Below, piece after piece: positions 1 through 64,000 of a DNA stretch of 64,000 nt. The first letter of the stretch is position 1, and every line of letters starts with the position of its first letter. The notes below the pieces were generated by a model. It had not been told where the DNA came from. It ran no database searches and saw only the letters and a list, made by a program, of their open reading frames with translations. This DNA comes from Streptomyces sp. NBC_00271 (GTDB lineage Bacteria; Actinomycetota; Actinomycetes; Streptomycetales; Streptomycetaceae): NCBI RefSeq assembly GCF_036178845.1, contig NZ_CP108070.1:4278001-4342000 (forward strand), in the 5' to 3' direction. Both the position numbers and the translations under genes were made by a program.

Positions 1-23
1 AGCGCCCCTCCCCGAGGAGACCG

Positions 24-1694
24 ATGAGTCGGATCCGAATACGGCAGACCCGAGGTGCCCGACCGCACACCCGAGGCCCCCGCCTGGCCGCGGCCGGTGT
101 GGCCGCGGCCGCCACCGCCCTGCTGGCGGCCGCACTGACCCCCACCGCGGGCGCCGCCGGCCGGCCCGGCCGCGCCACCGCGATCGACAACGCCGCCGCG
201 GCCCTGGTGAAGGAGGCCGCCCGGCTGGGCCTGACCTCCGCCGAGGGCACCAGCGTCCGCGACGTGGTCGTCGACGCCAACGGCGGCCAGCATGTGCGCT
301 ACGACCGCACGTACCGGAAACTGCCGGTCCTGGGCGGCGACTTCATCGTCCACCTCGCCCCCGACGGCTCCTACCGCGGCGCGAACCGGGCCACCTCCCG
401 CGACCTCTCCGTCCCCACCACCACGCCCGCGCTCGCCGCCCCCGAGGCCGCCGACCTGGCCACCGCCGCGCTGCGCGCCGCGCACCTCGGCGAGACGCTG
501 AAGAAGGTGACGGCCAAGCCCCAGCTCGTCGTGGACGCCCTGCACGGCGCGCCCCGGCTGGCCTGGCGCACCAATGTGGTGGGCCAGGACTCGCTGGGCA
601 ACCCGGTCGCCCGCACGGTGCTGACCGACGCCCGCACCGGCCGGCAGATCGACGCGTGGGACAGCATCGAGACGGCGACGGGTGACGGCCAGTCCCTCTA
701 CAGCGGCACGGTCCCGCTGGAGACCACGCTCTCCGGATCGACGTACCAGCTCAAGGACCCGACGCGCGGGAACACGTACACGGGCGACGCGGCGAACAAG
801 ACGGACCTGTGCATCTTCGGGATCTGCGTCAGCCGCGCTCCGGCGACCCTCTTCACGGACGCCGACAACCACTGGGGGACCGGGGCGGCTTCGGACCGTT
901 CCTCGGCCGCGGTCGACGCCCAGTACGGCACGAACGAGACCTGGGACTACTACAAGAACGTCCACGGCCGCACCGGCATCGCGGGCGACGGCAAGGGCTC
1001 GTACAACCGCGTCCACTACGGCAGCAACTACAACAACGCGTTCTGGGACGACAGTTGCTTCTGCATGACGTACGGGGACGGTGACGGGACGACGCTCGGG
1101 CCGCTGGTCGCGCTCGACGTGGCCGGCCACGAGATGTCCCACGGTGTCACGTCGAAGACGGCGGCGCTGACGTACTCGGGCGAGTCCGGCGGTCTGAACG
1201 AGGCGACCTCCGACATCTTCGGCACGCTGGTGGAGTTCTACGCGAACAACTCCACCGACCGCGGCGACTATCTGATCGGCGAGAAGATCGTCCGCGCCGG
1301 CTTCGGCAAGGCGGCCCTGCGGTTCATGGACCAGCCCTCCAAGGACGGCAACTCGGCGAACTGCTGGAGCTCCTCGGTCGGCAATCTCGACGTCCACTAC
1401 TCGTCCGGCGTCGCGAACCACTTCGCGTACCTGCTCGCCGAGGGCAGCGGCGCGAAGACCATCAACGGGGTCAGCTACAACTCCCCCACCTGCAACAACT
1501 CTACGGTCACCGGCATCGGCCGGGACAAGCTCGGCGCGATCTGGTACCGCGCGCTGACGGTCTACATGACGTCCTCGACCAACTACGCGGGCGCGCGGAC
1601 GGCGACGCTGAACGCGGCGAAGGACCTGTACGGGGCCGGAAGCACGGAGTACAACGCGGTGGCGGCGGCCTGGTCCGCGGTGTCCGTGAGCTGA
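24..1694 (+). CDS. Secreted M4-family (thermolysin-like) zinc metalloprotease
   Basis: 556-aa secreted endopeptidase. Residues 1 to about 45 form a long twin-basic, Ala-rich signal peptide, followed by an FTP/PepSY-type inhibitory propeptide (about 50-220) and the M4 catalytic domain. The zinc motif HEMSH lies at residues 369-373, with the third ligand Glu in GGLNEATSD near residue 393 and the catalytic His in DVHYSSGV near 458. Cys pairs in the mature part (CIFGIC, CFC) suggest disulfides. The ATG is preceded by CGAGGAGACCG. It is followed by a strong hairpin, so it is probably monocistronic. The specific protein substrate is unknown; extracellular protein digestion is expected from the family. 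Confidence 0.95.
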   Translation: MSRIRIRQTRGARPHTRGPRLAAAGVAAAATALLAAALTPTAGAAGRPGRATAIDNAAAALVKEAARLGLTSAEGTSVRDVVVDANGGQHVRYDRTYRKLPVLGGDFIVHLAPDGSYRGANRATSRDLSVPTTTPALAAPEAADLATAALRAAHLGETLKKVTAKPQLVVDALHGAPRLAWRTNVVGQDSLGNPVARTVLTDARTGRQIDAWDSIETATGDGQSLYSGTVPLETTLSGSTYQLKDPTRGNTYTGDAANKTDLCIFGICVSRAPATLFTDADNHWGTGAASDRSSAAVDAQYGTNETWDYYKNVHGRTGIAGDGKGSYNRVHYGSNYNNAFWDDSCFCMTYGDGDGTTLGPLVALDVAGHEMSHGVTSKTAALTYSGESGGLNEATSDIFGTLVEFYANNSTDRGDYLIGEKIVRAGFGKAALRFMDQPSKDGNSANCWSSSVGNLDVHYSSGVANHFAYLLAEGSGAKTINGVSYNSPTCNNSTVTGIGRDKLGAIWYRALTVYMTSSTNYAGARTATLNAAKDLYGAGSTEYNAVAAAWSAVSVS

Positions 1695-1708
1695 ACCGTC
1701 GGCTGTAC

Positions 1709-1757
1709 GGGGACGGCCCGGGGCCCGTTGTCTCGCATCGGGTCCCGGGCCGTCCCC
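1709..1757 (+). terminator. Hairpin terminator after the M4 protease
   Basis: A perfect 14-bp stem (GGGGACGGCCCGGG at 1709-1722 pairing with 1744-1757) with a 21-nt loop lies 15 bp after the protease stop codon. There is no U-tract, which is usual for Streptomyces terminators. Confidence 0.75.
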
Positions 1758-2096
1758 ACCGGCCCTCGTGATTGCTTTCATGGCGCACAGGCCGTCACCT
1801 CGACCATCCTTGAGGTCAAGGCGCCTCCCCTCCGACCCCCTCACCCGTTCGCACCCCCTCCCTGTGCTCTTCGGGCTCCTTGCCGCGACACACCAGCCCG
1901 TACGCCGGTGACCTGCTGGAACGCCATCGTTCCGGCCCCTCGGACACCCCCGTCCGGCACCCTTTCCCCGCATTTATGACGCTCCTTCAGGAAGCGAACC
2001 CGGCCGACTGCCACTTACCTCGGAAGGGCAGGGGCACGACCGACACAGCGACACTTGGGGGTGCCGCCGGCCGCGCCCCCTCGGAGGAGCACAGCC
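1758..2096. other. Intergenic region, no gene seen
   Basis: Together with the terminator this makes a 402-bp gap between the protease and the next gene. I see no reading frame with convincing codon bias. It should hold the promoter for the gene at 2097. The stretch just before that start has a good ribosome site (TCGGAGGAGCACAGCC). Confidence 0.5.
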
Positions 2097-2618
2097 ATGC
2101 GACGCACAGCCCGTCTGCTGACCGGTACCGCGCTCGCCGTCGCCGCGGTGGGCCTCGCCACCGCGCCCGCGTACGGCGGGTCCACGGAGAGTCTGGAGGT
2201 CTTCCCCTCCACCGTCGTGCCGGGGGCCGACGTCACCGTCAACACGGCGGCGTGCGGCGCGGACGGCACCGCCACGGGTGATGCCAGCGCGGTCGGCGCG
2301 GGCATCTTCATCCTCGCCGCCAGCGCCCACGAACAGGACGCGATCGGCCAGTTCAAGGTGCCGCCGAGCGCCCAGCCGGGGACGTACGAGATCGTCGCGA
2401 AGTGCTCCCAAGGCCGACAGGTCACCGGCGACCTGATCGTGAACCTGACCGCCACACGCGAACAGATCCATCTGCCGCGTGGGCATGTGAACACGGGGGT
2501 CGGCGGCGCACTCGGCCCCGACCCCGTGCAGACCGCGGCGGGAGTGGCGGCCCTGGCCGTCGCCGCCGCGGGCGGTACCTGGCTCCTGCATCGCCGGGCG
2601 AGAGGCGACGGGATCTGA
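2097..2618 (+). CDS. Exported, C-terminally membrane-anchored protein next to a sortase
   Basis: 173 aa. The start at 2097 is chosen for its GGAGGAG site and because a signal peptide (MRRTARLLTGTALAVAAVGL) begins there. The exported part (about 30-140) is probably an all-beta domain with two Cys. A C-terminal hydrophobic helix (about 147-165) ends in an Arg-rich tail (HRRARGDGI). This is the layout of a sortase substrate, but no LPXTG or LAXTG motif precedes the helix; LPRGH near residue 128 is the nearest. It lies 137 bp upstream of the sortase gene, same strand. Family unknown to me; a cell-surface role is inferred. Confidence 0.75.
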   Translation: MRRTARLLTGTALAVAAVGLATAPAYGGSTESLEVFPSTVVPGADVTVNTAACGADGTATGDASAVGAGIFILAASAHEQDAIGQFKVPPSAQPGTYEIVAKCSQGRQVTGDLIVNLTATREQIHLPRGHVNTGVGGALGPDPVQTAAGVAALAVAAAGGTWLLHRRARGDGI

Positions 2619-2755
2619 CGGACACCCTCCGCTGTCCGTCCGCCGGTACCGCCGTCCCCTCCCCCTCCGTGGCCCGACGCCCCTCGCGGCCCGGAGGGGG
2701 AAGGGGACCCACCACGACCACAACCGCACAACCCCTGACCCGAGAGGAGGCTCAC

Positions 2756-3373
2756 ATGCGCCGGGTCAGCAACACCGCCATAGCCTCCGTCACCGTGGTC
2801 GCCCTCTGCTCAGGAACCTGGCTGCTCCACAACGGCACCCAGGTCCACCCGCCGCCCCAGCCCTCCGCCGCCCAGGCCGGCACCGGCGACGCCCTCCGGC
2901 AGGGCGCCCCCGCGCTCCGCCACTCCCCGCCCGAGCGCATCCGCATCCCCTCCATCGGCGTGAACGCCCCGCTGATGGGCCTCGGCCTCACCCCGCAAGG
3001 CAGCCTCGACGTCCCGCCCGCCGGGCAGAAGAACCTCGCGGGCTGGTACCAGGCCGGCACCACCCCCGGCGAGCGAGGCACCGCGATCGTCGCGGGCCAC
3101 GTCGACAATGCCAAGGGCCCCGCCGTCTTCTACAAACTCGGCGCCCTCAAGAAGGGCAGCGCCATCGAGGTGGCGCGCCGCGACGGCGGCACCGCGCTGT
3201 TCACCGTCGACGCCGTCGAGGTGTACGCGGCCCGCGACTTCCCGGACGAGAAGGTGTACGGCGCCACGTCCCGCCCCGAACTGCGCGTCATCACCTGCGG
3301 CGGCGACTACTCGAAGGCCACCGGGTACCAGGGGAACGTGGTCGTCTTCGCCCACCTCACCGGCAGCCGCTGA
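2756..3373 (+). CDS. Class F sortase
   Basis: 205-aa membrane-anchored transpeptidase-fold protein. An N-terminal signal anchor (MRRVSNTAIASVTVVALCSG) is followed by a linker and the sortase barrel, with RIRIPSIGVNAPLMGLGL near the start of the fold, the catalytic His in VAGHVDN (about residue 115) and the catalytic Cys in VITCGGDY (about 181). The start is preceded by GAGAGGAGGCTCAC. Class F enzymes are common in actinobacteria and mostly uncharacterised. The upstream anchored protein is the natural candidate partner, although it lacks a canonical sorting signal. Confidence 0.9.
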   Translation: MRRVSNTAIASVTVVALCSGTWLLHNGTQVHPPPQPSAAQAGTGDALRQGAPALRHSPPERIRIPSIGVNAPLMGLGLTPQGSLDVPPAGQKNLAGWYQAGTTPGERGTAIVAGHVDNAKGPAVFYKLGALKKGSAIEVARRDGGTALFTVDAVEVYAARDFPDEKVYGATSRPELRVITCGGDYSKATGYQGNVVVFAHLTGSR

Positions 3374-3389
3374 CCGGCATCCGCGGCGC

Positions 3390-4172
3390 CTACGCGACCC
3401 ACTGCTGGTACGCCAGATTCGCCACCAGCGCGAACACCACCGTCAGCAGCACCACCCGGACGAACCCGCTGCCCTTCTTGAGCGCCGTGTGCGCCCCCAC
3501 CATGCCGCCCACCAGGTTGAACACGGCCATCAGCGCGGCCAGTTGCCAGTACACCGTGCCCTTCCACGCGAAGGTCGCGAGGGCGCCCGCGTTGGTGCAG
3601 CAGTTGACGATCTTCGCGGTGGCGGAGGCGGTCACCAGGTCGAAGTGGAGCAGCGCGGTCAGCGCCAGGACGAGGAACGTACCCGTGCCGGGTCCGATGA
3701 GCCCGTCGTAGAAGCCGATCCCGAGGCCCGCGAGCCCGATCGCGGCCAGCATGCGCCGGGCGGACACGGGCTCGGTCGAGGGCGCCGTACCGAAGGCGGG
3801 CCGCAGCATGACGAAGGTCCCGACGCCCAGCAGCACCACCATGACCACCGGCTTCAGCACGTCCGTACTCATCCCGGCGGCCACGAAGGCACCGGCCGTG
3901 GAGCCGGCCAGCGCCGCGAGCCCGATCCGCACGGCCAGCCGCACATCCACCGGTGCCTTGCGCGCGTACGTCACCGCCGCGCCGGTCGTCCCGACGATCG
4001 CGACCGCCTTGTTCGTCCCGAGCGCGTACGCCGCCGGTGTACCGCCCGGCAGCCCGAGCAGCATCGCGGGGAGCAGAAGCAGCCCGCCACCGCCCACCAC
4101 GGCGTCGATCCAGCCCGCCGCAAGGGAGGCGAGGCAGAGCACAACGACGATGGTCAGCGATATGTCGGGCAT
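3390..4172 (-). CDS. TauE/SafE-family membrane permease
   Basis: 260 aa, almost wholly hydrophobic, about eight predicted membrane helices. The first helices carry the glycine-rich signature of the TauE/SafE family (WIDAVVGGGGLLLLPAM, then LGTNKAVAIVGT). Relatives export sulfite, sulfoacetate or other organosulfur anions; the substrate here cannot be read from sequence. It is the last gene of a leftward operon, 10 bp after the response regulator stop, so it is probably controlled by that two-component system. It converges on the sortase gene with only 16 bp between the stops. Confidence 0.88.
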   Translation of the reverse strand: MPDISLTIVVVLCLASLAAGWIDAVVGGGGLLLLPAMLLGLPGGTPAAYALGTNKAVAIVGTTGAAVTYARKAPVDVRLAVRIGLAALAGSTAGAFVAAGMSTDVLKPVVMVVLLGVGTFVMLRPAFGTAPSTEPVSARRMLAAIGLAGLGIGFYDGLIGPGTGTFLVLALTALLHFDLVTASATAKIVNCCTNAGALATFAWKGTVYWQLAALMAVFNLVGGMVGAHTALKKGSGFVRVVLLTVVFALVANLAYQQWVA

Positions 4173-4182
4173 GATCGCGACC

Positions 4183-4836
4183 CTATGTGACGGTCACCGA
4201 GCCCAGGTAGCGCAGGACCGCCAGCACCCGTCGGTGCCCGCTGCCCGACGGCGGCAGGTCGAGCTTGGTGAAGATGTTGGCGATGTGCTTCTCGACGGCG
4301 CGTTCCGAGACGGTGAAGGCGCCGGCGATCGACTGGTTCGTCCGGCCCTCGGCCATCAGGGCGAGCACCTCGCGCTCGCGCGGTGTGAGCCTGTCGAGGG
4401 CGGTGGCGCGCCGACTCGCACCGAAGAGCTGCGCGACGACCTCGGGATCGAGGGCGGTGCCGCCTCCGGCGACCCGCTCCATGGCATCCACGAACTCGCC
4501 GATGTCGACGACCCGTTCCTTCAGCAGATAGCCGATCCCGGCCGGGTCGGCGAGCAGTTGCCGGGCGTACGTCGTCTCCACGTACTGCGAGAGGATCAGC
4601 ACCCCGGTGCCGGGGTGGTCCTCGCGCAGCCGCACGGCCGCCCGTACGCCCTCGTCGGTCTGCGTGGGCGGCAGCCTGATGTCGACGACGGCCACGTCCG
4701 GACGGTGCTCGGCCACAGCGGCGAGCAGCGTCTCGGCGTCCCCGACGGCCGCCGCGACCTCCACGTCCCGCAGCCGCAGCAGCTGGACCAGCCCGTCACG
4801 CAGGAGGGCGGAGTCCTCGGCGATGACGACGCGCAT
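4183..4836 (-). CDS. NarL/LuxR-family response regulator
   Basis: 217 aa. An N-terminal receiver domain (acidic pair in IAEDSALL, phospho-acceptor Asp in VAVVDIRLPP near residue 53, Lys near 105) joins a C-terminal LuxR-type helix-turn-helix (LTPREREVLALMAEGRTNQS onward, about 150-205). Its partner is the histidine kinase 66 bp upstream on the same strand. Targets are unknown; the TauE-type permease 10 bp downstream is the obvious candidate. Confidence 0.93.
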   Translation of the reverse strand: MRVVIAEDSALLRDGLVQLLRLRDVEVAAAVGDAETLLAAVAEHRPDVAVVDIRLPPTQTDEGVRAAVRLREDHPGTGVLILSQYVETTYARQLLADPAGIGYLLKERVVDIGEFVDAMERVAGGGTALDPEVVAQLFGASRRATALDRLTPREREVLALMAEGRTNQSIAGAFTVSERAVEKHIANIFTKLDLPPSGSGHRRVLAVLRYLGSVTVT

Positions 4837-4864
4837 GTGATCCCCGTGATCGTCAGTAGGGCAA

Positions 4865-4914
4865 CTCGGACAGGAGGGAGGCTCGGACAGGAGGAAACTC
4901 GGTCAGCAGGGAAG
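4865..4914. repeat. Three tandem copies of a 16-17-bp unit at the kinase stop codon
   Basis: CTCGGACAGGAGGGAGG (4865-4881), CTCGGACAGGAGGAAA (4882-4897) and CTCGGTCAGCAGGGAAG (4898-4914) run through the last codons of the histidine kinase gene and the gap before the response regulator. Possibly a slippage product. Confidence 0.7.
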
Positions 4915-6192
4915 CTCGACCGTGACCACCGTAGGGCCTCCCGGCGGGCTGTCGCAGGTGAGTGTGCCGTCGACGGTCCGGGCGCGGGCCAGCAGCCCGG
5001 TCAGGCCCGAGCCCGCGCCGATCACCGCTCCCCCGCATCCGTCGTCGCGCACGCTCAGCCGCAGCAGTCCGTCCCGGGCGGTCACGCTCACCGCGACGCC
5101 GCTCGCCCCGCTGTGTTTGGTGGCGTTGGCGAGGAGTTCGGCGGCGCAGAAGTACGCGATCGACTCGACCGCCGGGCTCGGGCGGTCCGTGATGTCGGCG
5201 GCGACCTCGACGGGCAGGGCGCTGTCGGCGGCGAGGGTGGCCAGGGCGGTGTCCAGGCCCTGGTCCAGCACGGGAGGGTGGATGCCCTTCACCAGATGAC
5301 GCAGGTCGGCGATGGCCTGGGTCGCGTTGCCCCGCGCGGTGTCGACGACGGCGAGGAGCCGGTCGGGGGAAGCCCCCGCGCCGATCAGCTCCCTGATCAC
5401 CGTGAGGTGCATCGCGAGGCCGACGAGCCGGGCCTGCGTCCCGTCGTGCAGGTCGCGTTCGATACGGCGCAGGGTCGCCGCCGCGTCGTCCACGGCCTGG
5501 GCGCGGGTCTCCTCCAGGGTGCGGATGCGGCGCTCGGCGGGGTCGGGGCCGAGCAGCGCGGTGAGCAGCGCCCGGTGCGGGGCGAGGGCTTGGCGCAGCA
5601 GCCAGGACGCGGTGGTGAGGAGCAGCAGCCCGAGGGCCAGCGGGATCAGCCAACGTGGCCAGGAGTCGACCTGGAATCCGAAGAACTCCAGCGACACCCG
5701 GTGCGTCGTGCCGTCGCTCGCACGCCGGGTGTCGTAGTTCCACCGCTTGAGGAGCGGGTGGAGTATGAGCAGGACGCCGTAGACGTAGCCGATGACGACG
5801 GCGGTGTACCCGAAGACGGCGGTGAAGGGGGTGGCCAGCGCGCAGGCGACGGCGCGCCACCCGCTCCGTTCACCCAGCAGCGCCCGCCGCCAGCCCAGGA
5901 TCCCGGCACCTTCGCGGCGCTCAGGCTCATCGATCTCCAGCCCCAACAGGCCGCGTGCGAGGGCGCGTTGGAGCCTGCCGAGCGCCAGCGCCCCGCGCAC
6001 GGTGACGGCGACCAGCCACAGTCCCAGCGTGGTCACGGACAGCACGCCACCCACCAGCAGCCCCACGAAGGTGAGGACGAACCCGACCAGGGCGAGGGGG
6101 AAGGCGATCACCCCGTAGAGGAGCGCCGCGAGGGCCTTCCGCCCGAAGGGGAAGGCCGCGAGTGCGCGAAGGCGGTTGCGGAGGGGGTGCAT
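4903..6192 (-). CDS. Membrane sensor histidine kinase
   Basis: 429 aa. The N-terminal half is a putative sensor domain with about five to six membrane segments (e.g. AALLYGVIAFPLALVGFVLT, about 18-38, and a last helix near 187-205). It is followed by a HisKA_3 dimerisation helix with the phospho-acceptor His in IERDLHDGTQARLVG (about 247) and a C-terminal HATPase domain with N box (ELLANATKHSG) and G box (RDDGCGG). It phosphorylates the NarL-type regulator encoded downstream. The gene upstream encodes a free copy of the same kind of sensor domain, 9 bp away, so the two may form one receptor. The signal is unknown. Confidence 0.92.
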   Translation of the reverse strand: MHPLRNRLRALAAFPFGRKALAALLYGVIAFPLALVGFVLTFVGLLVGGVLSVTTLGLWLVAVTVRGALALGRLQRALARGLLGLEIDEPERREGAGILGWRRALLGERSGWRAVACALATPFTAVFGYTAVVIGYVYGVLLILHPLLKRWNYDTRRASDGTTHRVSLEFFGFQVDSWPRWLIPLALGLLLLTTASWLLRQALAPHRALLTALLGPDPAERRIRTLEETRAQAVDDAAATLRRIERDLHDGTQARLVGLAMHLTVIRELIGAGASPDRLLAVVDTARGNATQAIADLRHLVKGIHPPVLDQGLDTALATLAADSALPVEVAADITDRPSPAVESIAYFCAAELLANATKHSGASGVAVSVTARDGLLRLSVRDDGCGGAVIGAGSGLTGLLARARTVDGTLTCDSPPGGPTVVTVELPC

Positions 6193-6201
6193 GACGTCAA
6201 C

Positions 6202-6753
6202 CTAGGAGAGGAGCGCCGCGGCGAGGCGGAGCTGGACGGCCGCCAGGGCCCGGCCGAGCCACGGCATGAGCAGCAGGAAGCCGAACCCGCCGACGATCGC
6301 GTGGAACGCCCAGGCCCCCGCGAAGGTCGGCCCTCCCCACGCGTCGGAGTAGTCGGAACCGGCGGCGCGCAGCGGCCAGCCCAGGTTCATCGGCACCAGG
6401 GACCAGCCGTAGACGGTGACGGCCAGCACCAGGAGATTGAGGGGTACGGCGGCCATGGCGTGGGCCAGTCCCCGCGAGGACCCGGACAGCTCCCGGCCCA
6501 GGAGACGCCGGACGAGCCCCCGCTGCCACCGCCCCGTCGGGGCGCCCAGCAGCGCCAGCGGAACGCAGAGCACCCCCATGGGGAACGCAAGCAGCGCGTA
6601 CGCGACCCGGCGCCAGGTGCCCGCGGTGAACGCTTCACGGACGAACAGCCAGGCCCGGACGGCGGAGTCGTCGCGGGGCGGTGGGAGCGGCGACTTCTGG
6701 TTCTGCTGGGGCCTCTGCTGGGGCCTCTGCTCCGGCTTCTCGGAGATGGCCAT
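6202..6753 (-). CDS. Stand-alone membrane sensor-domain protein
   Basis: 183 aa. A charged, Gln/Pro-rich N terminus (PEQRPQQRPQQNQKSPLPPP) leads into about four membrane segments that resemble the sensor half of the adjacent kinase (RRVAYALLAFPMGVLCVPLA compared with RKALAALLYGVIAFPLALVG). It has no kinase or DNA-binding part. The ATG at 6753 is chosen for the CAGGGGGACACAAAC site. The frame stays open upstream and contains three 8-residue repeats (see 6769-6840), so a longer product cannot be excluded. First gene of the sensor, kinase, regulator and permease operon. Confidence 0.75.
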   Translation of the reverse strand: MAISEKPEQRPQQRPQQNQKSPLPPPRDDSAVRAWLFVREAFTAGTWRRVAYALLAFPMGVLCVPLALLGAPTGRWQRGLVRRLLGRELSGSSRGLAHAMAAVPLNLLVLAVTVYGWSLVPMNLGWPLRAAGSDYSDAWGGPTFAGAWAFHAIVGGFGFLLLMPWLGRALAAVQLRLAAALLS

Positions 6754-6768
6754 GTTTGTGTCCCCCTG

Positions 6769-6840
6769 TTCGCGAGCCGGCGGAGCCCGCTGTTCGTGAG
6801 CGGGTGGATCCCGCTCTTCGTAGGCGGGTGGATCCCGATG
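6769..6840. repeat. Three tandem 24-bp repeats upstream of the sensor-domain gene
   Basis: Units start at 6769, 6793 and 6817, each beginning TTCG and ending near GGATCCCG. On the minus strand they are in frame with the gene at 6202-6753 and would encode RDPPAYEE, RDPPAHEQ and RAPPAREQ. This suggests either a leader repeat or an N-terminal extension of that protein. Confidence 0.7.
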
Positions 6841-6953
6841 GCTCAAGGCTTCCGTGCCGGGGCGCCGCGATCGATCGTGCCCGCACGAGGACCGGGGGTT
6901 CGGTCGACCCCACCACACCCTCACAACCGGGTGCCGCTCCCGCTGAGGGCAGC

Positions 6954-6991
6954 GTTCCTCCCGGGAAACAGCCGTGATGCGACCGGGTAAC
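6954..6991 (+). promoter_or_regulatory. GlnR-like binding site upstream of nirB
   Basis: Four 5-mers spaced exactly 11 bp apart: GTTCC (6954), GAAAC (6965), GATGC (6976), GTAAC (6987). The actinobacterial GlnR site is GTnAC-n6-GAAAC repeated. The first pair matches 9 of 10 (counting n as a match), the second pair is weaker. GlnR control of nitrite reductase is established in Streptomyces. The site lies about 180-215 bp before the nirB start. Confidence 0.6.
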
Positions 6992-7065
6992 ACCGACGTC
7001 GCAGGCTGCGGTGCATGACCTCGAATGCGCCCGCTCCCTGACCCGGCCCGCCCTCCCCCTCACCG

Positions 7066-7095
7066 TTGCCCTTGCCCTTGCCCTTGCCCTTGCCC
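7066..7095 (+). repeat. Hexanucleotide microsatellite (TTGCCC)5
   Basis: Five exact TTGCCC copies sit between the GlnR-like site and nirB, about 75 bp before the start codon, probably in the 5-prime untranslated leader. Hexamer arrays can change copy number by slippage. Confidence 0.85.
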
Positions 7096-7170
7096 GGGAG
7101 GGAACCGCACCGCTCCCCCGCGGACAGCGCCCCGCTGCTCCACCTGCTCACCCATGACGGAGGCTCCTGA

Positions 7171-9804
7171 ATGTCCACGGACACGACGATGACGACGGCG
7201 GCGAACGCCACCGACGGCAACGCGCACACCATCGTGCTCGTCGGCCATGGCATGGTCGGCCAGCGCTTCCTCGAAGCGCTCGCCGAACGCGGCCTGACCG
7301 CCACGCACCGTGTGGTCGTGCTGTGCGAGGAGCCGCGCCCGGCGTACGACCGCGTCCAGCTCACCTCGTACTTCTCGGGCCGAACTCCGGAGGAACTTTC
7401 CCTCACCGACGCCGAGTTCATCACCACGCACGGCATCGAACTGCACCTCGGCGACCCGGCGGAGACGATCGACCGGGAGGCCAGGCAGGTCACCGCGCGC
7501 TCGGGTCTGGTCATCGCATACGACACCCTGGTCCTCGCCACCGGCTCGTACCCCTTCGTCCCGCCGGTGCCCGGCAAGGACGCCGAGGGCTGCTTCGTGT
7601 ACCGCACCATCGAGGACCTGCTCGCCATCGAGGAGTACGCGAAGGCACGGGCGACGACCGGTGCGGTGGTCGGCGGCGGCCTGCTCGGGCTCGAAGCCGC
7701 GGGCGCGCTGAAGGGGCTCGGACTGACCACGCACATCGTGGAGTTCGCTCCGCGTCTGATGCCCGTGCAGGTCGACGAGGGCGGCGGCGCGGCGCTCCTG
7801 CGCACCATCCAGGACATGGGCCTGAGCGTGCACACGGGCACGGGCACCCAGGAGATCGTCACCGGCGACGACGGCGCCGTGACCGGGATGAAGCTCTCCG
7901 ACGGCTCCGAACTCCCCACGGATCTCGTGGTGTTCTCGGCCGGCGTCCGCCCGCGCGACCAGCTCGCCCGAGACACCGGGCTCACGGTCGGCGAGCGCGG
8001 CGGCATCACGGTCGACGACCAGTGCCGCACTTCGGACCCGCAGGTGTTCGCGATCGGCGAGTGCGCCCTCGCCTCGGACGGCCGGGTGTACGGTCTGGTC
8101 GCGCCCGGCTACGAGATGGCCGAGACGGCCGCCGCGACGATCGCCGCGGACGAGGCCAGCTTCACGGGCGCCGACCTGTCCACGAAGTTGAAGCTGCTCG
8201 GCGTCGACGTCGCGTCCTTCGGCGACGCGCACGGCGCCACCTCCGACTGCCTCGACGTCGTCTACTCCGACTCGCGCTCGGGCACGTACAAGAAGCTGGT
8301 CATCGGCCGCGGCGGCGAACTGCTCGGCGGCATCCTGGTCGGCGACGCGGAGGCGTACGGCACCCTGCGGGCCTTCACCGGCTCCGTGCCGCCGATCGCC
8401 CCCGAGCAACTGGTGCTCCCGGCGAGCGCGGGCGCCCCGGTCGCGCTCGGCCCCTCCGCGCTCCCCGACTCCGCGGTCATCTGCTCCTGCCACAACGTCA
8501 CCAAGGGCACGATCCGCGGCGCGGTCACCGAGCACTCCTGCACCACCGTGCCCGAGGTCAAGAAATGCACCAAGGCCGGTACCGGCTGTGGGAGTTGCCT
8601 CAAGGTCCTCGGCCAGCTCGTCAACGAGGAACTGGAGGCGAGCGGGGTCGAGGTCGACCACGGCCTGTGCGGCTGCTTCTCCCAGACCCGCGAGGAGCTG
8701 TACGAGATCGCCCTCGCGCTGCGCATCCCCTCCTTCCAGGTCCTGCTGGACCGCTACGGCCATGAGGGCGCCCGGGGCGGCGAGGGCTGCGAGGTCTGCA
8801 AGCCGGCCGTCGCCTCGATCATCGCCTCCCTCGCCCCGACCATCGGCGCCAGCGGCTATGTCCTGGACGGCGAGCAGGCGGCTCTCCAGGACACCAACGA
8901 CCACTTCCTCGCCAACCTCCAGAAGAACGGCTCGTATTCGATCGTGCCGCGTGTCCCCGGCGGCGAGATCACCCCGGAGAAGCTGATCGTGATCGGTGAG
9001 GTGGCCCGGGACTTCGGCCTCTACACGAAGATCACGGGCGGCCAGCGCATCGACCTGTTCGGCGCGCGGGTCGAGCAACTCCCCCTCATCTGGGCCAGGT
9101 TGGTGGACGCGGGCTTCGAGTCCGGGCACGCGTACGGAAAGGCCCTGCGCACGGTCAAATCCTGCGTCGGCCAGACCTGGTGCCGCTACGGCGTCCAGGA
9201 CTCCGTCCGCATGGCGATCGACCTGGAGCTGCGCTACCGGGGGCTGCGCTCCCCGCACAAGCTCAAGTCGGCGGTCTCCGGGTGCGCCCGCGAGTGCGCC
9301 GAGGCCCAGTCCAAGGACTTCGGCGTGATCGCCACCGCGGGCGGCTGGAACCTCTACGTCGGCGGCAACGGCGGCGCCACCCCGCGCCACGCGGACCTGC
9401 TCGCACAGGACCTCTCGGACGCCGAACTCGTCCGCCTGATCGACCGGTTCCTGATGTTCTACATCCGCACGGCGGACCGCCTGGAGCGCACGTCGACCTG
9501 GCTGGAGCGGATTCCGGGCGGCCTGGACCACGTACGCGAGGTGGTCGTGGCGGACTCGCTCGGCATCTGCGAGGAACTGGAGTCACTGATGGCCGCGCAT
9601 GTCGCCGCCTACCGCGACGAGTGGGCCGAGACCATCAACGACCCCGAGAAGCTGGCCCGGTTCGTGTCCTTCGTGAACGCCCCGGACACCCCCGACCCGG
9701 TCGTCGGCTTCGTCCCCGAGCGCGACCAGATCAAGCCGGACCTGCCGCTGCTGAGCATCGGCCGCCGCCCCTCGGAAGCCCTGGAAGGAAGCGCCCAGCG
9801 ATGA
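7171..9804 (+). CDS. nirB: NAD(P)H nitrite reductase, large subunit
   Basis: 877 aa, normal length for NirB. It reduces nitrite to ammonium in the cytoplasm for nitrogen assimilation. Domain order: FAD/NAD(P)H oxidoreductase (about 15-330, LVGHGMVGQRFLE and VVGGGLLGLEAAG dinucleotide folds); BFD-like [2Fe-2S] region (CSCHNVTKGT, then KAGTGCGSC, about 438-480); two ferredoxin-like half-domains with the siroheme/[4Fe-4S] cysteines in KSCVGQTWCRYG (about 655-665) and SGCARECAEAQ (about 705-710). The ATG follows GACGGAGGCTCCTGA. Its stop overlaps the nirD start by 4 bp, so the subunits are co-translated. Regulation by GlnR is suggested by the upstream site. Confidence 0.97.
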   Translation: MSTDTTMTTAANATDGNAHTIVLVGHGMVGQRFLEALAERGLTATHRVVVLCEEPRPAYDRVQLTSYFSGRTPEELSLTDAEFITTHGIELHLGDPAETIDREARQVTARSGLVIAYDTLVLATGSYPFVPPVPGKDAEGCFVYRTIEDLLAIEEYAKARATTGAVVGGGLLGLEAAGALKGLGLTTHIVEFAPRLMPVQVDEGGGAALLRTIQDMGLSVHTGTGTQEIVTGDDGAVTGMKLSDGSELPTDLVVFSAGVRPRDQLARDTGLTVGERGGITVDDQCRTSDPQVFAIGECALASDGRVYGLVAPGYEMAETAAATIAADEASFTGADLSTKLKLLGVDVASFGDAHGATSDCLDVVYSDSRSGTYKKLVIGRGGELLGGILVGDAEAYGTLRAFTGSVPPIAPEQLVLPASAGAPVALGPSALPDSAVICSCHNVTKGTIRGAVTEHSCTTVPEVKKCTKAGTGCGSCLKVLGQLVNEELEASGVEVDHGLCGCFSQTREELYEIALALRIPSFQVLLDRYGHEGARGGEGCEVCKPAVASIIASLAPTIGASGYVLDGEQAALQDTNDHFLANLQKNGSYSIVPRVPGGEITPEKLIVIGEVARDFGLYTKITGGQRIDLFGARVEQLPLIWARLVDAGFESGHAYGKALRTVKSCVGQTWCRYGVQDSVRMAIDLELRYRGLRSPHKLKSAVSGCARECAEAQSKDFGVIATAGGWNLYVGGNGGATPRHADLLAQDLSDAELVRLIDRFLMFYIRTADRLERTSTWLERIPGGLDHVREVVVADSLGICEELESLMAAHVAAYRDEWAETINDPEKLARFVSFVNAPDTPDPVVGFVPERDQIKPDLPLLSIGRRPSEALEGSAQR

Positions 9805-10151
9805 CCCTGGCACCCGAAACGACCGCCCTCACCGTCCAACTGCGCCTGACGGACTCCTGGTTGGCACTCTGCGACCTGTCCGCGCTGACGCCGGGCCGCG
9901 GAGTCGCCGCCCTGCTCCCCGACGGCGGCCAGGCGGCCGTCTTCCTCGACCGCGCGGGCCGGATGTACGCCATCGACAACCGCGATCCGTTCAGCGGCGC
10001 GGCGGTCCTCTCCCGCGGCCTGATCGGCTCCCACCAGGGCCGCCCGTTCGTGGCCTCGCCCCTGCTGAAGCAGCGGTTCGACCTGGAGTCGGGCCGGTGC
10101 CTGGACGACGAGACGGTACGGGTGACGACGTACGAGGTCCGAATCACCTGA
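9801..10151 (+). CDS. nirD: Nitrite reductase, small subunit
   Basis: 116-aa Rieske-like small subunit that pairs with NirB. The fold is recognisable (WLALCDLSALTPGRGVAALL, AVFLDRAGRMYAIDNRDPFS, then GLIGSHQGRPFVASPLLKQ). The Rieske cluster ligands (CxH...CxxH) are absent, as is normal for NirD. The start is the ATGA overlap with nirB. A repeat run and a strong hairpin follow directly, so nirBD appears to be a two-gene unit. Confidence 0.95.
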   Translation: MTLAPETTALTVQLRLTDSWLALCDLSALTPGRGVAALLPDGGQAAVFLDRAGRMYAIDNRDPFSGAAVLSRGLIGSHQGRPFVASPLLKQRFDLESGRCLDDETVRVTTYEVRIT

Positions 10152-10214
10152 CGGCCGTTTCCTGACGGCCGTTTCCTGAAAGGCCGCTTCCTGACCGCCA
10201 CTTCCTGACGGCCG
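10146..10214 (+). repeat. Five imperfect 14-bp tandem repeats after nirD
   Basis: Units with core TTTCCTGACGGCCG begin at 10146 (partial), 10158, 10172, 10187 and 10201, starting across the nirD stop codon. The last unit supplies part of the left arm of the nirD terminator, so the array looks like duplication of the stop-codon and terminator margin. Confidence 0.8.
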
Positions 10215-10253
10215 GGGTGACCGGGACCTCCTCACGCCCGCCGGTCACCCCGG
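10212..10253 (+). terminator. nirD: nirBD terminator
   Basis: A perfect 13-bp stem, CCGGGGTGACCGG (10212-10224) with CCGGTCACCCCGG (10241-10253), and a 16-nt loop, followed by TCTTACTT. It separates nirBD from the TetR gene. Confidence 0.85.
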
Positions 10254-10259
10254 TCTTAC

Positions 10260-10270
10260 TTGACCGATCA
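10260..10270 (+). promoter_or_regulatory. Candidate TetR operator half-site, autoregulatory
   Basis: TTGACCGATCA lies 26 bp before the TetR start. The 10-mer TTGACCGATC recurs inverted (GATCGGTCAA) in front of the SDR gene at 10916-10931. Confidence 0.55.
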
Positions 10271-10295
10271 TTCTCGATTGCCCTACGGTCGCCCC

Positions 10296-10880
10296 ATGGC
10301 CAGGACCAAGGAGTTCGACCCGGACGCCGCGCTGCAGTCGGCCCTGGAGCTGTTCTGGCGGCGCGGCTACGAGGCGACATCCATGACGCACCTCGTCGAG
10401 CACCTGGGCGTCGGCCGGGCCAGCATCTACGCGACCTTCGGCAACAAGCACGAGCTGTATCTGAAGGCACTGGACCGCTACCAGCAGGCGCGCAATCCGC
10501 AGCTCCTGCGGGAGCTCTCCCAGCCGGGTCCCGCACTGCCCGCCGTACGAGCGGTGGTACGCCGCTTCGCGACCGAGGCGACGACCGAGGGAAGGCGCCT
10601 GAGCGGCTGTTTCGTCACCAACACGGCCGCCGAACTGGCACCCCACGACACGGCCGCGGCCCGCCGCGTCGAGCGCAACTGGGACCACCTCGAGACCCTG
10701 CTGCACTCGGCCCTGGTCCGCGCGCAGGCCCAGGACGAACTGCCCGCCGACCGCGACCCGCTCGCCCTCGCCCGCATGCTGCTGGTCCTGATGCAGGGCC
10801 TACGGGTGGTGGGCAAGGCGTCCGCGGACCCGGCCCGGGTCCAGGACGCGGCGGAACAGGCACTGACGCTGCTCGACTGA
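10296..10880 (+). CDS. TetR-family transcriptional regulator
   Basis: 194 aa. N-terminal helix-turn-helix about residues 8-55 (ALELFWRRGYEATSMTHLVE, then GVGRASIYATFGNKHELYLK) with a C-terminal ligand domain of the TetR_C_6/YcdC-like type. The start at 10296 gives the usual MARTKEFD opening. The divided palindrome ACCGATC/GATCGGT occurs before this gene and before the SDR gene 66 bp downstream. It probably represses itself and that oxidoreductase until an unknown small molecule binds. Confidence 0.93.
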   Translation: MARTKEFDPDAALQSALELFWRRGYEATSMTHLVEHLGVGRASIYATFGNKHELYLKALDRYQQARNPQLLRELSQPGPALPAVRAVVRRFATEATTEGRRLSGCFVTNTAAELAPHDTAAARRVERNWDHLETLLHSALVRAQAQDELPADRDPLALARMLLVLMQGLRVVGKASADPARVQDAAEQALTLLD

Positions 10881-10915
10881 AGACCACATTCCAAGGCCCG
10901 CGCGCGCCTTCATAC

Positions 10916-10931
10916 TGAACCGATCGGTCAA
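10916..10931 (+). promoter_or_regulatory. Candidate TetR operator before the SDR gene
   Basis: Contains the perfect 10-bp palindrome ACCGATCGGT (10919-10928) within TGAACCGATCGGTCAA. It lies 16 bp before the SDR start, where a bound repressor would block transcription or initiation. Confidence 0.65.
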
Positions 10932-10946
10932 ATAAGGGGATCCGGA

Positions 10947-11711
10947 ATGACCACACGCTTCTCGGGAAAGACCGCCCTCGTCACGGGCGCCGGATCCGGC
11001 ATAGGCCGGACCACCGCCCTGGCGTTCGCCGCGGAGGGCGCGCAGGTGGTCGTCGCCGGCCGCACCGCCGCATCGCTCGACGAGACGGTCGCGCTGATCG
11101 AGGCCCGGGCTGGAAAGGCGCTGGCAGTGACCGCGGACGTGTCACGCTCGGACGAGGTGCACGCCCTCGTCGAGGCGGCCGTCGACCGTTTCGGCTCCCT
11201 GGACGTGGCGGTGAACAACGCGGCCGTCTTCCACGGCGGAACACCGCTGGCCGACCTCCCGGAGGCCGACTGGCACGCCGAACTGGACATCAACGTCACC
11301 GGCGTGTTCCTCGCCCTTCAGGCGGAGATCCGGCAGATGCGGACGCAGCCGTCCGGCGGCGCGATCGTCAATCTCGCCTCCACCATCGGCCTGCACACCC
11401 GCCGCCCGGGCGTCGCCGCCTACGCCGCCGCCAAGGCCGCCGTCACCGCGCTGTCCCGCGCCGCGGCCCTCGACCACATCGGCGACGGAGTCAGGATCAA
11501 CGTCGTCAGCCCCGGCGCCGCCGCCACCACGATGTCACTGCGGCCGGGCGAGTCGGAGGCCGAGCGGGTGGAGCGGGCACGTCACGAACTGCCGTTGGGC
11601 CGTGTGTCGAAGACCGAGGAAGTGGCGGCGGCCGTCCTCTACCTGGCGTCGGACGACGCGGCGTCGATCGTGGGCACGGACCTGGTGGTGGACAGCGGAG
11701 GCACCCTCTGA
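10947..11711 (+). CDS. Short-chain dehydrogenase/reductase
   Basis: 254-aa classical SDR. The cofactor loop TGAGSGIGR is at about 12-20, NNAAV at about 90, the catalytic Ser in NLASTIG near 145, and the catalytic YxxxK in AAYAAAKAAV near 158-162. The closing GTDLVVDSGGTL is typical of the FabG-like group. It is probably cytosolic, NAD(P)-dependent, with unknown substrate. It is likely the target of the upstream TetR protein given the shared operator-like sequence. It converges on the next SDR with 40 bp between stops. Confidence 0.93.
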   Translation: MTTRFSGKTALVTGAGSGIGRTTALAFAAEGAQVVVAGRTAASLDETVALIEARAGKALAVTADVSRSDEVHALVEAAVDRFGSLDVAVNNAAVFHGGTPLADLPEADWHAELDINVTGVFLALQAEIRQMRTQPSGGAIVNLASTIGLHTRRPGVAAYAAAKAAVTALSRAAALDHIGDGVRINVVSPGAAATTMSLRPGESEAERVERARHELPLGRVSKTEEVAAAVLYLASDDAASIVGTDLVVDSGGTL

Positions 11712-11751
11712 CGCGGGCCTGACGTGGGACGGACACGGGCCGGGCCTCAGC

Positions 11752-12693
11752 TCACTTCAGCGCGAGAGCCTCATACGTCACGCCGGTGAGCTGCTCGGAG
11801 GCGCTCCAGAGGCGCTCGCCGACGGCGTCGCTGCGCGTCCACCCGGCCCGCCAGGAGCTCGCGGGCGCGCCGCGCCACATCGCGAACGAGGGTCCGGTGA
11901 AGGAGTCGGGCCGTACACCGGGCGCGGTGGCGGCGTACAGCGTGGGCAGGGCCCCGGCGTCCGGGCTCTGCGCGAGGAGCCGGTTCCCGATCTCCATGAC
12001 CCGCTCGGCGCCCTTGCGCCCCGCGAGTTTCGGCCCGGCGGTCTGGAGGTTGGTGGAGGCGTACCCGGGGTGGGCGGCGGCAGCGACGACATCGGACCCG
12101 ACACCGGCCAGCCGGCGCGCCAGCTCGTGGGTGAACAGAAGATTGGCGCTCTTGGACCGCCCGTAGGCGACCCAGCGCCGATACCCGCCGCGCTTGCTGT
12201 CGAGGTCGCGGATGTCGATATTGGCGAGCACGTGGAACATGCTCGACACGGTCACGACGCGGGCGCCCGGGGTGGCGAGCAGCGCGGGAAGCAGCAGCCC
12301 GGTGAGGGCGAAGTGCCCCAGATGATTGACCCCGAACTGAGTCTCGAACCCATCAGAGGTGCGCGCGAACGGCAGGGCCATGACCCCGGCGTTGTTGACC
12401 AGCACGTCGAGCCGCTCGCCGTAGACGAGGTCGAACATCGCCGCGAACTCCGCCACGGAATCGAGATCCCCGAGGTCCAGCCGTACGAACTCGACGTCCG
12501 CGCCGGGTACTTCGGAGGCGATCCGGTCCCCGGCCTCACTCCCCCGCGCCTCGCTCCGGCAGGCGAGTACGACCCGCGCCCCGCGCCGCGCCAGCTCACG
12601 CGCCGTGACGAACCCGATCCCGCTGTTGGCCCCGGTGACGACGGCCGTACGGCCACGCTGATCAGGGATGTCACTCACATTCCACCCGGCCAT
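11752..12693 (-). CDS. SDR-family oxidoreductase (WW-oxidoreductase/retinol dehydrogenase type)
   Basis: 313 aa from the ATG at 12693, chosen for the GGAGAGGGG site ahead of MAGWNVSDIPDQ; an in-frame start 21 bp further upstream is possible. The cofactor loop TGANSGIG is near residue 23, NNAGVMALPF near 95, and the catalytic YxxxK in AYGRSKSANLLF. This larger SDR subgroup is common in actinobacteria and of unknown substrate. It lies 42 bp downstream of the stop of the FtsX-type permease, but on the same strand upstream of nothing else, so it may be the first or only gene of its own unit. Confidence 0.9.
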   Translation of the reverse strand: MAGWNVSDIPDQRGRTAVVTGANSGIGFVTARELARRGARVVLACRSEARGSEAGDRIASEVPGADVEFVRLDLGDLDSVAEFAAMFDLVYGERLDVLVNNAGVMALPFARTSDGFETQFGVNHLGHFALTGLLLPALLATPGARVVTVSSMFHVLANIDIRDLDSKRGGYRRWVAYGRSKSANLLFTHELARRLAGVGSDVVAAAAHPGYASTNLQTAGPKLAGRKGAERVMEIGNRLLAQSPDAGALPTLYAATAPGVRPDSFTGPSFAMWRGAPASSWRAGWTRSDAVGERLWSASEQLTGVTYEALALK

Positions 12694-12735
12694 GCCCAGA
12701 CCCCTCTCCACCACTGCTCGTCACTCACCGTACGC

Positions 12736-15021
12736 TCAGTCTCGCCGGATCAACTCGGGATCAATCCTCCGCCCCACAAGCGGCAACGCGCCCACGGCGG
12801 CGACGACCAGCACCCCGACCGCACACGCGAGCAGCAACGGAACCCCACCCCCGTCCCAGAAGACGGCCCCACCCCCGGTGACCAGATAACTCGACTCGGC
12901 CATCTTCCCCACCACCACCGCCAACACCAACCCCACAGCCAACGGCAACACCACCTGCACCACCTGCACAGCCCGCAAGGTCCGCGCCCGCGCCCCCAGC
13001 AGGGCCAACGCAGTAACCTGCGGCCGCCGCTCGACGGCCCGGTCGGTGGCAGCGACGAGGTAGGCGGCCACACCGATGATCAGGCCGAGGATCATGCCTA
13101 CGGCCAGGAGGGTTTTTACGACGGTGATCTGTTGGAGGGCGAGGACCTGCAATCCCTGAGGCAGGACGATCGCAGTGGGGGCGGCGGCGGCGATGCCGTC
13201 GAGGACACGGCCTACAGTCTGGAAGTCAGAGTCGCTGATCAGGGTGAGAGTGGCACTCTCCGGGCGAGTGGCCCGCGGCAGCATCGACGGCGGCACCAGG
13301 ATCGCTCCGGTGCTGATCACCTGGGTGTCCACGGGGTCGTGGAAGCGAACCTTCTGATGCGGCACGGTGAGCTTCAGGTCACGGGTGTGCCGCCCGCCCC
13401 GCATGGCGTAAGAGACAGCGTCTCCTGCCCGGATGCTCTCCTGAACCTGCGTGGAATCCCACAGCCACAGAGGCCGACCGTCCACGCACCCTTCGACCGC
13501 CCGCACCGCCCTGCGCAGTTGACTGCAAGTAGCCACCACCGCGTTGGCTCTCGGCGCCGTCACCGCATCGTCGCCGCGCTCGGACTGCATGGCAACGATG
13601 TGCGCCCGCAGGTCTGGCAGGTTTTCGAGTGCCTGTTGCTGGGACGCGTCAGTCTGCTCAAGCAGCACGTCGTACCGCTGGACGGGCGAGGTGTTCTTGG
13701 AGACCTGGTTCAGCTCGATGAGCACACCTTGTGCAAGCGAAGCCACGAAGACCAGCAGAACGAGACCCGTCGCCACCCGAAGCGCGCCACCCGGCTCGGC
13801 CTCGTTACGCCGCATCGCGAGGCTGAGGGACAGCGACTGCGTTGAGCGCGCCGTCCGTCGAGCCAGGTACCGGGACAGCGCGGGAAGTGACAGCGCGAGC
13901 CCCGCACCGACCAGAATCACCGCCGATGGCACGAGCACCGAGGACAGTGCCGTGCTCGTGGGTGCATGCCCGGTGGCTCCGGCGATGCAATAGCCCGTCA
14001 GAATGCCCATGCCCGCGGTCAACGGAAGAAATCCCCACCTCGACGGCGGCTTCTCCACCGCGCTGCGCCGGACAGCCAGCGGGTTTGCTGCTGCCTTACG
14101 TGCGCTGGCGCGGCCTACAAACCAGGCGAGCGCTGGACAGCCCACGAGGCACACCAGAAGCGTCGAGGCGGACAAGGCCCCATCGGCCGGGTACCACTTG
14201 AACCCGGGCAGACCGATCCGCGAGACGAGTTGGTTCACGACCTCGTACTCGCCAAGACCCAGAACAGCACCCACGCCCGCCGCCGCGACTGTCTCGGCGG
14301 CGTTCACCCGTTGAGTACCCTTCACGCTCAGCCCCAACAGGCGGAGGGCGGCCAGTCGACGTGTCCGTTCGGCCGCAGAGAGACGTGCGCACACGGAGAG
14401 GAAGACTGCGAGGGGGAGCAGCACGACTGCGGCCATCGTGAAACGGACGATGTCGAGAGTGGAGGCCTCCACAGTGGGGTCCGGCGCATAGTCTGTGCCC
14501 CACTGCTTCACGGGGTAGCCATCTGGCAGTTCGGCACGGGCCATGCCCACGTATGCGACGATTTCATCCGAACGAGCCAGCCCTTGAGCTCCGATCAGCC
14601 CAGCCTCTTTGCCCGGAAATCGCTGCGCCAACGCCGGTTCGTCTCGCAGCAGTCGATGCAGACGGGGAGAGACGATCACCTGGCCATCTCGTGGGATCGA
14701 CTTCAGGCCGGGCGGCGGTTCGATGGACTTCGTCCCACGTGCGATGAAGATCCGGGTGAGAGGGGCTGCGCCATAGGGGTCGGTGCGGCTGAGAGTCAGC
14801 GGAAAACCATCGCGAATCGACTGGCCGGACCGATCCCGCGGGACGACGGGCTGCCGGCCTGCGATGCGCCCGTCCTGCGCCGCGATGATTCCGGGAATGG
14901 CGAGCACGATGGCCAGACAGCACACACCGAGCGATCCACCCACCGCCATGAGCACGAATCGCGTACGGTTGCCACGCCCGCTGCCGAGCAACAACCGCAG
15001 CCCCAAGAGGAGTTCCTTCAC
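12736..15021 (-). CDS. FtsX-type ABC transporter permease
   Basis: 761 aa, ten or so membrane helices in two FtsX/MacB-like blocks: helix 1 at about 20-45, three helices near 220-320, three near 345-440 and a final three near 640-750, with a large extracytoplasmic region between the first two helices. It is the membrane partner of the ATPase encoded just upstream (4-bp ATGA overlap at 15018-15021). Such pairs export peptides or act in mechanotransmission and antimicrobial-peptide resistance; the cargo is unknown. Codons between about 13100 and 15000 are visibly less G/C-biased at third positions than in neighbours, hinting at transfer. Confidence 0.9.
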   Translation of the reverse strand: MKELLLGLRLLLGSGRGNRTRFVLMAVGGSLGVCCLAIVLAIPGIIAAQDGRIAGRQPVVPRDRSGQSIRDGFPLTLSRTDPYGAAPLTRIFIARGTKSIEPPPGLKSIPRDGQVIVSPRLHRLLRDEPALAQRFPGKEAGLIGAQGLARSDEIVAYVGMARAELPDGYPVKQWGTDYAPDPTVEASTLDIVRFTMAAVVLLPLAVFLSVCARLSAAERTRRLAALRLLGLSVKGTQRVNAAETVAAAGVGAVLGLGEYEVVNQLVSRIGLPGFKWYPADGALSASTLLVCLVGCPALAWFVGRASARKAAANPLAVRRSAVEKPPSRWGFLPLTAGMGILTGYCIAGATGHAPTSTALSSVLVPSAVILVGAGLALSLPALSRYLARRTARSTQSLSLSLAMRRNEAEPGGALRVATGLVLLVFVASLAQGVLIELNQVSKNTSPVQRYDVLLEQTDASQQQALENLPDLRAHIVAMQSERGDDAVTAPRANAVVATCSQLRRAVRAVEGCVDGRPLWLWDSTQVQESIRAGDAVSYAMRGGRHTRDLKLTVPHQKVRFHDPVDTQVISTGAILVPPSMLPRATRPESATLTLISDSDFQTVGRVLDGIAAAAPTAIVLPQGLQVLALQQITVVKTLLAVGMILGLIIGVAAYLVAATDRAVERRPQVTALALLGARARTLRAVQVVQVVLPLAVGLVLAVVVGKMAESSYLVTGGGAVFWDGGGVPLLLACAVGVLVVAAVGALPLVGRRIDPELIRRD

Positions 15022-15713
15022 GCCATGTCCTGTTCTCGGGCAAGCACACCGTCGGACATCGTGTAGCGGCTGTCCGCACGAGCCGCCACCTTCGGGTCGT
15101 GGGTAACGAGGACCACCGCCGTACCCTGCGATCTTGCGAGGGTGAGGAATTCCTGCAGCACGGTGGCGGCATTGGCGCTGTCGAGCGATCCGGTCGGCTC
15201 GTCGGCGAATACCACGGTGGGCCGATGCACGAGGGCGCGTGCTACGGCGACCCGCTGGTTCTGACCGCCCGACACCTGTGAGGGGCGCCGCTCCCGCAGT
15301 TCGGCAAGCCCCAGCCGTCCCAGCACCTCTCCTGCGGCGGCGAGGGCCTTGGCCTTGCGCTGCCCGGCCAGCCGAAGCGGCAAGGCGGCGTTCTCCTCCA
15401 CGGTCAGTTCGGGCAGCAACTCACCGTGCTGGAAGACGAATCCGAAGCGGTCACGGCGCAGGGCACTGAGTTCGTCGTCTCCGAGTGTGCCCAATGGTTG
15501 TCCTTCGAAGCGGACTTCGCCGCCCACGACGGGCAACACTCCTGCCAGGCAGTACAGGAGGGAGGATTTGCCCGAACCGCTCTGCCCGCTGATAGCCACA
15601 ACCTCGCCCTGGCTGAGCGCAATGGAAGCGCCCCTGACAGCGTGCGACTGCCCGTAGAAGAGATCGATCGCTCTGGCCGACAGGACTTCTGACGTACTGA
15701 TGTGAGCCTCCAA
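15018..15713 (-). CDS. ABC transporter ATP-binding protein (MacB/LolD type)
   Basis: 231 aa. Walker A SGQSGSGKSSLLY (about 41-53), Q-loop FVFQHGELLPEL (about 92), signature VSGGQNQRVAVARAL (about 146), Walker B TVVFADEPTGSLD (about 167) and switch His in VTHDPKVA. Sequence and length match ATPases that drive FtsX-fold permeases, and its stop overlaps the start of such a permease. A small secreted protein is encoded 60 bp upstream on the same strand, separated by a hairpin that could be a partial terminator. Confidence 0.94.
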   Translation of the reverse strand: MEAHISTSEVLSARAIDLFYGQSHAVRGASIALSQGEVVAISGQSGSGKSSLLYCLAGVLPVVGGEVRFEGQPLGTLGDDELSALRRDRFGFVFQHGELLPELTVEENAALPLRLAGQRKAKALAAAGEVLGRLGLAELRERRPSQVSGGQNQRVAVARALVHRPTVVFADEPTGSLDSANAATVLQEFLTLARSQGTAVVLVTHDPKVAARADSRYTMSDGVLAREQDMA

Positions 15714-15730
15714 GTAAGGCGGGAAGGAAC

Positions 15731-15754
15731 GGACCCGGGCCTACGCCCGGGTCC
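15731..15754 (-). terminator. Hairpin between the small secreted protein and the ABC genes
   Basis: GGACCCGGGC (15731-15740), loop CTAC, GCCCGGGTCC (15745-15754): a perfect 10-bp stem just after the stop of the gene at 15774. It may end that transcript or reduce read-through into the ABC genes. Confidence 0.7.
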
Positions 15755-15773
15755 TGGGCATCGGACAATCCGC

Positions 15774-16184
15774 CTACGGCTTGAAGTGGTTTGTGAATGA
15801 GCAGTTGTCCGGTCGGAGGGATCCTCGATCACGACAGGCGCGCAGATCTGCGTCGTCGGTGTACTGCTGGGCCCCGTCCCAGTTCAGGTGGTGCATGAAC
15901 ACCGTCTGCCGCTGCTTGCCGTTGTAGCGAACCCAGTCATGCCCTTCGACGCGAACCTGCATATAGACGTTGTGACCGTCACTGGCCGAGGCATCCCTGA
16001 GGTGCCCAGTCCATTCGAAGGCACCACGATTCTGACCGGCCGCATTAAACCTGTACTGCCCCCTGTCGAAGGTCACGCCAGTCGGAGTCATTTGCGGCAG
16101 GTCATGCCAAGACCCCGCCATCGCCGTCCCAGCTCCCGCCAGAAACACCCCCGCCGCCACCACGCCAACCATCGCCGTCTTCAT
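15774..16184 (-). CDS. Small secreted protein of unknown function
   Basis: 136 aa. A clear signal peptide (MKTAMVGVVAAGVFLAGAGT, cleavage probably after TAMA) precedes a roughly 110-residue mature domain rich in aromatic and polar residues, with two Cys near the end (LRACRDRG and DNCSFTNHF) that could form a disulfide. I do not recognise the family. The start follows GCAGAGAGGTGAGAG. It sits ahead of the ABC exporter genes on the same strand, with a hairpin between; it could be a sensor, target or protector for that exporter, which is inference from position only. Confidence 0.75.
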   Translation of the reverse strand: MKTAMVGVVAAGVFLAGAGTAMAGSWHDLPQMTPTGVTFDRGQYRFNAAGQNRGAFEWTGHLRDASASDGHNVYMQVRVEGHDWVRYNGKQRQTVFMHHLNWDGAQQYTDDADLRACRDRGSLRPDNCSFTNHFKP

Positions 16185-16344
16185 CTCTCACCTCTCTGCC
16201 TCCCAACGACCCCACCGGCCCCCAGGAGTTACAGAAGGTAATGGATCAGTAACGTGCTGAATCCTTTGGCCTACGAATCGCCATCCCATCAGGTGATCCA
16301 GAAGCACGAGAAGCGCGAGCAGGTGCCGAGCTCGTCGGCCGGCG

Positions 16345-16545
16345 TCAAGGCGTTGCGTAGTCGTTCGAAAAGGGCTGGGTGTCGAGGTAGAACCATTCGG
16401 CGGTGGGGCCCGGCATCGGAGTCGACGACGCCTCGGCGTGGGCCCGGTCCTCCGCGGGGGCGAGGGAGGCAGGGCGACGGGGCAGTGTTGCGGTGCGGGA
16501 TTCCTCGCGGACGAAGGGCTCCGGGGCCGCCCCGGCCCGGGCCAT
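16345..16545 (-). CDS. Possible small ORF, unknown
   Basis: 66 aa from the ATG at 16545 (a TTG 24 bp further upstream is also in frame). By eye, third codon positions are strongly G/C, close to neighbouring real genes, which is the main reason to list it. The product is Ala/Pro/Arg-rich, has no signal peptide and ends in an aromatic, acidic tail (AEWFYLDTQPFSNDYATP). No clear ribosome site precedes the start. It could be a short regulatory or precursor peptide, or a remnant; 160 bp separate it from the secreted protein downstream. Confidence 0.35.
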   Translation of the reverse strand: MARAGAAPEPFVREESRTATLPRRPASLAPAEDRAHAEASSTPMPGPTAEWFYLDTQPFSNDYATP

Positions 16546-16896
16546 GTCCGCCGTCGACGCGTTCCCCAACCCGGCATCAGCAACTCCGCCCCCGCCGCGC
16601 AGTGAACTCCTCGACCTGGTCGCGGCAGGCGTGATCCAGATGGGTCAGCCGCCAGCGCAACTAGCAAAGCGCGGAGACCGCCCTGGAAGGGTGCCGAATC
16701 AAGGCGACGGTCTCTGTTTGACGACGCGTGACGGGACCCAGCCACACCCGGAGGGCACAACAGCTTCGCGCGGGTTCAACGGCAACCAACGCCAGCAAAC
16801 GTCAACCTGCCTGGACAGCGACGTAGATTGACAGTCTCCGCAGATGATGCACCACGGGGCGGCACCTCCGTGGCGAATGCCGCCTCGATGGGGGAT
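16546..16896. other. Gene-poor interval with fragment-like sequence
   Basis: 351 bp without a convincing gene. On the minus strand about 16610-16670 reads as an isolated 27-codon fragment (LRWRLTHLDHACRDQVEEFT onward) bounded by stop codons, which looks like a decayed coding piece. The right part holds copy 1 of the 83-bp repeat. Confidence 0.4.
16788..16870 (+). repeat. 83-bp direct repeat, copy 1
   Basis: Matches 17738-17820 at 76 of 83 positions by eye. On the plus strand it reads as the last 12 codons of an ORF ending at TAG 16824-16826, then a 3-prime region and the left arm of a hairpin. The right hairpin arm is not the same as in copy 2, though a shorter GGCGGCA/TGCCGCC stem is possible. 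Confidence 0.85.
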
Positions 16897-17505
16897 TCAC
16901 CGCTGGCAGCGTCCGAACGTCACGACGTAGGTGCCGGCGCCGGGCGACGAGGCCCCGGCCCGGTCCGCCGAGCCGGGCTGGGCCCACGGGCCTATCTCGC
17001 GCAGCGACGGCTTGAGGATGATGGCGCGGTGGGCTGGGCTGTTCATCCACCAGTTGACGGCGGCCTGCGGCGTTCCCGATCCGCCCCACCCGGTGTACGT
17101 GATCTCGTTGAACTCCCACGAGCGGGGGTTGGGACAGTATCCGGCCGCCTGGATGCGGCTCTGCGGTGTCGAGCCGGTTCGGGGGTTGCGGTGCGGGTCC
17201 TTGCCCGGTCCCCACCACTTCAGCTGGACGGCCGCGACAGCATGCTGCTGGGCCGCGTTCGTCAGGGCCTGGCTAATGGTGAGGGAAGGCAGCCCGCGCT
17301 GTGTGCGCTGCGCGTTGATCAGGCACATCACGGCAGCCCTCGCCTGGGTGACCGTCCCGGCAGTCGGGGCCCGGTTGGCGGCGGCCGAGTCGCAGGTCAG
17401 GGCCGCCGCGGGCGGAGCCGCCACGACAGGGAAGAGCGTGGCCGACAGGGCGGCAGCCGCGGCAGTGCTCAGCAGTTTTCCGGTGCGCGACATGTGGCTT
17501 TGCAC
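16897..17505 (-). CDS. Secreted CAP-domain (SCP/PR1-like) protein
   Basis: 202 aa from a GTG at 17505, chosen because GGAGGTGGA lies 6 nt upstream; the ATG at 17493 is an alternative. A signal peptide (TGKLLSTAAAAALSATLFPV) precedes a CAP domain running to the end: NAQRTQRGLPSLTISQALTN, the putative His of QQHAVAAVQL, the acidic residue in WEFNEITYTGWG, and WWMNSPAHRAIILKPSLREI. Cys in ALTCDS, VMCLIN, GYCPNP and FGRCQR could form two disulfides. Bacterial CAP proteins are secreted and mostly of unknown biochemical role. The gene is exactly bracketed by the 83-bp direct repeat. Confidence 0.88.
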   Translation of the reverse strand: MQSHMSRTGKLLSTAAAAALSATLFPVVAAPPAAALTCDSAAANRAPTAGTVTQARAAVMCLINAQRTQRGLPSLTISQALTNAAQQHAVAAVQLKWWGPGKDPHRNPRTGSTPQSRIQAAGYCPNPRSWEFNEITYTGWGGSGTPQAAVNWWMNSPAHRAIILKPSLREIGPWAQPGSADRAGASSPGAGTYVVTFGRCQR

Positions 17506-17737
17506 GGATACTCCACCTCCTGCGAACACGAACGGTGTCGTCATCCAGGCTGCCATCGGCCCTGCCCCGTCGCCATCCGAGGCCGCGGATCGGGCGTGCC
17601 GCTCGCGGATGCGCTTCCTGGATGCCGTGACCCCAACCTGGTGAACGGGAGCGTGTTCGATGGTGAACGGGCCTCTTGGCAGAGACGAGGTTGTCGATCA
17701 ACTCTCCGCCCGAGTAGGCCCGTTGCTGTTCCAGTGC

Positions 17738-17820
17738 AACGCCGGCAAACGCCAACTTGCCTGGTCAGCGGCGTAGGTTGACAGTCTCCGCAGATGATGC
17801 ACGACGGGGCGGCACCTCCG
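17738..17820 (+). repeat. 83-bp direct repeat, copy 2
   Basis: About 92% identical to 16788-16870. Here it is the 3-prime end of a 38-codon ORF (ATG 17660, stop 17774-17776, ending NAGKRQLAWSAA) plus a complete terminator. An in-frame stop at 17642 shows that ORF does not extend further left, so it is either a tiny gene or the truncated tail of one. Confidence 0.85.
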
Positions 17821-17838
17821 CACAAGGTGCCGCCCCGT
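17804..17838 (+). terminator. Strong terminator between CAP/repeat region and ppdK
   Basis: A perfect 14-bp stem, ACGGGGCGGCACCT (17804-17817) with AGGTGCCGCCCCGT (17825-17838), and a 7-nt loop. On the plus strand it is followed by TTCTTTCG, so it is a good intrinsic terminator rightward; it also lies just beyond the ppdK stop and can act on that leftward transcript. Confidence 0.85.
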
Positions 17839-17914
17839 TTCTTTCGTGCGCCGGAGCCGTCGGCCGTCGGTGAGGGTCGGGGTTGACCGTCGGCGGCTCC
17901 GGAGTTCCGGCGGG

Positions 17915-20665
<2,751 letters not shown>

Positions 20666-20861
20666 GAGTCTCGACTCCTCGACGTCGCGGTGGCTGCCCT
20701 GACGGCGAGGAACATACCCAGATCGAAGGCGCCTGGGTACGTCTACTTGCACGTCATACGCCTGTAACCACCCGTCCGCCACTCGATTGAAAGTCAAGCC
20801 TTGGCAAGCGGCCACGGGGAGATGTTTTCACTTCTTGAACGAATCGACGCCCTCAGAGGGA

Positions 20862-20982
20862 AGTATACGCTCAGATGAGCGGTAGCTGACACGTCTGAGT
20901 TTAATCGATGAACGATCAACGGGTGGCACTGAGTGCCACCCCTTAGGGAAGTGCAGTCGCCCAAGATCCGCTCATCTGAGCG
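20862..20982 (-). promoter_or_regulatory. ppdK: ppdK upstream control region with three palindromes
   Basis: CGCTCA-GA-TGAGCG at 20868-20881 and CGCTCA-TC-TGAGCG at 20969-20982 are identical in both arms and 101 bp apart. Between them GGGTGGCACT-G-AGTGCCACCC spans 20921-20941. On the minus strand a -10-like TATACT (20867-20862) directly follows the first palindrome, so a protein bound there would sit in the core promoter. The protein is unknown. The rest of 20666-21118 shows no gene. Confidence 0.6.
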
Positions 20983-21118
20983 CCACTCCTATCAAGGGTG
21001 GCGAGAATCACGCAGTGAAGACGGCCCGAATTTCATCATGCGGACCACGATGTGGACGCGACGCGGACGCGACACACGGATGTCACACGCCCCGCCACCC
21101 GTGTGCGTCACACAGGCG

Positions 21119-22429
21119 TCACACACCCAGCGCCGCCAGCCGTTCCTCCACCCGCTCCGGCGCGTACAGGTACTCCACGACCAGCGCACCGGCCCCCACC
21201 AGCCCCGCCCGCTCCCCGAGCCGCGAGGTCACCACGTCCAGATGAGCGGTCGAACGCGGCAGCGCCCGCTGGTACAGCAGCTCGCGCACACCCGTGAGGA
21301 ACGGGGTTCCGGCCAAATCCCCGGCGATCATCAGCACACCCGGGTTGAGCAGGGTCACCACGGTCGCGAGTACGTCCCCGACCTGGCGCCCCGCCTCCCG
21401 CGCGAGCGCCATCGCCTCCGGGTGCCCGGCCGTCAGCAGGTCGCGCACATCCGAGCCGGAGGTGGCCGGGACACCGGACTCGGCGAGCCTGCGCGCCACC
21501 GCGCCACCGCTCGCGACGGCGGCCAGACAGCCGTACGAACCGCACCGGCACAGCGCGTCCGCGCCCACCCGGATGTGCCCGATGTCCCCGGCGCCCCCGT
21601 CGACGCCCCGGTAGATGGCGCCGCCGACGACCATGCCCGCACCGATACCGGTGGAGACCTTGACCAGGGCGAACGCCGAACAGTCCGGATAACCGGTGCG
21701 CTGTTCCCCGTACGCCATGAGGTTGGCGTCGTTGTCGACGAGTACGGGGATCCGGGCGCCGCTCCGGGTGACCCCGGCGCCCGTGGCACCACCCGCACCA
21801 CCCGCGCTACCGGCACCACCGGCGCTCTTGATGCCGGCATGCTCGGCGAAGGCACGTCCCAGACGCCCGCGTATGTCGTAGCCGTCCCAGCCGGGCATGA
21901 TCGGCGGCTGCACCACCTTGCCGGTGTCGGTGTCGACCGGGCCCGGCACCGCGATCCCGATCCCGCACACCGCGTCCGCGCGTTGCCCGGCCTTCTCCAG
22001 CAACTCGGCGAACCAACGACCGAGTTCGCCCAGTACGGCGTCCGGGCCGTCCTCGATGCGCAGGCTTCCGTGGTGCTCGGCCTGGATCTCGCCGCTCAGC
22101 GAGACGACGGCGGCCCGGCCGTGCCGGGTGTCGAGATCGGCGGCGAGGACGACGGCGTGTTCGTCGTCGAACTCGAGGGTGATCGAGGGCCGACCGCCCT
22201 GGGGGGAGTCCACCCGGCCGCCCGCGCCCTCGCGCAGCCAGCCCGCGCGGAAGAGCCGGTCGAGGCGCTGGCCGACCGTGGCCCGCGACAGACCGGTGGC
22301 CTGCTGCAGCGCGCCGCGCGTCGTGGCACGCCCGCTGCGCACCAGTTCGAGCAGTTCCCCGGCGCTTGCCTGATGCCCGGCCCTCATGGCCTTCGCCGCC
22401 CTTCCCGCCGTCCCCGCCATGTCTGTCAT
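21119..22429 (-). CDS. ROK-family transcriptional regulator
   Basis: 436 aa. An N-terminal winged helix (GRATTRGALQQATGLSRATV, about 30-70) precedes a ROK sugar-kinase-like domain with the DNDAN motif (LVDNDANLMAYGEQ) and the zinc site CRCGSYGCLAAV near residue 290. An Ala/Gly/Val-rich loop (GAGSAGGAGGATGAG) interrupts the ROK domain. The ATG at 22429 follows AGGGG. It is divergent from the GH63-like/debranching gene pair across an AT-rich 119-bp gap, so it probably represses those genes in response to a sugar. Confidence 0.92.
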   Translation of the reverse strand: MTDMAGTAGRAAKAMRAGHQASAGELLELVRSGRATTRGALQQATGLSRATVGQRLDRLFRAGWLREGAGGRVDSPQGGRPSITLEFDDEHAVVLAADLDTRHGRAAVVSLSGEIQAEHHGSLRIEDGPDAVLGELGRWFAELLEKAGQRADAVCGIGIAVPGPVDTDTGKVVQPPIMPGWDGYDIRGRLGRAFAEHAGIKSAGGAGSAGGAGGATGAGVTRSGARIPVLVDNDANLMAYGEQRTGYPDCSAFALVKVSTGIGAGMVVGGAIYRGVDGGAGDIGHIRVGADALCRCGSYGCLAAVASGGAVARRLAESGVPATSGSDVRDLLTAGHPEAMALAREAGRQVGDVLATVVTLLNPGVLMIAGDLAGTPFLTGVRELLYQRALPRSTAHLDVVTSRLGERAGLVGAGALVVEYLYAPERVEERLAALGV

Positions 22430-22548
22430 GCCCAACCCCTTGCGCTCACCAACTCTGCATTACATATTGAGTTTTGCGTGTTAAATAGACGTAACCCTAC
22501 GGTAGCTAGTGCCGAACCGATCGGCCGGACGTCTTCGGGGAGACCTGA
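22430..22548. promoter_or_regulatory. AT-rich divergent promoter region, ROK gene / GH63-like gene
   Basis: The stretch 22451-22495 is unusually AT-rich (TTACATATTGAGTTTTGCGT, GTTAAATAGACGTAAC). The inverted pair GTTA (22480) and TAAC (22492) is a possible operator. Probably holds both promoters and the ROK binding site. Confidence 0.45.
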
Positions 22549-24378
22549 GTGGACCGCACAACCCAACTCACCATCCGCCGCACGGGGACCACCGCCCCCG
22601 CGCGCACCTCGGGTTCCCCCGCTCCGCCCGGTTCGCACGAGATCACCCACTCCGGTGCGCACGTATACGATCCCGACCGGCCGACCGGGTCGCTGCACCT
22701 CAGGGCCGCCCGGGTGCTCGAAGGCAACTGGACGGGAACGTCCACGGTTCCCTCGCACGGCCTGTATCCGCACCAGTGGTCCTGGGACTCCGCCTTCATC
22801 GCGATCGGCCTGCGCCACCTGTCCCCCTTGAGGGCGCAGACGGAACTGGAGACGCTGCTCGGCGCCCAATGGGGTGACGGCCGGATCCCGCACATCGTGT
22901 TCAACCCCTCCGTCCCGCTCGACGCCTACTTCCCGAGCCCCGACTTCTGGCGCTCCTCGACCGCGGGGCGCGCTGCGGGCGCCCCGCGCACCGTACAGAC
23001 GTCGGGCATCGTGCAGCCACCGGTGCACGCGCTCGCCGCCTGGCTGGTGCACCAGGCCGACCCGGGTCTGTCCCGGTCGCGTTCCTTCCTCTCCCGGATG
23101 TATCCCCGGCTGGCCGCCTGGCACCGCTATCTGCTGCACCGGCGGGACCTGGGCGGCGGCGGGCTCGCCTCCGTGGTCCACCCGTGGGAGCAGGGCATGG
23201 ACAACAGCCCGTGCTGGGACGCCCCGCTCAGCCGCGTCACCCCGGCCGCGCCGCGCTCCTTCCGCCGCGCCGACCTCGACCACGGGTCCGCGGAGGACCG
23301 GCCGACGGACCTCGACTACGGCCGGTACGTGCGACTCGCGACGGACTACCGGGACGGCGGGTACGCCGACGGCGCCGGCGAGTTCGCCGTCGAGGACCCG
23401 GCGTTCAACGCGCTGCTGATCGCCTCCGAGCACGCGCTCGCCGCGATCGCGCAGGAACTGGGCGCGGCGGGGACGGCGCGGCACGCGCGCGCGGAACGGT
23501 TGACTGCGGCACTGGTGGAACGCCTGTGGGACCCGGCGGAGGGGATGTTCTTCTGCCGGGATGTGTATGGCGGGGATGGGGGCGACCGGGTCGAGAGCGG
23601 TGCTCTCGGTTCGGAGCGGCGCTCTTCCGAGAGCGGTGCTCACGGGTCGGAGCGGGGCTCTCGGAGCGGTGCTCTCGCGCCGGAGCAGCGCTCCACCGAG
23701 AGCAGTGCTCACGCTTCGGATCGGCGCTCCCGCCAGAGCGGTGCTCACACTTCGGAGCAGCGCTCTCGCACCGGAGCGCTCATCCCCGAGCGCAGCGTGG
23801 CCGGGCTGCTCCCGCTCATCGTCCCCGCACTCCCCCGCGACATCGCCGCCACCCTGGTCCGCACGGCGGGCGGGCCGCACTTCGGGCTCGGCGGGGTCGC
23901 CCGGCTGGCGCCGAGCTACGACCTGACCGGGCACGCCTTCGACCCGCACCGCTACTGGCGCGGCCCGGCGTGGTTCAACACGAACTGGCTGCTGGAGCGC
24001 GGGCTGCGGCTGCACGGGGAGCACGGGCGCGCGGAGGAGTTGCGGGCGGCGCTGCTGGAGACGGCCGACACGTCCGGGTTCGCGGAGTACGTGGATCCGT
24101 ACACCGGCGAGGCCTGCGGCGCGCTCGGCTTCAGCTGGACGGCCGCGCTGACGCTGGACCTGCTGCACGAGCCCGCGCGAGCCGACCAGGCGGAGCGGGC
24201 GGATCGGGTGGATCGGGTGGATCAGTCGACGCACGTCGTGTCCCATCCGGGGTACCGCGCGTTCGACAGCGTGCACGGCACGCCGCCACACACATCGCAC
24301 GCATCACACACGACACATACGCCACACACGCCACACAGTTCATTCGAGACGGGCGCCAAGGGAGGGGACCGGGGATGA
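22549..24378 (+). CDS. GH63/MGH1-like glycoside hydrolase with in-frame repeat insertion
   Basis: 609 aa. The (alpha/alpha)6-type catalytic core is recognisable from YPHQWSWDSAFIAIGLRHLS (about 73-92), WGDGRIPHIVF (about 108) and the Trp-rich HPWEQGMDNSPCWD (about 210). Relatives hydrolyse glucosyl- or mannosylglycerate and related alpha-glucosides; the substrate here is not certain. Residues about 349-413 are a run of 11-12-residue repeats that splits the fold, and the C terminus ends in a His/Thr-rich tail (HTSHASHTTHTPHTPH). The GTG start at 22549 has no strong ribosome site. It overlaps the next gene by 4 bp. Confidence 0.82.
   Translation: MDRTTQLTIRRTGTTAPARTSGSPAPPGSHEITHSGAHVYDPDRPTGSLHLRAARVLEGNWTGTSTVPSHGLYPHQWSWDSAFIAIGLRHLSPLRAQTELETLLGAQWGDGRIPHIVFNPSVPLDAYFPSPDFWRSSTAGRAAGAPRTVQTSGIVQPPVHALAAWLVHQADPGLSRSRSFLSRMYPRLAAWHRYLLHRRDLGGGGLASVVHPWEQGMDNSPCWDAPLSRVTPAAPRSFRRADLDHGSAEDRPTDLDYGRYVRLATDYRDGGYADGAGEFAVEDPAFNALLIASEHALAAIAQELGAAGTARHARAERLTAALVERLWDPAEGMFFCRDVYGGDGGDRVESGALGSERRSSESGAHGSERGSRSGALAPEQRSTESSAHASDRRSRQSGAHTSEQRSRTGALIPERSVAGLLPLIVPALPRDIAATLVRTAGGPHFGLGGVARLAPSYDLTGHAFDPHRYWRGPAWFNTNWLLERGLRLHGEHGRAEELRAALLETADTSGFAEYVDPYTGEACGALGFSWTAALTLDLLHEPARADQAERADRVDRVDQSTHVVSHPGYRAFDSVHGTPPHTSHASHTTHTPHTPHSSFETGAKGGDRG
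23593..23790 (+). repeat. In-frame 36-bp minisatellite inside the GH63-like gene
   Basis: Units begin at 23593, 23629 (33 bp), 23662, 23698 and 23734, with a degenerate remainder to about 23790. They encode ESGALGSERRSS, ESGAHGSERGS, RSGALAPEQRST, ESSAHASDRRSR and QSGAHTSEQRSR. Each DNA unit holds two GAGC-nnn-GCTC palindromic cores. Confidence 0.9.
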
Positions 24379-26312
24379 CGGACCGGCATCATCTGCTCGT
24401 GCACGGTGGGACGTTCGCCGCCGTGGGCGACGGCGGGGACATCAGCGGGGTGCGCAGCGGCAGCTCCCCGGACGGGTTATTCGTACGGGACGCCCGGCAC
24501 CTCAGCCGCTGGCAGCTGACTGTCGACGGCGCGGTGCCCGAGGCGCTGACGCCGGTCGCGGACGGCGACACGGCGCGCTGCGTCCTCGTCCCGCGCGGCG
24601 GGCGCAACGAACCGCCCGCGTACACGCTCTTCCGTGAACAGGCCGTCACCGACGGCGCGTTCGTGGAGGCGCTGCGCGTCACCAGCAACCGCCCGTCGCC
24701 CACGACCGTGCGCATCGCGCTCACCGTGGACGCCGACTTCACGGACCAGTTCGAGCTGCGCTCCGACTACCGTACGTACGCCAAGATCGGCGCCGTGCGA
24801 GGGCGTCAGGTCCTCGATGACGGGGTGGAGTTCAGCTACCAGCGCGGGGAGTGGCGGTCCTGTACGACGGTCACCTCCGAGCCGCCGCCGGACGGGGTCG
24901 AGGAGACCGGCACCGGCGCCCGTCGCCTCGTATGGACCCTGGACCTCGAACCGCACGCCTCGGCGGAGCTGGCACTGCGCGTGGCGGCCCGCCCGCACGG
25001 GGCGCTGAAGGACCCGGAGGTGCCCGCCTCACCCTCCGCGGCGAATGAACGACTCCTCGCGCTGGAGGGCGAGTTCGCGGACGGCGTGCCCTTCCCGACC
25101 GGCTGGCCGGAGCTGGCCGCGGCCTGTGCGCGCGGGCTGTCCGATCTCGCGGTGCTCCAGGTCCCGGCGACGGGCCCGGACGGGGAGGAGCTGCGGGTGC
25201 CGGCGGCCGGAGTGCCGTGGTTCCTCACGCTCCTGGGCCGCGACGCCCTGCTGACCTCCCTGTTCGCGCTCCCCTACCGCCCCGAGCTCGCCGCCGCCAC
25301 GCTGCCCGCGCTCGCCGCGACGCAGGCGGTCGAGGTGGGAGCGGGTGCGGTGGCCCAGCCCGGCAAGATCGTGCACGAGGTGCGGCACGGTGAGCTGGCG
25401 CACTTCGGGCAGGTGCCGTACGGGCGGTACTACGGATCGGTGGACGCGACGCCGCTGTTCCTGGTGCTGCTCGGCGCGTACACCGAGCAGACGGGTGACC
25501 CGGCTCTGGCCCGGCGGCTGGAGGCGAACGCCCGGGCGGCGATCGGCTGGATGCTGGACCACGGCGGTCTGACCTCCGTCGGCTATCTCGTCTACCGCGC
25601 GGACGGCGGCGGCCTCGCCAACCAGAACTGGAAGGACTCCCCCGGCGCGATCTGTTCCGCCGACGGGAGCCGTCCCAGTGGGCCGGTGATGGCCGCGGGC
25701 GCGCAGGGATACGCGTACGACGCGCTGCGCCGCACCGCCCACCTGGCCCGTACGGTCTGGGGCGACGAGGTCTACGCCGCTCTGCTCGAACAGGCGGCGG
25801 GCGACCTCCGTGACCGTTTCCAGCGGGACTTCTGGATGAGTGAACACGCCTTCCCCGCGCTGGCGTTGGACGGTGACGGCCGTCAGGTCGACGCCCTCGC
25901 CTCGGACGCCGGGCACCTGCTGTGGTCGGGGCTGCTCGACAAGGAGTACGGCGAACTGGTCGGCCGCCGCCTGCTGGAGCCGGACTTCTTCTCCGGCTGG
26001 GGTGTGCGCACCCTGGCCGCCGGCCAGCCGGCGTACCACCCGTTGTCGTACCACCGCGGTTCGGTCTGGCCGCACGACAACGCGTTGATCACGCTGGGGC
26101 TGTCCCGCTACGGCCTGCACGACGAGGCCCGGACGGTCGCCCACGCGCTCGTCGACGCCGCCACGGTCGCCGGCCACCGGCTGCCGGAGGTCCTCGCGGG
26201 GTACGGCCGCGAGACACACGGGGAGCCGGTGCCTTATCCGCATGCGTGCGTACGGGAGTCCCGTTCGGCGGCGGCACCACTCGCGTTGCTCACGGCGGTC
26301 GGGGGCGCTTGA
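24375..26312 (+). CDS. Amylo-alpha-1,6-glucosidase / glycogen debranching family protein, TTA codon
   Basis: 645 aa. The N-terminal beta-domain of debranching-type enzymes (LLVHGGTFAAVGDGGDIS to about 250) is followed by an (alpha/alpha)6 barrel with WFLTLLGRDALLTS (about 290), GGLANQNWKDSPGAICSADG (about 418) and YHRGSVWPHDNALITLGLSR (about 560). Enzymes of this family act on alpha-glucans or glucosides in the cytosol. The ATGA overlap with the upstream GH63-like gene indicates coupled translation. Leu35 is encoded by TTA (24477-24479), a codon that needs the bldA tRNA, so full expression is expected only late in growth. Confidence 0.87.
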   Translation: MTDRHHLLVHGGTFAAVGDGGDISGVRSGSSPDGLFVRDARHLSRWQLTVDGAVPEALTPVADGDTARCVLVPRGGRNEPPAYTLFREQAVTDGAFVEALRVTSNRPSPTTVRIALTVDADFTDQFELRSDYRTYAKIGAVRGRQVLDDGVEFSYQRGEWRSCTTVTSEPPPDGVEETGTGARRLVWTLDLEPHASAELALRVAARPHGALKDPEVPASPSAANERLLALEGEFADGVPFPTGWPELAAACARGLSDLAVLQVPATGPDGEELRVPAAGVPWFLTLLGRDALLTSLFALPYRPELAAATLPALAATQAVEVGAGAVAQPGKIVHEVRHGELAHFGQVPYGRYYGSVDATPLFLVLLGAYTEQTGDPALARRLEANARAAIGWMLDHGGLTSVGYLVYRADGGGLANQNWKDSPGAICSADGSRPSGPVMAAGAQGYAYDALRRTAHLARTVWGDEVYAALLEQAAGDLRDRFQRDFWMSEHAFPALALDGDGRQVDALASDAGHLLWSGLLDKEYGELVGRRLLEPDFFSGWGVRTLAAGQPAYHPLSYHRGSVWPHDNALITLGLSRYGLHDEARTVAHALVDAATVAGHRLPEVLAGYGRETHGEPVPYPHACVRESRSAAAPLALLTAVGGA

Positions 26313-26360
26313 GGCCGGAAGTCGGGTGCGGGTTCTTGGGGGCTGGTCGCGCAGTTCCCC

Positions 26361-26378
26361 GCGCCCCTTTCGGGGCGC
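26361..26378 (+). terminator. Hairpin in a common streptomycete intergenic motif
   Basis: GCGCCCC-TTTC-GGGGCGC (26361-26378) follows GCTGGTCGCGCAGTTCCCC, a sequence I recognise as frequently repeated between Streptomyces genes. It lies between the converging debranching-family gene and dusB and probably terminates both. Confidence 0.65.
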
Positions 26379-26409
26379 TTGAGGGAGCCCCCGGCCCCCG
26401 ACAGGAGAG

Positions 26410-27564
26410 TCAGCCCCCGGACGTGTCCAGTTCCGCGTCCTCGCCGATGCCCGCGCAGTCGTACGGGTCCTTGAGCCAGCCGTCCGGCAGGACGACCCGG
26501 TTGTTGCCGGACGTGCGGCCGCGCGGGCCGTCCGCGCCCGTCGGCCAGGGCTGGTCGAGGTCCAGCTCGGCGAGGCCGTCGGAGAGTTCGGCGAGGGACG
26601 ACGTGATCGCGAGCCGCTTGCGCATTTCGGAGCCGACCGCGAAGCCCTTCAGGTACCAGGCCACGTGCTTGCGGAAGTCGATGACGCCGCGCGCCTCGTC
26701 GCCGATCCACTCGCCGAGCAGGGTGGCGTGGCGGACCATGACGGCCGCGACCTCGCGCAGGGTCGGGCGGGCGTAGGCGTCCTGGCGCCCCTCGAAGGCG
26801 GCCACCAGGTCGCCGAACAGCCACGGCCTGCCGAGGCAGCCGCGCCCGACCACGACCCCGTCGCAGCCGGTCTCGCGCACCATCCGCAGCGCGTCCTCCG
26901 CCGACCAGATGTCGCCGTTGCCGAGGACGGGGATCTCCGGCACGTGCTCCTTGAGGCGTGCGATGGCGTCCCAGTCGGCCGTGCCGCCGTAGTGCTGGGC
27001 GGCGGTGCGGCCGTGCAGGGCGATGGCGGTGACGCCCTCCTCGACGGCGATCCGTCCGGCGTCGAGGAACGTCACGTGGTCGTCGTCGATGCCCTTGCGC
27101 ATCTTCATCGTCACCGGGAGGTCGCCCGCCCCGCTGACGGCCTCGCGCAGGATCGCCCGCAGGAGGTTGCGCTTGTACGGGAGGGCGGAGCCGCCGCCCT
27201 TGCGGGTGACCTTCGGGACCGGGCAGCCGAAGTTCAGGTCGATGTGGTCGGCGAGGCCCTCCTCCGCGATCATGCGGACGGCCTTGCCGACGGTCGCCGG
27301 GTCCACGCCGTACAGCTGGATCGAGCGCGGCTTCTCGGTCGCGTCGAAGTGGATCAGCTGCATGGTCTTCTCGTTGCGCTCGACCAGCGCCCGCGTGGTG
27401 ATCATCTCGCTGACGAACAGGCCCTTGCCGCCGCTGAACTCGCGGCACAGCGTGCGGAACGGCGCGTTCGTGATCCCGGCCATGGGGGCGAGGACGACGG
27501 GCGGCTGGACGGTGTGGGGGCCGATCGACAGCGGGGTGGCGGGGGCGAGGGCGGTCGTGGACAT
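26410..27564 (-). CDS. dusB: tRNA-dihydrouridine synthase
   Basis: 384-aa FMN/NADPH-dependent enzyme that reduces uridine to dihydrouridine in the tRNA D-loop. The TIM barrel opens with VVLAPMAGITNAPFRTLC, has the catalytic Cys in LNFGCPVPKVTRKGGGSAL (about 117) and the FMN/tRNA-binding VTMKMRKGI and ALHGRTAAQHY segments; a C-terminal helical domain follows. The start at 27564 gives MSTTALAPATPL, the usual opening. The C terminus has an extra Asp-rich stretch (DPYDCAGIGEDAELD). Whether it is DusB by specificity rather than another Dus is inferred from similarity. Confidence 0.93.
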   Translation of the reverse strand: MSTTALAPATPLSIGPHTVQPPVVLAPMAGITNAPFRTLCREFSGGKGLFVSEMITTRALVERNEKTMQLIHFDATEKPRSIQLYGVDPATVGKAVRMIAEEGLADHIDLNFGCPVPKVTRKGGGSALPYKRNLLRAILREAVSGAGDLPVTMKMRKGIDDDHVTFLDAGRIAVEEGVTAIALHGRTAAQHYGGTADWDAIARLKEHVPEIPVLGNGDIWSAEDALRMVRETGCDGVVVGRGCLGRPWLFGDLVAAFEGRQDAYARPTLREVAAVMVRHATLLGEWIGDEARGVIDFRKHVAWYLKGFAVGSEMRKRLAITSSLAELSDGLAELDLDQPWPTGADGPRGRTSGNNRVVLPDGWLKDPYDCAGIGEDAELDTSGG

Positions 27565-27647
27565 TCCCCCATTGTCGCGTACGCGGACGGGTGCGATGAC
27601 TGTGGTGCCGGTCATGGATGAGTGCGGTGCGCAACAGAGGAAGGTCA

Positions 27648-27693
27648 GGGAGGGGCAGGGGAGGGTGAGGGGAGAGTCAGGGAGGGTCAGGGG
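27648..27693 (+). other. G-quadruplex-forming G-run cluster
   Basis: Eight runs of three or four G occur in 46 bp (27648-50, 52-55, 58-61, 63-65, 69-72, 80-82, 84-86, 90-93) with loops of 1-7 nt, enough for two quadruplexes on the plus strand. It sits between the divergent dusB and MFS genes. Confidence 0.75.
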
Positions 27694-27704
27694 ATGGTCA
27701 TTAG

Positions 27705-27734
27705 TTAGACACACTATCGACACGGGCGTAGGCT
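27705..27734 (+). promoter_or_regulatory. Candidate MFS gene promoter
   Basis: TTAGAC (27705), 18-bp spacer, TAGGCT (27729). Transcription would start about 3-5 bp before the ATG at 27741, so the message may be nearly leaderless. Confidence 0.35.
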
Positions 27735-27740
27735 GTAGGA

Positions 27741-29186
27741 ATGCCCGAGCTCAGTCCCCGCCACCGGCTTCTCGTCCTCGCGATCTGCTGCATGAGCCTG
27801 CTGATCGTGAGCCTCGACAACACGGTCCTGAACGTCGCTCTCCCCTCGATGCAGAAGGAACTGCACGCGAGCGTGGCGGGCCTCCAGTGGACCATCGACG
27901 CGTACACGCTGGTCCTGGCGTCACTGTTGATGCTCGCGGGCTCGACCGCCGACCGCATCGGCCGCCGCCGGGTCTTCAAAGCGGGCCTGGTGATCTTCAC
28001 CCTCGGCTCGGTCCTGTGCTCCGTCGCTCCGAACCTGGACTCGCTCGTCGCCTTCCGCATGGTGCAGGCGGTCGGCGGCTCGATGCTGAACCCGGTCGCG
28101 ATGTCGATCATCACCAACACCTTCACGGACCCGCGCGAGCGCGCCCGCGCGATCGGCGTCTGGGGTGGTGTGGTCGGCATATCGATGGCCGCGGGTCCGA
28201 TCGTCGGCGGCCTGCTCGTGGACTCGGTCGGCTGGCGGTCGATCTTCTGGATCAACCTCCCGGTCGGCCTCGCCGCGCTCCTGCTCACCTGGCGTTACGT
28301 CCCCGAGTCCCGCGCCCCCAAGGCCCGCCGCCCCGACCCGGTCGGGCAGCTCCTCGTCATCGCGCTGCTCGGCTCCCTGACGTACGCGATCATCGAGGCG
28401 CCCAACTCCGGCGCCCCCCAGACCCTCGCCTTCGGCGCGATCGCCGTCGCCGCGCTGCTCGGCCTGCTGTGGTACGAGCCCCGGCGCGCCGAACCCCTCA
28501 TCGACCTGCGCTTCTTCCGTTCGGCGCCGTTCAGCGGGGCCACGGTCGTCGCCATCAGCGCGTTCGCCGCGCTCAGCGGGTTCCTGTTCCTCTCGACGCT
28601 CTATCTGCAGAACGTGCGCGGTCTGGACGCGCTGCACGCGGGCCTGTGGATGCTGCCCATGGCGGTCATGTGCTTCGTGTGCGCGCCGATCTCGGGGCGG
28701 CTGGTCGGCAACCGGGGGCCGCGGCTGCCCCTGCTGATCGCGGGGGTCTCGATGACCGCGAGCGGGATTCTCTTCGCCGCGTTCGAAGGCGAGACGTCGA
28801 ACGTCACGCTCGTCATCGGGTACGTCCTCTTCGGCCTCGGCTTCGGCTTCGTGAACGCCCCCATCACCAACACCGCCGTCTCCGGCATGCCCCGCACCCA
28901 GGCCGGGGTCGCGGCCGCCGTCGCCTCCACCAGCCGCCAGATCGGCGGCACCCTCGGTGTCGCCGTGGTCGGCGCGGTCCTCGCCTCCGGCATCCAGGCC
29001 TCGGCGTACCGGGAGACGTTCGTGTCGGCCGCCCGCCCCGGCTGGTGGATCCTGGCCGGCTGCGGTCTCGCCGTGCTCGTCCTGGGCGCGCTGACCAGCG
29101 GACGCTGGGCACGCGGGACGGCCGAGCGGACGGCGCGGCAGCTGGAGTCGGCGGAGGTCCGGGACTCGGTGGGCGTCCGGGCCTAG
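27741..29186 (+). CDS. MFS efflux transporter, DHA2 family
   Basis: 481 aa, about 14 membrane helices. DHA2 hallmarks: LDNTVLNVALPSMQKEL in helix 1, the loop 2-3 motif GSTADRIGRRRVF, and the antiporter-type GWRSIFWINLPVGL. It is expected to expel a drug or other amphipathic compound in exchange for protons. No regulator gene is adjacent on the same strand. A MITE-like element begins 7 bp after its stop. Confidence 0.92.
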   Translation: MPELSPRHRLLVLAICCMSLLIVSLDNTVLNVALPSMQKELHASVAGLQWTIDAYTLVLASLLMLAGSTADRIGRRRVFKAGLVIFTLGSVLCSVAPNLDSLVAFRMVQAVGGSMLNPVAMSIITNTFTDPRERARAIGVWGGVVGISMAAGPIVGGLLVDSVGWRSIFWINLPVGLAALLLTWRYVPESRAPKARRPDPVGQLLVIALLGSLTYAIIEAPNSGAPQTLAFGAIAVAALLGLLWYEPRRAEPLIDLRFFRSAPFSGATVVAISAFAALSGFLFLSTLYLQNVRGLDALHAGLWMLPMAVMCFVCAPISGRLVGNRGPRLPLLIAGVSMTASGILFAAFEGETSNVTLVIGYVLFGLGFGFVNAPITNTAVSGMPRTQAGVAAAVASTSRQIGGTLGVAVVGAVLASGIQASAYRETFVSAARPGWWILAGCGLAVLVLGALTSGRWARGTAERTARQLESAEVRDSVGVRA

Positions 29187-29192
29187 GGCTGG

Positions 29193-29414
29193 CCTAGGGC
29201 CTGTCCGGCGGATCAAGTCGCAGGAAACGGACCGTGCCTCATCAACGCTGGTGAGCGGGGCTTGGTGCGTGCAGCTGCAAGGCGGAGGAGGGAGTCATGG
29301 CGGAGCCATGGCGACCGACGACAACGCCGCTGGGGGCACCCCCTGCTCGAAGAGCTTGGGGGAGGGCGTGCCAAGCCCCGCGTCTGCGGCATGATCCGCC
29401 GGACAGGCCCTAGG
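29193..29414. mobile_element. MITE-like element with 23-bp terminal inverted repeats
   Basis: 222 bp. The left end 29193-29215 (CCTAGGGCCTGTCCGGCGGA plus TCA) is a perfect inverted copy of 29392-29414. The ends begin with CCTAGG, so a CTAG target site is possible. There is no transposase; the interior carries further hairpins (CATGGCGGAGCCATG; a C/G-rich CACCCCCTGCTCG...GGGGGAGGGCGTG). I recognise this sequence as a recurring streptomycete intergenic repeat. Confidence 0.75.
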
Positions 29415-29465
29415 CGTGCCCCAGGCCCTGTAGGCCCAGGCGTGCTTGCTCCAGGCCCTGTCGGC

Positions 29466-30449
29466 CTAGGCGGCTTCCGTCTCCGCCGTCAGCGCGATCT
29501 CGTGCAGCTTCCTCAGGCGCTCGCGGTTCTGCTCGTCCATGGGGGCGTACGTCACCATGCGCGCGCCCATGTCGGGGGCCAGCCACAGGTCGATGTGGTC
29601 GAGGGTGAGCGGCCCGACGTACGGGTTCAGGAACTGCTTGGTCTTGCTGGGCACGCCGCCGAACACCTCGTAGCGCTCCCAGATCTCACGGAACTCCGCC
29701 GACTCCGTCCGCAGCCGCTTGACGAGCATCTTCCAGGCGGGCTCGCCGAGATGGCCGGCCATCGAGCCGCGCAGCTTGGCCGCCATCGTGCGCATGGTCT
29801 CGTCCAGGAGCACGATCGACTCGCGCCACTCCGGGTGGGTGTAGACGAGGACCATGCAGTTGCGGTCCTCGGGCGGTACGGCGTTGAGGTCGCGCATCAT
29901 CAGCCTGGCGTACGTGCGGTTGTACGCCAGGATGTCGTAGCGGCTGTTCTGGATGCAGGCCGGGACCGGCTCCAGCTGGGACAGCATCTCGAGCAGGGCC
30001 GGGGTGATGGTCGGGCACCGCGCGGCGGGCGTGGGGTCGACGGCTCCGGCCAGCCGGAAGAGGTGGGCGCGCTCGCTGGAGTCGAGCAGCAGGGTGCGGG
30101 CCAGGGCGTCGAGGACCTGTTCGGAGACCTGGATGTCGCGGGCCTGTTCGAGCCAGGTGTACCAGGTGACGCCGACGGCGGAGAGCTGCGCGACCTCCTC
30201 GCGGCGCAGGCCCGGCGTGCGCCGGCGGCGGCCGCGGGGCAGTCCGACCTGCTCCGGTGTGATGCGCTCACGGCGGTTGCGCAGGAAGGCGGCGAGCTCG
30301 TGCCGCCGGATCTCGCTGCCGCGGGGGGCGGCGGAGCCGTGCGGCTCGGGGTCCACCGGCCGGGGGGACGTCACGGACACCGCCCGCTGAACGGGGTCGA
30401 TGGCCGCCACCGGCCGGGGAGCGGTGCTCTCCTGCGTCATCGTCGTCAT
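29466..30449 (-). CDS. XRE-family regulator with MmyB-like ligand-binding domain
   Basis: 327 aa. After a disordered 45-residue N terminus comes the helix-turn-helix (RRHELAAFLRNRRERITPEQ, then RTPGLRREEVAQLSAVGVTW, about 48-105), followed by the MmyB-like PAS-type domain (about 140-310, with YDILAYNRTYARLM). Members bind lipophilic ligands and commonly control a neighbouring dehydrogenase or transporter. Here a DHA2 efflux gene diverges 101 bp away with operator-like repeats between, so local repression or activation of efflux is likely. Confidence 0.93.
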   Translation of the reverse strand: MTTMTQESTAPRPVAAIDPVQRAVSVTSPRPVDPEPHGSAAPRGSEIRRHELAAFLRNRRERITPEQVGLPRGRRRRTPGLRREEVAQLSAVGVTWYTWLEQARDIQVSEQVLDALARTLLLDSSERAHLFRLAGAVDPTPAARCPTITPALLEMLSQLEPVPACIQNSRYDILAYNRTYARLMMRDLNAVPPEDRNCMVLVYTHPEWRESIVLLDETMRTMAAKLRGSMAGHLGEPAWKMLVKRLRTESAEFREIWERYEVFGGVPSKTKQFLNPYVGPLTLDHIDLWLAPDMGARMVTYAPMDEQNRERLRKLHEIALTAETEAA

Positions 30450-30483
30450 GCCTCCAGCCTGCCGTTCACCGGAACCTGTTGCC

Positions 30484-30523
30484 AGGTAGTGCTTCTACCA
30501 GGATAAGGACACTCTGGTACCAG
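30484..30523. promoter_or_regulatory. Operator-like inverted repeats between MmyB regulator and MFS gene
   Basis: CCAGGTAG pairs with CTACCAGG (30495-30502) at 7 of 8 bases across a short spacer, and the perfect palindrome CTGGTACCAG lies at 30514-30523. All share the core TACCAG. Likely binding sites of the adjacent regulator. Confidence 0.6.
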
Positions 30524-30550
30524 TCTGAGGTCAGGAGAAGTCTGGAGGAC

Positions 30551-31981
30551 GTGACCGAAACCGGAACTCTCAGGACTCCAGTCCGCTCGCCCTCCGCAGC
30601 ACCCGTGCTCAGCGGCCTCGGCCTCTTCACCGTGCTGCTCGGAGCGGCACTGCCCCTCATCGACTTCTTCATCGTCAACGTAGCCCTCCCGACCATCGGC
30701 CGGGACCTGAACGCGAGCGAAGCCGTCCTCGAACTCGTCGTCGCCGGGTACGGAGTCGCGTACGCCGTCCTGCTCGTCCTGGGCGGCCGCCTCGGCGACC
30801 TCTTCGGGCGACGCCAGTTCTTCCTCGGCGGCATGGCGGCCTTCGGCCTGACCTCCCTGGCGTGCGGGCTCGCGCCCAGCGCCTGGACGCTGGTGGCGGC
30901 GCGCGTCGCACAGGGCGCGGCGTCCGCGGCGATGCTGCCGCAGGTGCTCGCCACCATCCAGGCGGCGACGGCGGGCCCGCGCCGCGCCAAGGCCATGGGC
31001 CTGTACGGGGCCACGGCCGGTCTGTCCATGGTGGCCGGGCAGATACTCGGCGGCCTCCTCGTCGCGGCGGACATCGCGGGCACCGGCTGGCGCGCGGTGT
31101 TCCTCGTGAACGTGCCCGTCGTGATCCTCGGCCTGATCCTGGCCACGCGCGCCGTCCCCGAGACGCGCTCGCAGCACCCGGAGCCGATCGACACCCCCGG
31201 CACGGTGCTGCTCGCCGTGTCCCTGCTCGCGCTCCTCGCCCCGCTCACCGAGGGCAGGGCGGCGGGCTGGCCCCTGTGGACCTGGCTGTCGCTCGCGCTG
31301 TTCCCCGTCGCGGCGGCGGCGTTCTACTTCGTCGAGCGCCGGGAGGACCGCCAGGGCCGTACGCCCCTGGTGCCGCCGAGCCTGTTCGCGCTGACCTCGC
31401 TCCGCCGGGGCCTGATCATGATCGTGCCGTTCTCGATCGGCTTCAGCGGCTTCATGTTCGTCATCGCGGTGGCGCTGCAGCGTGGTGCGGGCCTCGGTCC
31501 GGTCCCGGCGGGCCTGGCCCTGGCGCCGATGGCCGCGGTCTTCTTCGTCGTCTCCCTCTGCGGCCCCCGGCTGATCGCCCGCTACGGCACCCGGATCGTC
31601 ACGGCAGGCGGGCTGATCCAGGCGGTGGGCGTGGCCCTCATCGCGCTGGCGGCGTGGCGGTCCTGGCCGGACCTGGGCGTGTGGCAGCTGCTGCCGGGCG
31701 CGGCGGTCGCGGGCGCGGGCCAGGCGCTCCAGCTCCCCGTCCTGATCCGGATCATCCTCTCCGAGGTGCCGTCCGCGCGGGCCGGCGTCGGCAGTGGCGT
31801 CATGGCCACCACCCAGCAGTCGGCCCTCGCCGTCGGCGTCGCCACCCTGGGCACCCTCTTCCTGTCCCTCGCCGCGAGCGACGGCATGCGGGACGCCCTC
31901 GTCACCACGCTCCTGGTCCAACTGGCGGGCGTGGTCCTGACGACGGCCCTGAGCCTGCGACTGCCGCGCACGATCAGCTGA
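30551..31981 (+). CDS. MFS efflux transporter, DHA2 family
   Basis: 476 aa from a GTG at 30551 (MTETGTLRTPVRS), about 14 membrane helices. Family motifs: LIDFFIVNVALPTIGRDL, LGGRLGDLFGRRQFFLGG and GWRAVFLVNVPVVILG. Probably a proton-driven multidrug exporter. The GGAGG before the GTG is only 2 nt away, so the start could lie a few codons either side. It is likely controlled by the divergent MmyB-type regulator. Its last 8 bp overlap the end of the converging broken gene. Confidence 0.9.
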   Translation: MTETGTLRTPVRSPSAAPVLSGLGLFTVLLGAALPLIDFFIVNVALPTIGRDLNASEAVLELVVAGYGVAYAVLLVLGGRLGDLFGRRQFFLGGMAAFGLTSLACGLAPSAWTLVAARVAQGAASAAMLPQVLATIQAATAGPRRAKAMGLYGATAGLSMVAGQILGGLLVAADIAGTGWRAVFLVNVPVVILGLILATRAVPETRSQHPEPIDTPGTVLLAVSLLALLAPLTEGRAAGWPLWTWLSLALFPVAAAAFYFVERREDRQGRTPLVPPSLFALTSLRRGLIMIVPFSIGFSGFMFVIAVALQRGAGLGPVPAGLALAPMAAVFFVVSLCGPRLIARYGTRIVTAGGLIQAVGVALIALAAWRSWPDLGVWQLLPGAAVAGAGQALQLPVLIRIILSEVPSARAGVGSGVMATTQQSALAVGVATLGTLFLSLAASDGMRDALVTTLLVQLAGVVLTTALSLRLPRTIS

Positions 31982-33996
31982 GCTGCGGGTGCGGTTGGAG
32001 CAGTTCGAGCATCCGTTTCATGACGGGGACGGGCAAGGACGGGTGCCGGGCCGCGGGCTCCGCGGTGTCGGGGTCGCGCAGCAGCCGGACGACGACCCGA
32101 GCGGGCAACCGCGCGTGCCAGAAGGCCGCTTGGCGTATGTAGTCGTACGGGTCGTCCAACAGCCGTACCGCCGATGCCGCCGTCAGCCGCGGGTCCATCG
32201 CGGCCCGGTGTCTGACCTCGTCGTCCGGGTCCCGGCTGAACCGCTCCACCAGTTCGGGCGTCGACTCCGGGTCGTCCAGGGCCAGTTGGCGCATCCGCGG
32301 GTTCGGGTCGTCGGCGTGGCGTAGGAGGTCGTGGCGGGGGAAGTTCGGGTGTCCGTGCGGGCGGTCGGGGGTGCTGAGGCTGCCGGTCCACCACTGCCAC
32401 ACCCGCAGCAGCATGTCGGCGGGCGCGTCGTCGCAGGACTCGGCGAGGAAGAGCTGCACGACGCGGTCCTCGTCCCGGGCGAGGAGTTCCACGACGTCCG
32501 GCGGGAGGCGCTTGGCGAGGGCGACGCTGCGGCGTACGAGGGGGTGGGCGGAGGCGGCCAGGCGGCGCAGGGCGGCGGGGTCGTCGTGCAGGTCCAGGAC
32601 CCAGTCGAGTGGGTAGTGGCGCAGGCGCGGATCGAACTCGATGTCGATGTCGGCCCGTTGTTCCTCGGTGAGGTCGGGTCGCGTGGAGACCGCGAAGCGG
32701 ACGGACTCGTCCTCATCCCGGTCGAGGAGGGCCACCAGGTCCGGGTCGAGGCCCGGGCTGCCCGCGAGGGAACGACGCAGGGTGGGATCGCCGTGGTGGG
32801 CCAGGTGTTCGGCGAGGTCGCGCTCCAGACGGCAGGTCTTCACGGCACGGTCCTGGAACCCCCCCGTAGGCGGTGTCGGAGGCGAAGTCGGCGGTGAGGA
32901 AGACGGACCGGGGCATCGGATGATCCTGGTGGTGCCGGAGCAGGGCCTCCGCACGGACCTTGCCGCTGGGGTCACCGAGCAGCTTGTGCCGGGTCCCGCT
33001 CGGGAGGTGGGGCCAGGCCCGTGGGCAGGCCGCGGCCCGTACCGTCCACTCGGGGTCGGCGGCCAGCACGGTCAGCAGGTGCGTGGACAGCCCGGACAGG
33101 CGGGCGGTCTCCGCACGGATCCGGGCGGAGGGATCCACGGCGAGCCGCTCGTGCGCAGGTCCGGTGAGCTCGGCACGCCGCTCCGCCGCGAGCAGGGTGA
33201 GGATCCACCGGTGCCGCTCGTTCTGCTCGGCGAGGATCAGGCGGGTCCATTGATCGGCCGTGATGTTCTGCTGGACCTCGGCCAACCGCGCCCGTATCTG
33301 CCAGTCCGGGTGAACCATGGCGGCCTCCACGACCGCCGTCGGCATCGCGCCGTACATGAGGTAGGTGGACCGGCCCAGCAGACCGGCACGCAGGTCGTCG
33401 GGGGTGGCCGGGTTGAGCGCCAGCCCGTCCGCCCACGACGTGGGGAGCCCCTCCGAAGGGTCCAACCCCTCGAACGCCGACTCCCAGACAGCGGCGCGTT
33501 CCTCAGCGGTCTCCCGAGCCGTCACCCGCGCGGCCGCCTCCCGCCGCTCCTTCATCCCGGCCACGGCGACCAGCCGGATCCCGTCGCCCTCGGGTGCCGT
33601 CCCCAGCAGGCTGTCACCGTCCGTGGAGAGCGCGACGAACTTCGGCTCGCCGGGCCGTTCGCCCAGCACTCCGGCGAGGTCCCACCGGTCGGTGAGCCGG
33701 ACCGGCGTCCAGTCCCAGGGCGCGCTGCCCCAGCGGTGGCCTGCGACGTCGATGAGGAAGACACCATCCTCGTCGAGGACCCCGTCCGCGACCGCCAGCC
33801 GGTGCCACTGCGCGTTGAACTCGCCGATCGGGTCCGCCCGGTCACCGGCCAAGCGCAGCACCCGCTCGGCGTCACCCGGAACGGCCACGCGCCACGCGAA
33901 CCGGGGCGACGGCACCTCCTGAACCCGCCGCTCCCCGACGACTTCCAGCCCCGCCCGCCGCAACAGCTCCTCGAGCTCGGCTGTCCCACGCGTCAT
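31974..33996 (-). pseudogene. LRV/HEAT-like repeat protein gene broken by a +1 base in a G tract
   Basis: Frame 1 runs from the ATG at 33996 (good site GTGAGGAG) through about residue 377, ending its sensible sequence at FASDTAYGG; frame 2 continues GFQDRAVKTCRLERDLAEHL to 31974. The switch is at seven G on the minus strand (32865-32859). With six G one 673-aa protein would result: an unknown N-terminal domain (about 1-190), then helical repeats resembling leucine-rich-repeat variants (e.g. LALNPATPDDLRAGLL, RRSLAGSPGLDPDLVALLDR). No function is known to me. It could be a true mutation, a phase-variable tract, programmed slippage or a base-call error. Confidence 0.8.
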
Positions 33997-34008
33997 GAAT
34001 ACGACTCC

Positions 34009-34398
34009 TCACGGACGAAAGTGACGGACCAGGCAGAAGGGATGTCCTGCCGGATCGGCGTAGATGTGCCAGGTCCGGCCGTCGGAGACGTCGAGCGGTG
34101 TCGCACCCAGAGCCAGGACCTGTTCCCGCGCCCCATCCAGGTCGGGGACGCCGAAGTCCAGGTGGAACTGCTGGGGGTGGGCGGGATCGGGCCACTGCGG
34201 AGGCCGGTACTCCGTGGCCGGCACTCGCTGGAAGGCGAGCACGAGACCGGACGGGGTGTGCAGCGTCGACCAGGCCTCGCCGAGCGCCCAGCGCGGGTCG
34301 GGCCGGTTGACGCTGCCGCCGAGCAAGGCCTCGTAGAACTCGGCGAGTCGGAGCGGCTCGGGACAGTCCAGCACCACGCACTGCAGTTCGGCGATCAC
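34009..34398 (-). CDS. VOC (glyoxalase/bleomycin-resistance fold) family protein
   Basis: 129 aa, two beta-alpha-beta-beta-beta modules: CVVLDCPEPLRLAEFYEALL in the first, QQFHLDFGVPDLDGAREQVL and IYADPAGHPFCLVRHF in the second. The His in FHLDF and the acidic and His positions near the end are compatible with a metal site, but the enzyme activity is not predictable. It starts with GTG at 34398, 14 bp after the stop of the substrate-binding-like gene, and 12 bp before the broken repeat-protein gene, so the three may be one leftward unit. Confidence 0.9.
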   Translation of the reverse strand: MIAELQCVVLDCPEPLRLAEFYEALLGGSVNRPDPRWALGEAWSTLHTPSGLVLAFQRVPATEYRPPQWPDPAHPQQFHLDFGVPDLDGAREQVLALGATPLDVSDGRTWHIYADPAGHPFCLVRHFRP

Positions 34399-34412
34399 GC
34401 GCCGATCCTAGG

Positions 34413-35147
34413 TCAGCTCCCCGGGCGGGTCGGTGGGGCTGCCAGGATCTCCGACTGGTGGGCGCGGCGTAGGGCGTTCGTGACGAAACCGTTCGCCTTC
34501 AGTTCCTCGACGAGGTCGTGGAGGAAGCGGACGGTCTCGGGGTGGCGGGTCCTCGTCGTGCCGACCGCTTGGCGGATCTGCATGAACCGATCCTCGATCA
34601 GGCGGAGTTCGGGGTGTGCCGCGACGAACTCGGTCATCGGCTGCCTGATCCCGGCCGCGACCTCCAGCCCCTCGGCCCGAAACGCCTCGACCCCGTCCTC
34701 CCCGCGCACCACGCTCGCGTGCCGAAGCGTGCGGGAGAGGAAGAGGTCGTAGGCGGACCCGCGCTTCACACCGATCCGAACGCCGGGACGGTCGACCTCG
34801 GCGACGGTCGTGAGGTCCGAGTCGCGGGGGACGGCGTACACGCCCTCGATCACGACGTACGGCGCCGTGAACGCGACCTCGGCCTCCCGTGCGGGCTCGA
34901 CGGCCAGGAAGCACAGGTCGGCACGGCCGTCCGCCATCGCCTCGTACGACTTGCGGGCCGCGTCGAAGCAGAGGAGTTCCACGGGGACGTCGAGACGGGC
35001 GGCGATCTCCCGCGCGAGGTCGACGGTGATGCCGGCCGGAGCCGCCGGTGTGCCCTGAGCCAGCACCGGATTGCCCAGGTTGATCGAGGCCCGCAGGGTG
35101 CCGTGGGGCGCGAGGTCCTTGGCGATGGCGGGAGTTCCGGTCGTCAT
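34413..35147 (-). CDS. Family-3 substrate-binding-like protein without a signal peptide
   Basis: 244 aa with the fold of amino-acid ABC binding proteins (GTLRASINLGNPVLA; ITVDLAREIAARLDVPVELL; MADGRADLCFLAVEPAREAE; GVRIGVKRGSAYDLFL). The N terminus (MTTGTPAIAKDLAPHG) has neither signal peptide nor lipobox, and no permease or ATPase gene is near. It therefore may be cytoplasmic, perhaps a ligand-binding or enzymatic derivative. An unannotated upstream start encoding a signal was not evident. Confidence 0.8.
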   Translation of the reverse strand: MTTGTPAIAKDLAPHGTLRASINLGNPVLAQGTPAAPAGITVDLAREIAARLDVPVELLCFDAARKSYEAMADGRADLCFLAVEPAREAEVAFTAPYVVIEGVYAVPRDSDLTTVAEVDRPGVRIGVKRGSAYDLFLSRTLRHASVVRGEDGVEAFRAEGLEVAAGIRQPMTEFVAAHPELRLIEDRFMQIRQAVGTTRTRHPETVRFLHDLVEELKANGFVTNALRRAHQSEILAAPPTRPGS

Positions 35148-35344
35148 GAGCGGAGTCTAGATCGGGGGGTGCGGCAGCGCGGAGGGTGGGCGGGTGGCGA
35201 CGGACCGTGATCGCGTACGACCACGCGGTGAACTCGCGGCCGAAGAACCCCCGTTGATCTTCCCGATGCTGCACACTCCTTGCTGCGAAAGGCTTGCCGC
35301 CAACGCCTTGCCGGGCAAGCGGAGCGGTAACACCTGGAGGTGTC

Positions 35345-35551
35345 ATGCTGCAGATCAACACGAGCAAGGTAAGCCGCTGGGACCAGCACGGCCGCGAGCA
35401 CGTCGTCCATGTCCAGCGCGCCGGTGTACAGCGCACGATCAGATGCGACACCTGCGGCTGGCGCAAGGGCGCGCAGTTCCTGCCGTGGCTGAAGGCGGAG
35501 GAGCACCTCGCCGAGGCGCATCAGGCGACGGTGGACCCGACGGAGGGATAG
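35345..35551 (+). CDS. Small CxxC/HxxxxH putative zinc-binding protein
   Basis: 68 aa. IRCDTCGWRKGAQFLPWLKA then EEHLAEAH supply two Cys and two His in a zinc-finger-like order. The N-terminal half is charged (WDQHGREHVVHVQRAG). The start is set by CTGGAGGTGTC. Small proteins of this kind are widespread in Streptomyces and of unknown role. It stands alone between divergent or converging neighbours. Confidence 0.75.
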   Translation: MLQINTSKVSRWDQHGREHVVHVQRAGVQRTIRCDTCGWRKGAQFLPWLKAEEHLAEAHQATVDPTEG

Positions 35552-35558
35552 CCCTCCA

Positions 35559-35609
35559 CCGGGACCACCGGTTCGCCGGAACCACCAGTCCGCCGGGACC
35601 ACCAGTCCG
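35559..35609 (+). repeat. Three tandem 17-bp repeats
   Basis: CCGGGACCACCGGTTCG, CCGGAACCACCAGTCCG and CCGGGACCACCAGTCCG run without gap between the converging ends of the small zinc-binding protein gene and a TetR gene. Differences are one to three bases. Confidence 0.85.
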
Positions 35610-35623
35610 TCGGGGTCGTGAAT

Positions 35624-36229
35624 TCAGTCGATTCGGCGGCGCAGTCCGCGCAGGATGAGGGTGACGACCGTCGAGAACTCGGCCTCGATGCCAGGCTGTT
35701 CCCACTCGTGGGCGTAAGCGGGGTCGTGGAAGCGGTTCGTGGCGTGGAAGACGGCGCGGGCCGTCGCGACGGAGTCGCCGTCCACGGTCATGAAGTCGCC
35801 CTCCATCACGCCGCGATGAATGATCTCCGAGAGCTGGTCGACCAGCTCGGCGACGTGCTCCTCGACCACCGCGCTCGCCTCGTCCAGCAGCACCGAGTAC
35901 GTGGCGAACAGCTCGGGATCGTCGCCCGCCTTGTGCCGCTTGGCGGTGAACAGCGTCGCCAGCCAGTGTTCGAGCACCTCAGGGGGTGGCGCGGACGACG
36001 GCCTGGCGATCTCCGCGAGTATCTGCGACGTACGGTCCAGCCAGCGCTTCGTGACCGCCTCCCGCAGCGCCGCCTTCGTACGGAAGTGACGGTAGACGCT
36101 GCCGTGGCTGACGCCGAGCGCGCGGGCCACGTCCACCACGGTGGCCTTCGCGGGGCCGTGGCGGCGCAGCGCCTCCTCGGTCGCCTCGAGGATGCGCTCG
36201 GCGGTCAGTGCTTCGCTGGTCGGTGCCAT
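35624..36229 (-). CDS. TetR-family transcriptional regulator
   Basis: 201 aa from the ATG at 36229. Helix-turn-helix at about 12-58 (AERILEATEEALRRHGPAKA, then LGVSHGSVYRHFRTKAALRE) with a TetR C-terminal domain of the type found in LfrR/YbiH-like regulators. It is 26 bp downstream of the aldo/keto reductase gene on the same strand, so the two are co-transcribed and the protein probably represses its own operon through the inverted GATGACAGAT repeats ahead of that gene. Confidence 0.93.
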   Translation of the reverse strand: MAPTSEALTAERILEATEEALRRHGPAKATVVDVARALGVSHGSVYRHFRTKAALREAVTKRWLDRTSQILAEIARPSSAPPPEVLEHWLATLFTAKRHKAGDDPELFATYSVLLDEASAVVEEHVAELVDQLSEIIHRGVMEGDFMTVDGDSVATARAVFHATNRFHDPAYAHEWEQPGIEAEFSTVVTLILRGLRRRID

Positions 36230-36255
36230 GTCGAAAACCGTACCTGGCGGCACTG

Positions 36256-37260
36256 TCAGCGGTCGGTGCCGAGATGCGACATCTGCGCCGCCGGGTAGCG
36301 GTCGCCCGCGGCGGCGTCCGCCGGCACGGCCTGCTCGATCGCGGCGAGGTCGGCGTCGTCGAGCGTGACGTCCAGCGCGCCGAGCGCCTCCGTCAGCCGC
36401 TCCCGGGTCCGCGCGCCGACCAGCGGCACGATGTCCTCGCCCCGCGACAGCACCCACGCGATCGCGATCTGCGCCACGCTGACGCCCTTCTGCTCGGCGA
36501 TCTTCCGCAGCGCCTCGACGAGGGAGAGGTTGTGCTGGAGGTTCTCGCCCTGGAAGCGGGGGCTCATGGAGCGGAAGTCGGTCGGGGCCAGCTGCCGGTC
36601 GGCCGTGAAGTGGCCGGAGATCAGTCCGCGGGACAGCACGCCGTACGCGGTGATCCCGATGCCCAGCTCACGGGTGGTCGGCAGGACCTCGTCCTCGATG
36701 CCGCGCGAGATCAGCGAGTACTCGATCTGGAGGTCGGCGATGGGGGCGGTGGCGGCGGCGCGGCGGATGGTTTCGGCGCCGACCTCGCTCAGGCCGATGT
36801 GCCTGACGTGCCCCTTCTCCACGAGCTCGGCGATCGCGCCGACCGTCTCCTCGATCGGGACGTTCGGGTCGAGCCGCGCGATCCGGTACACGTCGATGTG
36901 ATCGACGCCCAGGCGCTGCAGCGAGTACGCAGCGAAGTTCCGCACCGCGGCGGGCCGGCCGTCGTATCCGGACCAGCCGCCGTCCGGGTCGCGCAGGGCG
37001 CCGAACTTGACGCTGGTCAGCGCCTGCGCGCGCAGGGCCGCCGGAGCCGCGCGCAGGGCCTCGCCGATCAGCATCTCGTTGTGGCCCATGGCGTAGAAGT
37101 CGCCGGTGTCGAGGAGCGTCACGCCTGCCTCGAGGGCGGCGTGGATGGTCGCGATGGACTCGGCCCGGTCCGCCTCGCCGTACAGCGCGGACATGCCCAT
37201 GCAGCCGAGGCCGAGGGCGGAGACCTGGGGGCCGGTGGTTCCGAGGGGGCGGGTTTGCAT
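36256..37260 (-). CDS. Aldo/keto reductase
   Basis: 334-aa NADPH-dependent (alpha/beta)8 oxidoreductase. MQTRPLGTTGPQVSALGLGC opens the barrel, the catalytic Asp/Tyr lie in LLDTGDFYAMGHNE (about 51-60), Lys in TSVKFGALRDP (about 86) and the His in HVRHIGLSEVG. It resembles the AKR13 group. The ATG at 37260 follows CAGGGAGTCCTC. First gene of a two-gene unit with a TetR regulator. Its promoter region holds the large inverted and heptad repeat complex shared with the divergent chitinase gene. Confidence 0.94.
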   Translation of the reverse strand: MQTRPLGTTGPQVSALGLGCMGMSALYGEADRAESIATIHAALEAGVTLLDTGDFYAMGHNEMLIGEALRAAPAALRAQALTSVKFGALRDPDGGWSGYDGRPAAVRNFAAYSLQRLGVDHIDVYRIARLDPNVPIEETVGAIAELVEKGHVRHIGLSEVGAETIRRAAATAPIADLQIEYSLISRGIEDEVLPTTRELGIGITAYGVLSRGLISGHFTADRQLAPTDFRSMSPRFQGENLQHNLSLVEALRKIAEQKGVSVAQIAIAWVLSRGEDIVPLVGARTRERLTEALGALDVTLDDADLAAIEQAVPADAAAGDRYPAAQMSHLGTDR

Positions 37261-37314
37261 GAGGACTCCCTGGTGTCCCTTGGAGGATTGGTGCCCTTTC
37301 ACGATGGCATGACA

Positions 37315-37340
37315 GATGACAGATTTCAATATCTGTCATC
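37315..37340. promoter_or_regulatory. Candidate operator: inverted GATGACAGAT repeat
   Basis: GATGACAGAT (37315-37324), spacer TTCAAT, ATCTGTCATC (37331-37340): perfect 10-bp arms, 55 bp upstream of the aldo/keto reductase start. A plausible site for the TetR protein encoded in that operon. Confidence 0.65.
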
Positions 37341-37438
37341 TGTTATCTGATATCTGTCATCCGATACCTGTCACCTGTCACCTGTCACCTGTCACCCGGC
37401 ATCTGTCAGCCGACATCCGTCACCCGCCACCTCCCACC
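37334..37438 (+). repeat. Fifteen-unit heptanucleotide array
   Basis: Gap-free 7-bp units: TGTCATC, TGTTATC, TGATATC, TGTCATC, CGATACC, four times TGTCACC (37369-37396), CGGCATC, TGTCAGC, CGACATC, CGTCACC, CGCCACC, TCCCACC. Consensus YGTCAYC. Two more heptads in the opposite orientation lie at 37311-37324. It fills the gap between the operator and the chitinase promoter. Confidence 0.9.
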
Positions 37439-37445
37439 CCACTTT

Positions 37446-37476
37446 GGTCCAGACCTATTGACGACAGGTCTGGACC
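37446..37476 (+). promoter_or_regulatory. Pair of DasR-like (dre) boxes in the chitinase promoter
   Basis: TGGTCCAGACCT at 37445-37456 and AGGTCTGGACC at 37466-37476 match the streptomycete chitinase promoter repeat and the DasR consensus ACTGGTCTAGACCACT. A -35-like TTGACG (37458-37463) lies between them. N-acetylglucosamine-linked control is established for such genes. Confidence 0.75.
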
Positions 37477-37531
37477 GCGGGCACTGTCATGCCTACGACA
37501 CCTCACCGCACCCCCCACCGGGAGGCCTCGC

Positions 37532-38584
37532 ATGATCCGTCGGAAGCTGCGCCTGTTCGTCCTCGCACTCACCGCAGCCGTCCTCGCCCCACTGTCGGTC
37601 GCCACCGCCCCCACCGCATCCGCCGCCGACACCTGCGCCGTGAAGTCCCGCCCGTCCGGGAAGGTTCTCCAGGGCTACTGGGAGAACTGGGACGGCTCTT
37701 CCAACGGAGTGCACCCGCCGTTCGGATGGACGCCGATCACCGACTCCCGTATCGCCGCGCACGGCTACAACGTGATCAACGCGGCGTTCCCGGTCATCCG
37801 CTCCGACGGCACGGCGCTGTGGGAGGACGGGATGGACACCGGTGTGAAGGTCGCGACGCCGGCGGAGATGTGCGCGGCCAAGGCGTCCGGGCAGACGATC
37901 CTGCTGTCGATCGGCGGGGCGGCGGCGGGCATCGACCTCAGTTCCTCCGCCGTCGCGGACAGGTTCGTCGCGACGATCGTGCCGATCCTGAAGAAGTACA
38001 ACTTCGACGGTATCGACATCGACATCGAGACGGGCCTGGTCGGCAGTGGCAGCATCGGCCAACTCTCCACGTCCCAGGCCAACCTGACCCGGATCATCGA
38101 CGGCGTGCTGTCGCAGATGCCGGCCAACTTCGGGCTGACCATGGCGCCGGAGACCGCGTACGTCACGGGCGGCAGCGTCACGTACGCCTCGATCTGGGGC
38201 GCGTATCTGCCGATCGTCAAGAAGTACGCGGACAACGGGCGCCTGTGGTGGCTGAACATGCAGTACTACAACGGCAGCATGTACGGATGCTCCGGCGACT
38301 CCTACTCCGCGGGCACCGTTCAGGGCTTCACCGCGCAGACCGACTGCCTGAACAAGGGGCTGGTCGTGCAGGGCACCACCATCAAGGTGCCCTATGACAA
38401 GCAGGTCCCGGGTCTGCCCGCCCAGTCGGGCGCCGGCGGCGGCTACATGTCACCGAGCCTGGTCTCCCAGGCGTGGCGGCACTACGGCACCGGCCTCAAG
38501 GGCCTGATGACCTGGTCGATCAACTGGGACGGCTCGAAGAACTGGACCTTCGGCGACAACGTCAAGGCGCTGCAGGGCCGTTGA
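37532..38584 (+). CDS. Secreted GH18 chitinase
   Basis: 350 aa. Signal peptide MIRRKLRLFVLALTAAVLAP, cleavage near ASA-ADTC. The mature enzyme is a bare GH18 barrel: KVLQGYWENWDG first strand, QTILLSIGGAAAG, and the catalytic motif FDGIDIDIETG (D-x-D-x-D-x-E, Glu near residue 173). It hydrolyses chitin by retaining, substrate-assisted catalysis. No carbohydrate-binding or fibronectin domain is present, unlike many streptomycete chitinases. ATG at 37532 follows GGGAGGCCTCGC. The two dre boxes predict repression by DasR. Confidence 0.95.
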   Translation: MIRRKLRLFVLALTAAVLAPLSVATAPTASAADTCAVKSRPSGKVLQGYWENWDGSSNGVHPPFGWTPITDSRIAAHGYNVINAAFPVIRSDGTALWEDGMDTGVKVATPAEMCAAKASGQTILLSIGGAAAGIDLSSSAVADRFVATIVPILKKYNFDGIDIDIETGLVGSGSIGQLSTSQANLTRIIDGVLSQMPANFGLTMAPETAYVTGGSVTYASIWGAYLPIVKKYADNGRLWWLNMQYYNGSMYGCSGDSYSAGTVQGFTAQTDCLNKGLVVQGTTIKVPYDKQVPGLPAQSGAGGGYMSPSLVSQAWRHYGTGLKGLMTWSINWDGSKNWTFGDNVKALQGR

Positions 38585-38670
38585 GAACCGGGACGGCCCG
38601 GGGAGCAGTCCACTGAGCAGTCCACTTCCCACGCGCCACCGCAGCAGTTCTCAGCGCGCCGTCGCGGTTC

Positions 38671-39231
38671 TCAGCGCGCCCCCGCAGTGAAGCCCGGAAG
38701 GATGAGGGTGAGCCAGCGCTCGCGGACCTCGCGTGGCTGCTCGAGGGGAGCGGTGGCCAGCAGGAGGTAGAAGTCGGCGACGGTGACGTCCGCGTGGAGG
38801 TCACCGTCCGCCTGGCCGGCGGTGATGAGCTCGGTCAGTGCGGCGGCCGCACGCGTGTCGTTCTCGGGCGCGTACGAGGCGCCGACTCCCTGCGCGGCGG
38901 CCTTCACCGCGTGGTCCTGGGCCGCGGCCTCGATGACGCGGGAGACGAGCGCGGTGAGCTCGGTCATGGCGTGCTCCCCCGCCCGTACGCGATCCGCCGC
39001 CTCCTCCACGACGAGGGTCATCCGCTCGACATGCCGGGACAGGACCGCGCCGACGAGATCGGTCTTCGTGGGGTAGTGCCGGTAGAGCGTGCCCACCGCC
39101 ACCCCGGCAGCCTCGGCGATCGCGTCCATGGGCACCTCGGGGCCGTGCCGCGTGATCAGCAGATGCGCCGCGTCGAGGATCTTCTTGCGGTTGCGGACCG
39201 CGTCGGCGCGCAGCGGCCGGGCCTGGGTCAT
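38671..39231 (-). CDS. TetR-family transcriptional regulator
   Basis: 186 aa from the ATG at 39231 (GGAGGGCACG just upstream). Helix-turn-helix at about 14-58 (NRKKILDAAHLLITRHGPEV, then AGVAVGTLYRHYPTKTDLVG) with a SACE_7040/PsrA-like C-terminal part. Divergent from an SDR gene; two TGAACCATGGTTCA-type palindromes lie between, so it very probably represses both. Confidence 0.93.
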   Translation of the reverse strand: MTQARPLRADAVRNRKKILDAAHLLITRHGPEVPMDAIAEAAGVAVGTLYRHYPTKTDLVGAVLSRHVERMTLVVEEAADRVRAGEHAMTELTALVSRVIEAAAQDHAVKAAAQGVGASYAPENDTRAAAALTELITAGQADGDLHADVTVADFYLLLATAPLEQPREVRERWLTLILPGFTAGAR

Positions 39232-39286
39232 CGTGCCCTCCAGTCTCATCGAGGGGTCAAGCCTATGCGGTTCGTTTGCAGGAAAG

Positions 39287-39323
39287 TGAACCATGGTTCA
39301 TGATGAAGGTGAGCCATGGTTCA
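39287..39323. promoter_or_regulatory. Twin TetR operators between regulator and SDR gene
   Basis: TGAACCATGGTTCA (39287-39300, perfect 14-bp palindrome) and TGAGCCATGGTTCA (39310-39323, one mismatch), centres 23 bp apart, about two helical turns. This suggests two dimers on one face of the DNA. Confidence 0.75.
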
Positions 39324-39375
39324 TCTTTACCTGGCGTTCCCCGCCCCGCGAGGGGCCGACTCAAAGGTTTGCCCC

Positions 39376-40218
39376 ATGTCCAGCAAGGTCGCCCTGGTCA
39401 CCGGTGCCTCCTCCGGTATCGGTGAAGTCACCGCACTCAAGCTCCAGGAGCTCGGATACACCGTGTACGGCGCTGCCCGCCGGGTGGAACGGATGTCCCG
39501 GCTCGCCGAGGCAGGCGTCCACGTCCTGCCCATGGACGTCACCGACACCGCCTCGATGCAGGCGGGTGTCGACGGGATCATCGCCGAATCGGGTCGTATC
39601 GACGTCCTGGTGAACAACGCGGGGTACGGGTCCTACGGGGCCATCGAGGACGTACCGCTGGATGAGGCGCGGGCCCAGTTCGAGGTCAACATCTTCGGCG
39701 CCGCCCGTCTGATCCAGCTCGTACTGCCGCACATGCGGGCGCAGCGGAGCGGCACGATCGTCAACATCTCGTCCATGGGCGGCAAGATCCACACCCCGCT
39801 GGGCGGTTGGTACCACGGAACGAAGTTCGCCCTCGAAGGGCTCAGCGACTGCCTGCGCATGGAGCTCAAGCCGTTCGGCGTCGACGTGGTCATCGTCGAG
39901 CCCGGAGCCATCAGGACGGAGTGGGGCGGTATCGCCGCGGACAACCTGCGCAAGACCTCCGGCGACACCGCGTACGCCGTGCAGGCCGACGCGATGGCCG
40001 AGTCCCTGGGCTCCGAGAGCACCGCCCGGCGCAGCTCCCCGCCCTCGGTCATCGCCGACACCGTCGCCAAGGCCGTCACGGCTCGCCGCCCCAGGACCCG
40101 TTACGCCGTCGGTTTCGGGGCCAGGCCTCTCATCTTCCTGCGCCGCGCCCTGCCCGACCGCGCCTACGACGCGCTCGTCGCCCGCGCCATGGGCACCCCG
40201 ACCGGCGCTCGCCACTAG
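39376..40218 (+). CDS. Short-chain dehydrogenase/reductase
   Basis: 280-aa classical SDR: cofactor loop TGASSGIGE (about 10-18), NNAGYGSYGA (about 79), Ser in NISSMGG (about 134) and the catalytic YxxxK in GGWYHGTKFALEG (about 148). The C-terminal third (SVIADTVAKAVTARRPRTRY) is typical of the larger SDR group that includes 3-oxoacyl- and hydroxysteroid-type reductases. Substrate unknown. Start at 39376 because the fold begins there (MSSKVALVTG). Under the divergent TetR regulator. Confidence 0.93.
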   Translation: MSSKVALVTGASSGIGEVTALKLQELGYTVYGAARRVERMSRLAEAGVHVLPMDVTDTASMQAGVDGIIAESGRIDVLVNNAGYGSYGAIEDVPLDEARAQFEVNIFGAARLIQLVLPHMRAQRSGTIVNISSMGGKIHTPLGGWYHGTKFALEGLSDCLRMELKPFGVDVVIVEPGAIRTEWGGIAADNLRKTSGDTAYAVQADAMAESLGSESTARRSSPPSVIADTVAKAVTARRPRTRYAVGFGARPLIFLRRALPDRAYDALVARAMGTPTGARH

Positions 40219-40336
40219 GACCTGTCCGACCACTGCCCGGGTCAGAGACTCCTCGGTGGTTCTCTCCACCCGCAGCAGGCCGGCCGGGGACTGAAATGAC
40301 TGGTCCACCGGTCCCTGTGGTCGGTAGCCTCCGGCC

Positions 40337-40981
40337 ATGATCGAGGACGGGGCAGGGGTTGTGGACGGGCGCGTCGCCGGGGAGCAAGGGGAGAGCGGGG
40401 AGGCGGCATCGCCTCGGGAGGTTTGCTGGCGGGGTAGGGGCGTCGCCTTCGCGCCGCTCGACGTCGACGACGCGGAGCTGATCCATGTGTGGCGTTCCGA
40501 CCCCGTGGCCGCCCATGAAATCGGCATATGGCCGCGTTCCCTTTCTGCCGTGCGCGAGCGCATCGAGCGCGACCGCGACGAGCACGACCGCGACGACTTC
40601 CTCGTCCTGCTCCCCGACGGCACGCCGATCGGCCACATCGCCCTGACGGACCAGGACATGGTTGACGGCACAGCCGAGATCATGCTGCTTCTGGACCCCG
40701 ATCACCGGGGCCGGGGTCATGGCACGGACGCCGTTGACGCGCTGGTCGACCTCGCCTTCGGTGAACTACCCATGCACCGCGTCCAGGCGGTCACCCACAC
40801 CACCAATACAGGGGCCCTCGGCGTCCTGGCCAGGGCAGGGTTCGTTCAGGAGGGGGTGCGCCGCTCCGCCTGCCTGCACCGGGGCCGCCGATACGACGTC
40901 GCGGTGCTGGCCCTGCTCCGGGACGAGTGGCAGGAGTTCACCCGCCCCCGGTCCTGGGACGTGCTGATCACCGGCCAGTGA
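40337..40981 (+). CDS. GNAT-family N-acetyltransferase (RimJ/RimL type)
   Basis: 214 aa. After a variable 35-residue N terminus comes a GNAT fold: VAFAPLDVDDAELIHVWRSD, PIGHIALTDQD, then the acetyl-CoA loop LLDPDHRGRGHGTDAVDALV (about 117-136) and MHRVQAVTHTTNTGALGVLA. It should acetylate an amine on a small molecule or protein N terminus; the acceptor is unknown. It converges on glyS across a strong bidirectional terminator. Confidence 0.9.
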   Translation: MIEDGAGVVDGRVAGEQGESGEAASPREVCWRGRGVAFAPLDVDDAELIHVWRSDPVAAHEIGIWPRSLSAVRERIERDRDEHDRDDFLVLLPDGTPIGHIALTDQDMVDGTAEIMLLLDPDHRGRGHGTDAVDALVDLAFGELPMHRVQAVTHTTNTGALGVLARAGFVQEGVRRSACLHRGRRYDVAVLALLRDEWQEFTRPRSWDVLITGQ

Positions 40982-41115
40982 CCTGGGCCAGGGATTCCTT
41001 GGACTCAAACCACTGGGACCTGTCCGGCCGCCAGGGCCGGGCTTTCGGATCAGCCCGGGGCCGGTGCCGAGGCCGAGGCCGGTGCCGAGGTGGCGCGGAG
41101 TGTCCGGCGATCCGA

Positions 41116-41156
41116 AAAGGCCCCCGGTTCCCGCATCACGGGAACCGGGGGCCTTT
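41116..41156. terminator. Bidirectional terminator between acetyltransferase gene and glyS
   Basis: AAAGGCCCCCGGTTCCCG (41116-41133) pairs perfectly with 41139-41156 around a 5-nt loop (CATCA): an 18-bp stem ending in AAA/TTT on both strands. It lies 15 bp beyond the glyS stop and is well placed to end both transcripts. Confidence 0.95.
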
Positions 41157-41171
41157 CACGGACAAGCCAGG

Positions 41172-42554
41172 TCAGCAGCCGATCAGGCGCGCGGCCAGGT
41201 AGCCCTCGATCTGGTCGAGGGAGACGCGCTCCTGCTTCATCGAGTCGCGCTCGCGCACCGTGACGGCGTTGTCGTCGAGGGTGTCGAAGTCGACCGTGAC
41301 GCAGAACGGGGTGCCGATCTCGTCCTGGCGACGGTAGCGGCGGCCGATGGCGCCCGCGTCGTCGAAGTCGATGTTCCAGTGCTGGCGCAGGGCCGTGGCG
41401 AGGCCCTTGGCCTTCGGGGACAGCTCGGGGTTGCGGGAGAGCGGGAGGACGGCGACCTTGACCGGCGCGAGGCGCGGGTCGAGGCGCAGCACCGTGCGCT
41501 TCTCCATCTTGCCCTTGGCGTTGGGGGCCTCGTCCTCGACGTAGGCGTCCAGGAGGAACGCCAGCATCGCGCGGCCGACACCGGCGGCGGGCTCGATGAC
41601 GTACGGAGTCCAGCGCTCGCCGGCCTCCTGGTCGAAGTAGGAGAGGTCCTGGCCGGAGGCCTTGGAGTGCGCGCCGAGGTCGTAGTCGGTGCGGTTGGCG
41701 ACGCCCTCCAGCTCACCCCACTCGTTGCCGCCGAAGCTGAAGCGGTACTCGATGTCGGCGGTGCGCTTGGAGTAGTGGGAGAGCTTCTCCTTGGGGTGCT
41801 CGAACCAGCGCATGTTCTCTTCGCGCAGACCGAGGCCGGTGTACCAGTTCCAGCGCTCCTGCATCCAGTACTCCTGCCACTTCTCGTCCTCGCCCGGCTT
41901 GACGAAGAACTCCATCTCCATCTGCTCGAACTCGCGGGTGCGGAAGATGAAGTTGCCGGGCGTGATCTCGTTGCGGAAGGACTTGCCCATCTGCGCGATG
42001 CCGAAGGGCGGCTTGCGGCGCGAGGTCTGCTGGACCTGGGCGAAGTTGGTGAAGATGCCCTGGGCCGTCTCGGGGCGCAGGTAGGCGACGGAGCCGCTGT
42101 CCTGCGTGGGGCCGAGGTGGGTGGTGAGCAGGCCCGAGAACTGCTTGGGCTCGGTGAACGTGCCCTTGTTGCCGCAGTTGGGGCAGTTGAGGTCGGCGAG
42201 GCCGTTCTCCGGGAGGCGGCCGTGCTTCGCCTCGTAGGCCTCCTCCAGGTGGTCGGCGCGGTAGCGCTTGTGGCAGGAGGTGCACTCGGTGAGCGGGTCG
42301 GTGAAGGTGGCGACATGCCCCGACGCGACCCAGACCTCGGTCGCCAGGATCACCGACGAGTCGATACCGACGACGTCCTCGCGGGAGGTGACCATGTAGC
42401 GCCACCACTGACGCTTGATGTTCTCCTTGAGCTCGACGCCGAGCGGGCCGTAGTCCCAGGCGGCACGCTGTCCGCCGTAGATCTCACTACTGGGGAAAAC
42501 GAAGCCACGGCGCTTGCTCAGGCTGACGATGGTGTCGATCTTGTCGGCGGCCAC
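41172..42554 (-). CDS. glyS: Glycyl-tRNA synthetase
   Basis: 460-aa class II synthetase of the dimeric (alpha2) type; charges tRNA-Gly. GTG at 42554 gives the standard start ([20 protein letters not shown]). Visible parts: motif 1 region [17 protein letters not shown], a CxxC...CxxC zinc-like insertion (TECTSCHKR and [10 protein letters not shown]), motif 2 [20 protein letters not shown] and motif 3 near [16 protein letters not shown]. The C-terminal anticodon-binding domain runs from about 350 to the end. GAAGAGAG precedes the start. Divergent from znuA. Confidence 0.97.
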
Positions 42555-42708
42555 GGTGCTCTCTTCATTACGAACGGACGGCAGCGAATGATTCAGGTTA
42601 CCGGCGCCGCCCACCCTCGTATCAAATCGGTTCGGGGACACCTCGCCCCATCGTGCCCCGTACCGGCTCATTCGCCGCCTCGTTTACCTAGGGCTTACCG
42701 AGGGCTTG

Positions 42709-42746
42709 TTGACAATCGTTTCCAGGTTTGTTGAAAATGACTGTCA
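42709..42746 (+). promoter_or_regulatory. znuA: Two Zur-like boxes over the znuA promoter and start
   Basis: TGACAATCGTTTCCA (42710-42724) and TGAAAATGACTGTCA (42732-42746) resemble the actinobacterial Zur box (TGaaAATgATTttCA type). A -35-like TTGACA (42709-42714) overlaps the first and a -10-like GAAAAT (42733-42738) lies within the second. Confidence 0.75.
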
Positions 42747-43726
42747 TGAACGTACGACGGCGCCTCGCCGCTTCTCGAATAAGCACTGCCGGGCCCGCGG
42801 TCCTGGCAGCCACCGCCGTCGGCCTCGGCGCCCTCACCGGCTGCTCGGCTTCCACGGCGGCCGACGGCAGGAGCGACGGGAAGCTCGACATCGTGGCGTC
42901 GTTCTACCCCATGCAGTACCTCGCCGAGCAGATCGGCGGGACGCACGTGCACGTCACGAGCCTGACCCAGCCCGGTCAGGAGCCGCACGACCTGGAGATC
43001 AGCGCCCGGCAGACCGCGCAGCTCCAGTCGGCGGACGCCGTCGTCTACCTCAAGAACCTGCAGCCGGCCGTCGACGACGCCGTGGCGCAGTCCGAGGTCA
43101 AGACCAAGATCGACGCCGCGTCGCTGACGACCCTGGAGAAGCACGGCAACGAGGTCGGCGGGCACGCGGCCTCGCACGACACCTCCAAGGGCGAGGAGAG
43201 CGGCTCCGCCGACCCGCACATCTGGCTCGACCCGGTGAGGTACGGCCAGGTCGCCGAAGGGGTCGCCAAGGCGCTCAAGAAGGCCGACCCGAAGCACGCC
43301 GCGGACTACGACAGGAACATGGCGGCGCTGCGGAAGAAGTTCGCCGATCTCGACACCCAGTACAAGACCGGGCTGACGAACACCAGGACCAAGGTCTTCA
43401 TCACCACGCACGCCGCCTTCGGCTACCTCGCCGAGCGCTACGGCCTCACCGAGGAGGCCATCAACGGTCTGGACCCGGAGTCGGAGCCCAGCGCGAACCG
43501 CGTGAAGGACCTTGAGAAGATGGCGAAGGCCGACGGCGTCTCGACGGTCTTCTACGAGACGCTCGTCAGCGACAAGACCGCCAAGACCATCGCCGGCGAC
43601 GCGAACCTGAAGACGGACGTCCTCGACCCGATCGAGGGCATCACCGGCAAGTCCAGGGGCAGCGACTACTTCCAGGTCATGGAGTCGAACCTGAAGGCGC
43701 TGCGAACGGCGTTGGGCGCCAAGTGA
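42746..43726 (+). CDS. znuA: Zinc ABC transporter, substrate-binding lipoprotein
   Basis: 326 aa. A lipoprotein signal ends in ALTGCSAS (Cys near residue 33). The cluster A-I fold shows the zinc-binding His positions in EQIGGTHVHVTSLT, GQEPHDLEIS, SADPHIWLDP and FITTHAAFGY, and a short His/acid-rich loop (GGHAASHDTSKGEESGSADP). It captures zinc outside the membrane for ZnuB/ZnuC. ATG 42746 is preferred because a likely transcription start falls next to it (leaderless message); ATG 42737 is possible. First gene of znuA-znuC-znuB-zur. Confidence 0.94.
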   Translation: MNVRRRLAASRISTAGPAVLAATAVGLGALTGCSASTAADGRSDGKLDIVASFYPMQYLAEQIGGTHVHVTSLTQPGQEPHDLEISARQTAQLQSADAVVYLKNLQPAVDDAVAQSEVKTKIDAASLTTLEKHGNEVGGHAASHDTSKGEESGSADPHIWLDPVRYGQVAEGVAKALKKADPKHAADYDRNMAALRKKFADLDTQYKTGLTNTRTKVFITTHAAFGYLAERYGLTEEAINGLDPESEPSANRVKDLEKMAKADGVSTVFYETLVSDKTAKTIAGDANLKTDVLDPIEGITGKSRGSDYFQVMESNLKALRTALGAK

Positions 43727-43754
43727 CACCCAGTCCGAGTTCCAGGAGGAGAGC

Positions 43755-44522
43755 GTGAGCGAGCCCGTCATATCCCTGCGCGGCGTGACCGCCGAGCTGG
43801 GTTCGCGCCCCGTCCTGCGCGGCATCGACCTCACCGTGCACCGCGGTGAGGTCGTCGCGCTGCTCGGCGCCAACGGCTCCGGCAAGTCGACGGCCATCCG
43901 CAGCGTCATCGGCCAGGTCCCGGTCAGCGGCGGCGAGATAGAGATCTTCGGCACCCCGCGGCGCCGCTTCCGCGACTGGAAGCGGGTGGGGTACGTGCCG
44001 CAGCGCACGACCGCCGCGGGCGGCGTGCCCGCCACGGTGACCGAGATCGTCGCCTCCGGCCGGCTCTCCCGTGCCCGCTTCGGCGTGCTGCGCAAGGCCG
44101 ACCACGAGGCCGTACGGCACGCCCTGGAGCTCGTCGGCATGGCGGACCGCGCCAAGGACTCGGTGAACGCCCTGTCGGGCGGCCAGCACCAGCGCGTCCT
44201 GATCGCCCGCGCCCTCGCCTCCGAACCCGAGCTGCTGATCATGGACGAGCCGATGGCGGGCGTCGACCTCGCGAGCCAGGAGGTGCTGGCCCGGACCCTG
44301 CGCGAGCAGGTCGCGGCGGGCACCACCGTCCTGCTCGTCCTGCACGAGCTGGGCCCCCTGGAGCCACTGATCGACCGCGCGGTCGTCCTGCGCGACGGCT
44401 GCGTCCTGCACGACGGCCCGCCCCCGCGGGCGGTCGGCCAGCACGCGCTGCCCGGCCACGACCACGTACACCCGCACGCGGCTCACGACGCCGAACCGAT
44501 CCGGACGGGACTGCTGAGCTGA
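43755..44522 (+). CDS. znuC: Zinc ABC transporter, ATP-binding protein
   Basis: 255 aa. Walker A LGANGSGKSTAIRSV (about 38-46), Q-loop VPQR, signature LSGGQHQRVLIARAL (about 142), Walker B LLIMDEPMAGVDLAS (about 162), switch His in LVLHELG. The last 20 residues are His-rich (GQHALPGHDHVHPHAAHD), which could bind zinc. GTG start with AGGAGGAGAGC. Energises ZnuB. Confidence 0.95.
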   Translation: MSEPVISLRGVTAELGSRPVLRGIDLTVHRGEVVALLGANGSGKSTAIRSVIGQVPVSGGEIEIFGTPRRRFRDWKRVGYVPQRTTAAGGVPATVTEIVASGRLSRARFGVLRKADHEAVRHALELVGMADRAKDSVNALSGGQHQRVLIARALASEPELLIMDEPMAGVDLASQEVLARTLREQVAAGTTVLLVLHELGPLEPLIDRAVVLRDGCVLHDGPPPRAVGQHALPGHDHVHPHAAHDAEPIRTGLLS

Positions 44523-44538
44523 TGGGACCGCAGAGCTG

Positions 44539-45441
44539 ATGGACATCCTGAACTACGACTTCATGCAGCGGGCGCTGCTCGCCGCCGTCCTGGTGGGCAT
44601 CACCGCGCCCGCTGTCGGCATCTACCTCGTCCAGCGCCGCCAGGCCCTGATGGGCGACGGCATCGGCCATGTGGCGATGACCGGTGTCGGCCTCGGCTTC
44701 CTGCTCTCCACCAACCCGGTGTGGATGGCGACGGCCGTCTCGGTCCTCGGCGCCGTGATCATGGAGCTGATCCGCTGGTACGGCAAGACGCGCGGCGACA
44801 TCGCGCTCGCCATGCTCTTCTACGGCGGTATGGCGGGCGGCGTGATGTTCATCAACCTCGCGCCGGGCGGGTCCAACGCCAACCTGACCTCGTACCTCTT
44901 CGGCTCCCTGTCCACGGTCTCCGAGTCCGACGTGACGGCGATCTGCGTACTCGCGGCCTTCGTGGTCCTGGTCACCCTGGGCCTGCGCCGACAGCTGTTC
45001 GCGGTCAGCCAGGACGAGGAGTTCGCGCGGGTGACGGGCCTGCCGGTGCGTGCCCTGAACCTGCTCACCGCCGTCACCGCCGCCGTCACCGTGACGGTCG
45101 CGATGCGGGTGGTCGGCCTGCTCCTGGTCAGCGCGCTGATGGTGGTCCCGGTGGCCGCGGCCCAGCAGCTCAGCCGCAGCTTCGCCGCCACCTTCGCGAT
45201 CGCGGTGGCCATCGGGGTGAGCGTGACGATCGGCGGCACCGTGACGTCGTACTACCAGGACGTGCCGCCCGGTGCGACGATCGTGTTGCTGACCATCGGC
45301 GCGTTCATCGTGCTCACCGCGCTGGCGACCCCGCTGGCCCGGCGCCGTGCCCGGGCCCTGGCCGCCGCGCAGGGGGCCGGAGACCCCGCGGAGTGCGCAA
45401 TTCCGGCCACCCGCGGCCCGGAACGCAAGGTCGGCGTCTGA
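44539..45441 (+). CDS. znuB: Zinc ABC transporter, permease
   Basis: 300 aa, about eight membrane helices of the ABC-3 family (LLAAVLVGITAPAVGIYLVQ, GDGIGHVAMTGVGLGFLLST, then LLTAVTAAVTVTVAMRVVGL). GDGIGHVAMTGVG and the conserved GLLLVSALMVVPVAAA loop match ZnuB/AdcB-like permeases. It forms the membrane channel for zinc uptake. 16 bp after znuC; no strong ribosome site, so coupling is likely. Confidence 0.95.
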   Translation: MDILNYDFMQRALLAAVLVGITAPAVGIYLVQRRQALMGDGIGHVAMTGVGLGFLLSTNPVWMATAVSVLGAVIMELIRWYGKTRGDIALAMLFYGGMAGGVMFINLAPGGSNANLTSYLFGSLSTVSESDVTAICVLAAFVVLVTLGLRRQLFAVSQDEEFARVTGLPVRALNLLTAVTAAVTVTVAMRVVGLLLVSALMVVPVAAAQQLSRSFAATFAIAVAIGVSVTIGGTVTSYYQDVPPGATIVLLTIGAFIVLTALATPLARRRARALAAAQGAGDPAECAIPATRGPERKVGV

Positions 45442-45499
45442 CCACGCACAGTCCGGGCTGGCACAATGGCCGGGCAAGGGCAGACGTGAGGAGGCAACG

Positions 45500-45925
45500 G
45501 TGACAACCGCTGGATCGCCCGTTCGGGGCCGTTCCACCCGGCAGCGTGCCGCCGTGGCGGCGGCACTCGACGAGGTGGACGAGTTCCGCAGTGCGCAGGA
45601 GCTCCACGACATGCTCAAGCACAAGGGTGACTCCGTCGGACTCACCACCGTGTACCGCACGCTGCAGTCCCTCGCCGACGCCGGCGAGGTCGACGTACTG
45701 CGTACCTCCGACGGCGAGTCCGTCTACCGCCGCTGCTCCACCGGCGAGCACCACCACCACCTCGTCTGCCGCGTCTGCGGCAAGGCGGTCGAGGTCGAGG
45801 GCCCGGCCGTCGAGAAGTGGGCGGAGGCGATCGCGGTGGAGTACGGCTATGTGAACGTCGCGCACACGGTGGAGATCTTCGGCACCTGCGCGGACTGCGC
45901 GCAGTGCGCGGCGGCGAAGGGCTGA
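45500..45925 (+). CDS. zur: Zinc uptake regulator, Fur family
   Basis: 141 aa from GTG 45500 (GAGGAGGCAACG upstream). Winged helix (about 8-75: TRQRAAVAAALDEVDEFRSA, DSVGLTTVYRTLQSLADAGE), regulatory metal site GEHHHHLVCRVCG and structural zinc Cys4 (CRVCG with CADCAQC). With zinc bound it represses zinc uptake genes; the Zur-like boxes before znuA make this operon the likely target, with zur itself co-regulated as the last gene. Confidence 0.95.
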   Translation: MTTAGSPVRGRSTRQRAAVAAALDEVDEFRSAQELHDMLKHKGDSVGLTTVYRTLQSLADAGEVDVLRTSDGESVYRRCSTGEHHHHLVCRVCGKAVEVEGPAVEKWAEAIAVEYGYVNVAHTVEIFGTCADCAQCAAAKG

Positions 45926-45937
45926 ACCCCGAGCGCG

Positions 45938-46498
45938 TCAGACGCGTGTCAGGTTGCGGTCGAGGATCGCCCGCAACCTCTCCACGTCCGCGGGGGTCCG
46001 GGCGGCGCGCTTGGGCAGCACGGTGAAGCAGGCGGCGTTCTTGTCGGCGCTGAACAGGACGAAGATGTCCGGCTTCTCGCGGTAGCGGGGCTGGGCGGCC
46101 CAGTTGACCGACGCCGTCGTGTTGTCGGTGGTCACCGACACCCCGGCGTCCGTCACCCTCACCCGGAAGGTGCCGTGCCGCTCCGAGATGCGGTACACGT
46201 GACGGGCCTGGAGCCAGGGCGTGAACCCGATCAGGAGCGCGCTGAAGACCATCCAGACCAGCAGGAACACCGGCACCTCGCCGCCGGCCAGCGCGACCAC
46301 ACCCTCCAGGGCGACGAAGACGGCCACGACGCCGACCAACCCGAGCTGGATCCGGCTCGCCCGGCTGACACGTCTTCGCGCGCTCAGCGCCGAGGTGTAC
46401 TCCCCGACGGCCGGCCGGTACTCCAGCTCGACGGCATCCGCCCCGTACCCCTGCCCCTGCAATTCCTGCTGCTGCGCAGCACCCTGGTCCTCGACCAC
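45938..46498 (-). CDS. YcxB-like membrane protein
   Basis: 186 aa. A Gln/Gly-rich N terminus, two membrane helices (LGLVGVVAVFVALEGVVALA and VFLLVWMVFSALLIGFTPWL, about 52-95) and a C-terminal YcxB-like beta domain (FRVRVTDAGVSVTTDNTTAS, then DIFVLFSADKNAACFTVLPK RAA). Function of the family is unknown. It converges on zur with 12 bp between stops. Confidence 0.82.
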   Translation of the reverse strand: MVEDQGAAQQQELQGQGYGADAVELEYRPAVGEYTSALSARRRVSRASRIQLGLVGVVAVFVALEGVVALAGGEVPVFLLVWMVFSALLIGFTPWLQARHVYRISERHGTFRVRVTDAGVSVTTDNTTASVNWAAQPRYREKPDIFVLFSADKNAACFTVLPKRAARTPADVERLRAILDRNLTRV

Positions 46499-46572
46499 GG
46501 CCCCTCCCCAGTGCGGTGGTGATGAGCCGTGATCGTAACGTCAGGTTCGGACAACGCCCCAGGCAGCAGGTG

Positions 46573-47418
46573 CTACGAGCCGTCGCCCCGCATGCCCTGC
46601 TCCATCGCGAGCAGTTGCTCGTTCGGGACGGCGCCGCCGAAGCGGCGGTCGCGCTGGGCGAACTCGACGCACGCCCGCCACAGGTCGCGCCGGTCGAAGT
46701 CCGGCCACAGCACGTTCTGGAAGACCATCTCGGCGTAGGCGCTCTGCCAGAGCAGGTAGTTGGAGGTGCGCTGCTCGCCGCTCGGCCGCAGGAACAGGTC
46801 CACGTCGGGCATGTCCGGGTAGTAGAGGTACTTCGCGAAGGTCTTCTCGGTGACCTTCGACGGGTCGAGCCGGCCGTCCTTGATGTCCTGAGCCAAGGCC
46901 TGCGCGGCGTCGGTGATTTCGGCGCGACCGCCGTAGTTCATGCAGAAGTACAACGTCAGCCGGTTGTTGTCCTTGGTCTGCTCCTGGGCGATCTGGAGCT
47001 CCTTGGCCACCGACTTCCACAGCTTGGGCATCCGGCCCACCCAGCGGACCCGGATGCCGAGTTCGTCGAGCTGGTCGCGGGTCTTGCGGATGAAGTCGCG
47101 GTTGAAGTTCATCAGGAAGCGCACCTCGTCGGGCGAGCGCTTCCAGTTCTCGGTGGAGAAGGCGTACAGCGAGATGGCGCCGACCCCCATCTCGATCGCG
47201 CCCTGCAGCACGTCGAGGACGCGCTCGGCGCCGACCTTGTGCCCCTCGGTACGCGGCAGCCCGCGCTCCTTCGCCCAGCGCCCGTTCCCGTCCATCACGA
47301 TCGCCACGTGGTTCGGGATCAGCTCACCGGGGAGCTTGGGCGCGACGGCTCCGGACGGGTGCGGTTCCGGCGTCCTGTACTCGCGGCGCTGGCGTCCCAG
47401 GATCCCGCGTACGACCAT
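46573..47418 (-). CDS. uppS: Isoprenyl (undecaprenyl-type) diphosphate synthase
   Basis: 281-aa cis-prenyltransferase making the lipid carrier for cell-wall glycans. Signature [20 protein letters not shown] (catalytic Asp near 42), [20 protein letters not shown], and the closing [20 protein letters not shown] and WPDF. ATG at 47418 follows GAGGGAGACG. It is 22 bp downstream of recO on the same strand, an arrangement I recall in other streptomycetes. Chain length cannot be read with certainty. Confidence 0.96.
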
Positions 47419-47440
47419 GTGCTTCTCGTCTCCCTCAGTC

Positions 47441-48187
47441 TTACTTTTCCACGTACCGGAGTGAGCGCAGCCCGCGCTCCAGATGCCAGTGCAGATAGGC
47501 CGACACCAGCCCGCTGCCCTCCCGGACATACCGCGGCTCGCACGCGTCCGCGGTCTCCCAGTCTCCCGTCAGCAGCGCGCCGAGCAGTTCGAGGGCCCCC
47601 GCCGAGGGTACGACGCTGCCGGGCACCCGGCAGTCCACGCAGACGGAACCTCCCGCCGCGACCGAGAAGAACCGATTCGGTCCCGGCATCCCGCACTTCG
47701 CGCAGGCGCTGAAGCTGGGCGCGTAGCCGTTCACGGCGAGGGAGCGCAGCAGGAAGGCGTCGAGGACGAGGTGCGGCTCGTGCTCGCCCCGGGCGAGGGT
47801 GCGCAGCCCGCCGACGAGCAGCAGATACTGCTGCACGGCGGGCTCCCCCTCGTGATCGGTGAACCGCTCGGCGGTTTCGAGCATGGCCGTACCGGCGGTG
47901 TAGCGCGCGTAGTCCGTCACGATCCCGCCGCCGTACGGAGCGATCGTCTCGCTCTGCGTGCACAGCGGAAGGCCGCGCCCGATCAGCTCGCTCCCCCGCG
48001 CGAAGAACTGCACGTCCACGTGTGAGAAGGGTTCGAGCCGCGCCCCGAACTTCGACTTGGTCCGCCGTACACCACGGGCCACGGCCCGTACGCGGCCGTG
48101 ACCGCGGGTGAGCAGCGTGATGATCCGGTCCGCCTCACCCAGCTTCTGGGTGCGCAGCACGATGCCGTCGTCGCGGAACAGACTCAT
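47441..48187 (-). CDS. recO: DNA repair protein RecO
   Basis: 248 aa. N-terminal OB fold ([40 protein letters not shown]) and a helical C-terminal domain with a zinc-type Cys4 (CAKCG at about 169 and CVDCR at about 193). Mediates RecA loading in RecF-pathway recombination. Upstream partner of uppS. Confidence 0.96.
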
Positions 48188-48299
48188 GGGGCCATTCTCG
48201 CGTACGCAAGGGCGTGCACCGGCGGGTGCCGTACTTCTTGCCGGTGAAGATGGCCGACTCGCCTGGCGGCCGACCGCTCACGTCGGTAAGACTCTCGGT

Positions 48300-48569
48300 A
48301 TGAGCCTGGAGCGAGTCACCATCACCATCCCGAGCGAGACGCTCGACGCGGTCAAGTCGGCCGCCGAGCGCGAAGGCCTGAGTGTCTCCGCCTGGCTTTC
48401 GCGTGCCGCCGAACACGCGGCGAAGATCGAAGCCGGGCTGGCCGCGGCGGAGGAGGCCATGGCATACGTCGATCCACCCACGCCGGACGAGCAGGCATGG
48501 GTCGACGATTTCATGAACCGCGTGACTCAGCCCACGCCCACGGCCGAGCAGTCGCAGGGTGCCGCGTGA
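48300..48569 (+). CDS. Ribbon-helix-helix-type antitoxin (VapB-like)
   Basis: 89 aa. An N-terminal beta strand and two helices (RVTITIPSETLDAVKSAAER, GLSVSAWLSRAAEHAAKIEA, about 3-45) match a ribbon-helix-helix DNA-binding fold; the C-terminal half is acidic and Pro-rich (VDPPTPDEQAWVDDFMNRVT), the usual toxin-binding tail. It overlaps the PIN gene by 4 bp, the standard order for type II modules. It should neutralise the toxin and repress the promoter. Confidence 0.82.
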   Translation: MSLERVTITIPSETLDAVKSAAEREGLSVSAWLSRAAEHAAKIEAGLAAAEEAMAYVDPPTPDEQAWVDDFMNRVTQPTPTAEQSQGAA

Positions 48570-48970
48570 ACGTGCTCAGGCCCGTGGTCTATGACGCCGG
48601 GGCACTGATCGCCGCGGAACGGAACCACGCCGCTTTCTGGCGAGCCCACCGCTCCTACCTCACCGCGGGCGGCCTGCCCCTGGCACCCGCACCGGTCGTG
48701 GCGCAGGCCTGGCGGGATGGCGCCCGCCAGGCCCAGTTGGCCCGGATCCTCAACGGCTGCGAGGTCCCCGTACTCGATCACGCACTCGCCAGGAGGGTGG
48801 GGGCGCTCTTGGGACAGGCCGCCACGTCGGACCCGGTCGACGGCACCGTCGCGGTGCTGGCGGCGGACCTCGGTGGCGTGATTGTCACGTCGGACCCCGG
48901 AGACATCCAGCACCTCCTGGACCGACTCGGTCCCGCGGGCAAGCGTGCCGAGGTCGCTCCGTTGCACTGA
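48566..48970 (+). CDS. PIN-domain toxin (VapC-like RNase)
   Basis: 134 aa. PIN acidic residues: Asp10 in VVYDAGALIAAERN (with Glu18), the pair in SDPVDGTVAVLAADL (about 90-102) and Asp in IVTSDPGDIQHLL. Expected to be a magnesium-dependent endoribonuclease inhibited by the upstream protein. GTG start at 48566 in a GTGA overlap. The cut RNA is unknown. Confidence 0.85.
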   Translation: MNVLRPVVYDAGALIAAERNHAAFWRAHRSYLTAGGLPLAPAPVVAQAWRDGARQAQLARILNGCEVPVLDHALARRVGALLGQAATSDPVDGTVAVLAADLGGVIVTSDPGDIQHLLDRLGPAGKRAEVAPLH

Positions 48971-48988
48971 CGCCGGCCGAACCAGCGC

Positions 48989-49216
48989 TCACGGAACCTC
49001 ACCGCGGCTGCGTGCGTTCGCACACGCCGTGGCCGCGCTGAGCCGCTCCGCCGCGGTGGCCCGCCGAACGGCGTCCGGCGCGCAGTCCCACTCCTTGCCC
49101 CCACCCAGCGGTCTCAGCTGTACGTACGGTCCCTCGTGTCCCATCACCATGCCCACCCTCCCTGTGTGCGTGTCGACGACGAACGAGCCGATCGGCGGCT
49201 CCGTCGGCGGCCTCAC
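48989..49216 (-). CDS. Small conserved-type streptomycete protein
   Basis: 75 aa from GTG 49216, which overlaps the stop of the gene upstream (GTGA). IGSFVVDTHTGRVGMVMGHE then YVQLRPLGGGKEWDCAPDAV looks like a short beta-barrel; the rest is helical. I recognise this as a common small streptomycete protein of unknown role, often paired with a second tiny gene as here. Codon bias supports it. Confidence 0.7.
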   Translation of the reverse strand: MRPPTEPPIGSFVVDTHTGRVGMVMGHEGPYVQLRPLGGGKEWDCAPDAVRRATAAERLSAATACANARSRGEVP

Positions 49217-49371
49217 CACGGCGCCACCGCGTGCCGGGTCGCGACCTCGATGGAGCAGCCGCCCCGTTCGACACGCGGACAAGATGCCTCGCGCGCCGAA
49301 CTCGCCGGATCGATCCGGAGCGACGGCGACGTAATTCCGGCCCTCTCCAGTGCCGCCCGTAATTCCTTCAC
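49213..49371 (-). CDS. Tiny protein with a TTA codon at position 4
   Basis: 52 aa from GTG 49371, chosen because GGAGG lies 5 nt upstream; an ATG at 49419 would add 16 residues. MKELRAALERAGITSPSLRI is followed by a Cys-containing tail. Leu4 is encoded by TTA (49362-49360), rare in Streptomyces and read only by the bldA tRNA. Translationally coupled to the next gene through the 4-bp overlap. Function unknown. Confidence 0.6.
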   Translation of the reverse strand: MKELRAALERAGITSPSLRIDPASSAREASCPRVERGGCSIEVATRHAVAPW

Positions 49372-49638
49372 CGTTACCTCCGCCTCTTCGACGCAGAGCG
49401 CCGCGTGCAGTGCCTTCACCCTGCTCCCCCGACCTGCCGAGTTTCACTCTTCGCATCTCCAAAGTGACGCTCCGCATCTACACTCGGCAGGAGTCCGTCC
49501 CTACAAGTTCGGCGCGCCGTAGGTGCGCTCCCCCCACCCCAGGTCAGCCGACCTCGCCGGTGTTCGAGTGACGCAGGCACTAGTGTGATGCCGCAGAACA
49601 GGCGTGCGACACAGGGGATTTGGGAAAGGTGACCGGCC

Positions 49639-51885
49639 ATGCCGCTGAGCACCGGGGAATCGGAGTCCATCGGGTCGATAGGCGGCTACACGCTCGTCGA
49701 CCGGCTCGGCAGCGGTGGCATGGGCGTCGTCTACCTGGGACGTTCCGCCTCGGGACGGCAGGTCGCGGTCAAGGTCGTACACGCGCAGTACGCGCAGGAC
49801 GAGGAGTTCCGCGTCCGCTTCCGGCAGGAGATCTCGGCGGCCCGCCGGGTGAGCGGAGCGTTCACCGCTCCCGTGGTGGACGCCGATCCGGACGCCGAAG
49901 TGCCGTGGATGGCGACGCTGTACGTGCCGGGCCGGACGCTGTCCGAAATCGTGGCGAAGGAGGGCCCGTTGAGCGGGCACGCGCTGCGCACACTGGCGTT
50001 GGGGCTCGTCGAGGCGCTGCGGGACATCCACCAGGCCGGTGTGGTGCACCGGGATCTGAAGCCGAGCAACGTCCTGCTGGCCGAGGACGGTCCGCGCGTC
50101 ATCGACTTCGGTATCTCGCGCGCCGCCGACAACCAGGCCCTCACCGTGACGGGGCGGCTGATCGGTACCCCGCCCTTCATGTCCCCGGAGCAGTTCGCCT
50201 CGCCCCGGGACGTCACCGCCGCCTCGGACGTGTTCTCGCTGGGCTCGCTGCTGGTGTACGCGGCCACCGGCAACCGTCCCTTCGACGGCGGCAGCCCGTA
50301 CATGACGGGCTATCAGGTGGTGCACGAGCAGCCGACCCTGGACGGCGTACCGGAGCCTCTCAGGAGCATCGCCGAACGCTGCCTGGACAAGGACGCGACC
50401 GCCCGGCCCGACCTCACCGAGCTGCACCGACTGTTCAGGGACCTGCCGGACGTGGCGACCGCCCCTGCCACTCCGGCGCCGTCGGGCCCCTCGACCGTCG
50501 TGGGAGGCCGCAGGGCCGCCCGGAGGCACGGTGACACGACGACCTCGACCGGCTCCGGCCGCCGCGGTCGCCGGGTACGCCTCCTCGTCGCTCTCGGCGC
50601 GGCCCTGGCCGTCACGGCGGTGACCGCGTCGGTGTACTACCTGGTGGCGCGCCCGAAGAGCACCGAGGGCACCCCCGGCGGGCGGACGACCGCGTCCCGC
50701 GCCGCCGCTTCTCCCGCCGCGGCGCTCCCCGCCGGCTGGAAGCCCTGGCGCGCGAACCTCACCCAGGCCCCGGACAAGGCGTACGCGGACATCTCCGTCA
50801 GCGGCTCGGAGTCCGGCTGCCTGTCCGGCGGCTCCTCCCTGTACTGCGCGGGGTCCGGCTTCACGGTCGCCAAGCTCGACGCCGCCTCCGGCCGCGTCGA
50901 GTGGCGGGCCGGCCACACCCCGCAGACCACGCTGCCGCTCGGCGTCCGGGACGGGATCGTGTACACCTACGAGAAGCCGGGCCTGAACGTGCGCGAGACC
51001 TGGCGACTGGTCGCCCTCTCCGCCGGCACCGGAAAACGGCTCTGGTACCGCCCGATCAACGAGGTCCGGCCCGCCGTCCTGTTCGACGGCGGCATCCTCG
51101 CGAAGTCGGACGACGGGGAGGACGGGACGGAGTTCGTCGCCTTCGACGCCCGGACGGGCAAGGATCTGTGGCGGACACCGGCGAGGTCGTCGGTGACCAA
51201 CTCCTGCTCCCCGCTGGCCCTGGGCGGCATCCCCTACGGCCTGTGCACGCAGCAGAACTCCGACACGGGCCCGACCGGCCTGGTGCGCCTCGACCCGGCC
51301 GACGGCACGGCGCACGACCTCGCCAAGCTGCCCCACGGGGTGGTGCCGCTGGGCACCACGGGCGGGCAGCCGCTGTTCGCGGTGCCACGGAATGCGGCGG
51401 AGGACGAGTTCGCCGACAACGCGGACACCCCGTACTCGAGCCTGCTGAGGGTGAACCCGACCAGCGGCGCCCTCGTCCGGATCCCCCTGGCGGGCCCCCC
51501 GCGCGGCTCGGTCACCCTCCTCGACGGCGTCGTGTACTTCGTCCGGCCCGACGGGACCGTCACCGCGGTCAGGGTGACCGACGGCGCCCGGCTCTGGCAG
51601 CGTGAGACGCAGATCGAGAATCTGTCGAAGCCGGTGCTGTCGACGACGTACGACGACCTCTTCCTCGCCAACCGCTACGGCCGACTGCTCGCGCTCGACC
51701 GCGCGACCGGCGCCGCGCGGTGCAACACGGACAAGCTGGACAACCCGGGGAACTCGCCGGAGACCACGGTCCCGAGCCTGCTGCTCGTGAAGGACGCGAT
51801 CGTGGCCGTGGCGGGCGACACGGCCTTCTCCGTACGCCCGGACCGCCCCAAGGCCACACCGAAGCCGGCCGCGACCGGGAAGTGA
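49639..51885 (+). CDS. Receptor-type Ser/Thr protein kinase with PQQ-like beta-propeller
   Basis: 748 aa. Kinase domain about 15-275: glycine loop LGSGGMGVVYLGRSA, Lys in QVAVKVV (about 46), HRDLKPSNVLL (about 136), DFGISRAAD (about 156) and SPEQFASP. One membrane helix at about 314-337 (VRLLVALGAALAVTAVTASV). The extracellular part (about 370-740) carries repeats such as KLDAASGRVEWRAG and AFDARTGKDLWRTP typical of a PQQ-like propeller, probably a ligand- or wall-sensing domain. No clear partner gene nearby. Confidence 0.94.
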   Translation: MPLSTGESESIGSIGGYTLVDRLGSGGMGVVYLGRSASGRQVAVKVVHAQYAQDEEFRVRFRQEISAARRVSGAFTAPVVDADPDAEVPWMATLYVPGRTLSEIVAKEGPLSGHALRTLALGLVEALRDIHQAGVVHRDLKPSNVLLAEDGPRVIDFGISRAADNQALTVTGRLIGTPPFMSPEQFASPRDVTAASDVFSLGSLLVYAATGNRPFDGGSPYMTGYQVVHEQPTLDGVPEPLRSIAERCLDKDATARPDLTELHRLFRDLPDVATAPATPAPSGPSTVVGGRRAARRHGDTTTSTGSGRRGRRVRLLVALGAALAVTAVTASVYYLVARPKSTEGTPGGRTTASRAAASPAAALPAGWKPWRANLTQAPDKAYADISVSGSESGCLSGGSSLYCAGSGFTVAKLDAASGRVEWRAGHTPQTTLPLGVRDGIVYTYEKPGLNVRETWRLVALSAGTGKRLWYRPINEVRPAVLFDGGILAKSDDGEDGTEFVAFDARTGKDLWRTPARSSVTNSCSPLALGGIPYGLCTQQNSDTGPTGLVRLDPADGTAHDLAKLPHGVVPLGTTGGQPLFAVPRNAAEDEFADNADTPYSSLLRVNPTSGALVRIPLAGPPRGSVTLLDGVVYFVRPDGTVTAVRVTDGARLWQRETQIENLSKPVLSTTYDDLFLANRYGRLLALDRATGAARCNTDKLDNPGNSPETTVPSLLLVKDAIVAVAGDTAFSVRPDRPKATPKPAATGK

Positions 51886-51915
51886 CCCACGTCGTCGGCC
51901 GACCGCTTCGCCGGT

Positions 51916-52581
51916 TCACCGGGTCACGGACACCAACCCCGCCTCGTACGCGATGATGACCAGCTGGACCCGGTCCCGTGCGTCCAGCTTGGACAGCAGG
52001 CGGGTCAGGTACGTCTTCGCCGTGGCGACGCTGATGAAGAGCCGTTCGGCTATCTCGGCGTTGGACAGGCCCGTGCCGACCAGGGTGAGGACCTCGCGCT
52101 CGCGGTCCGTGATCGCGGTCAGGTCGCGGCGTGGCCGCGCGGGCTCGAAGGAGCGCGCGGAGGTGAAGTCCTGGATCAGGCGGCGGGTGACGCTGGGGGC
52201 GATGAGGGCGTCGCCGGCCGCCACGACCCGTATGGCACCGATGATGTCGTCCATGGCCATGTCCTTGACCAGGAACCCCGACGCGCCCGCGCGCAAAGCC
52301 CCGTACACGTAGTCGTCGTCGTCAAAGGTGGTCAGGACCACGACCCTCGACTCGCCCGCGCCCGTCGTGATCCGGCGGGTCGCCTCGATGCCGTCCACGC
52401 CGGGCATGCGGATGTCCATCACCACGACGTCGGGCCGGAGTTCCTCGGCGCGGGTCACCGCCTCCTCGCCGTCCGCGGCCTCCCCCACCACCTCCACGTC
52501 CTCGATGTCGGCGATGACCATCCGCAGGGCCGTGCGGATCAGCTGCTGGTCGTCGGCGAGGACGACACGGATCGGCATCAC
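51916..52581 (-). CDS. NarL/LuxR-family response regulator
   Basis: 221 aa. Receiver with VVLADDQQLIR and phospho-acceptor Asp in VVVMDIRMPGVDG (about 54); LuxR helix-turn-helix at about 150-210 (LTAITDREREVLTLVGTGLS, ATAKTYLTRLLSKLDARDRV). Its ATG overlaps the stop of the histidine kinase gene. Likely controls the divergent ABC exporter. Confidence 0.95.
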   Translation of the reverse strand: MMPIRVVLADDQQLIRTALRMVIADIEDVEVVGEAADGEEAVTRAEELRPDVVVMDIRMPGVDGIEATRRITTGAGESRVVVLTTFDDDDYVYGALRAGASGFLVKDMAMDDIIGAIRVVAAGDALIAPSVTRRLIQDFTSARSFEPARPRRDLTAITDREREVLTLVGTGLSNAEIAERLFISVATAKTYLTRLLSKLDARDRVQLVIIAYEAGLVSVTR

Positions 52582-53825
52582 GCGGCCACCGTCGCCGCGG
52601 TCACCGTCGCCGCGGTCCCCGGGACCGGCAGGCGGGCCGTCACCCGGAAGCCGCCCTCGGGACGGGGGCCCGCCGTGAACTCGCCGTGCAGCAGGGCCAC
52701 GCGCTCACGCATCCCGACCAGGCCGAAACCGGTGTCGGTGGTGCCACCCCGGCCCCGGCCGTCATCAGTGACCTCGACGGCCACGTGCTCCTCCAGGTAG
52801 TCGACCGTCACCCGGCAGGCGGGCGTCGCCGCGTGGCGTACGACGTTCGTGATCGACTCCTGGACGATCCGGAAGACGGAGAGGTCGATGTCCGGGGGGA
52901 GTTGGCGGCGCGCGCCCTTCCAGTGGACGTCGACCCGGACGCCCGCCGCCGTTGTCGCGGCGGCCAGGCGGTCGAGGTCCGCAAGGCCCTCGGCCGGGTG
53001 CAACCGGTCGGCCTCGGCGGCGGCCCGGGCCCGGTGCCGGTCCTGGTCCGCATGGCGCAGGGCGACCAGCATCCGGCGCAGCCCCGACAGGGTCTCCCGT
53101 CCGGCCGTCTCCACCGCCGTCATCGCCTCGCGGGCGGCATCCGGCTGGGTGTGGACGACGCGGGCCGCCGCCCCGGCCTGCAGGGCGATGATGCCGATGC
53201 TGTGGGCGACCATGTCGTGCATCTCGCGGGCGATGCGCAGGCGTTCGTCGGTGACCGCCTGGGTGGCGGCCCGGGCGCGAAGCGTCTCGCCGTACTCGCG
53301 GGTGCGGTGCGAGGCGTCGCCGAGGAGCCAGGCGACGACGGCCGTCAGCGCCACGGTCAGCTCTTCCAGCGTGCCGATGCCCCACCCGCGCAGCAGCCGT
53401 AGGGACTCCCAGCCCACCAGGACGGCGAGCGCCGTGCAGAGGGCGGCGACTCCGGTGCGGCGGGGGCGGCCGGCCGCGATGAAGTAGAGGGCGAGGTCGA
53501 CGGCGAGGAACTGGGCCAGTTGGATCGCCACCGCGGCCAGGTTGGTGGTGAGGAAGGCGGCGGCCGTCAGGAGCAGGGCGAGGGCCCCGAGCGGCCGTCG
53601 GTGCAACCACATGCTGCCGAGCAGCGCCAGGGCGCAGGCGATGGTCAGGACCACCAGACCGTCCCAGCGGTAGAACTGGGTGGCGGCAAGCTCGTTGGCT
53701 GCCTCCTCACCGGGGAGTCGTACGCGGGCGAGGAAGGTGAACGCCGTGCTCGCGCTCCAGGCCAGGGCCACCCAGGCACCGGGCGGCACGAGCTTGAGGC
53801 GGGGCGGGAGCGGCATGGCATGCAT
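52578..53825 (-). CDS. Membrane sensor histidine kinase
   Basis: 415 aa from the ATG at 53825 (ATG 53816 is an alternative; no clear ribosome site). Six or so membrane helices in the first 170 residues, a HisKA_3 helix with the phospho-acceptor His in IAREMHDMVAHSIGIIALQA (about 205) and a HATPase domain (VQESITNVVRHAATPACRVT; DDGRGRGGTTDTGFGLVGMR). DesK-like class. Partner of the NarL-type regulator downstream. Divergent from the ABC exporter genes, a common streptomycete pairing for drug or peptide response. Confidence 0.93.
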   Translation of the reverse strand: MHAMPLPPRLKLVPPGAWVALAWSASTAFTFLARVRLPGEEAANELAATQFYRWDGLVVLTIACALALLGSMWLHRRPLGALALLLTAAAFLTTNLAAVAIQLAQFLAVDLALYFIAAGRPRRTGVAALCTALAVLVGWESLRLLRGWGIGTLEELTVALTAVVAWLLGDASHRTREYGETLRARAATQAVTDERLRIAREMHDMVAHSIGIIALQAGAAARVVHTQPDAAREAMTAVETAGRETLSGLRRMLVALRHADQDRHRARAAAEADRLHPAEGLADLDRLAAATTAAGVRVDVHWKGARRQLPPDIDLSVFRIVQESITNVVRHAATPACRVTVDYLEEHVAVEVTDDGRGRGGTTDTGFGLVGMRERVALLHGEFTAGPRPEGGFRVTARLPVPGTAATVTAATVAA

Positions 53826-53959
53826 GCGGCGATCGTAGGCACGCGGGCCGTGAAGGGGCATCGGTCCGGGGACGTACACCCCTGGTCGACACCGGCCGGG
53901 GAGAGTGTCGGCCACGGGGCGATACCGCGGGGCGGGGCGCCGACGAGACGGTGGTCGGT

Positions 53960-54874
53960 GTGATCGAAGTCAACGAACTGACCAAACGGTACGGCGACAC
54001 CAGCGCCGTACGAAATCTGACGTTCCAGGTGCGCCCGGGGCACGTCACCGGGTTCCTCGGCCCGAACGGCGCGGGCAAGACCACGACGCTGCGCATGCTC
54101 CTCGGGCTGATCGGCCCGACCGGCGGGAGCGCGACGATCGACGGGCAGCCGTTCCGGCGTCATCGGCGCGGGTTGCGGCACGTGGGCGCGCTGCTCGACG
54201 CGGGCGACGTGCACGGCGGGCGCGGCGCGCGGGCCCATCTGGAGGCGCTGGCGCGGAGCAATCGCATCCCCCGGAGCCGGGTGGACGAGGTGCTGGAGGA
54301 GGTGGGGCTCGCGGGGGCGGCGGCGCGGCGCCGGGTCGACGGGTTCTCGCTGGGCATGCGGCAGCGGCTCGGCATCGCCACCGCGCTGCTCGGCGAACCT
54401 CCGGTGCTGCTCTTCGACGAACCCCTCAACGGGCTCGATCCGGAAGGTGTGTTGTGGGTACGGAAGCTGTTTCGCGGGCTCGCCGCCGAGGGGCGTACCG
54501 TCTTCGTCTCCAGCCATCTGATGTCCGAGATGGAGCACACCGCGGACGAGCTGATCGTCATCGGCCGGGGTGAGCTGATCGCCGCGGAGAGCGTGACCGC
54601 GTTCGCGGCGCGCGGCACCCGGCCGACGGTGACCGTGCGGACGCCGGACCTCGCGAAGCTCACGGCCGTGCTGTCCGAGGAGGGCGCGGCGGTGGCGCCG
54701 TACGACGACCGGACCCTCAAGGTGACGGGCCCGAGCGCGGCACGCATCGGTGAACTCGCCCTCCACCACCGGATCCTGCTCGAGGAACTGTCCCCGCAGG
54801 CCGCGTCCCTGGAGGCCGCCTTCATGGAACTGACCGCCGAGAGCACCGAGTTCCTCGCCGGAGACGCCCGATGA
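53960..54874 (+). CDS. ABC transporter ATP-binding protein (DrrA/BcrA type)
   Basis: 304 aa from GTG 53960 (GTG 53951 also possible). Walker A LGPNGAGKTTTLRMLL (about 36-44), signature FSLGMRQRLGIATAL (about 132), Walker B PVLLFDEPLNGLDPE, switch His in SSHLMSEMEH. The C-terminal extension is that of ABC-2 exporter ATPases. Overlaps the permease gene by 4 bp. Confidence 0.94.
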   Translation: MIEVNELTKRYGDTSAVRNLTFQVRPGHVTGFLGPNGAGKTTTLRMLLGLIGPTGGSATIDGQPFRRHRRGLRHVGALLDAGDVHGGRGARAHLEALARSNRIPRSRVDEVLEEVGLAGAAARRRVDGFSLGMRQRLGIATALLGEPPVLLFDEPLNGLDPEGVLWVRKLFRGLAAEGRTVFVSSHLMSEMEHTADELIVIGRGELIAAESVTAFAARGTRPTVTVRTPDLAKLTAVLSEEGAAVAPYDDRTLKVTGPSAARIGELALHHRILLEELSPQAASLEAAFMELTAESTEFLAGDAR

Positions 54875-55719
54875 CCACTCTCGCCCTCACCCCCGCTCCC
54901 GCACACCCCGCCGCGCGGTTCACCGATCTTCTCGCCGCCGAGTGGATCAAACTCCGTTCCCTGCGCTCGACCTACTGGGCGCTCGGCGCGGGCGCCCTCG
55001 TCGTCGTCGGCTTCAACGCCAACGCGGCACGGGTGCACGCGCACGACTATCCGCGCTTCAACCCCCAAATACGCTCCGTCGCATGGAAGTTGGCCTTGCG
55101 TGACGCCTTCACCGACGGATCGGCACTGATCCTGGTCCTCGCGGCGGCGAGCATCGGCGCGATCACGGTCGTCGGGGAGTACTCGACGGGCCTGATCCGT
55201 ACGACCCTCGCCGCCGTCCCGGACCGGCGTGCCCTGATGGCGGCGAAGGTCGTGGTGGTGACGGCGGTCATGACGCTGTACGGCGCGTGCGTCGCGAGTG
55301 CCTCCTTCGCCTCGACGCAGGCGATCCTCACCAGCCGTCACGCCGCCGTGTCGATCACCCACTTCGGTGCCCTGCGCGTGGTCGTCGCCTCCGCGCTGCT
55401 CGCCCCGGTCTGCGCGCTGGCGGGCATGGCCTTGGGGGCCCTGATCCGGCACAGCGCGAGCACGATGGTCGCCGTCACCGCCGTCCTGCTCCTCGTCCCC
55501 AGCTTCATCACCGACCGCTACCGCTGGACGGCCGCCGTGCGGCACGCCATGCCCGTCAACGCCTGGACGCGGCTGACCGACATCGCCTACGGCCACGATC
55601 CCTTCACCCGGCTCCCCCGCTACGGGGCGACGGTGACGGGCAGTTGGGTGGTACTGGGGGCGTGGGCGGTGGTGTCGGCGGTGATCGTCGTGGTGGCGGT
55701 GGACCGCCGGGACGTGTGA
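54871..55719 (+). CDS. ABC-2 type exporter permease
   Basis: 282 aa, six predicted membrane helices (YWALGAGALVVVGFNANAAR, ALILVLAAASIGAITVVGEY, VVVVTAVMTLYGACVASASF and three more). The periplasmic-side loop between helices is small. Together with the preceding ATPase it should export an unknown amphipathic compound or antibiotic, probably under the divergent two-component system. Confidence 0.9.
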   Translation: MTTLALTPAPAHPAARFTDLLAAEWIKLRSLRSTYWALGAGALVVVGFNANAARVHAHDYPRFNPQIRSVAWKLALRDAFTDGSALILVLAAASIGAITVVGEYSTGLIRTTLAAVPDRRALMAAKVVVVTAVMTLYGACVASASFASTQAILTSRHAAVSITHFGALRVVVASALLAPVCALAGMALGALIRHSASTMVAVTAVLLLVPSFITDRYRWTAAVRHAMPVNAWTRLTDIAYGHDPFTRLPRYGATVTGSWVVLGAWAVVSAVIVVVAVDRRDV

Positions 55720-55820
55720 GGGGTCGTACGGGACGGCCGCGTACGGGATTGTCAGTGGGCGGCCGTACTGTGCACCCCACGCACACAACGCCGTACGGCA
55801 TCACGCGCACTGGAGGAACC

Positions 55821-56966
55821 ATGTCCGCGAGCGCCCGTCTCGTCACCACGCTCGCCGCAGTACTGGATCCGGCCACGGCCACCGTCCCGGAGGTGCTGTG
55901 CCTGCCGGACCGGACGCTGGTCCTGCAGAGCGACGACACCGAGCTCGTCGCGTACGACCTGGCCGAGGCGCTGGCAGGTGGGGAGGTGTCGGTGGCGCGC
56001 TTCCCGGCGCCGTGGCCGCGCCGTTTCGGGACGCACACGGTGGCACCGGGGCTGGATGTCGCCGTCTTCGCCGGCGTGCACGCGGTGCGGGCGGTGGACC
56101 GGCGGGGCGCCACCCTGTGGGAGGTACGGCACGGCTGCTGGGAGGGGAGCTGCCGGGAGCTGCACGCGTCGGCCGACGAATACGTCGGGAACGTCGAGAA
56201 CGGCGGGAACGTCGAGAACACAGTCGGCCGGAGCCACCGCTACGCCGACAGCGGCTCGGCGGTCTTCTCCGCGGACGGCAAGCTCGTGTGGGCCCATGTC
56301 CGCGGGCCACTGGCGGAGATCGACGACGACCCGGACGTGGTCGACGAGTGGCTGGTGCTCGACGCCGCCGACGGGACGGTGCTCGGGAAGGCCGATGCGC
56401 AGACCGTGGCCGCCGGTTCGGAGCACGTGTCGCATCCGGACCCCGGTCAGATGGGGCTGAGCGTCGGCGAGGGGCAGGACGGGGTGCCGCTGCTGTGGGG
56501 GCGCTGGAACGGCGAGCGGCTCACGGTCGACCGGATCGGCGACGACGACCGCTGCCTGATGGCGGTGAGCCCGTCCGGCGAGCACTTCCTGACGGTGACC
56601 CACTACCAGGAGGCCCTGGCCCTGCACCGGGTCGAGGACGGCTCGGTGGTCTCGGAGCTGGACGCGGAGGAGGTCATACCCGATCACCCCGCACTGCACC
56701 CGGACAACGACGAGCCCGAGGTGCGCTGGGACTACTACGGTGGCTTCCTCGACGAACACACCGTCATCGCGGGCACGAGCGAGGCCGACGAGGAGTACGG
56801 GGCGGGGCGGCACTGGCTGGTCGACGTGCGGGACATGCGGCTGCTCGGCGAGGTCACCTACCCCTTCCCGACATCCGGCGTGCCGGGCACCCTGGGCGAC
56901 GGCAGCTGGTACACGATCGCCGAGGACACGAAGGAACTCCAGATGTGGCGCCTGGCCGACGTCTAG
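55821..56966 (+). CDS. Cytoplasmic beta-propeller-like protein, unknown
   Basis: 381 aa, no signal peptide or membrane helix. Repeated short strand patterns (LVLQSDDTELVAYDLAEALA, VAVFAGVHAVRAVDRRGATL, GKLVWAHVRGPLAEID, EHFLTVTHYQEALALHRVED) suggest a WD40/quinoprotein-like propeller. It is strongly acidic. A short duplicated stretch (GNVENGGNVEN, near residue 130) comes from a DNA repeat AACGTCGAGAACGGCGGG. Start follows CTGGAGGAACC. I do not recognise a function; similar stand-alone proteins occur in streptomycetes. Confidence 0.75.
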   Translation: MSASARLVTTLAAVLDPATATVPEVLCLPDRTLVLQSDDTELVAYDLAEALAGGEVSVARFPAPWPRRFGTHTVAPGLDVAVFAGVHAVRAVDRRGATLWEVRHGCWEGSCRELHASADEYVGNVENGGNVENTVGRSHRYADSGSAVFSADGKLVWAHVRGPLAEIDDDPDVVDEWLVLDAADGTVLGKADAQTVAAGSEHVSHPDPGQMGLSVGEGQDGVPLLWGRWNGERLTVDRIGDDDRCLMAVSPSGEHFLTVTHYQEALALHRVEDGSVVSELDAEEVIPDHPALHPDNDEPEVRWDYYGGFLDEHTVIAGTSEADEEYGAGRHWLVDVRDMRLLGEVTYPFPTSGVPGTLGDGSWYTIAEDTKELQMWRLADV

Positions 56967-57022
56967 AGGCGAACAGGTCCCGGGACCGGACAGGAGACCC
57001 GGGACCGGACAGGACCCCGTGC

Positions 57023-57799
57023 TCAGCCCACTCCCCTGGACTCCTGGGCCGCCCTCGCCTCGATGCCGCGGAAGTGGTCGGCCATCGCGCGTTGGGCGGC
57101 CTCCACGTCGCGGGCGCGCAGGGCGGTGACGATGTCGCGGTGGCGGCGGACGGTCAGTTCGGGAGACGGGTCGTCGGTCCAGCCGCGTATGCCGGCGACC
57201 CGGCTGAAGACGGTCCAGAAGGCGCCCAGGAGCTGTGGCACGAGCGCGTTGCCGAGCGAGGCGTACAGCAACTCGTGGAACTCGCGGTCGAGTTCCGGGA
57301 AGGGGCGCCCTGAACGGCCCGCCTCCTCCATCTCGGCCACGACGGCTTCGAGGCGGTCGAGCTCCGGCTCGGTGAGCACGGCCGCGACCCGGCGTATCAG
57401 CCCCTCCTCCAGCACCTCCCGTACCTGGAGGATCTCCGCCAGCGCCCCGGTCTCGTTCTTGTCGTCGGGCTGGGCGAGCGTGCGGAAGGTGAGGCCGTCG
57501 ACGAAGGGGGTCAGGGAGGCCTCGCCCACGTAAGTGCCGTAGCCGTGCCGGATGTCGACTATGTCGAGGGCCTGCAGGGCCTTGAGGGCCTCGCGGACGG
57601 AGTTGCGGCTGACGCCGAGGTCCTGCATCAGCTCGGTCTCGGTCGGCAGCGGGGCGCCCGCCTGGAGCCTGCGGTCGAGGATCAGTTGCATGACCTCGCT
57701 CTGGATCTGACTGCTCACCCGGCGCTCGGACCTGCGCTCGGGCCCGCGCCGGTTTCCGGTCTCCTCAGACATGCGCCGCATCGTACGCTCACTGGACAT
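57023..57799 (-). CDS. GntR-family regulator, FadR/FCD type
   Basis: 258 aa from the ATG at 57799 (GGAGG 11 nt upstream; ATG 57772 is possible). Winged helix at about 36-105 (VMQLILDRRLQAGAPLPTET, then DLGVSRNSVREALKALQALD) and a C-terminal FCD domain (LAEILQVREVLEEGLIRRVA; EMEEAGRSGRPFPELDREFH; RRHRDIVTALRARDVEAAQR) with Asp/His positions for a metal and a small acid ligand. Divergent from the uptake/aldolase operon, which it very probably represses. Confidence 0.93.
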   Translation of the reverse strand: MSSERTMRRMSEETGNRRGPERRSERRVSSQIQSEVMQLILDRRLQAGAPLPTETELMQDLGVSRNSVREALKALQALDIVDIRHGYGTYVGEASLTPFVDGLTFRTLAQPDDKNETGALAEILQVREVLEEGLIRRVAAVLTEPELDRLEAVVAEMEEAGRSGRPFPELDREFHELLYASLGNALVPQLLGAFWTVFSRVAGIRGWTDDPSPELTVRRHRDIVTALRARDVEAAQRAMADHFRGIEARAAQESRGVG

Positions 57800-57897
57800 C
57801 CGACGTCCCACCTCCGGGCGGATTCAGCACCAACTACCCGTGTTTCAGGGCTTCATTGGTCGCACCTCTGGAAGATACGCCATTCGTGTGCGATCCC

Positions 57898-57926
57898 TTG
57901 ACCGCCCTCACGGGCCCTCTTATGGT
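57898..57926 (+). promoter_or_regulatory. Candidate promoter of the Dpp-type uptake operon
   Basis: TTGACC (57898-57903), 17-bp spacer, TATGGT (57921-57926), 56 bp before the start of the binding-protein gene. TGGTC and GACC/ATGAC motifs around it could be GntR half-sites. Confidence 0.55.
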
Positions 57927-57982
57927 CACGCTGCCCACCATGACGTAGGACGTCGCATCTCCCGCCTCTCCCTGGAGGAACC

Positions 57983-59608
57983 GTGCGCGACGTGACCGAC
58001 CACTCGGCGCTGCACCGCCGACGTTTCCTGAAGTACTCCGGCGCCCTCGGCGCGGCCGCCGCCCTCTCCTCCTCGCTGGCGGCCTGTTCGTCCGGGCCGC
58101 AGTCCACCAATGACACCGGCGGGAAGGGCGGCAAGGACGCGACGCTCACGGCCGTCATCGGCTACGGGAACGACGGCAGCTGGGACCCGACGCAGACCGC
58201 GTCCGCCTTCGCCATGGCGGCCAACAACCACATCTACGAGGGGCTGCTGGACACGGACCCGATCTCGCGCGAGCCGTACGCGGCGCTCGCGACCCAGGTG
58301 CCGGGCGATCTCAGCGGTACGTCCTGGAAGTTCACGCTGCGCGCCGGGGCCACCTTCCACGACGGGAAGCCCGTCACCGCCGACGACGTGGTCTTCGTCT
58401 TCGACCGGATCCTCGACCCGAAGACGCAGACCCTCGGCAAGGGCTTCTTCGCGAGCTGGCTGAAGGAGGTCCGGAAGATCGACGCGTCGAACGTCGAACT
58501 GGTGCTGAAGTTCCCCTTCCCCGAAGGCATCGCGCGGCTCACCCTCGCGAAGATCATGCCCAAGCACGTGTTCTCCCAGCCGGGTGCCTGGGACGACGCG
58601 ATCAAGGGGAAGGCGGTGGGCTCGGGGCCGTACCGGCAGACCGCCCACCACCCCAAGTCGAACACCACCTTCGAGGCGTTCGCCGCCTACAACGGCCCGC
58701 GCAAGCCGGCCTTCAAGAAGATGAACTGGCTGACGATCGTGGACGCGGCGCCGCGCGTCGCGAAGATCTCGGGCGCGAGCGCCGGGGCCCAGATCGCCGA
58801 CAACATCCCGTACGCCAACATCGAGCAGCTGAAGAAGGGCGGCATGACCGTCGAGGGCGGCGCGGGGATGAACAACCTCTTCCTGATGTTCAACACCAAG
58901 CACAAGCCCTTCGACGACGTACGGGTGCGCCAGGCCCTGCACTACGCCATCGACACCGGCAAGATGGTCGAGGTCGCCCTCCACGGACACGGCAAGCCGT
59001 CGAGCTCGTTCCTCAACGAGGGGAACCCGGCCTACCGGCCGGCGAAGACCGTGTACGGCTACGACCCGCAGAAGGCCAAGCAGCTCCTGAAGGCCGCCGG
59101 GGTCTCCGGGCTGAAGATCGAGATCCTGTCGGTGAACGTCAGTTGGATCGTCGACTGCCTGCCGACCATCAAGGCGTCCTGGGACGCGATCGGGGTCGAG
59201 ACCACGCTCTCGCCGCAGGAGACGACGGCCGTCTTCACGAAGATGGACCAGAAGCAGGACTACCAGGTGGTGGCCGCCGCCTCGAACCCCAACCAGTTCG
59301 GCCTGGACGCCGATCTGATCATGCACTACAACTACGGCCCCGAGAACCTGTGGATGCAGTACGCCCGCTGGGCGGGCGACCCGGTCGCGAAGCAGCTCTT
59401 CAAGGACATGGACCGGGCGACGCGGGAGCCGGACGCCGACAAGAAGAAGACGATGATCCAGGACTACATCGACGTCGTCGCCGAACAGGCCGTGCTCTAC
59501 CCGGTCGTGCACAACGAGCTGATGACGGCCTGGGACCCCAGGAAGCTCACGGGGATCAGGGCCCAGCCCTATCCGGGCATCAACCTCCTCCAGGCCAAGT
59601 GGGCCTGA
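57983..59608 (+). CDS. Peptide/nickel-type ABC substrate-binding lipoprotein (family 5)
   Basis: 541 aa. The N terminus combines a twin-arginine motif (HRRRFLKYSGALG) with a lipobox (SSLAAC, Cys near 34), so it is probably exported folded by Tat and lipidated. The SBP_bac_5 fold runs to the end (EGLLDTDPISREPYAALATQ, TFHDGKPVTADDVVFVFDRI, DDVRVRQALHYAIDTGKMVE). Binds an unknown small ligand, not necessarily a peptide. GTG start after CTGGAGGAACC. First gene of a five-gene operon. Confidence 0.93.
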   Translation: MRDVTDHSALHRRRFLKYSGALGAAAALSSSLAACSSGPQSTNDTGGKGGKDATLTAVIGYGNDGSWDPTQTASAFAMAANNHIYEGLLDTDPISREPYAALATQVPGDLSGTSWKFTLRAGATFHDGKPVTADDVVFVFDRILDPKTQTLGKGFFASWLKEVRKIDASNVELVLKFPFPEGIARLTLAKIMPKHVFSQPGAWDDAIKGKAVGSGPYRQTAHHPKSNTTFEAFAAYNGPRKPAFKKMNWLTIVDAAPRVAKISGASAGAQIADNIPYANIEQLKKGGMTVEGGAGMNNLFLMFNTKHKPFDDVRVRQALHYAIDTGKMVEVALHGHGKPSSSFLNEGNPAYRPAKTVYGYDPQKAKQLLKAAGVSGLKIEILSVNVSWIVDCLPTIKASWDAIGVETTLSPQETTAVFTKMDQKQDYQVVAAASNPNQFGLDADLIMHYNYGPENLWMQYARWAGDPVAKQLFKDMDRATREPDADKKKTMIQDYIDVVAEQAVLYPVVHNELMTAWDPRKLTGIRAQPYPGINLLQAKWA

Positions 59609-59613
59609 CGTAG

Positions 59614-60569
59614 ATGACGGCCATCGTCCGCATCCTGGCCCGCCGTGTCGCCCTGCTCGTGCCGCTGATGCTCGGCATCGTGCTGTTCGTGTTCCTGGTG
59701 ATGCGGTTCTCGGACGTCGACCCGGCGTCCGCGTTCTTCCAGGGCGCCAACCCCACTCCGCGGCAACTGCACGACTTCCGGCAGCAGAACGGCCTGCTCG
59801 ACCCCCTCCCGGTGCGCTACGTCCACTTCATCGGCGATCTGCTCCACGGCGACCTGGGCACCAGCGCGCTGACCCGGGCGCCGGTCGTCGACCAGGTCAC
59901 CACCGCGCTGCCGCTCACCCTCCAGCTCACCTTCCTCGGCCTCGCCATCGCGGTCGTGCTCGCGCTGCTCGGCGGGGTCACCGCCGCGATCCACCGCGAC
60001 CGGCTGCCCGACCAGGTCATCCGGGTCGTGTCGCTGACCGGGGTCGCGGCGCCCGGCTTCTGGCTGGCGCTGCTGATGATCCAGTACCTGGCCGTGGACC
60101 GGGGCTGGTTCCCGACCGGCGGATACATCAACCCCGGTGACTCGCCGATCGGCTGGCTGAAGACGATGACGCTCCCCGCCTTCGCGCTCTCCCTCCCGGT
60201 CGCCGCCCAGCTCACCCGGATCGTGCGCACGGCCGTGGTCGAGGAACTGGACAAGGACTACGTCCGGACGGCGATCGGCAGCGGACTGCCGCCGGTGGTC
60301 GTGGTCGGCCGCAATGTGCTCCGCAACGCGCTGATCAACCCGCTGACCGTGCTCGGTCTGCGCGTCGGCTATCTGCTCGGCGGCGCGGTCGTCATCGAGA
60401 CGATCTTCTCGCTCCCCGGCATGGGCAAGCTGATGATCGACGCCGTGAAGAACGGCGACCCGGCGGTCGTCCAGGGCGTCGTCCTGACCACGGCCACCGG
60501 GTTCGTGGTCGTGAACCTCGCCATCGACATCCTGTATCTGCTGGTCAATCCGCGACTGAGGGATGCCAC

Positions 60570-60573
<4 letters not shown>
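59614..60573 (+). CDS. Dpp-type ABC permease (DppB-like)
   Basis: 319 aa, six membrane helices. The DppB/OppB pattern is clear: VALLVPLMLGIVLFVFLVMR first helix, DPASAFFQGANPTPRQLHDF loop, FWLALLMIQYLAVDRGWFPT, and the EAA-type coupling loop ELDKDYVRTAIGSGLPPVVV. It pairs with the fused permease-ATPase downstream. Starts 5 bp after the binding-protein stop. Confidence 0.94.
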
Positions 60574-62542
<1,969 letters not shown>

Positions 62543-62546
<4 letters not shown>

Positions 62547-63592
62547 ACGCGCTCATCACCCTCTCCGACGCCCATGTCGTCCACAAGGCCCGCTCCGGCG
62601 GCCTGTTCACCCGCGACCGGGTGTACGCCCTGACCGGCGCCGACCTCACCATCGCGCCCGGCGAGACGGTCGGCGTCGTCGGCGAGTCCGGGTGCGGGAA
62701 GTCGACGCTGGCGAAGGTGCTGGTGGGCGTCCAGCGGCCGACGTCCGGCACCGTGCGCTTCCGTGACCGTGACCTGTGGGCGATGAAGCCCGCCGAGCGA
62801 CGAGCGTCCGTCGGCGGCAGCACGGGCATGGTCTTCCAGGACCCGTCGACGGCCCTGAACCGCCGCCTGCCCGTACGCCGGATCCTGCGGGACCCCCTCG
62901 ACGTGCACCGGCGCGGCACGGCTCGGGAACGGGACGACCGGGTGCGGGAGCTGATGTCCCTGGTGGGCCTCCCCCGCGCCCTGGCGGACGCCCTGCCCGG
63001 CCAGCTGTCCGGCGGCCAGCGCCAGCGGGTGGCCATCGCGCGCGCCCTGGCCCTGGACCCGGACCTGGTGGTGGCGGACGAACCGACGAGCGCGCTGGAC
63101 GTCTCGGTCCGCGCCCAGATCCTCAACCTCCTGCTGGACCTGAAGGAGCGCCTGGACCTGGCCCTGGTCTTCGTCTCGCACGACATCCAGACGGTACGAA
63201 GGATGAGCGACCGGGTGATCACGATGTACCTGGGCCGGATCGTGGAGGAGTCCCCGGCGGCCCGGGTCACCGACCGCGCCCGGCACCCGTACACCCGGGC
63301 CCTCTTCTCCGCCACGCCCGGCCTCCTGGACCCGATCGACCCGATCCCGCTGGTGGGCCCGGTGCCCTCGGCCACGCACCCGCCGAGCGGCTGCCCGTTC
63401 CGTACCCGCTGCTGGAAGGCCGACGAGGAGTGCATGAGCGTGATGCCGGACTTCACGGCCGCGTCGACGCCGGACCACCGCTTCCGGTGCCACCATCCTG
63501 TGGAGGAGGACCAGTCGACGCGCGACCTGGTGGCCCAGGCCGTGTCCGCGGCGCCCGCCGTGGCCGACATCCCCGCCCAGCAGCAGCCTTGA
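62543..63592 (+). CDS. Dpp-type ABC ATPase (DppF-like)
   Basis: 349 aa from GTG 62543. Walker A VVGESGCGKSTLAKVLV (about 51), signature LSGGQRQRVAIARAL (about 155), Walker B LVVADEPTSALDVSV, switch VSHDIQTV, and the C-terminal oligo_HPY region CPFRTRCWKADEEC. Forms the second ATPase half of the transporter with the fused protein. Confidence 0.95.
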
Positions 63593-63611
63593 TCGTCCCG
63601 AGGGAGTCTTC

Positions 63612-64000
63612 ATGCCGATCCCCACCCCGCTGACCGGTGTCGTTCCGCCCGTCTGCACGCCCCTGACACCGGACCGCGAGGTGGACGTCCCCTCGCTCAT
63701 CAGGCTCGTGGACCACCTGGTGGAGGGGGGCGTCGACGGCCTGTTCGTCCTTGGCTCGTCCTCGGAGGCGGCGTTCCTGACGGACACCCAACGGCGGCTG
63801 GTGGTGGAGACGGTGGTCGCCCATGTGGCCGGCCGGCTCCCCGTGCTGGCCGGGGTGATCGACATGACCACGCCGAGGGTGCTGGACCATGTGGCATATG
63901 TGACGGCGGCGGGCGCGGACGCGATCGTGGCGACCGCGCCCTTCTACGCCCGCACCCATCCGGCGGAGATCGCGCGCCACTTCCGCCTGCTCGCAGCCCG
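63612..64000 (+). CDS. DapA/NanA-family aldolase, cut by the window end
   Basis: The first 129 residues are visible. A DapA-superfamily TIM barrel starts LTGVVPPVCTPLTPDREVDV, with the family oxo-acid loop at LFVLGSSSEAAFLTDTQRRL (GSSSE near 47) and PVLAGVIDMTTPRVLDHVAY. The catalytic Tyr and Lys lie beyond or near the cut. ATG follows CGAGGGAGTCTTC, 19 bp after the ATPase stop, so it belongs to the uptake operon. Members are dihydrodipicolinate synthase, N-acetylneuraminate lyase or related pyruvate aldolases/dehydratases. The transporter context favours a catabolic aldolase. Confidence 0.88.
   Translation, partial: MPIPTPLTGVVPPVCTPLTPDREVDVPSLIRLVDHLVEGGVDGLFVLGSSSEAAFLTDTQRRLVVETVVAHVAGRLPVLAGVIDMTTPRVLDHVAYVTAAGADAIVATAPFYARTHPAEIARHFRLLAA

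Follow-up and report, generated by a model that had tools for sequence, protein, structure and literature searches.

The DNA between an aldo/keto reductase (AKR)-tetR operon and a chitinase gene probably holds a conserved TetR operator lying over the AKR promoter, together with a slippage array of heptanucleotides that grew from the operator's upstream arm as a by-product. The operator looks functional, and the array is most likely an ordinary, non-functional slippage array seeded at it. Here, the window refers to the whole stretch of 64,000 nucleotides that we analyzed, and positions are counted from its first letter.

The predicted TetR operator and promoter

The AKR gene (36256 to 37260, minus strand; Pfam Aldo_ket_red) is the upstream gene of the operon and is accompanied by a gene for a TetR-family regulator (35624 to 36229, minus strand; Pfam TetR_N and TetR_C_27), whose product reached the cut-off of no equivalog model in NCBIfam. 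Ahead of the operon lies a palindrome, TGACAGAT-TTCAAT-ATCTGTCA, at 37317 to 37338, which we predict to be the TetR operator on the basis of its conservation, its adjacency to AKR, and its co-occurrence with TetR. Conservation also points to a promoter at the operator: the operator spacer includes a predicted −35 box (minus strand TTGAAA, 37324 to 37329), and a predicted −10 box (CATCGT on the minus strand) follows at 37301 to 37306. Inside the spacer between these boxes is an outer left heptad, TGACAGA (37310 to 37316, minus strand), that mirrors the first heptads of the array. The two opposite heptads described in an earlier note on this DNA (GACAGATGACAGAT, 37311 to 37324) and their perfect inverted arms (GATGACAGAT at 37315 to 37324 and ATCTGTCATC at 37331 to 37340) are present. 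That note had treated this inverted head as part of the array, a view that is not supported, because the head corresponds to the predicted operator of AKR-tetR, which long predates the array and occurs far more widely.

We compared the operator region across 62 distinct loci, which are the 76 fetched loci minus three without AKR (L075, L252, and L254) and 11 duplicates. The operator core was exact in 51 loci, carried one mismatch in nine, and carried two mismatches in two. All 62 loci have the same A and T in a CAnnnT-type −10 box at a fixed 17 bp from TTGAAA.

When up to three mismatches were allowed, the operator pattern was found in 86 of 150 Streptomyces genomes, and its reversed control in none of the 150. 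AKR adjoins 28 of the 30 operator sites that were fetched, with a TetR match (tblastn) at 27 of those 28, and a chitinase lies within the fetched DNA at only 5/30; the site therefore belongs to the AKR-tetR operon. The two exceptions, L252 and L254, are both three-mismatch matches and have no AKR, TetR, or chitinase. A TetR ortholog (E ≤ 1e-30) was present in 85 of the 150 genomes. Cross-tabulation of ortholog and operator placed 84 genomes with both, 63 with neither, and three discordant: one with TetR only (G045) and two with the site only (G130 and G142, both three-mismatch matches). The lists for this table were transcribed by hand, and loci and genomes are related, so the counts are not independent and the Fisher p value of 1e-38 should not be read as if each genome were an independent event.

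The site also extends beyond the genus, with two or fewer mismatches in 3 of 15 other genomes of the order, all three from one genus of a second family. All three second-family sites precede AKR-tetR, with a spacer of GTCAAT or GTCAAC; by eye, the −35 box there would read TTGACA, and the dyad is without outer heptads. A looser pattern, with TGACAGAT and ATCTGTCA separated by 0 to 20 bases, matched 116 of 246 genomes, and its reversed control matched 64 of 246 (hand count). This reversed control, TAGACAGT and ACTGTCTA 0 to 20 bases apart, occurs mostly once per matching Streptomyces genome and is possibly another conserved operator.

Some operators of the TetR family overlap the promoter of their own operon and have dyad symmetry. 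The predicted site resembles them in its dyad symmetry and its conservation ahead of an operon that encodes a TetR protein, occurs where the regulator occurs, and lies over what is predicted to be the operon's promoter; it differs from them in its additions, the mirrored outer heptads and the array. Taken together, these observations strongly support the pairing of regulator and operator, and the TetR protein encoded at 35624 to 36229 most likely binds the core over the AKR-tetR −35 box and controls its own operon. Our literature searches, largely outside the subscription literature, brought up no description of the operator sequence that we recognized.

The bases that flank the core on both sides vary between species, yet across the 62 loci they covary as complements. 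Over positions 1 to 9, 310 of 558 arm pairs were complementary, compared with a mean of 242 when right arms were re-dealt among loci; none of 2,000 such shuffles was as high, under a null that leaves relatedness uncontrolled. The signal comes from positions 1 to 4 and 6 (≤8/2,000 each), with positions 5 and 7 weak and positions 8 and 9 showing none, and 19 of the 62 loci have zero complementarity beyond the core. Quasi-palindrome copying at a hairpin is a mechanism that produces mirrored sequence, and either this or a second TetR dimer could account for the covariation. Folded as single-stranded DNA, 37300 to 37440 gave a z score of −2.1, and 9 of 200 shuffles were equally stable, a result that does not discriminate operator function from hairpin function. 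A broader reading is that the operator itself grows: hairpin-templated copying would mirror the half-site heptad on both sides, slippage would multiply it on the permitted side, and the resulting lineage-specific ladder of half-sites would tune how far TetR is titrated or how well the two divergent promoters are insulated. We regard this as unlikely.

The heptad array and its chitinase flank

Read unit by unit, the array (37334 to 37438, plus strand) comprises 15 heptads in register and without gaps, 105 bp in all, of which the first overlaps the operator's right arm. Units 1 to 5 are TGTCATC, TGTTATC, TGATATC, TGTCATC, and CGATACC; units 6 to 9 are four consecutive, identical copies of TGTCACC; and units 10 to 15 are CGGCATC, TGTCAGC, CGACATC, CGTCACC, CGCCACC, and TCCCACC. 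Self-identity at lag 7 is 0.72 for 37326 to 37438, compared with a background mean of 0.28 (sd 0.05) over all 113-bp windows in the 64 kb; only nine overlapping 113-bp windows match this value, all of them at the array, which is the strongest 7-bp periodicity of the window. TRF reports the array as periods 7, 14, and 21. The array thus shows tandem 7-nucleotide units beyond chance, as a heptanucleotide simple sequence repeat does. The 15-unit, gap-free structure with its four copies of TGTCACC had been described in the note, and our reading agrees. We did not find the reported increase in divergence toward the chitinase: by-eye counts of mismatches to YGTCAYC run 0, 1, 2, 0, 2 in units 1 to 5, 0 in units 6 to 9, and 1, 1, 1, 0, 1, 2 in units 10 to 15, so they do not rise steadily, and the identical copies stand in the middle rather than at one end.

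Two other interpretations of the array were set aside. A frame from ATG 37316 is open across the entire array into the chitinase (37316 to 37531), through which automatic annotation may lengthen the chitinase by 72 residues; we took ATG 37532 as the chitinase start and discarded the coding reading. SARP boxes are heptamers that recur about every 11 bp with gaps between them. Such direct-repeat boxes were rejected for the array, since its lag-11 self-identity is 0.24, equal to background, and its units are gap-free. Heptameric repeats of SARP-LAL regulators are covered in the available text of PMC5930380.

Past the end of the array are the DasR-like boxes reported previously: GGTCCAGACC at 37446 to 37455 and AGGTCTGGACC at 37466 to 37476, with a possible −35 box of the chitinase (TTGACG, 37458 to 37463, plus strand) between them, all three kept in relatives. 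The GH18 chitinase gene (37532 to 38584, plus strand; Pfam Glyco_hydro_18) has its start, as read from the sequence, at ATG 37532 after GGGAGG at 37520 to 37525. Both boxes are similar to dre elements, for which the accessible part of the review PMC6097792 gives a consensus 16-mer of the form A(G/C)TGGTCTAGACCA(G/C)T; by eye, each is one base off the dre core GGTCTAGACC. The array heptads do not resemble dre.

Comparison with related genomes, which had been proposed as a check for copy-number change, revealed such change. Beyond the core, there are 14 heptads here and 10 in L050; L051 has 19, and L052 has 5, its count halting at a frame shift. The other 58 of the 62 loci range from 0 to 4. Five or more extra units are therefore found in 4 of 62 distinct loci, which form a single clade. 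On a tree of the AKR gene, a quick one with weak support on 23 of 59 inner branches, the state "5 or more" maps as one change and "3 or more" as five. L053 and L064, which branch beside the array clade, have three and four units. Alignment gaps measure 7 and 22 bp against L050; 7, 14, 35, and 14 bp plus single bases against L051; and 10, 3, and 2 bp, with no multiples of 7, against L052. Apart from the L052 gaps, length therefore differs between relatives mostly in unit steps, as in simple sequence repeats. On these comparisons, the array is young, local, and limited to one clade, and the operator core predates it. The earlier suggestion that the array expanded from the operator side is most likely right; the array adjoins the operator and differs in unit number between related species.

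In the array clade, 107, 78, 177, and 118 bp separate the operator from the first chitinase box. Among the 22 other loci measured, this distance is 29 to 61 bp in 21 and 80 bp in L054; the box was unrecognized in 3 of 29 loci. L054 does not belong to the array clade; between its operator and chitinase box lies a different repeat, of about 14 bp, which may have expanded independently at this position. These distances, the variation in unit number between close relatives (14, 10, and 19), and the position of the array next to both promoters would fit a length switch, in which slippage within a population would be frequent enough for the changing unit number to tune or toggle the promoter of AKR-tetR or of the chitinase. 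However, the units are imperfect, with no more than four identical in a row, which slows slippage, and no part of the array falls within either predicted promoter core. A length switch is, in our assessment, distinctly unlikely.

The note had also raised a multi-site operator, in which TetR or a partner would fill the run of half-sites and spread across both promoters. The right half-site ATCTGTCA is matched at ten array positions with two or fewer mismatches, and the covarying arms (310/558 versus a mean of 242) would fit a second dimer. However, the array half-sites point in one direction only (the best other place matches 10/16 over both halves), so the array contains no further full operator, and spreading of TetR dimers is unlikely because it has no second inverted pair of half-sites at the 6-bp spacing. 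The 58 loci with at most four extra units and the second-family dyad, which by eye has no outer heptads, also speak against this reading, which we consider very unlikely.

We favor instead a slippage array beside a conserved operator. TetR would bind TGACAGAT-TTCAAT-ATCTGTCA, covering the −35 box and regulating its own AKR-tetR operon. One heptad of the operator's upstream arm would have been duplicated, seeding the array, which would then have grown toward the chitinase in one clade, mostly by 7-bp slippage steps. Growth would be restricted to one side because the other arm forms the −35/−10 spacer, whose length is fixed, and array length would be free to change because the array is located between two promoters. 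The array would carry no regulatory code of its own, contributing at most a longer spacer between the divergent promoters and isolated half-sites.

Heptad arrays elsewhere

A search of the array's own genome for (YGTCAKC)x3 with up to three mismatches gave 131 matches, in which overlapping matches inside one array are counted repeatedly, compared with nine for a reversed control. We fetched 15 further regions, of which nine contained a 7-bp array at our set threshold and six did not. The nine arrays are dispersed and apparently intergenic by ORF reading, some of them flanked by converging genes, and inverted heads occur at several. AKR was absent from all 15 regions, and the TetR of the window from all those with an array; one array-less region gave a TetR match that was weak (37% identity over 57 residues). 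For six of the nine arrays, an ortholog was present among the fetched loci; in every case the lengths differ between intact flanks, and 9 of the 16 gaps of at least 4 bp are exact multiples of 7. Across 150 genomes, array presence was independent of operator presence (46/34/40/30, p = 1). Heptad arrays thus arise at many places in the genome, and the operator half-site is the likely seed of the one in the window. Since arrays of the same kind of heptad also arise without an operator, however, the operator need not have been that seed.

These arrays bear on a further alternative, that a distinct, dispersed heptad element bearing an inverted head inserted at the operator flank or took its place. 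In its favor are the 7-bp arrays, several with inverted heads, in 9 of 15 regions of the same genome, and similar heads at arrays of other Streptomyces (L148, L179, and L195). However, the arrays share no common boundary and carry no gene, orthologous arrays differ by gain or loss of units between intact flanks, L053 and L064 beside the array clade hold three and four units, and the operator core is older than the array. We judge such an element highly improbable. The heads in L148, L179, and L195 are operator-like (ACAGAT-NNTGAA-ATCTGTC), and the DNA fetched around them has no AKR match; they perhaps belong to related regulators or arose by chance within arrays.

A sample of the same genome, sixty 20-kb stretches (1.2 of 12.28 Mb), gave no clear dominance of period 7 among tandem repeats. 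It contained 58 tandem groups, three of period 7 and one of period 14; two of the three period-7 groups fall in a single, previously known array (L288), and other periods that are not multiples of 3 were equally common. Two arrays of other heptads were seen in the same genome: about 25 near-identical GCTGGCG units in L202 (3033 to 3250; about 3576050 to 3576230 in the genome), far purer than the window's array, and a CCGTTGC-like array in L210 (219 to 309; about 8602220 to 8602310) roughly 2.7 kb from a TGTCATC-type array. With one mismatch or none, (YGTCAKC)x3 matched 124 of 246 Streptomyces genomes and its reversed control 35 of 246 (hand count). The highest load among the 246 was in G233, with 85 heptad-triple and six forward palindrome matches. 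Across named genomes from many phyla, at least 118 stretches contain three copies of TGTCATC, a count with no control heptad beside it. The case for a special preference for TGTCATC was unconvincing, with seven matches in viral contigs compared with one, five, and four for heptads of the same letters. In contigs of Prevotella and other Bacteroidales, TGTCATC often stands in exactly three copies after AAC (L094, L098, L106, L146, L150, L152, L158, L176, L196, and others); AAC precedes the run in 25 of 29 loci picked by eye. Flanks and neighboring genes of these Bacteroidales loci are unrelated, save for one short match.

Relation to known repeats

The earlier note knew of no described system like this one, a statement that needs revision, as heptanucleotide arrays have been published in other bacteria (the available parts of PMC4679880, PMC2700814, and PMC4692102). 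As far as the accessible text of PMC4692102 and PMC4679880 goes, a 2007 survey found heptameric repeats to be over-represented, or the most abundant of the longer repeats, in many bacterial genomes. Xanthomonas and Nostoc have heptameric simple sequence repeats of the GGGAATC and GGGGA(C/T)T type which, like the array here, are imperfect 7-nucleotide tandem units, mostly intergenic, variable in length and sequence between close relatives, and in some cases inverted pairs; they are, however, G-rich and proposed to form quadruplexes (PMC4692102, in the text available). In the genome studied here, the unit resembles TGTCATC, and one of the arrays lies next to a conserved operator. Repeats of TAACTGA, known from Beggiatoaceae and some Cyanobacteria and Bacteroidetes, are likewise genome-dispersed, intergenic, direct heptamer repeats with indels mostly in 7-nucleotide steps between close strains (available sections of PMC4679880). 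In the Orange Guaymas genome, the same sections place them mostly just upstream of start codons and propose a translational role, a pattern of placement that we did not see in the genome with the array. The elements of Geobacter metallireducens, with four or five tandem heptanucleotides, are also dispersed but differ in their fixed unit number and consensus (PMC2700814, as far as available). For Streptomyces, literature searches largely outside the subscription literature yielded no description of such arrays that we recognized.

For this bacterial heptad array, the likely seed can thus be named: a conserved operator half-site beside a promoter, in a geometry that would permit growth in one direction only. 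The pairing of TetR and operator is directly testable, and the relatives with 0 to 19 extra units provide natural variants.
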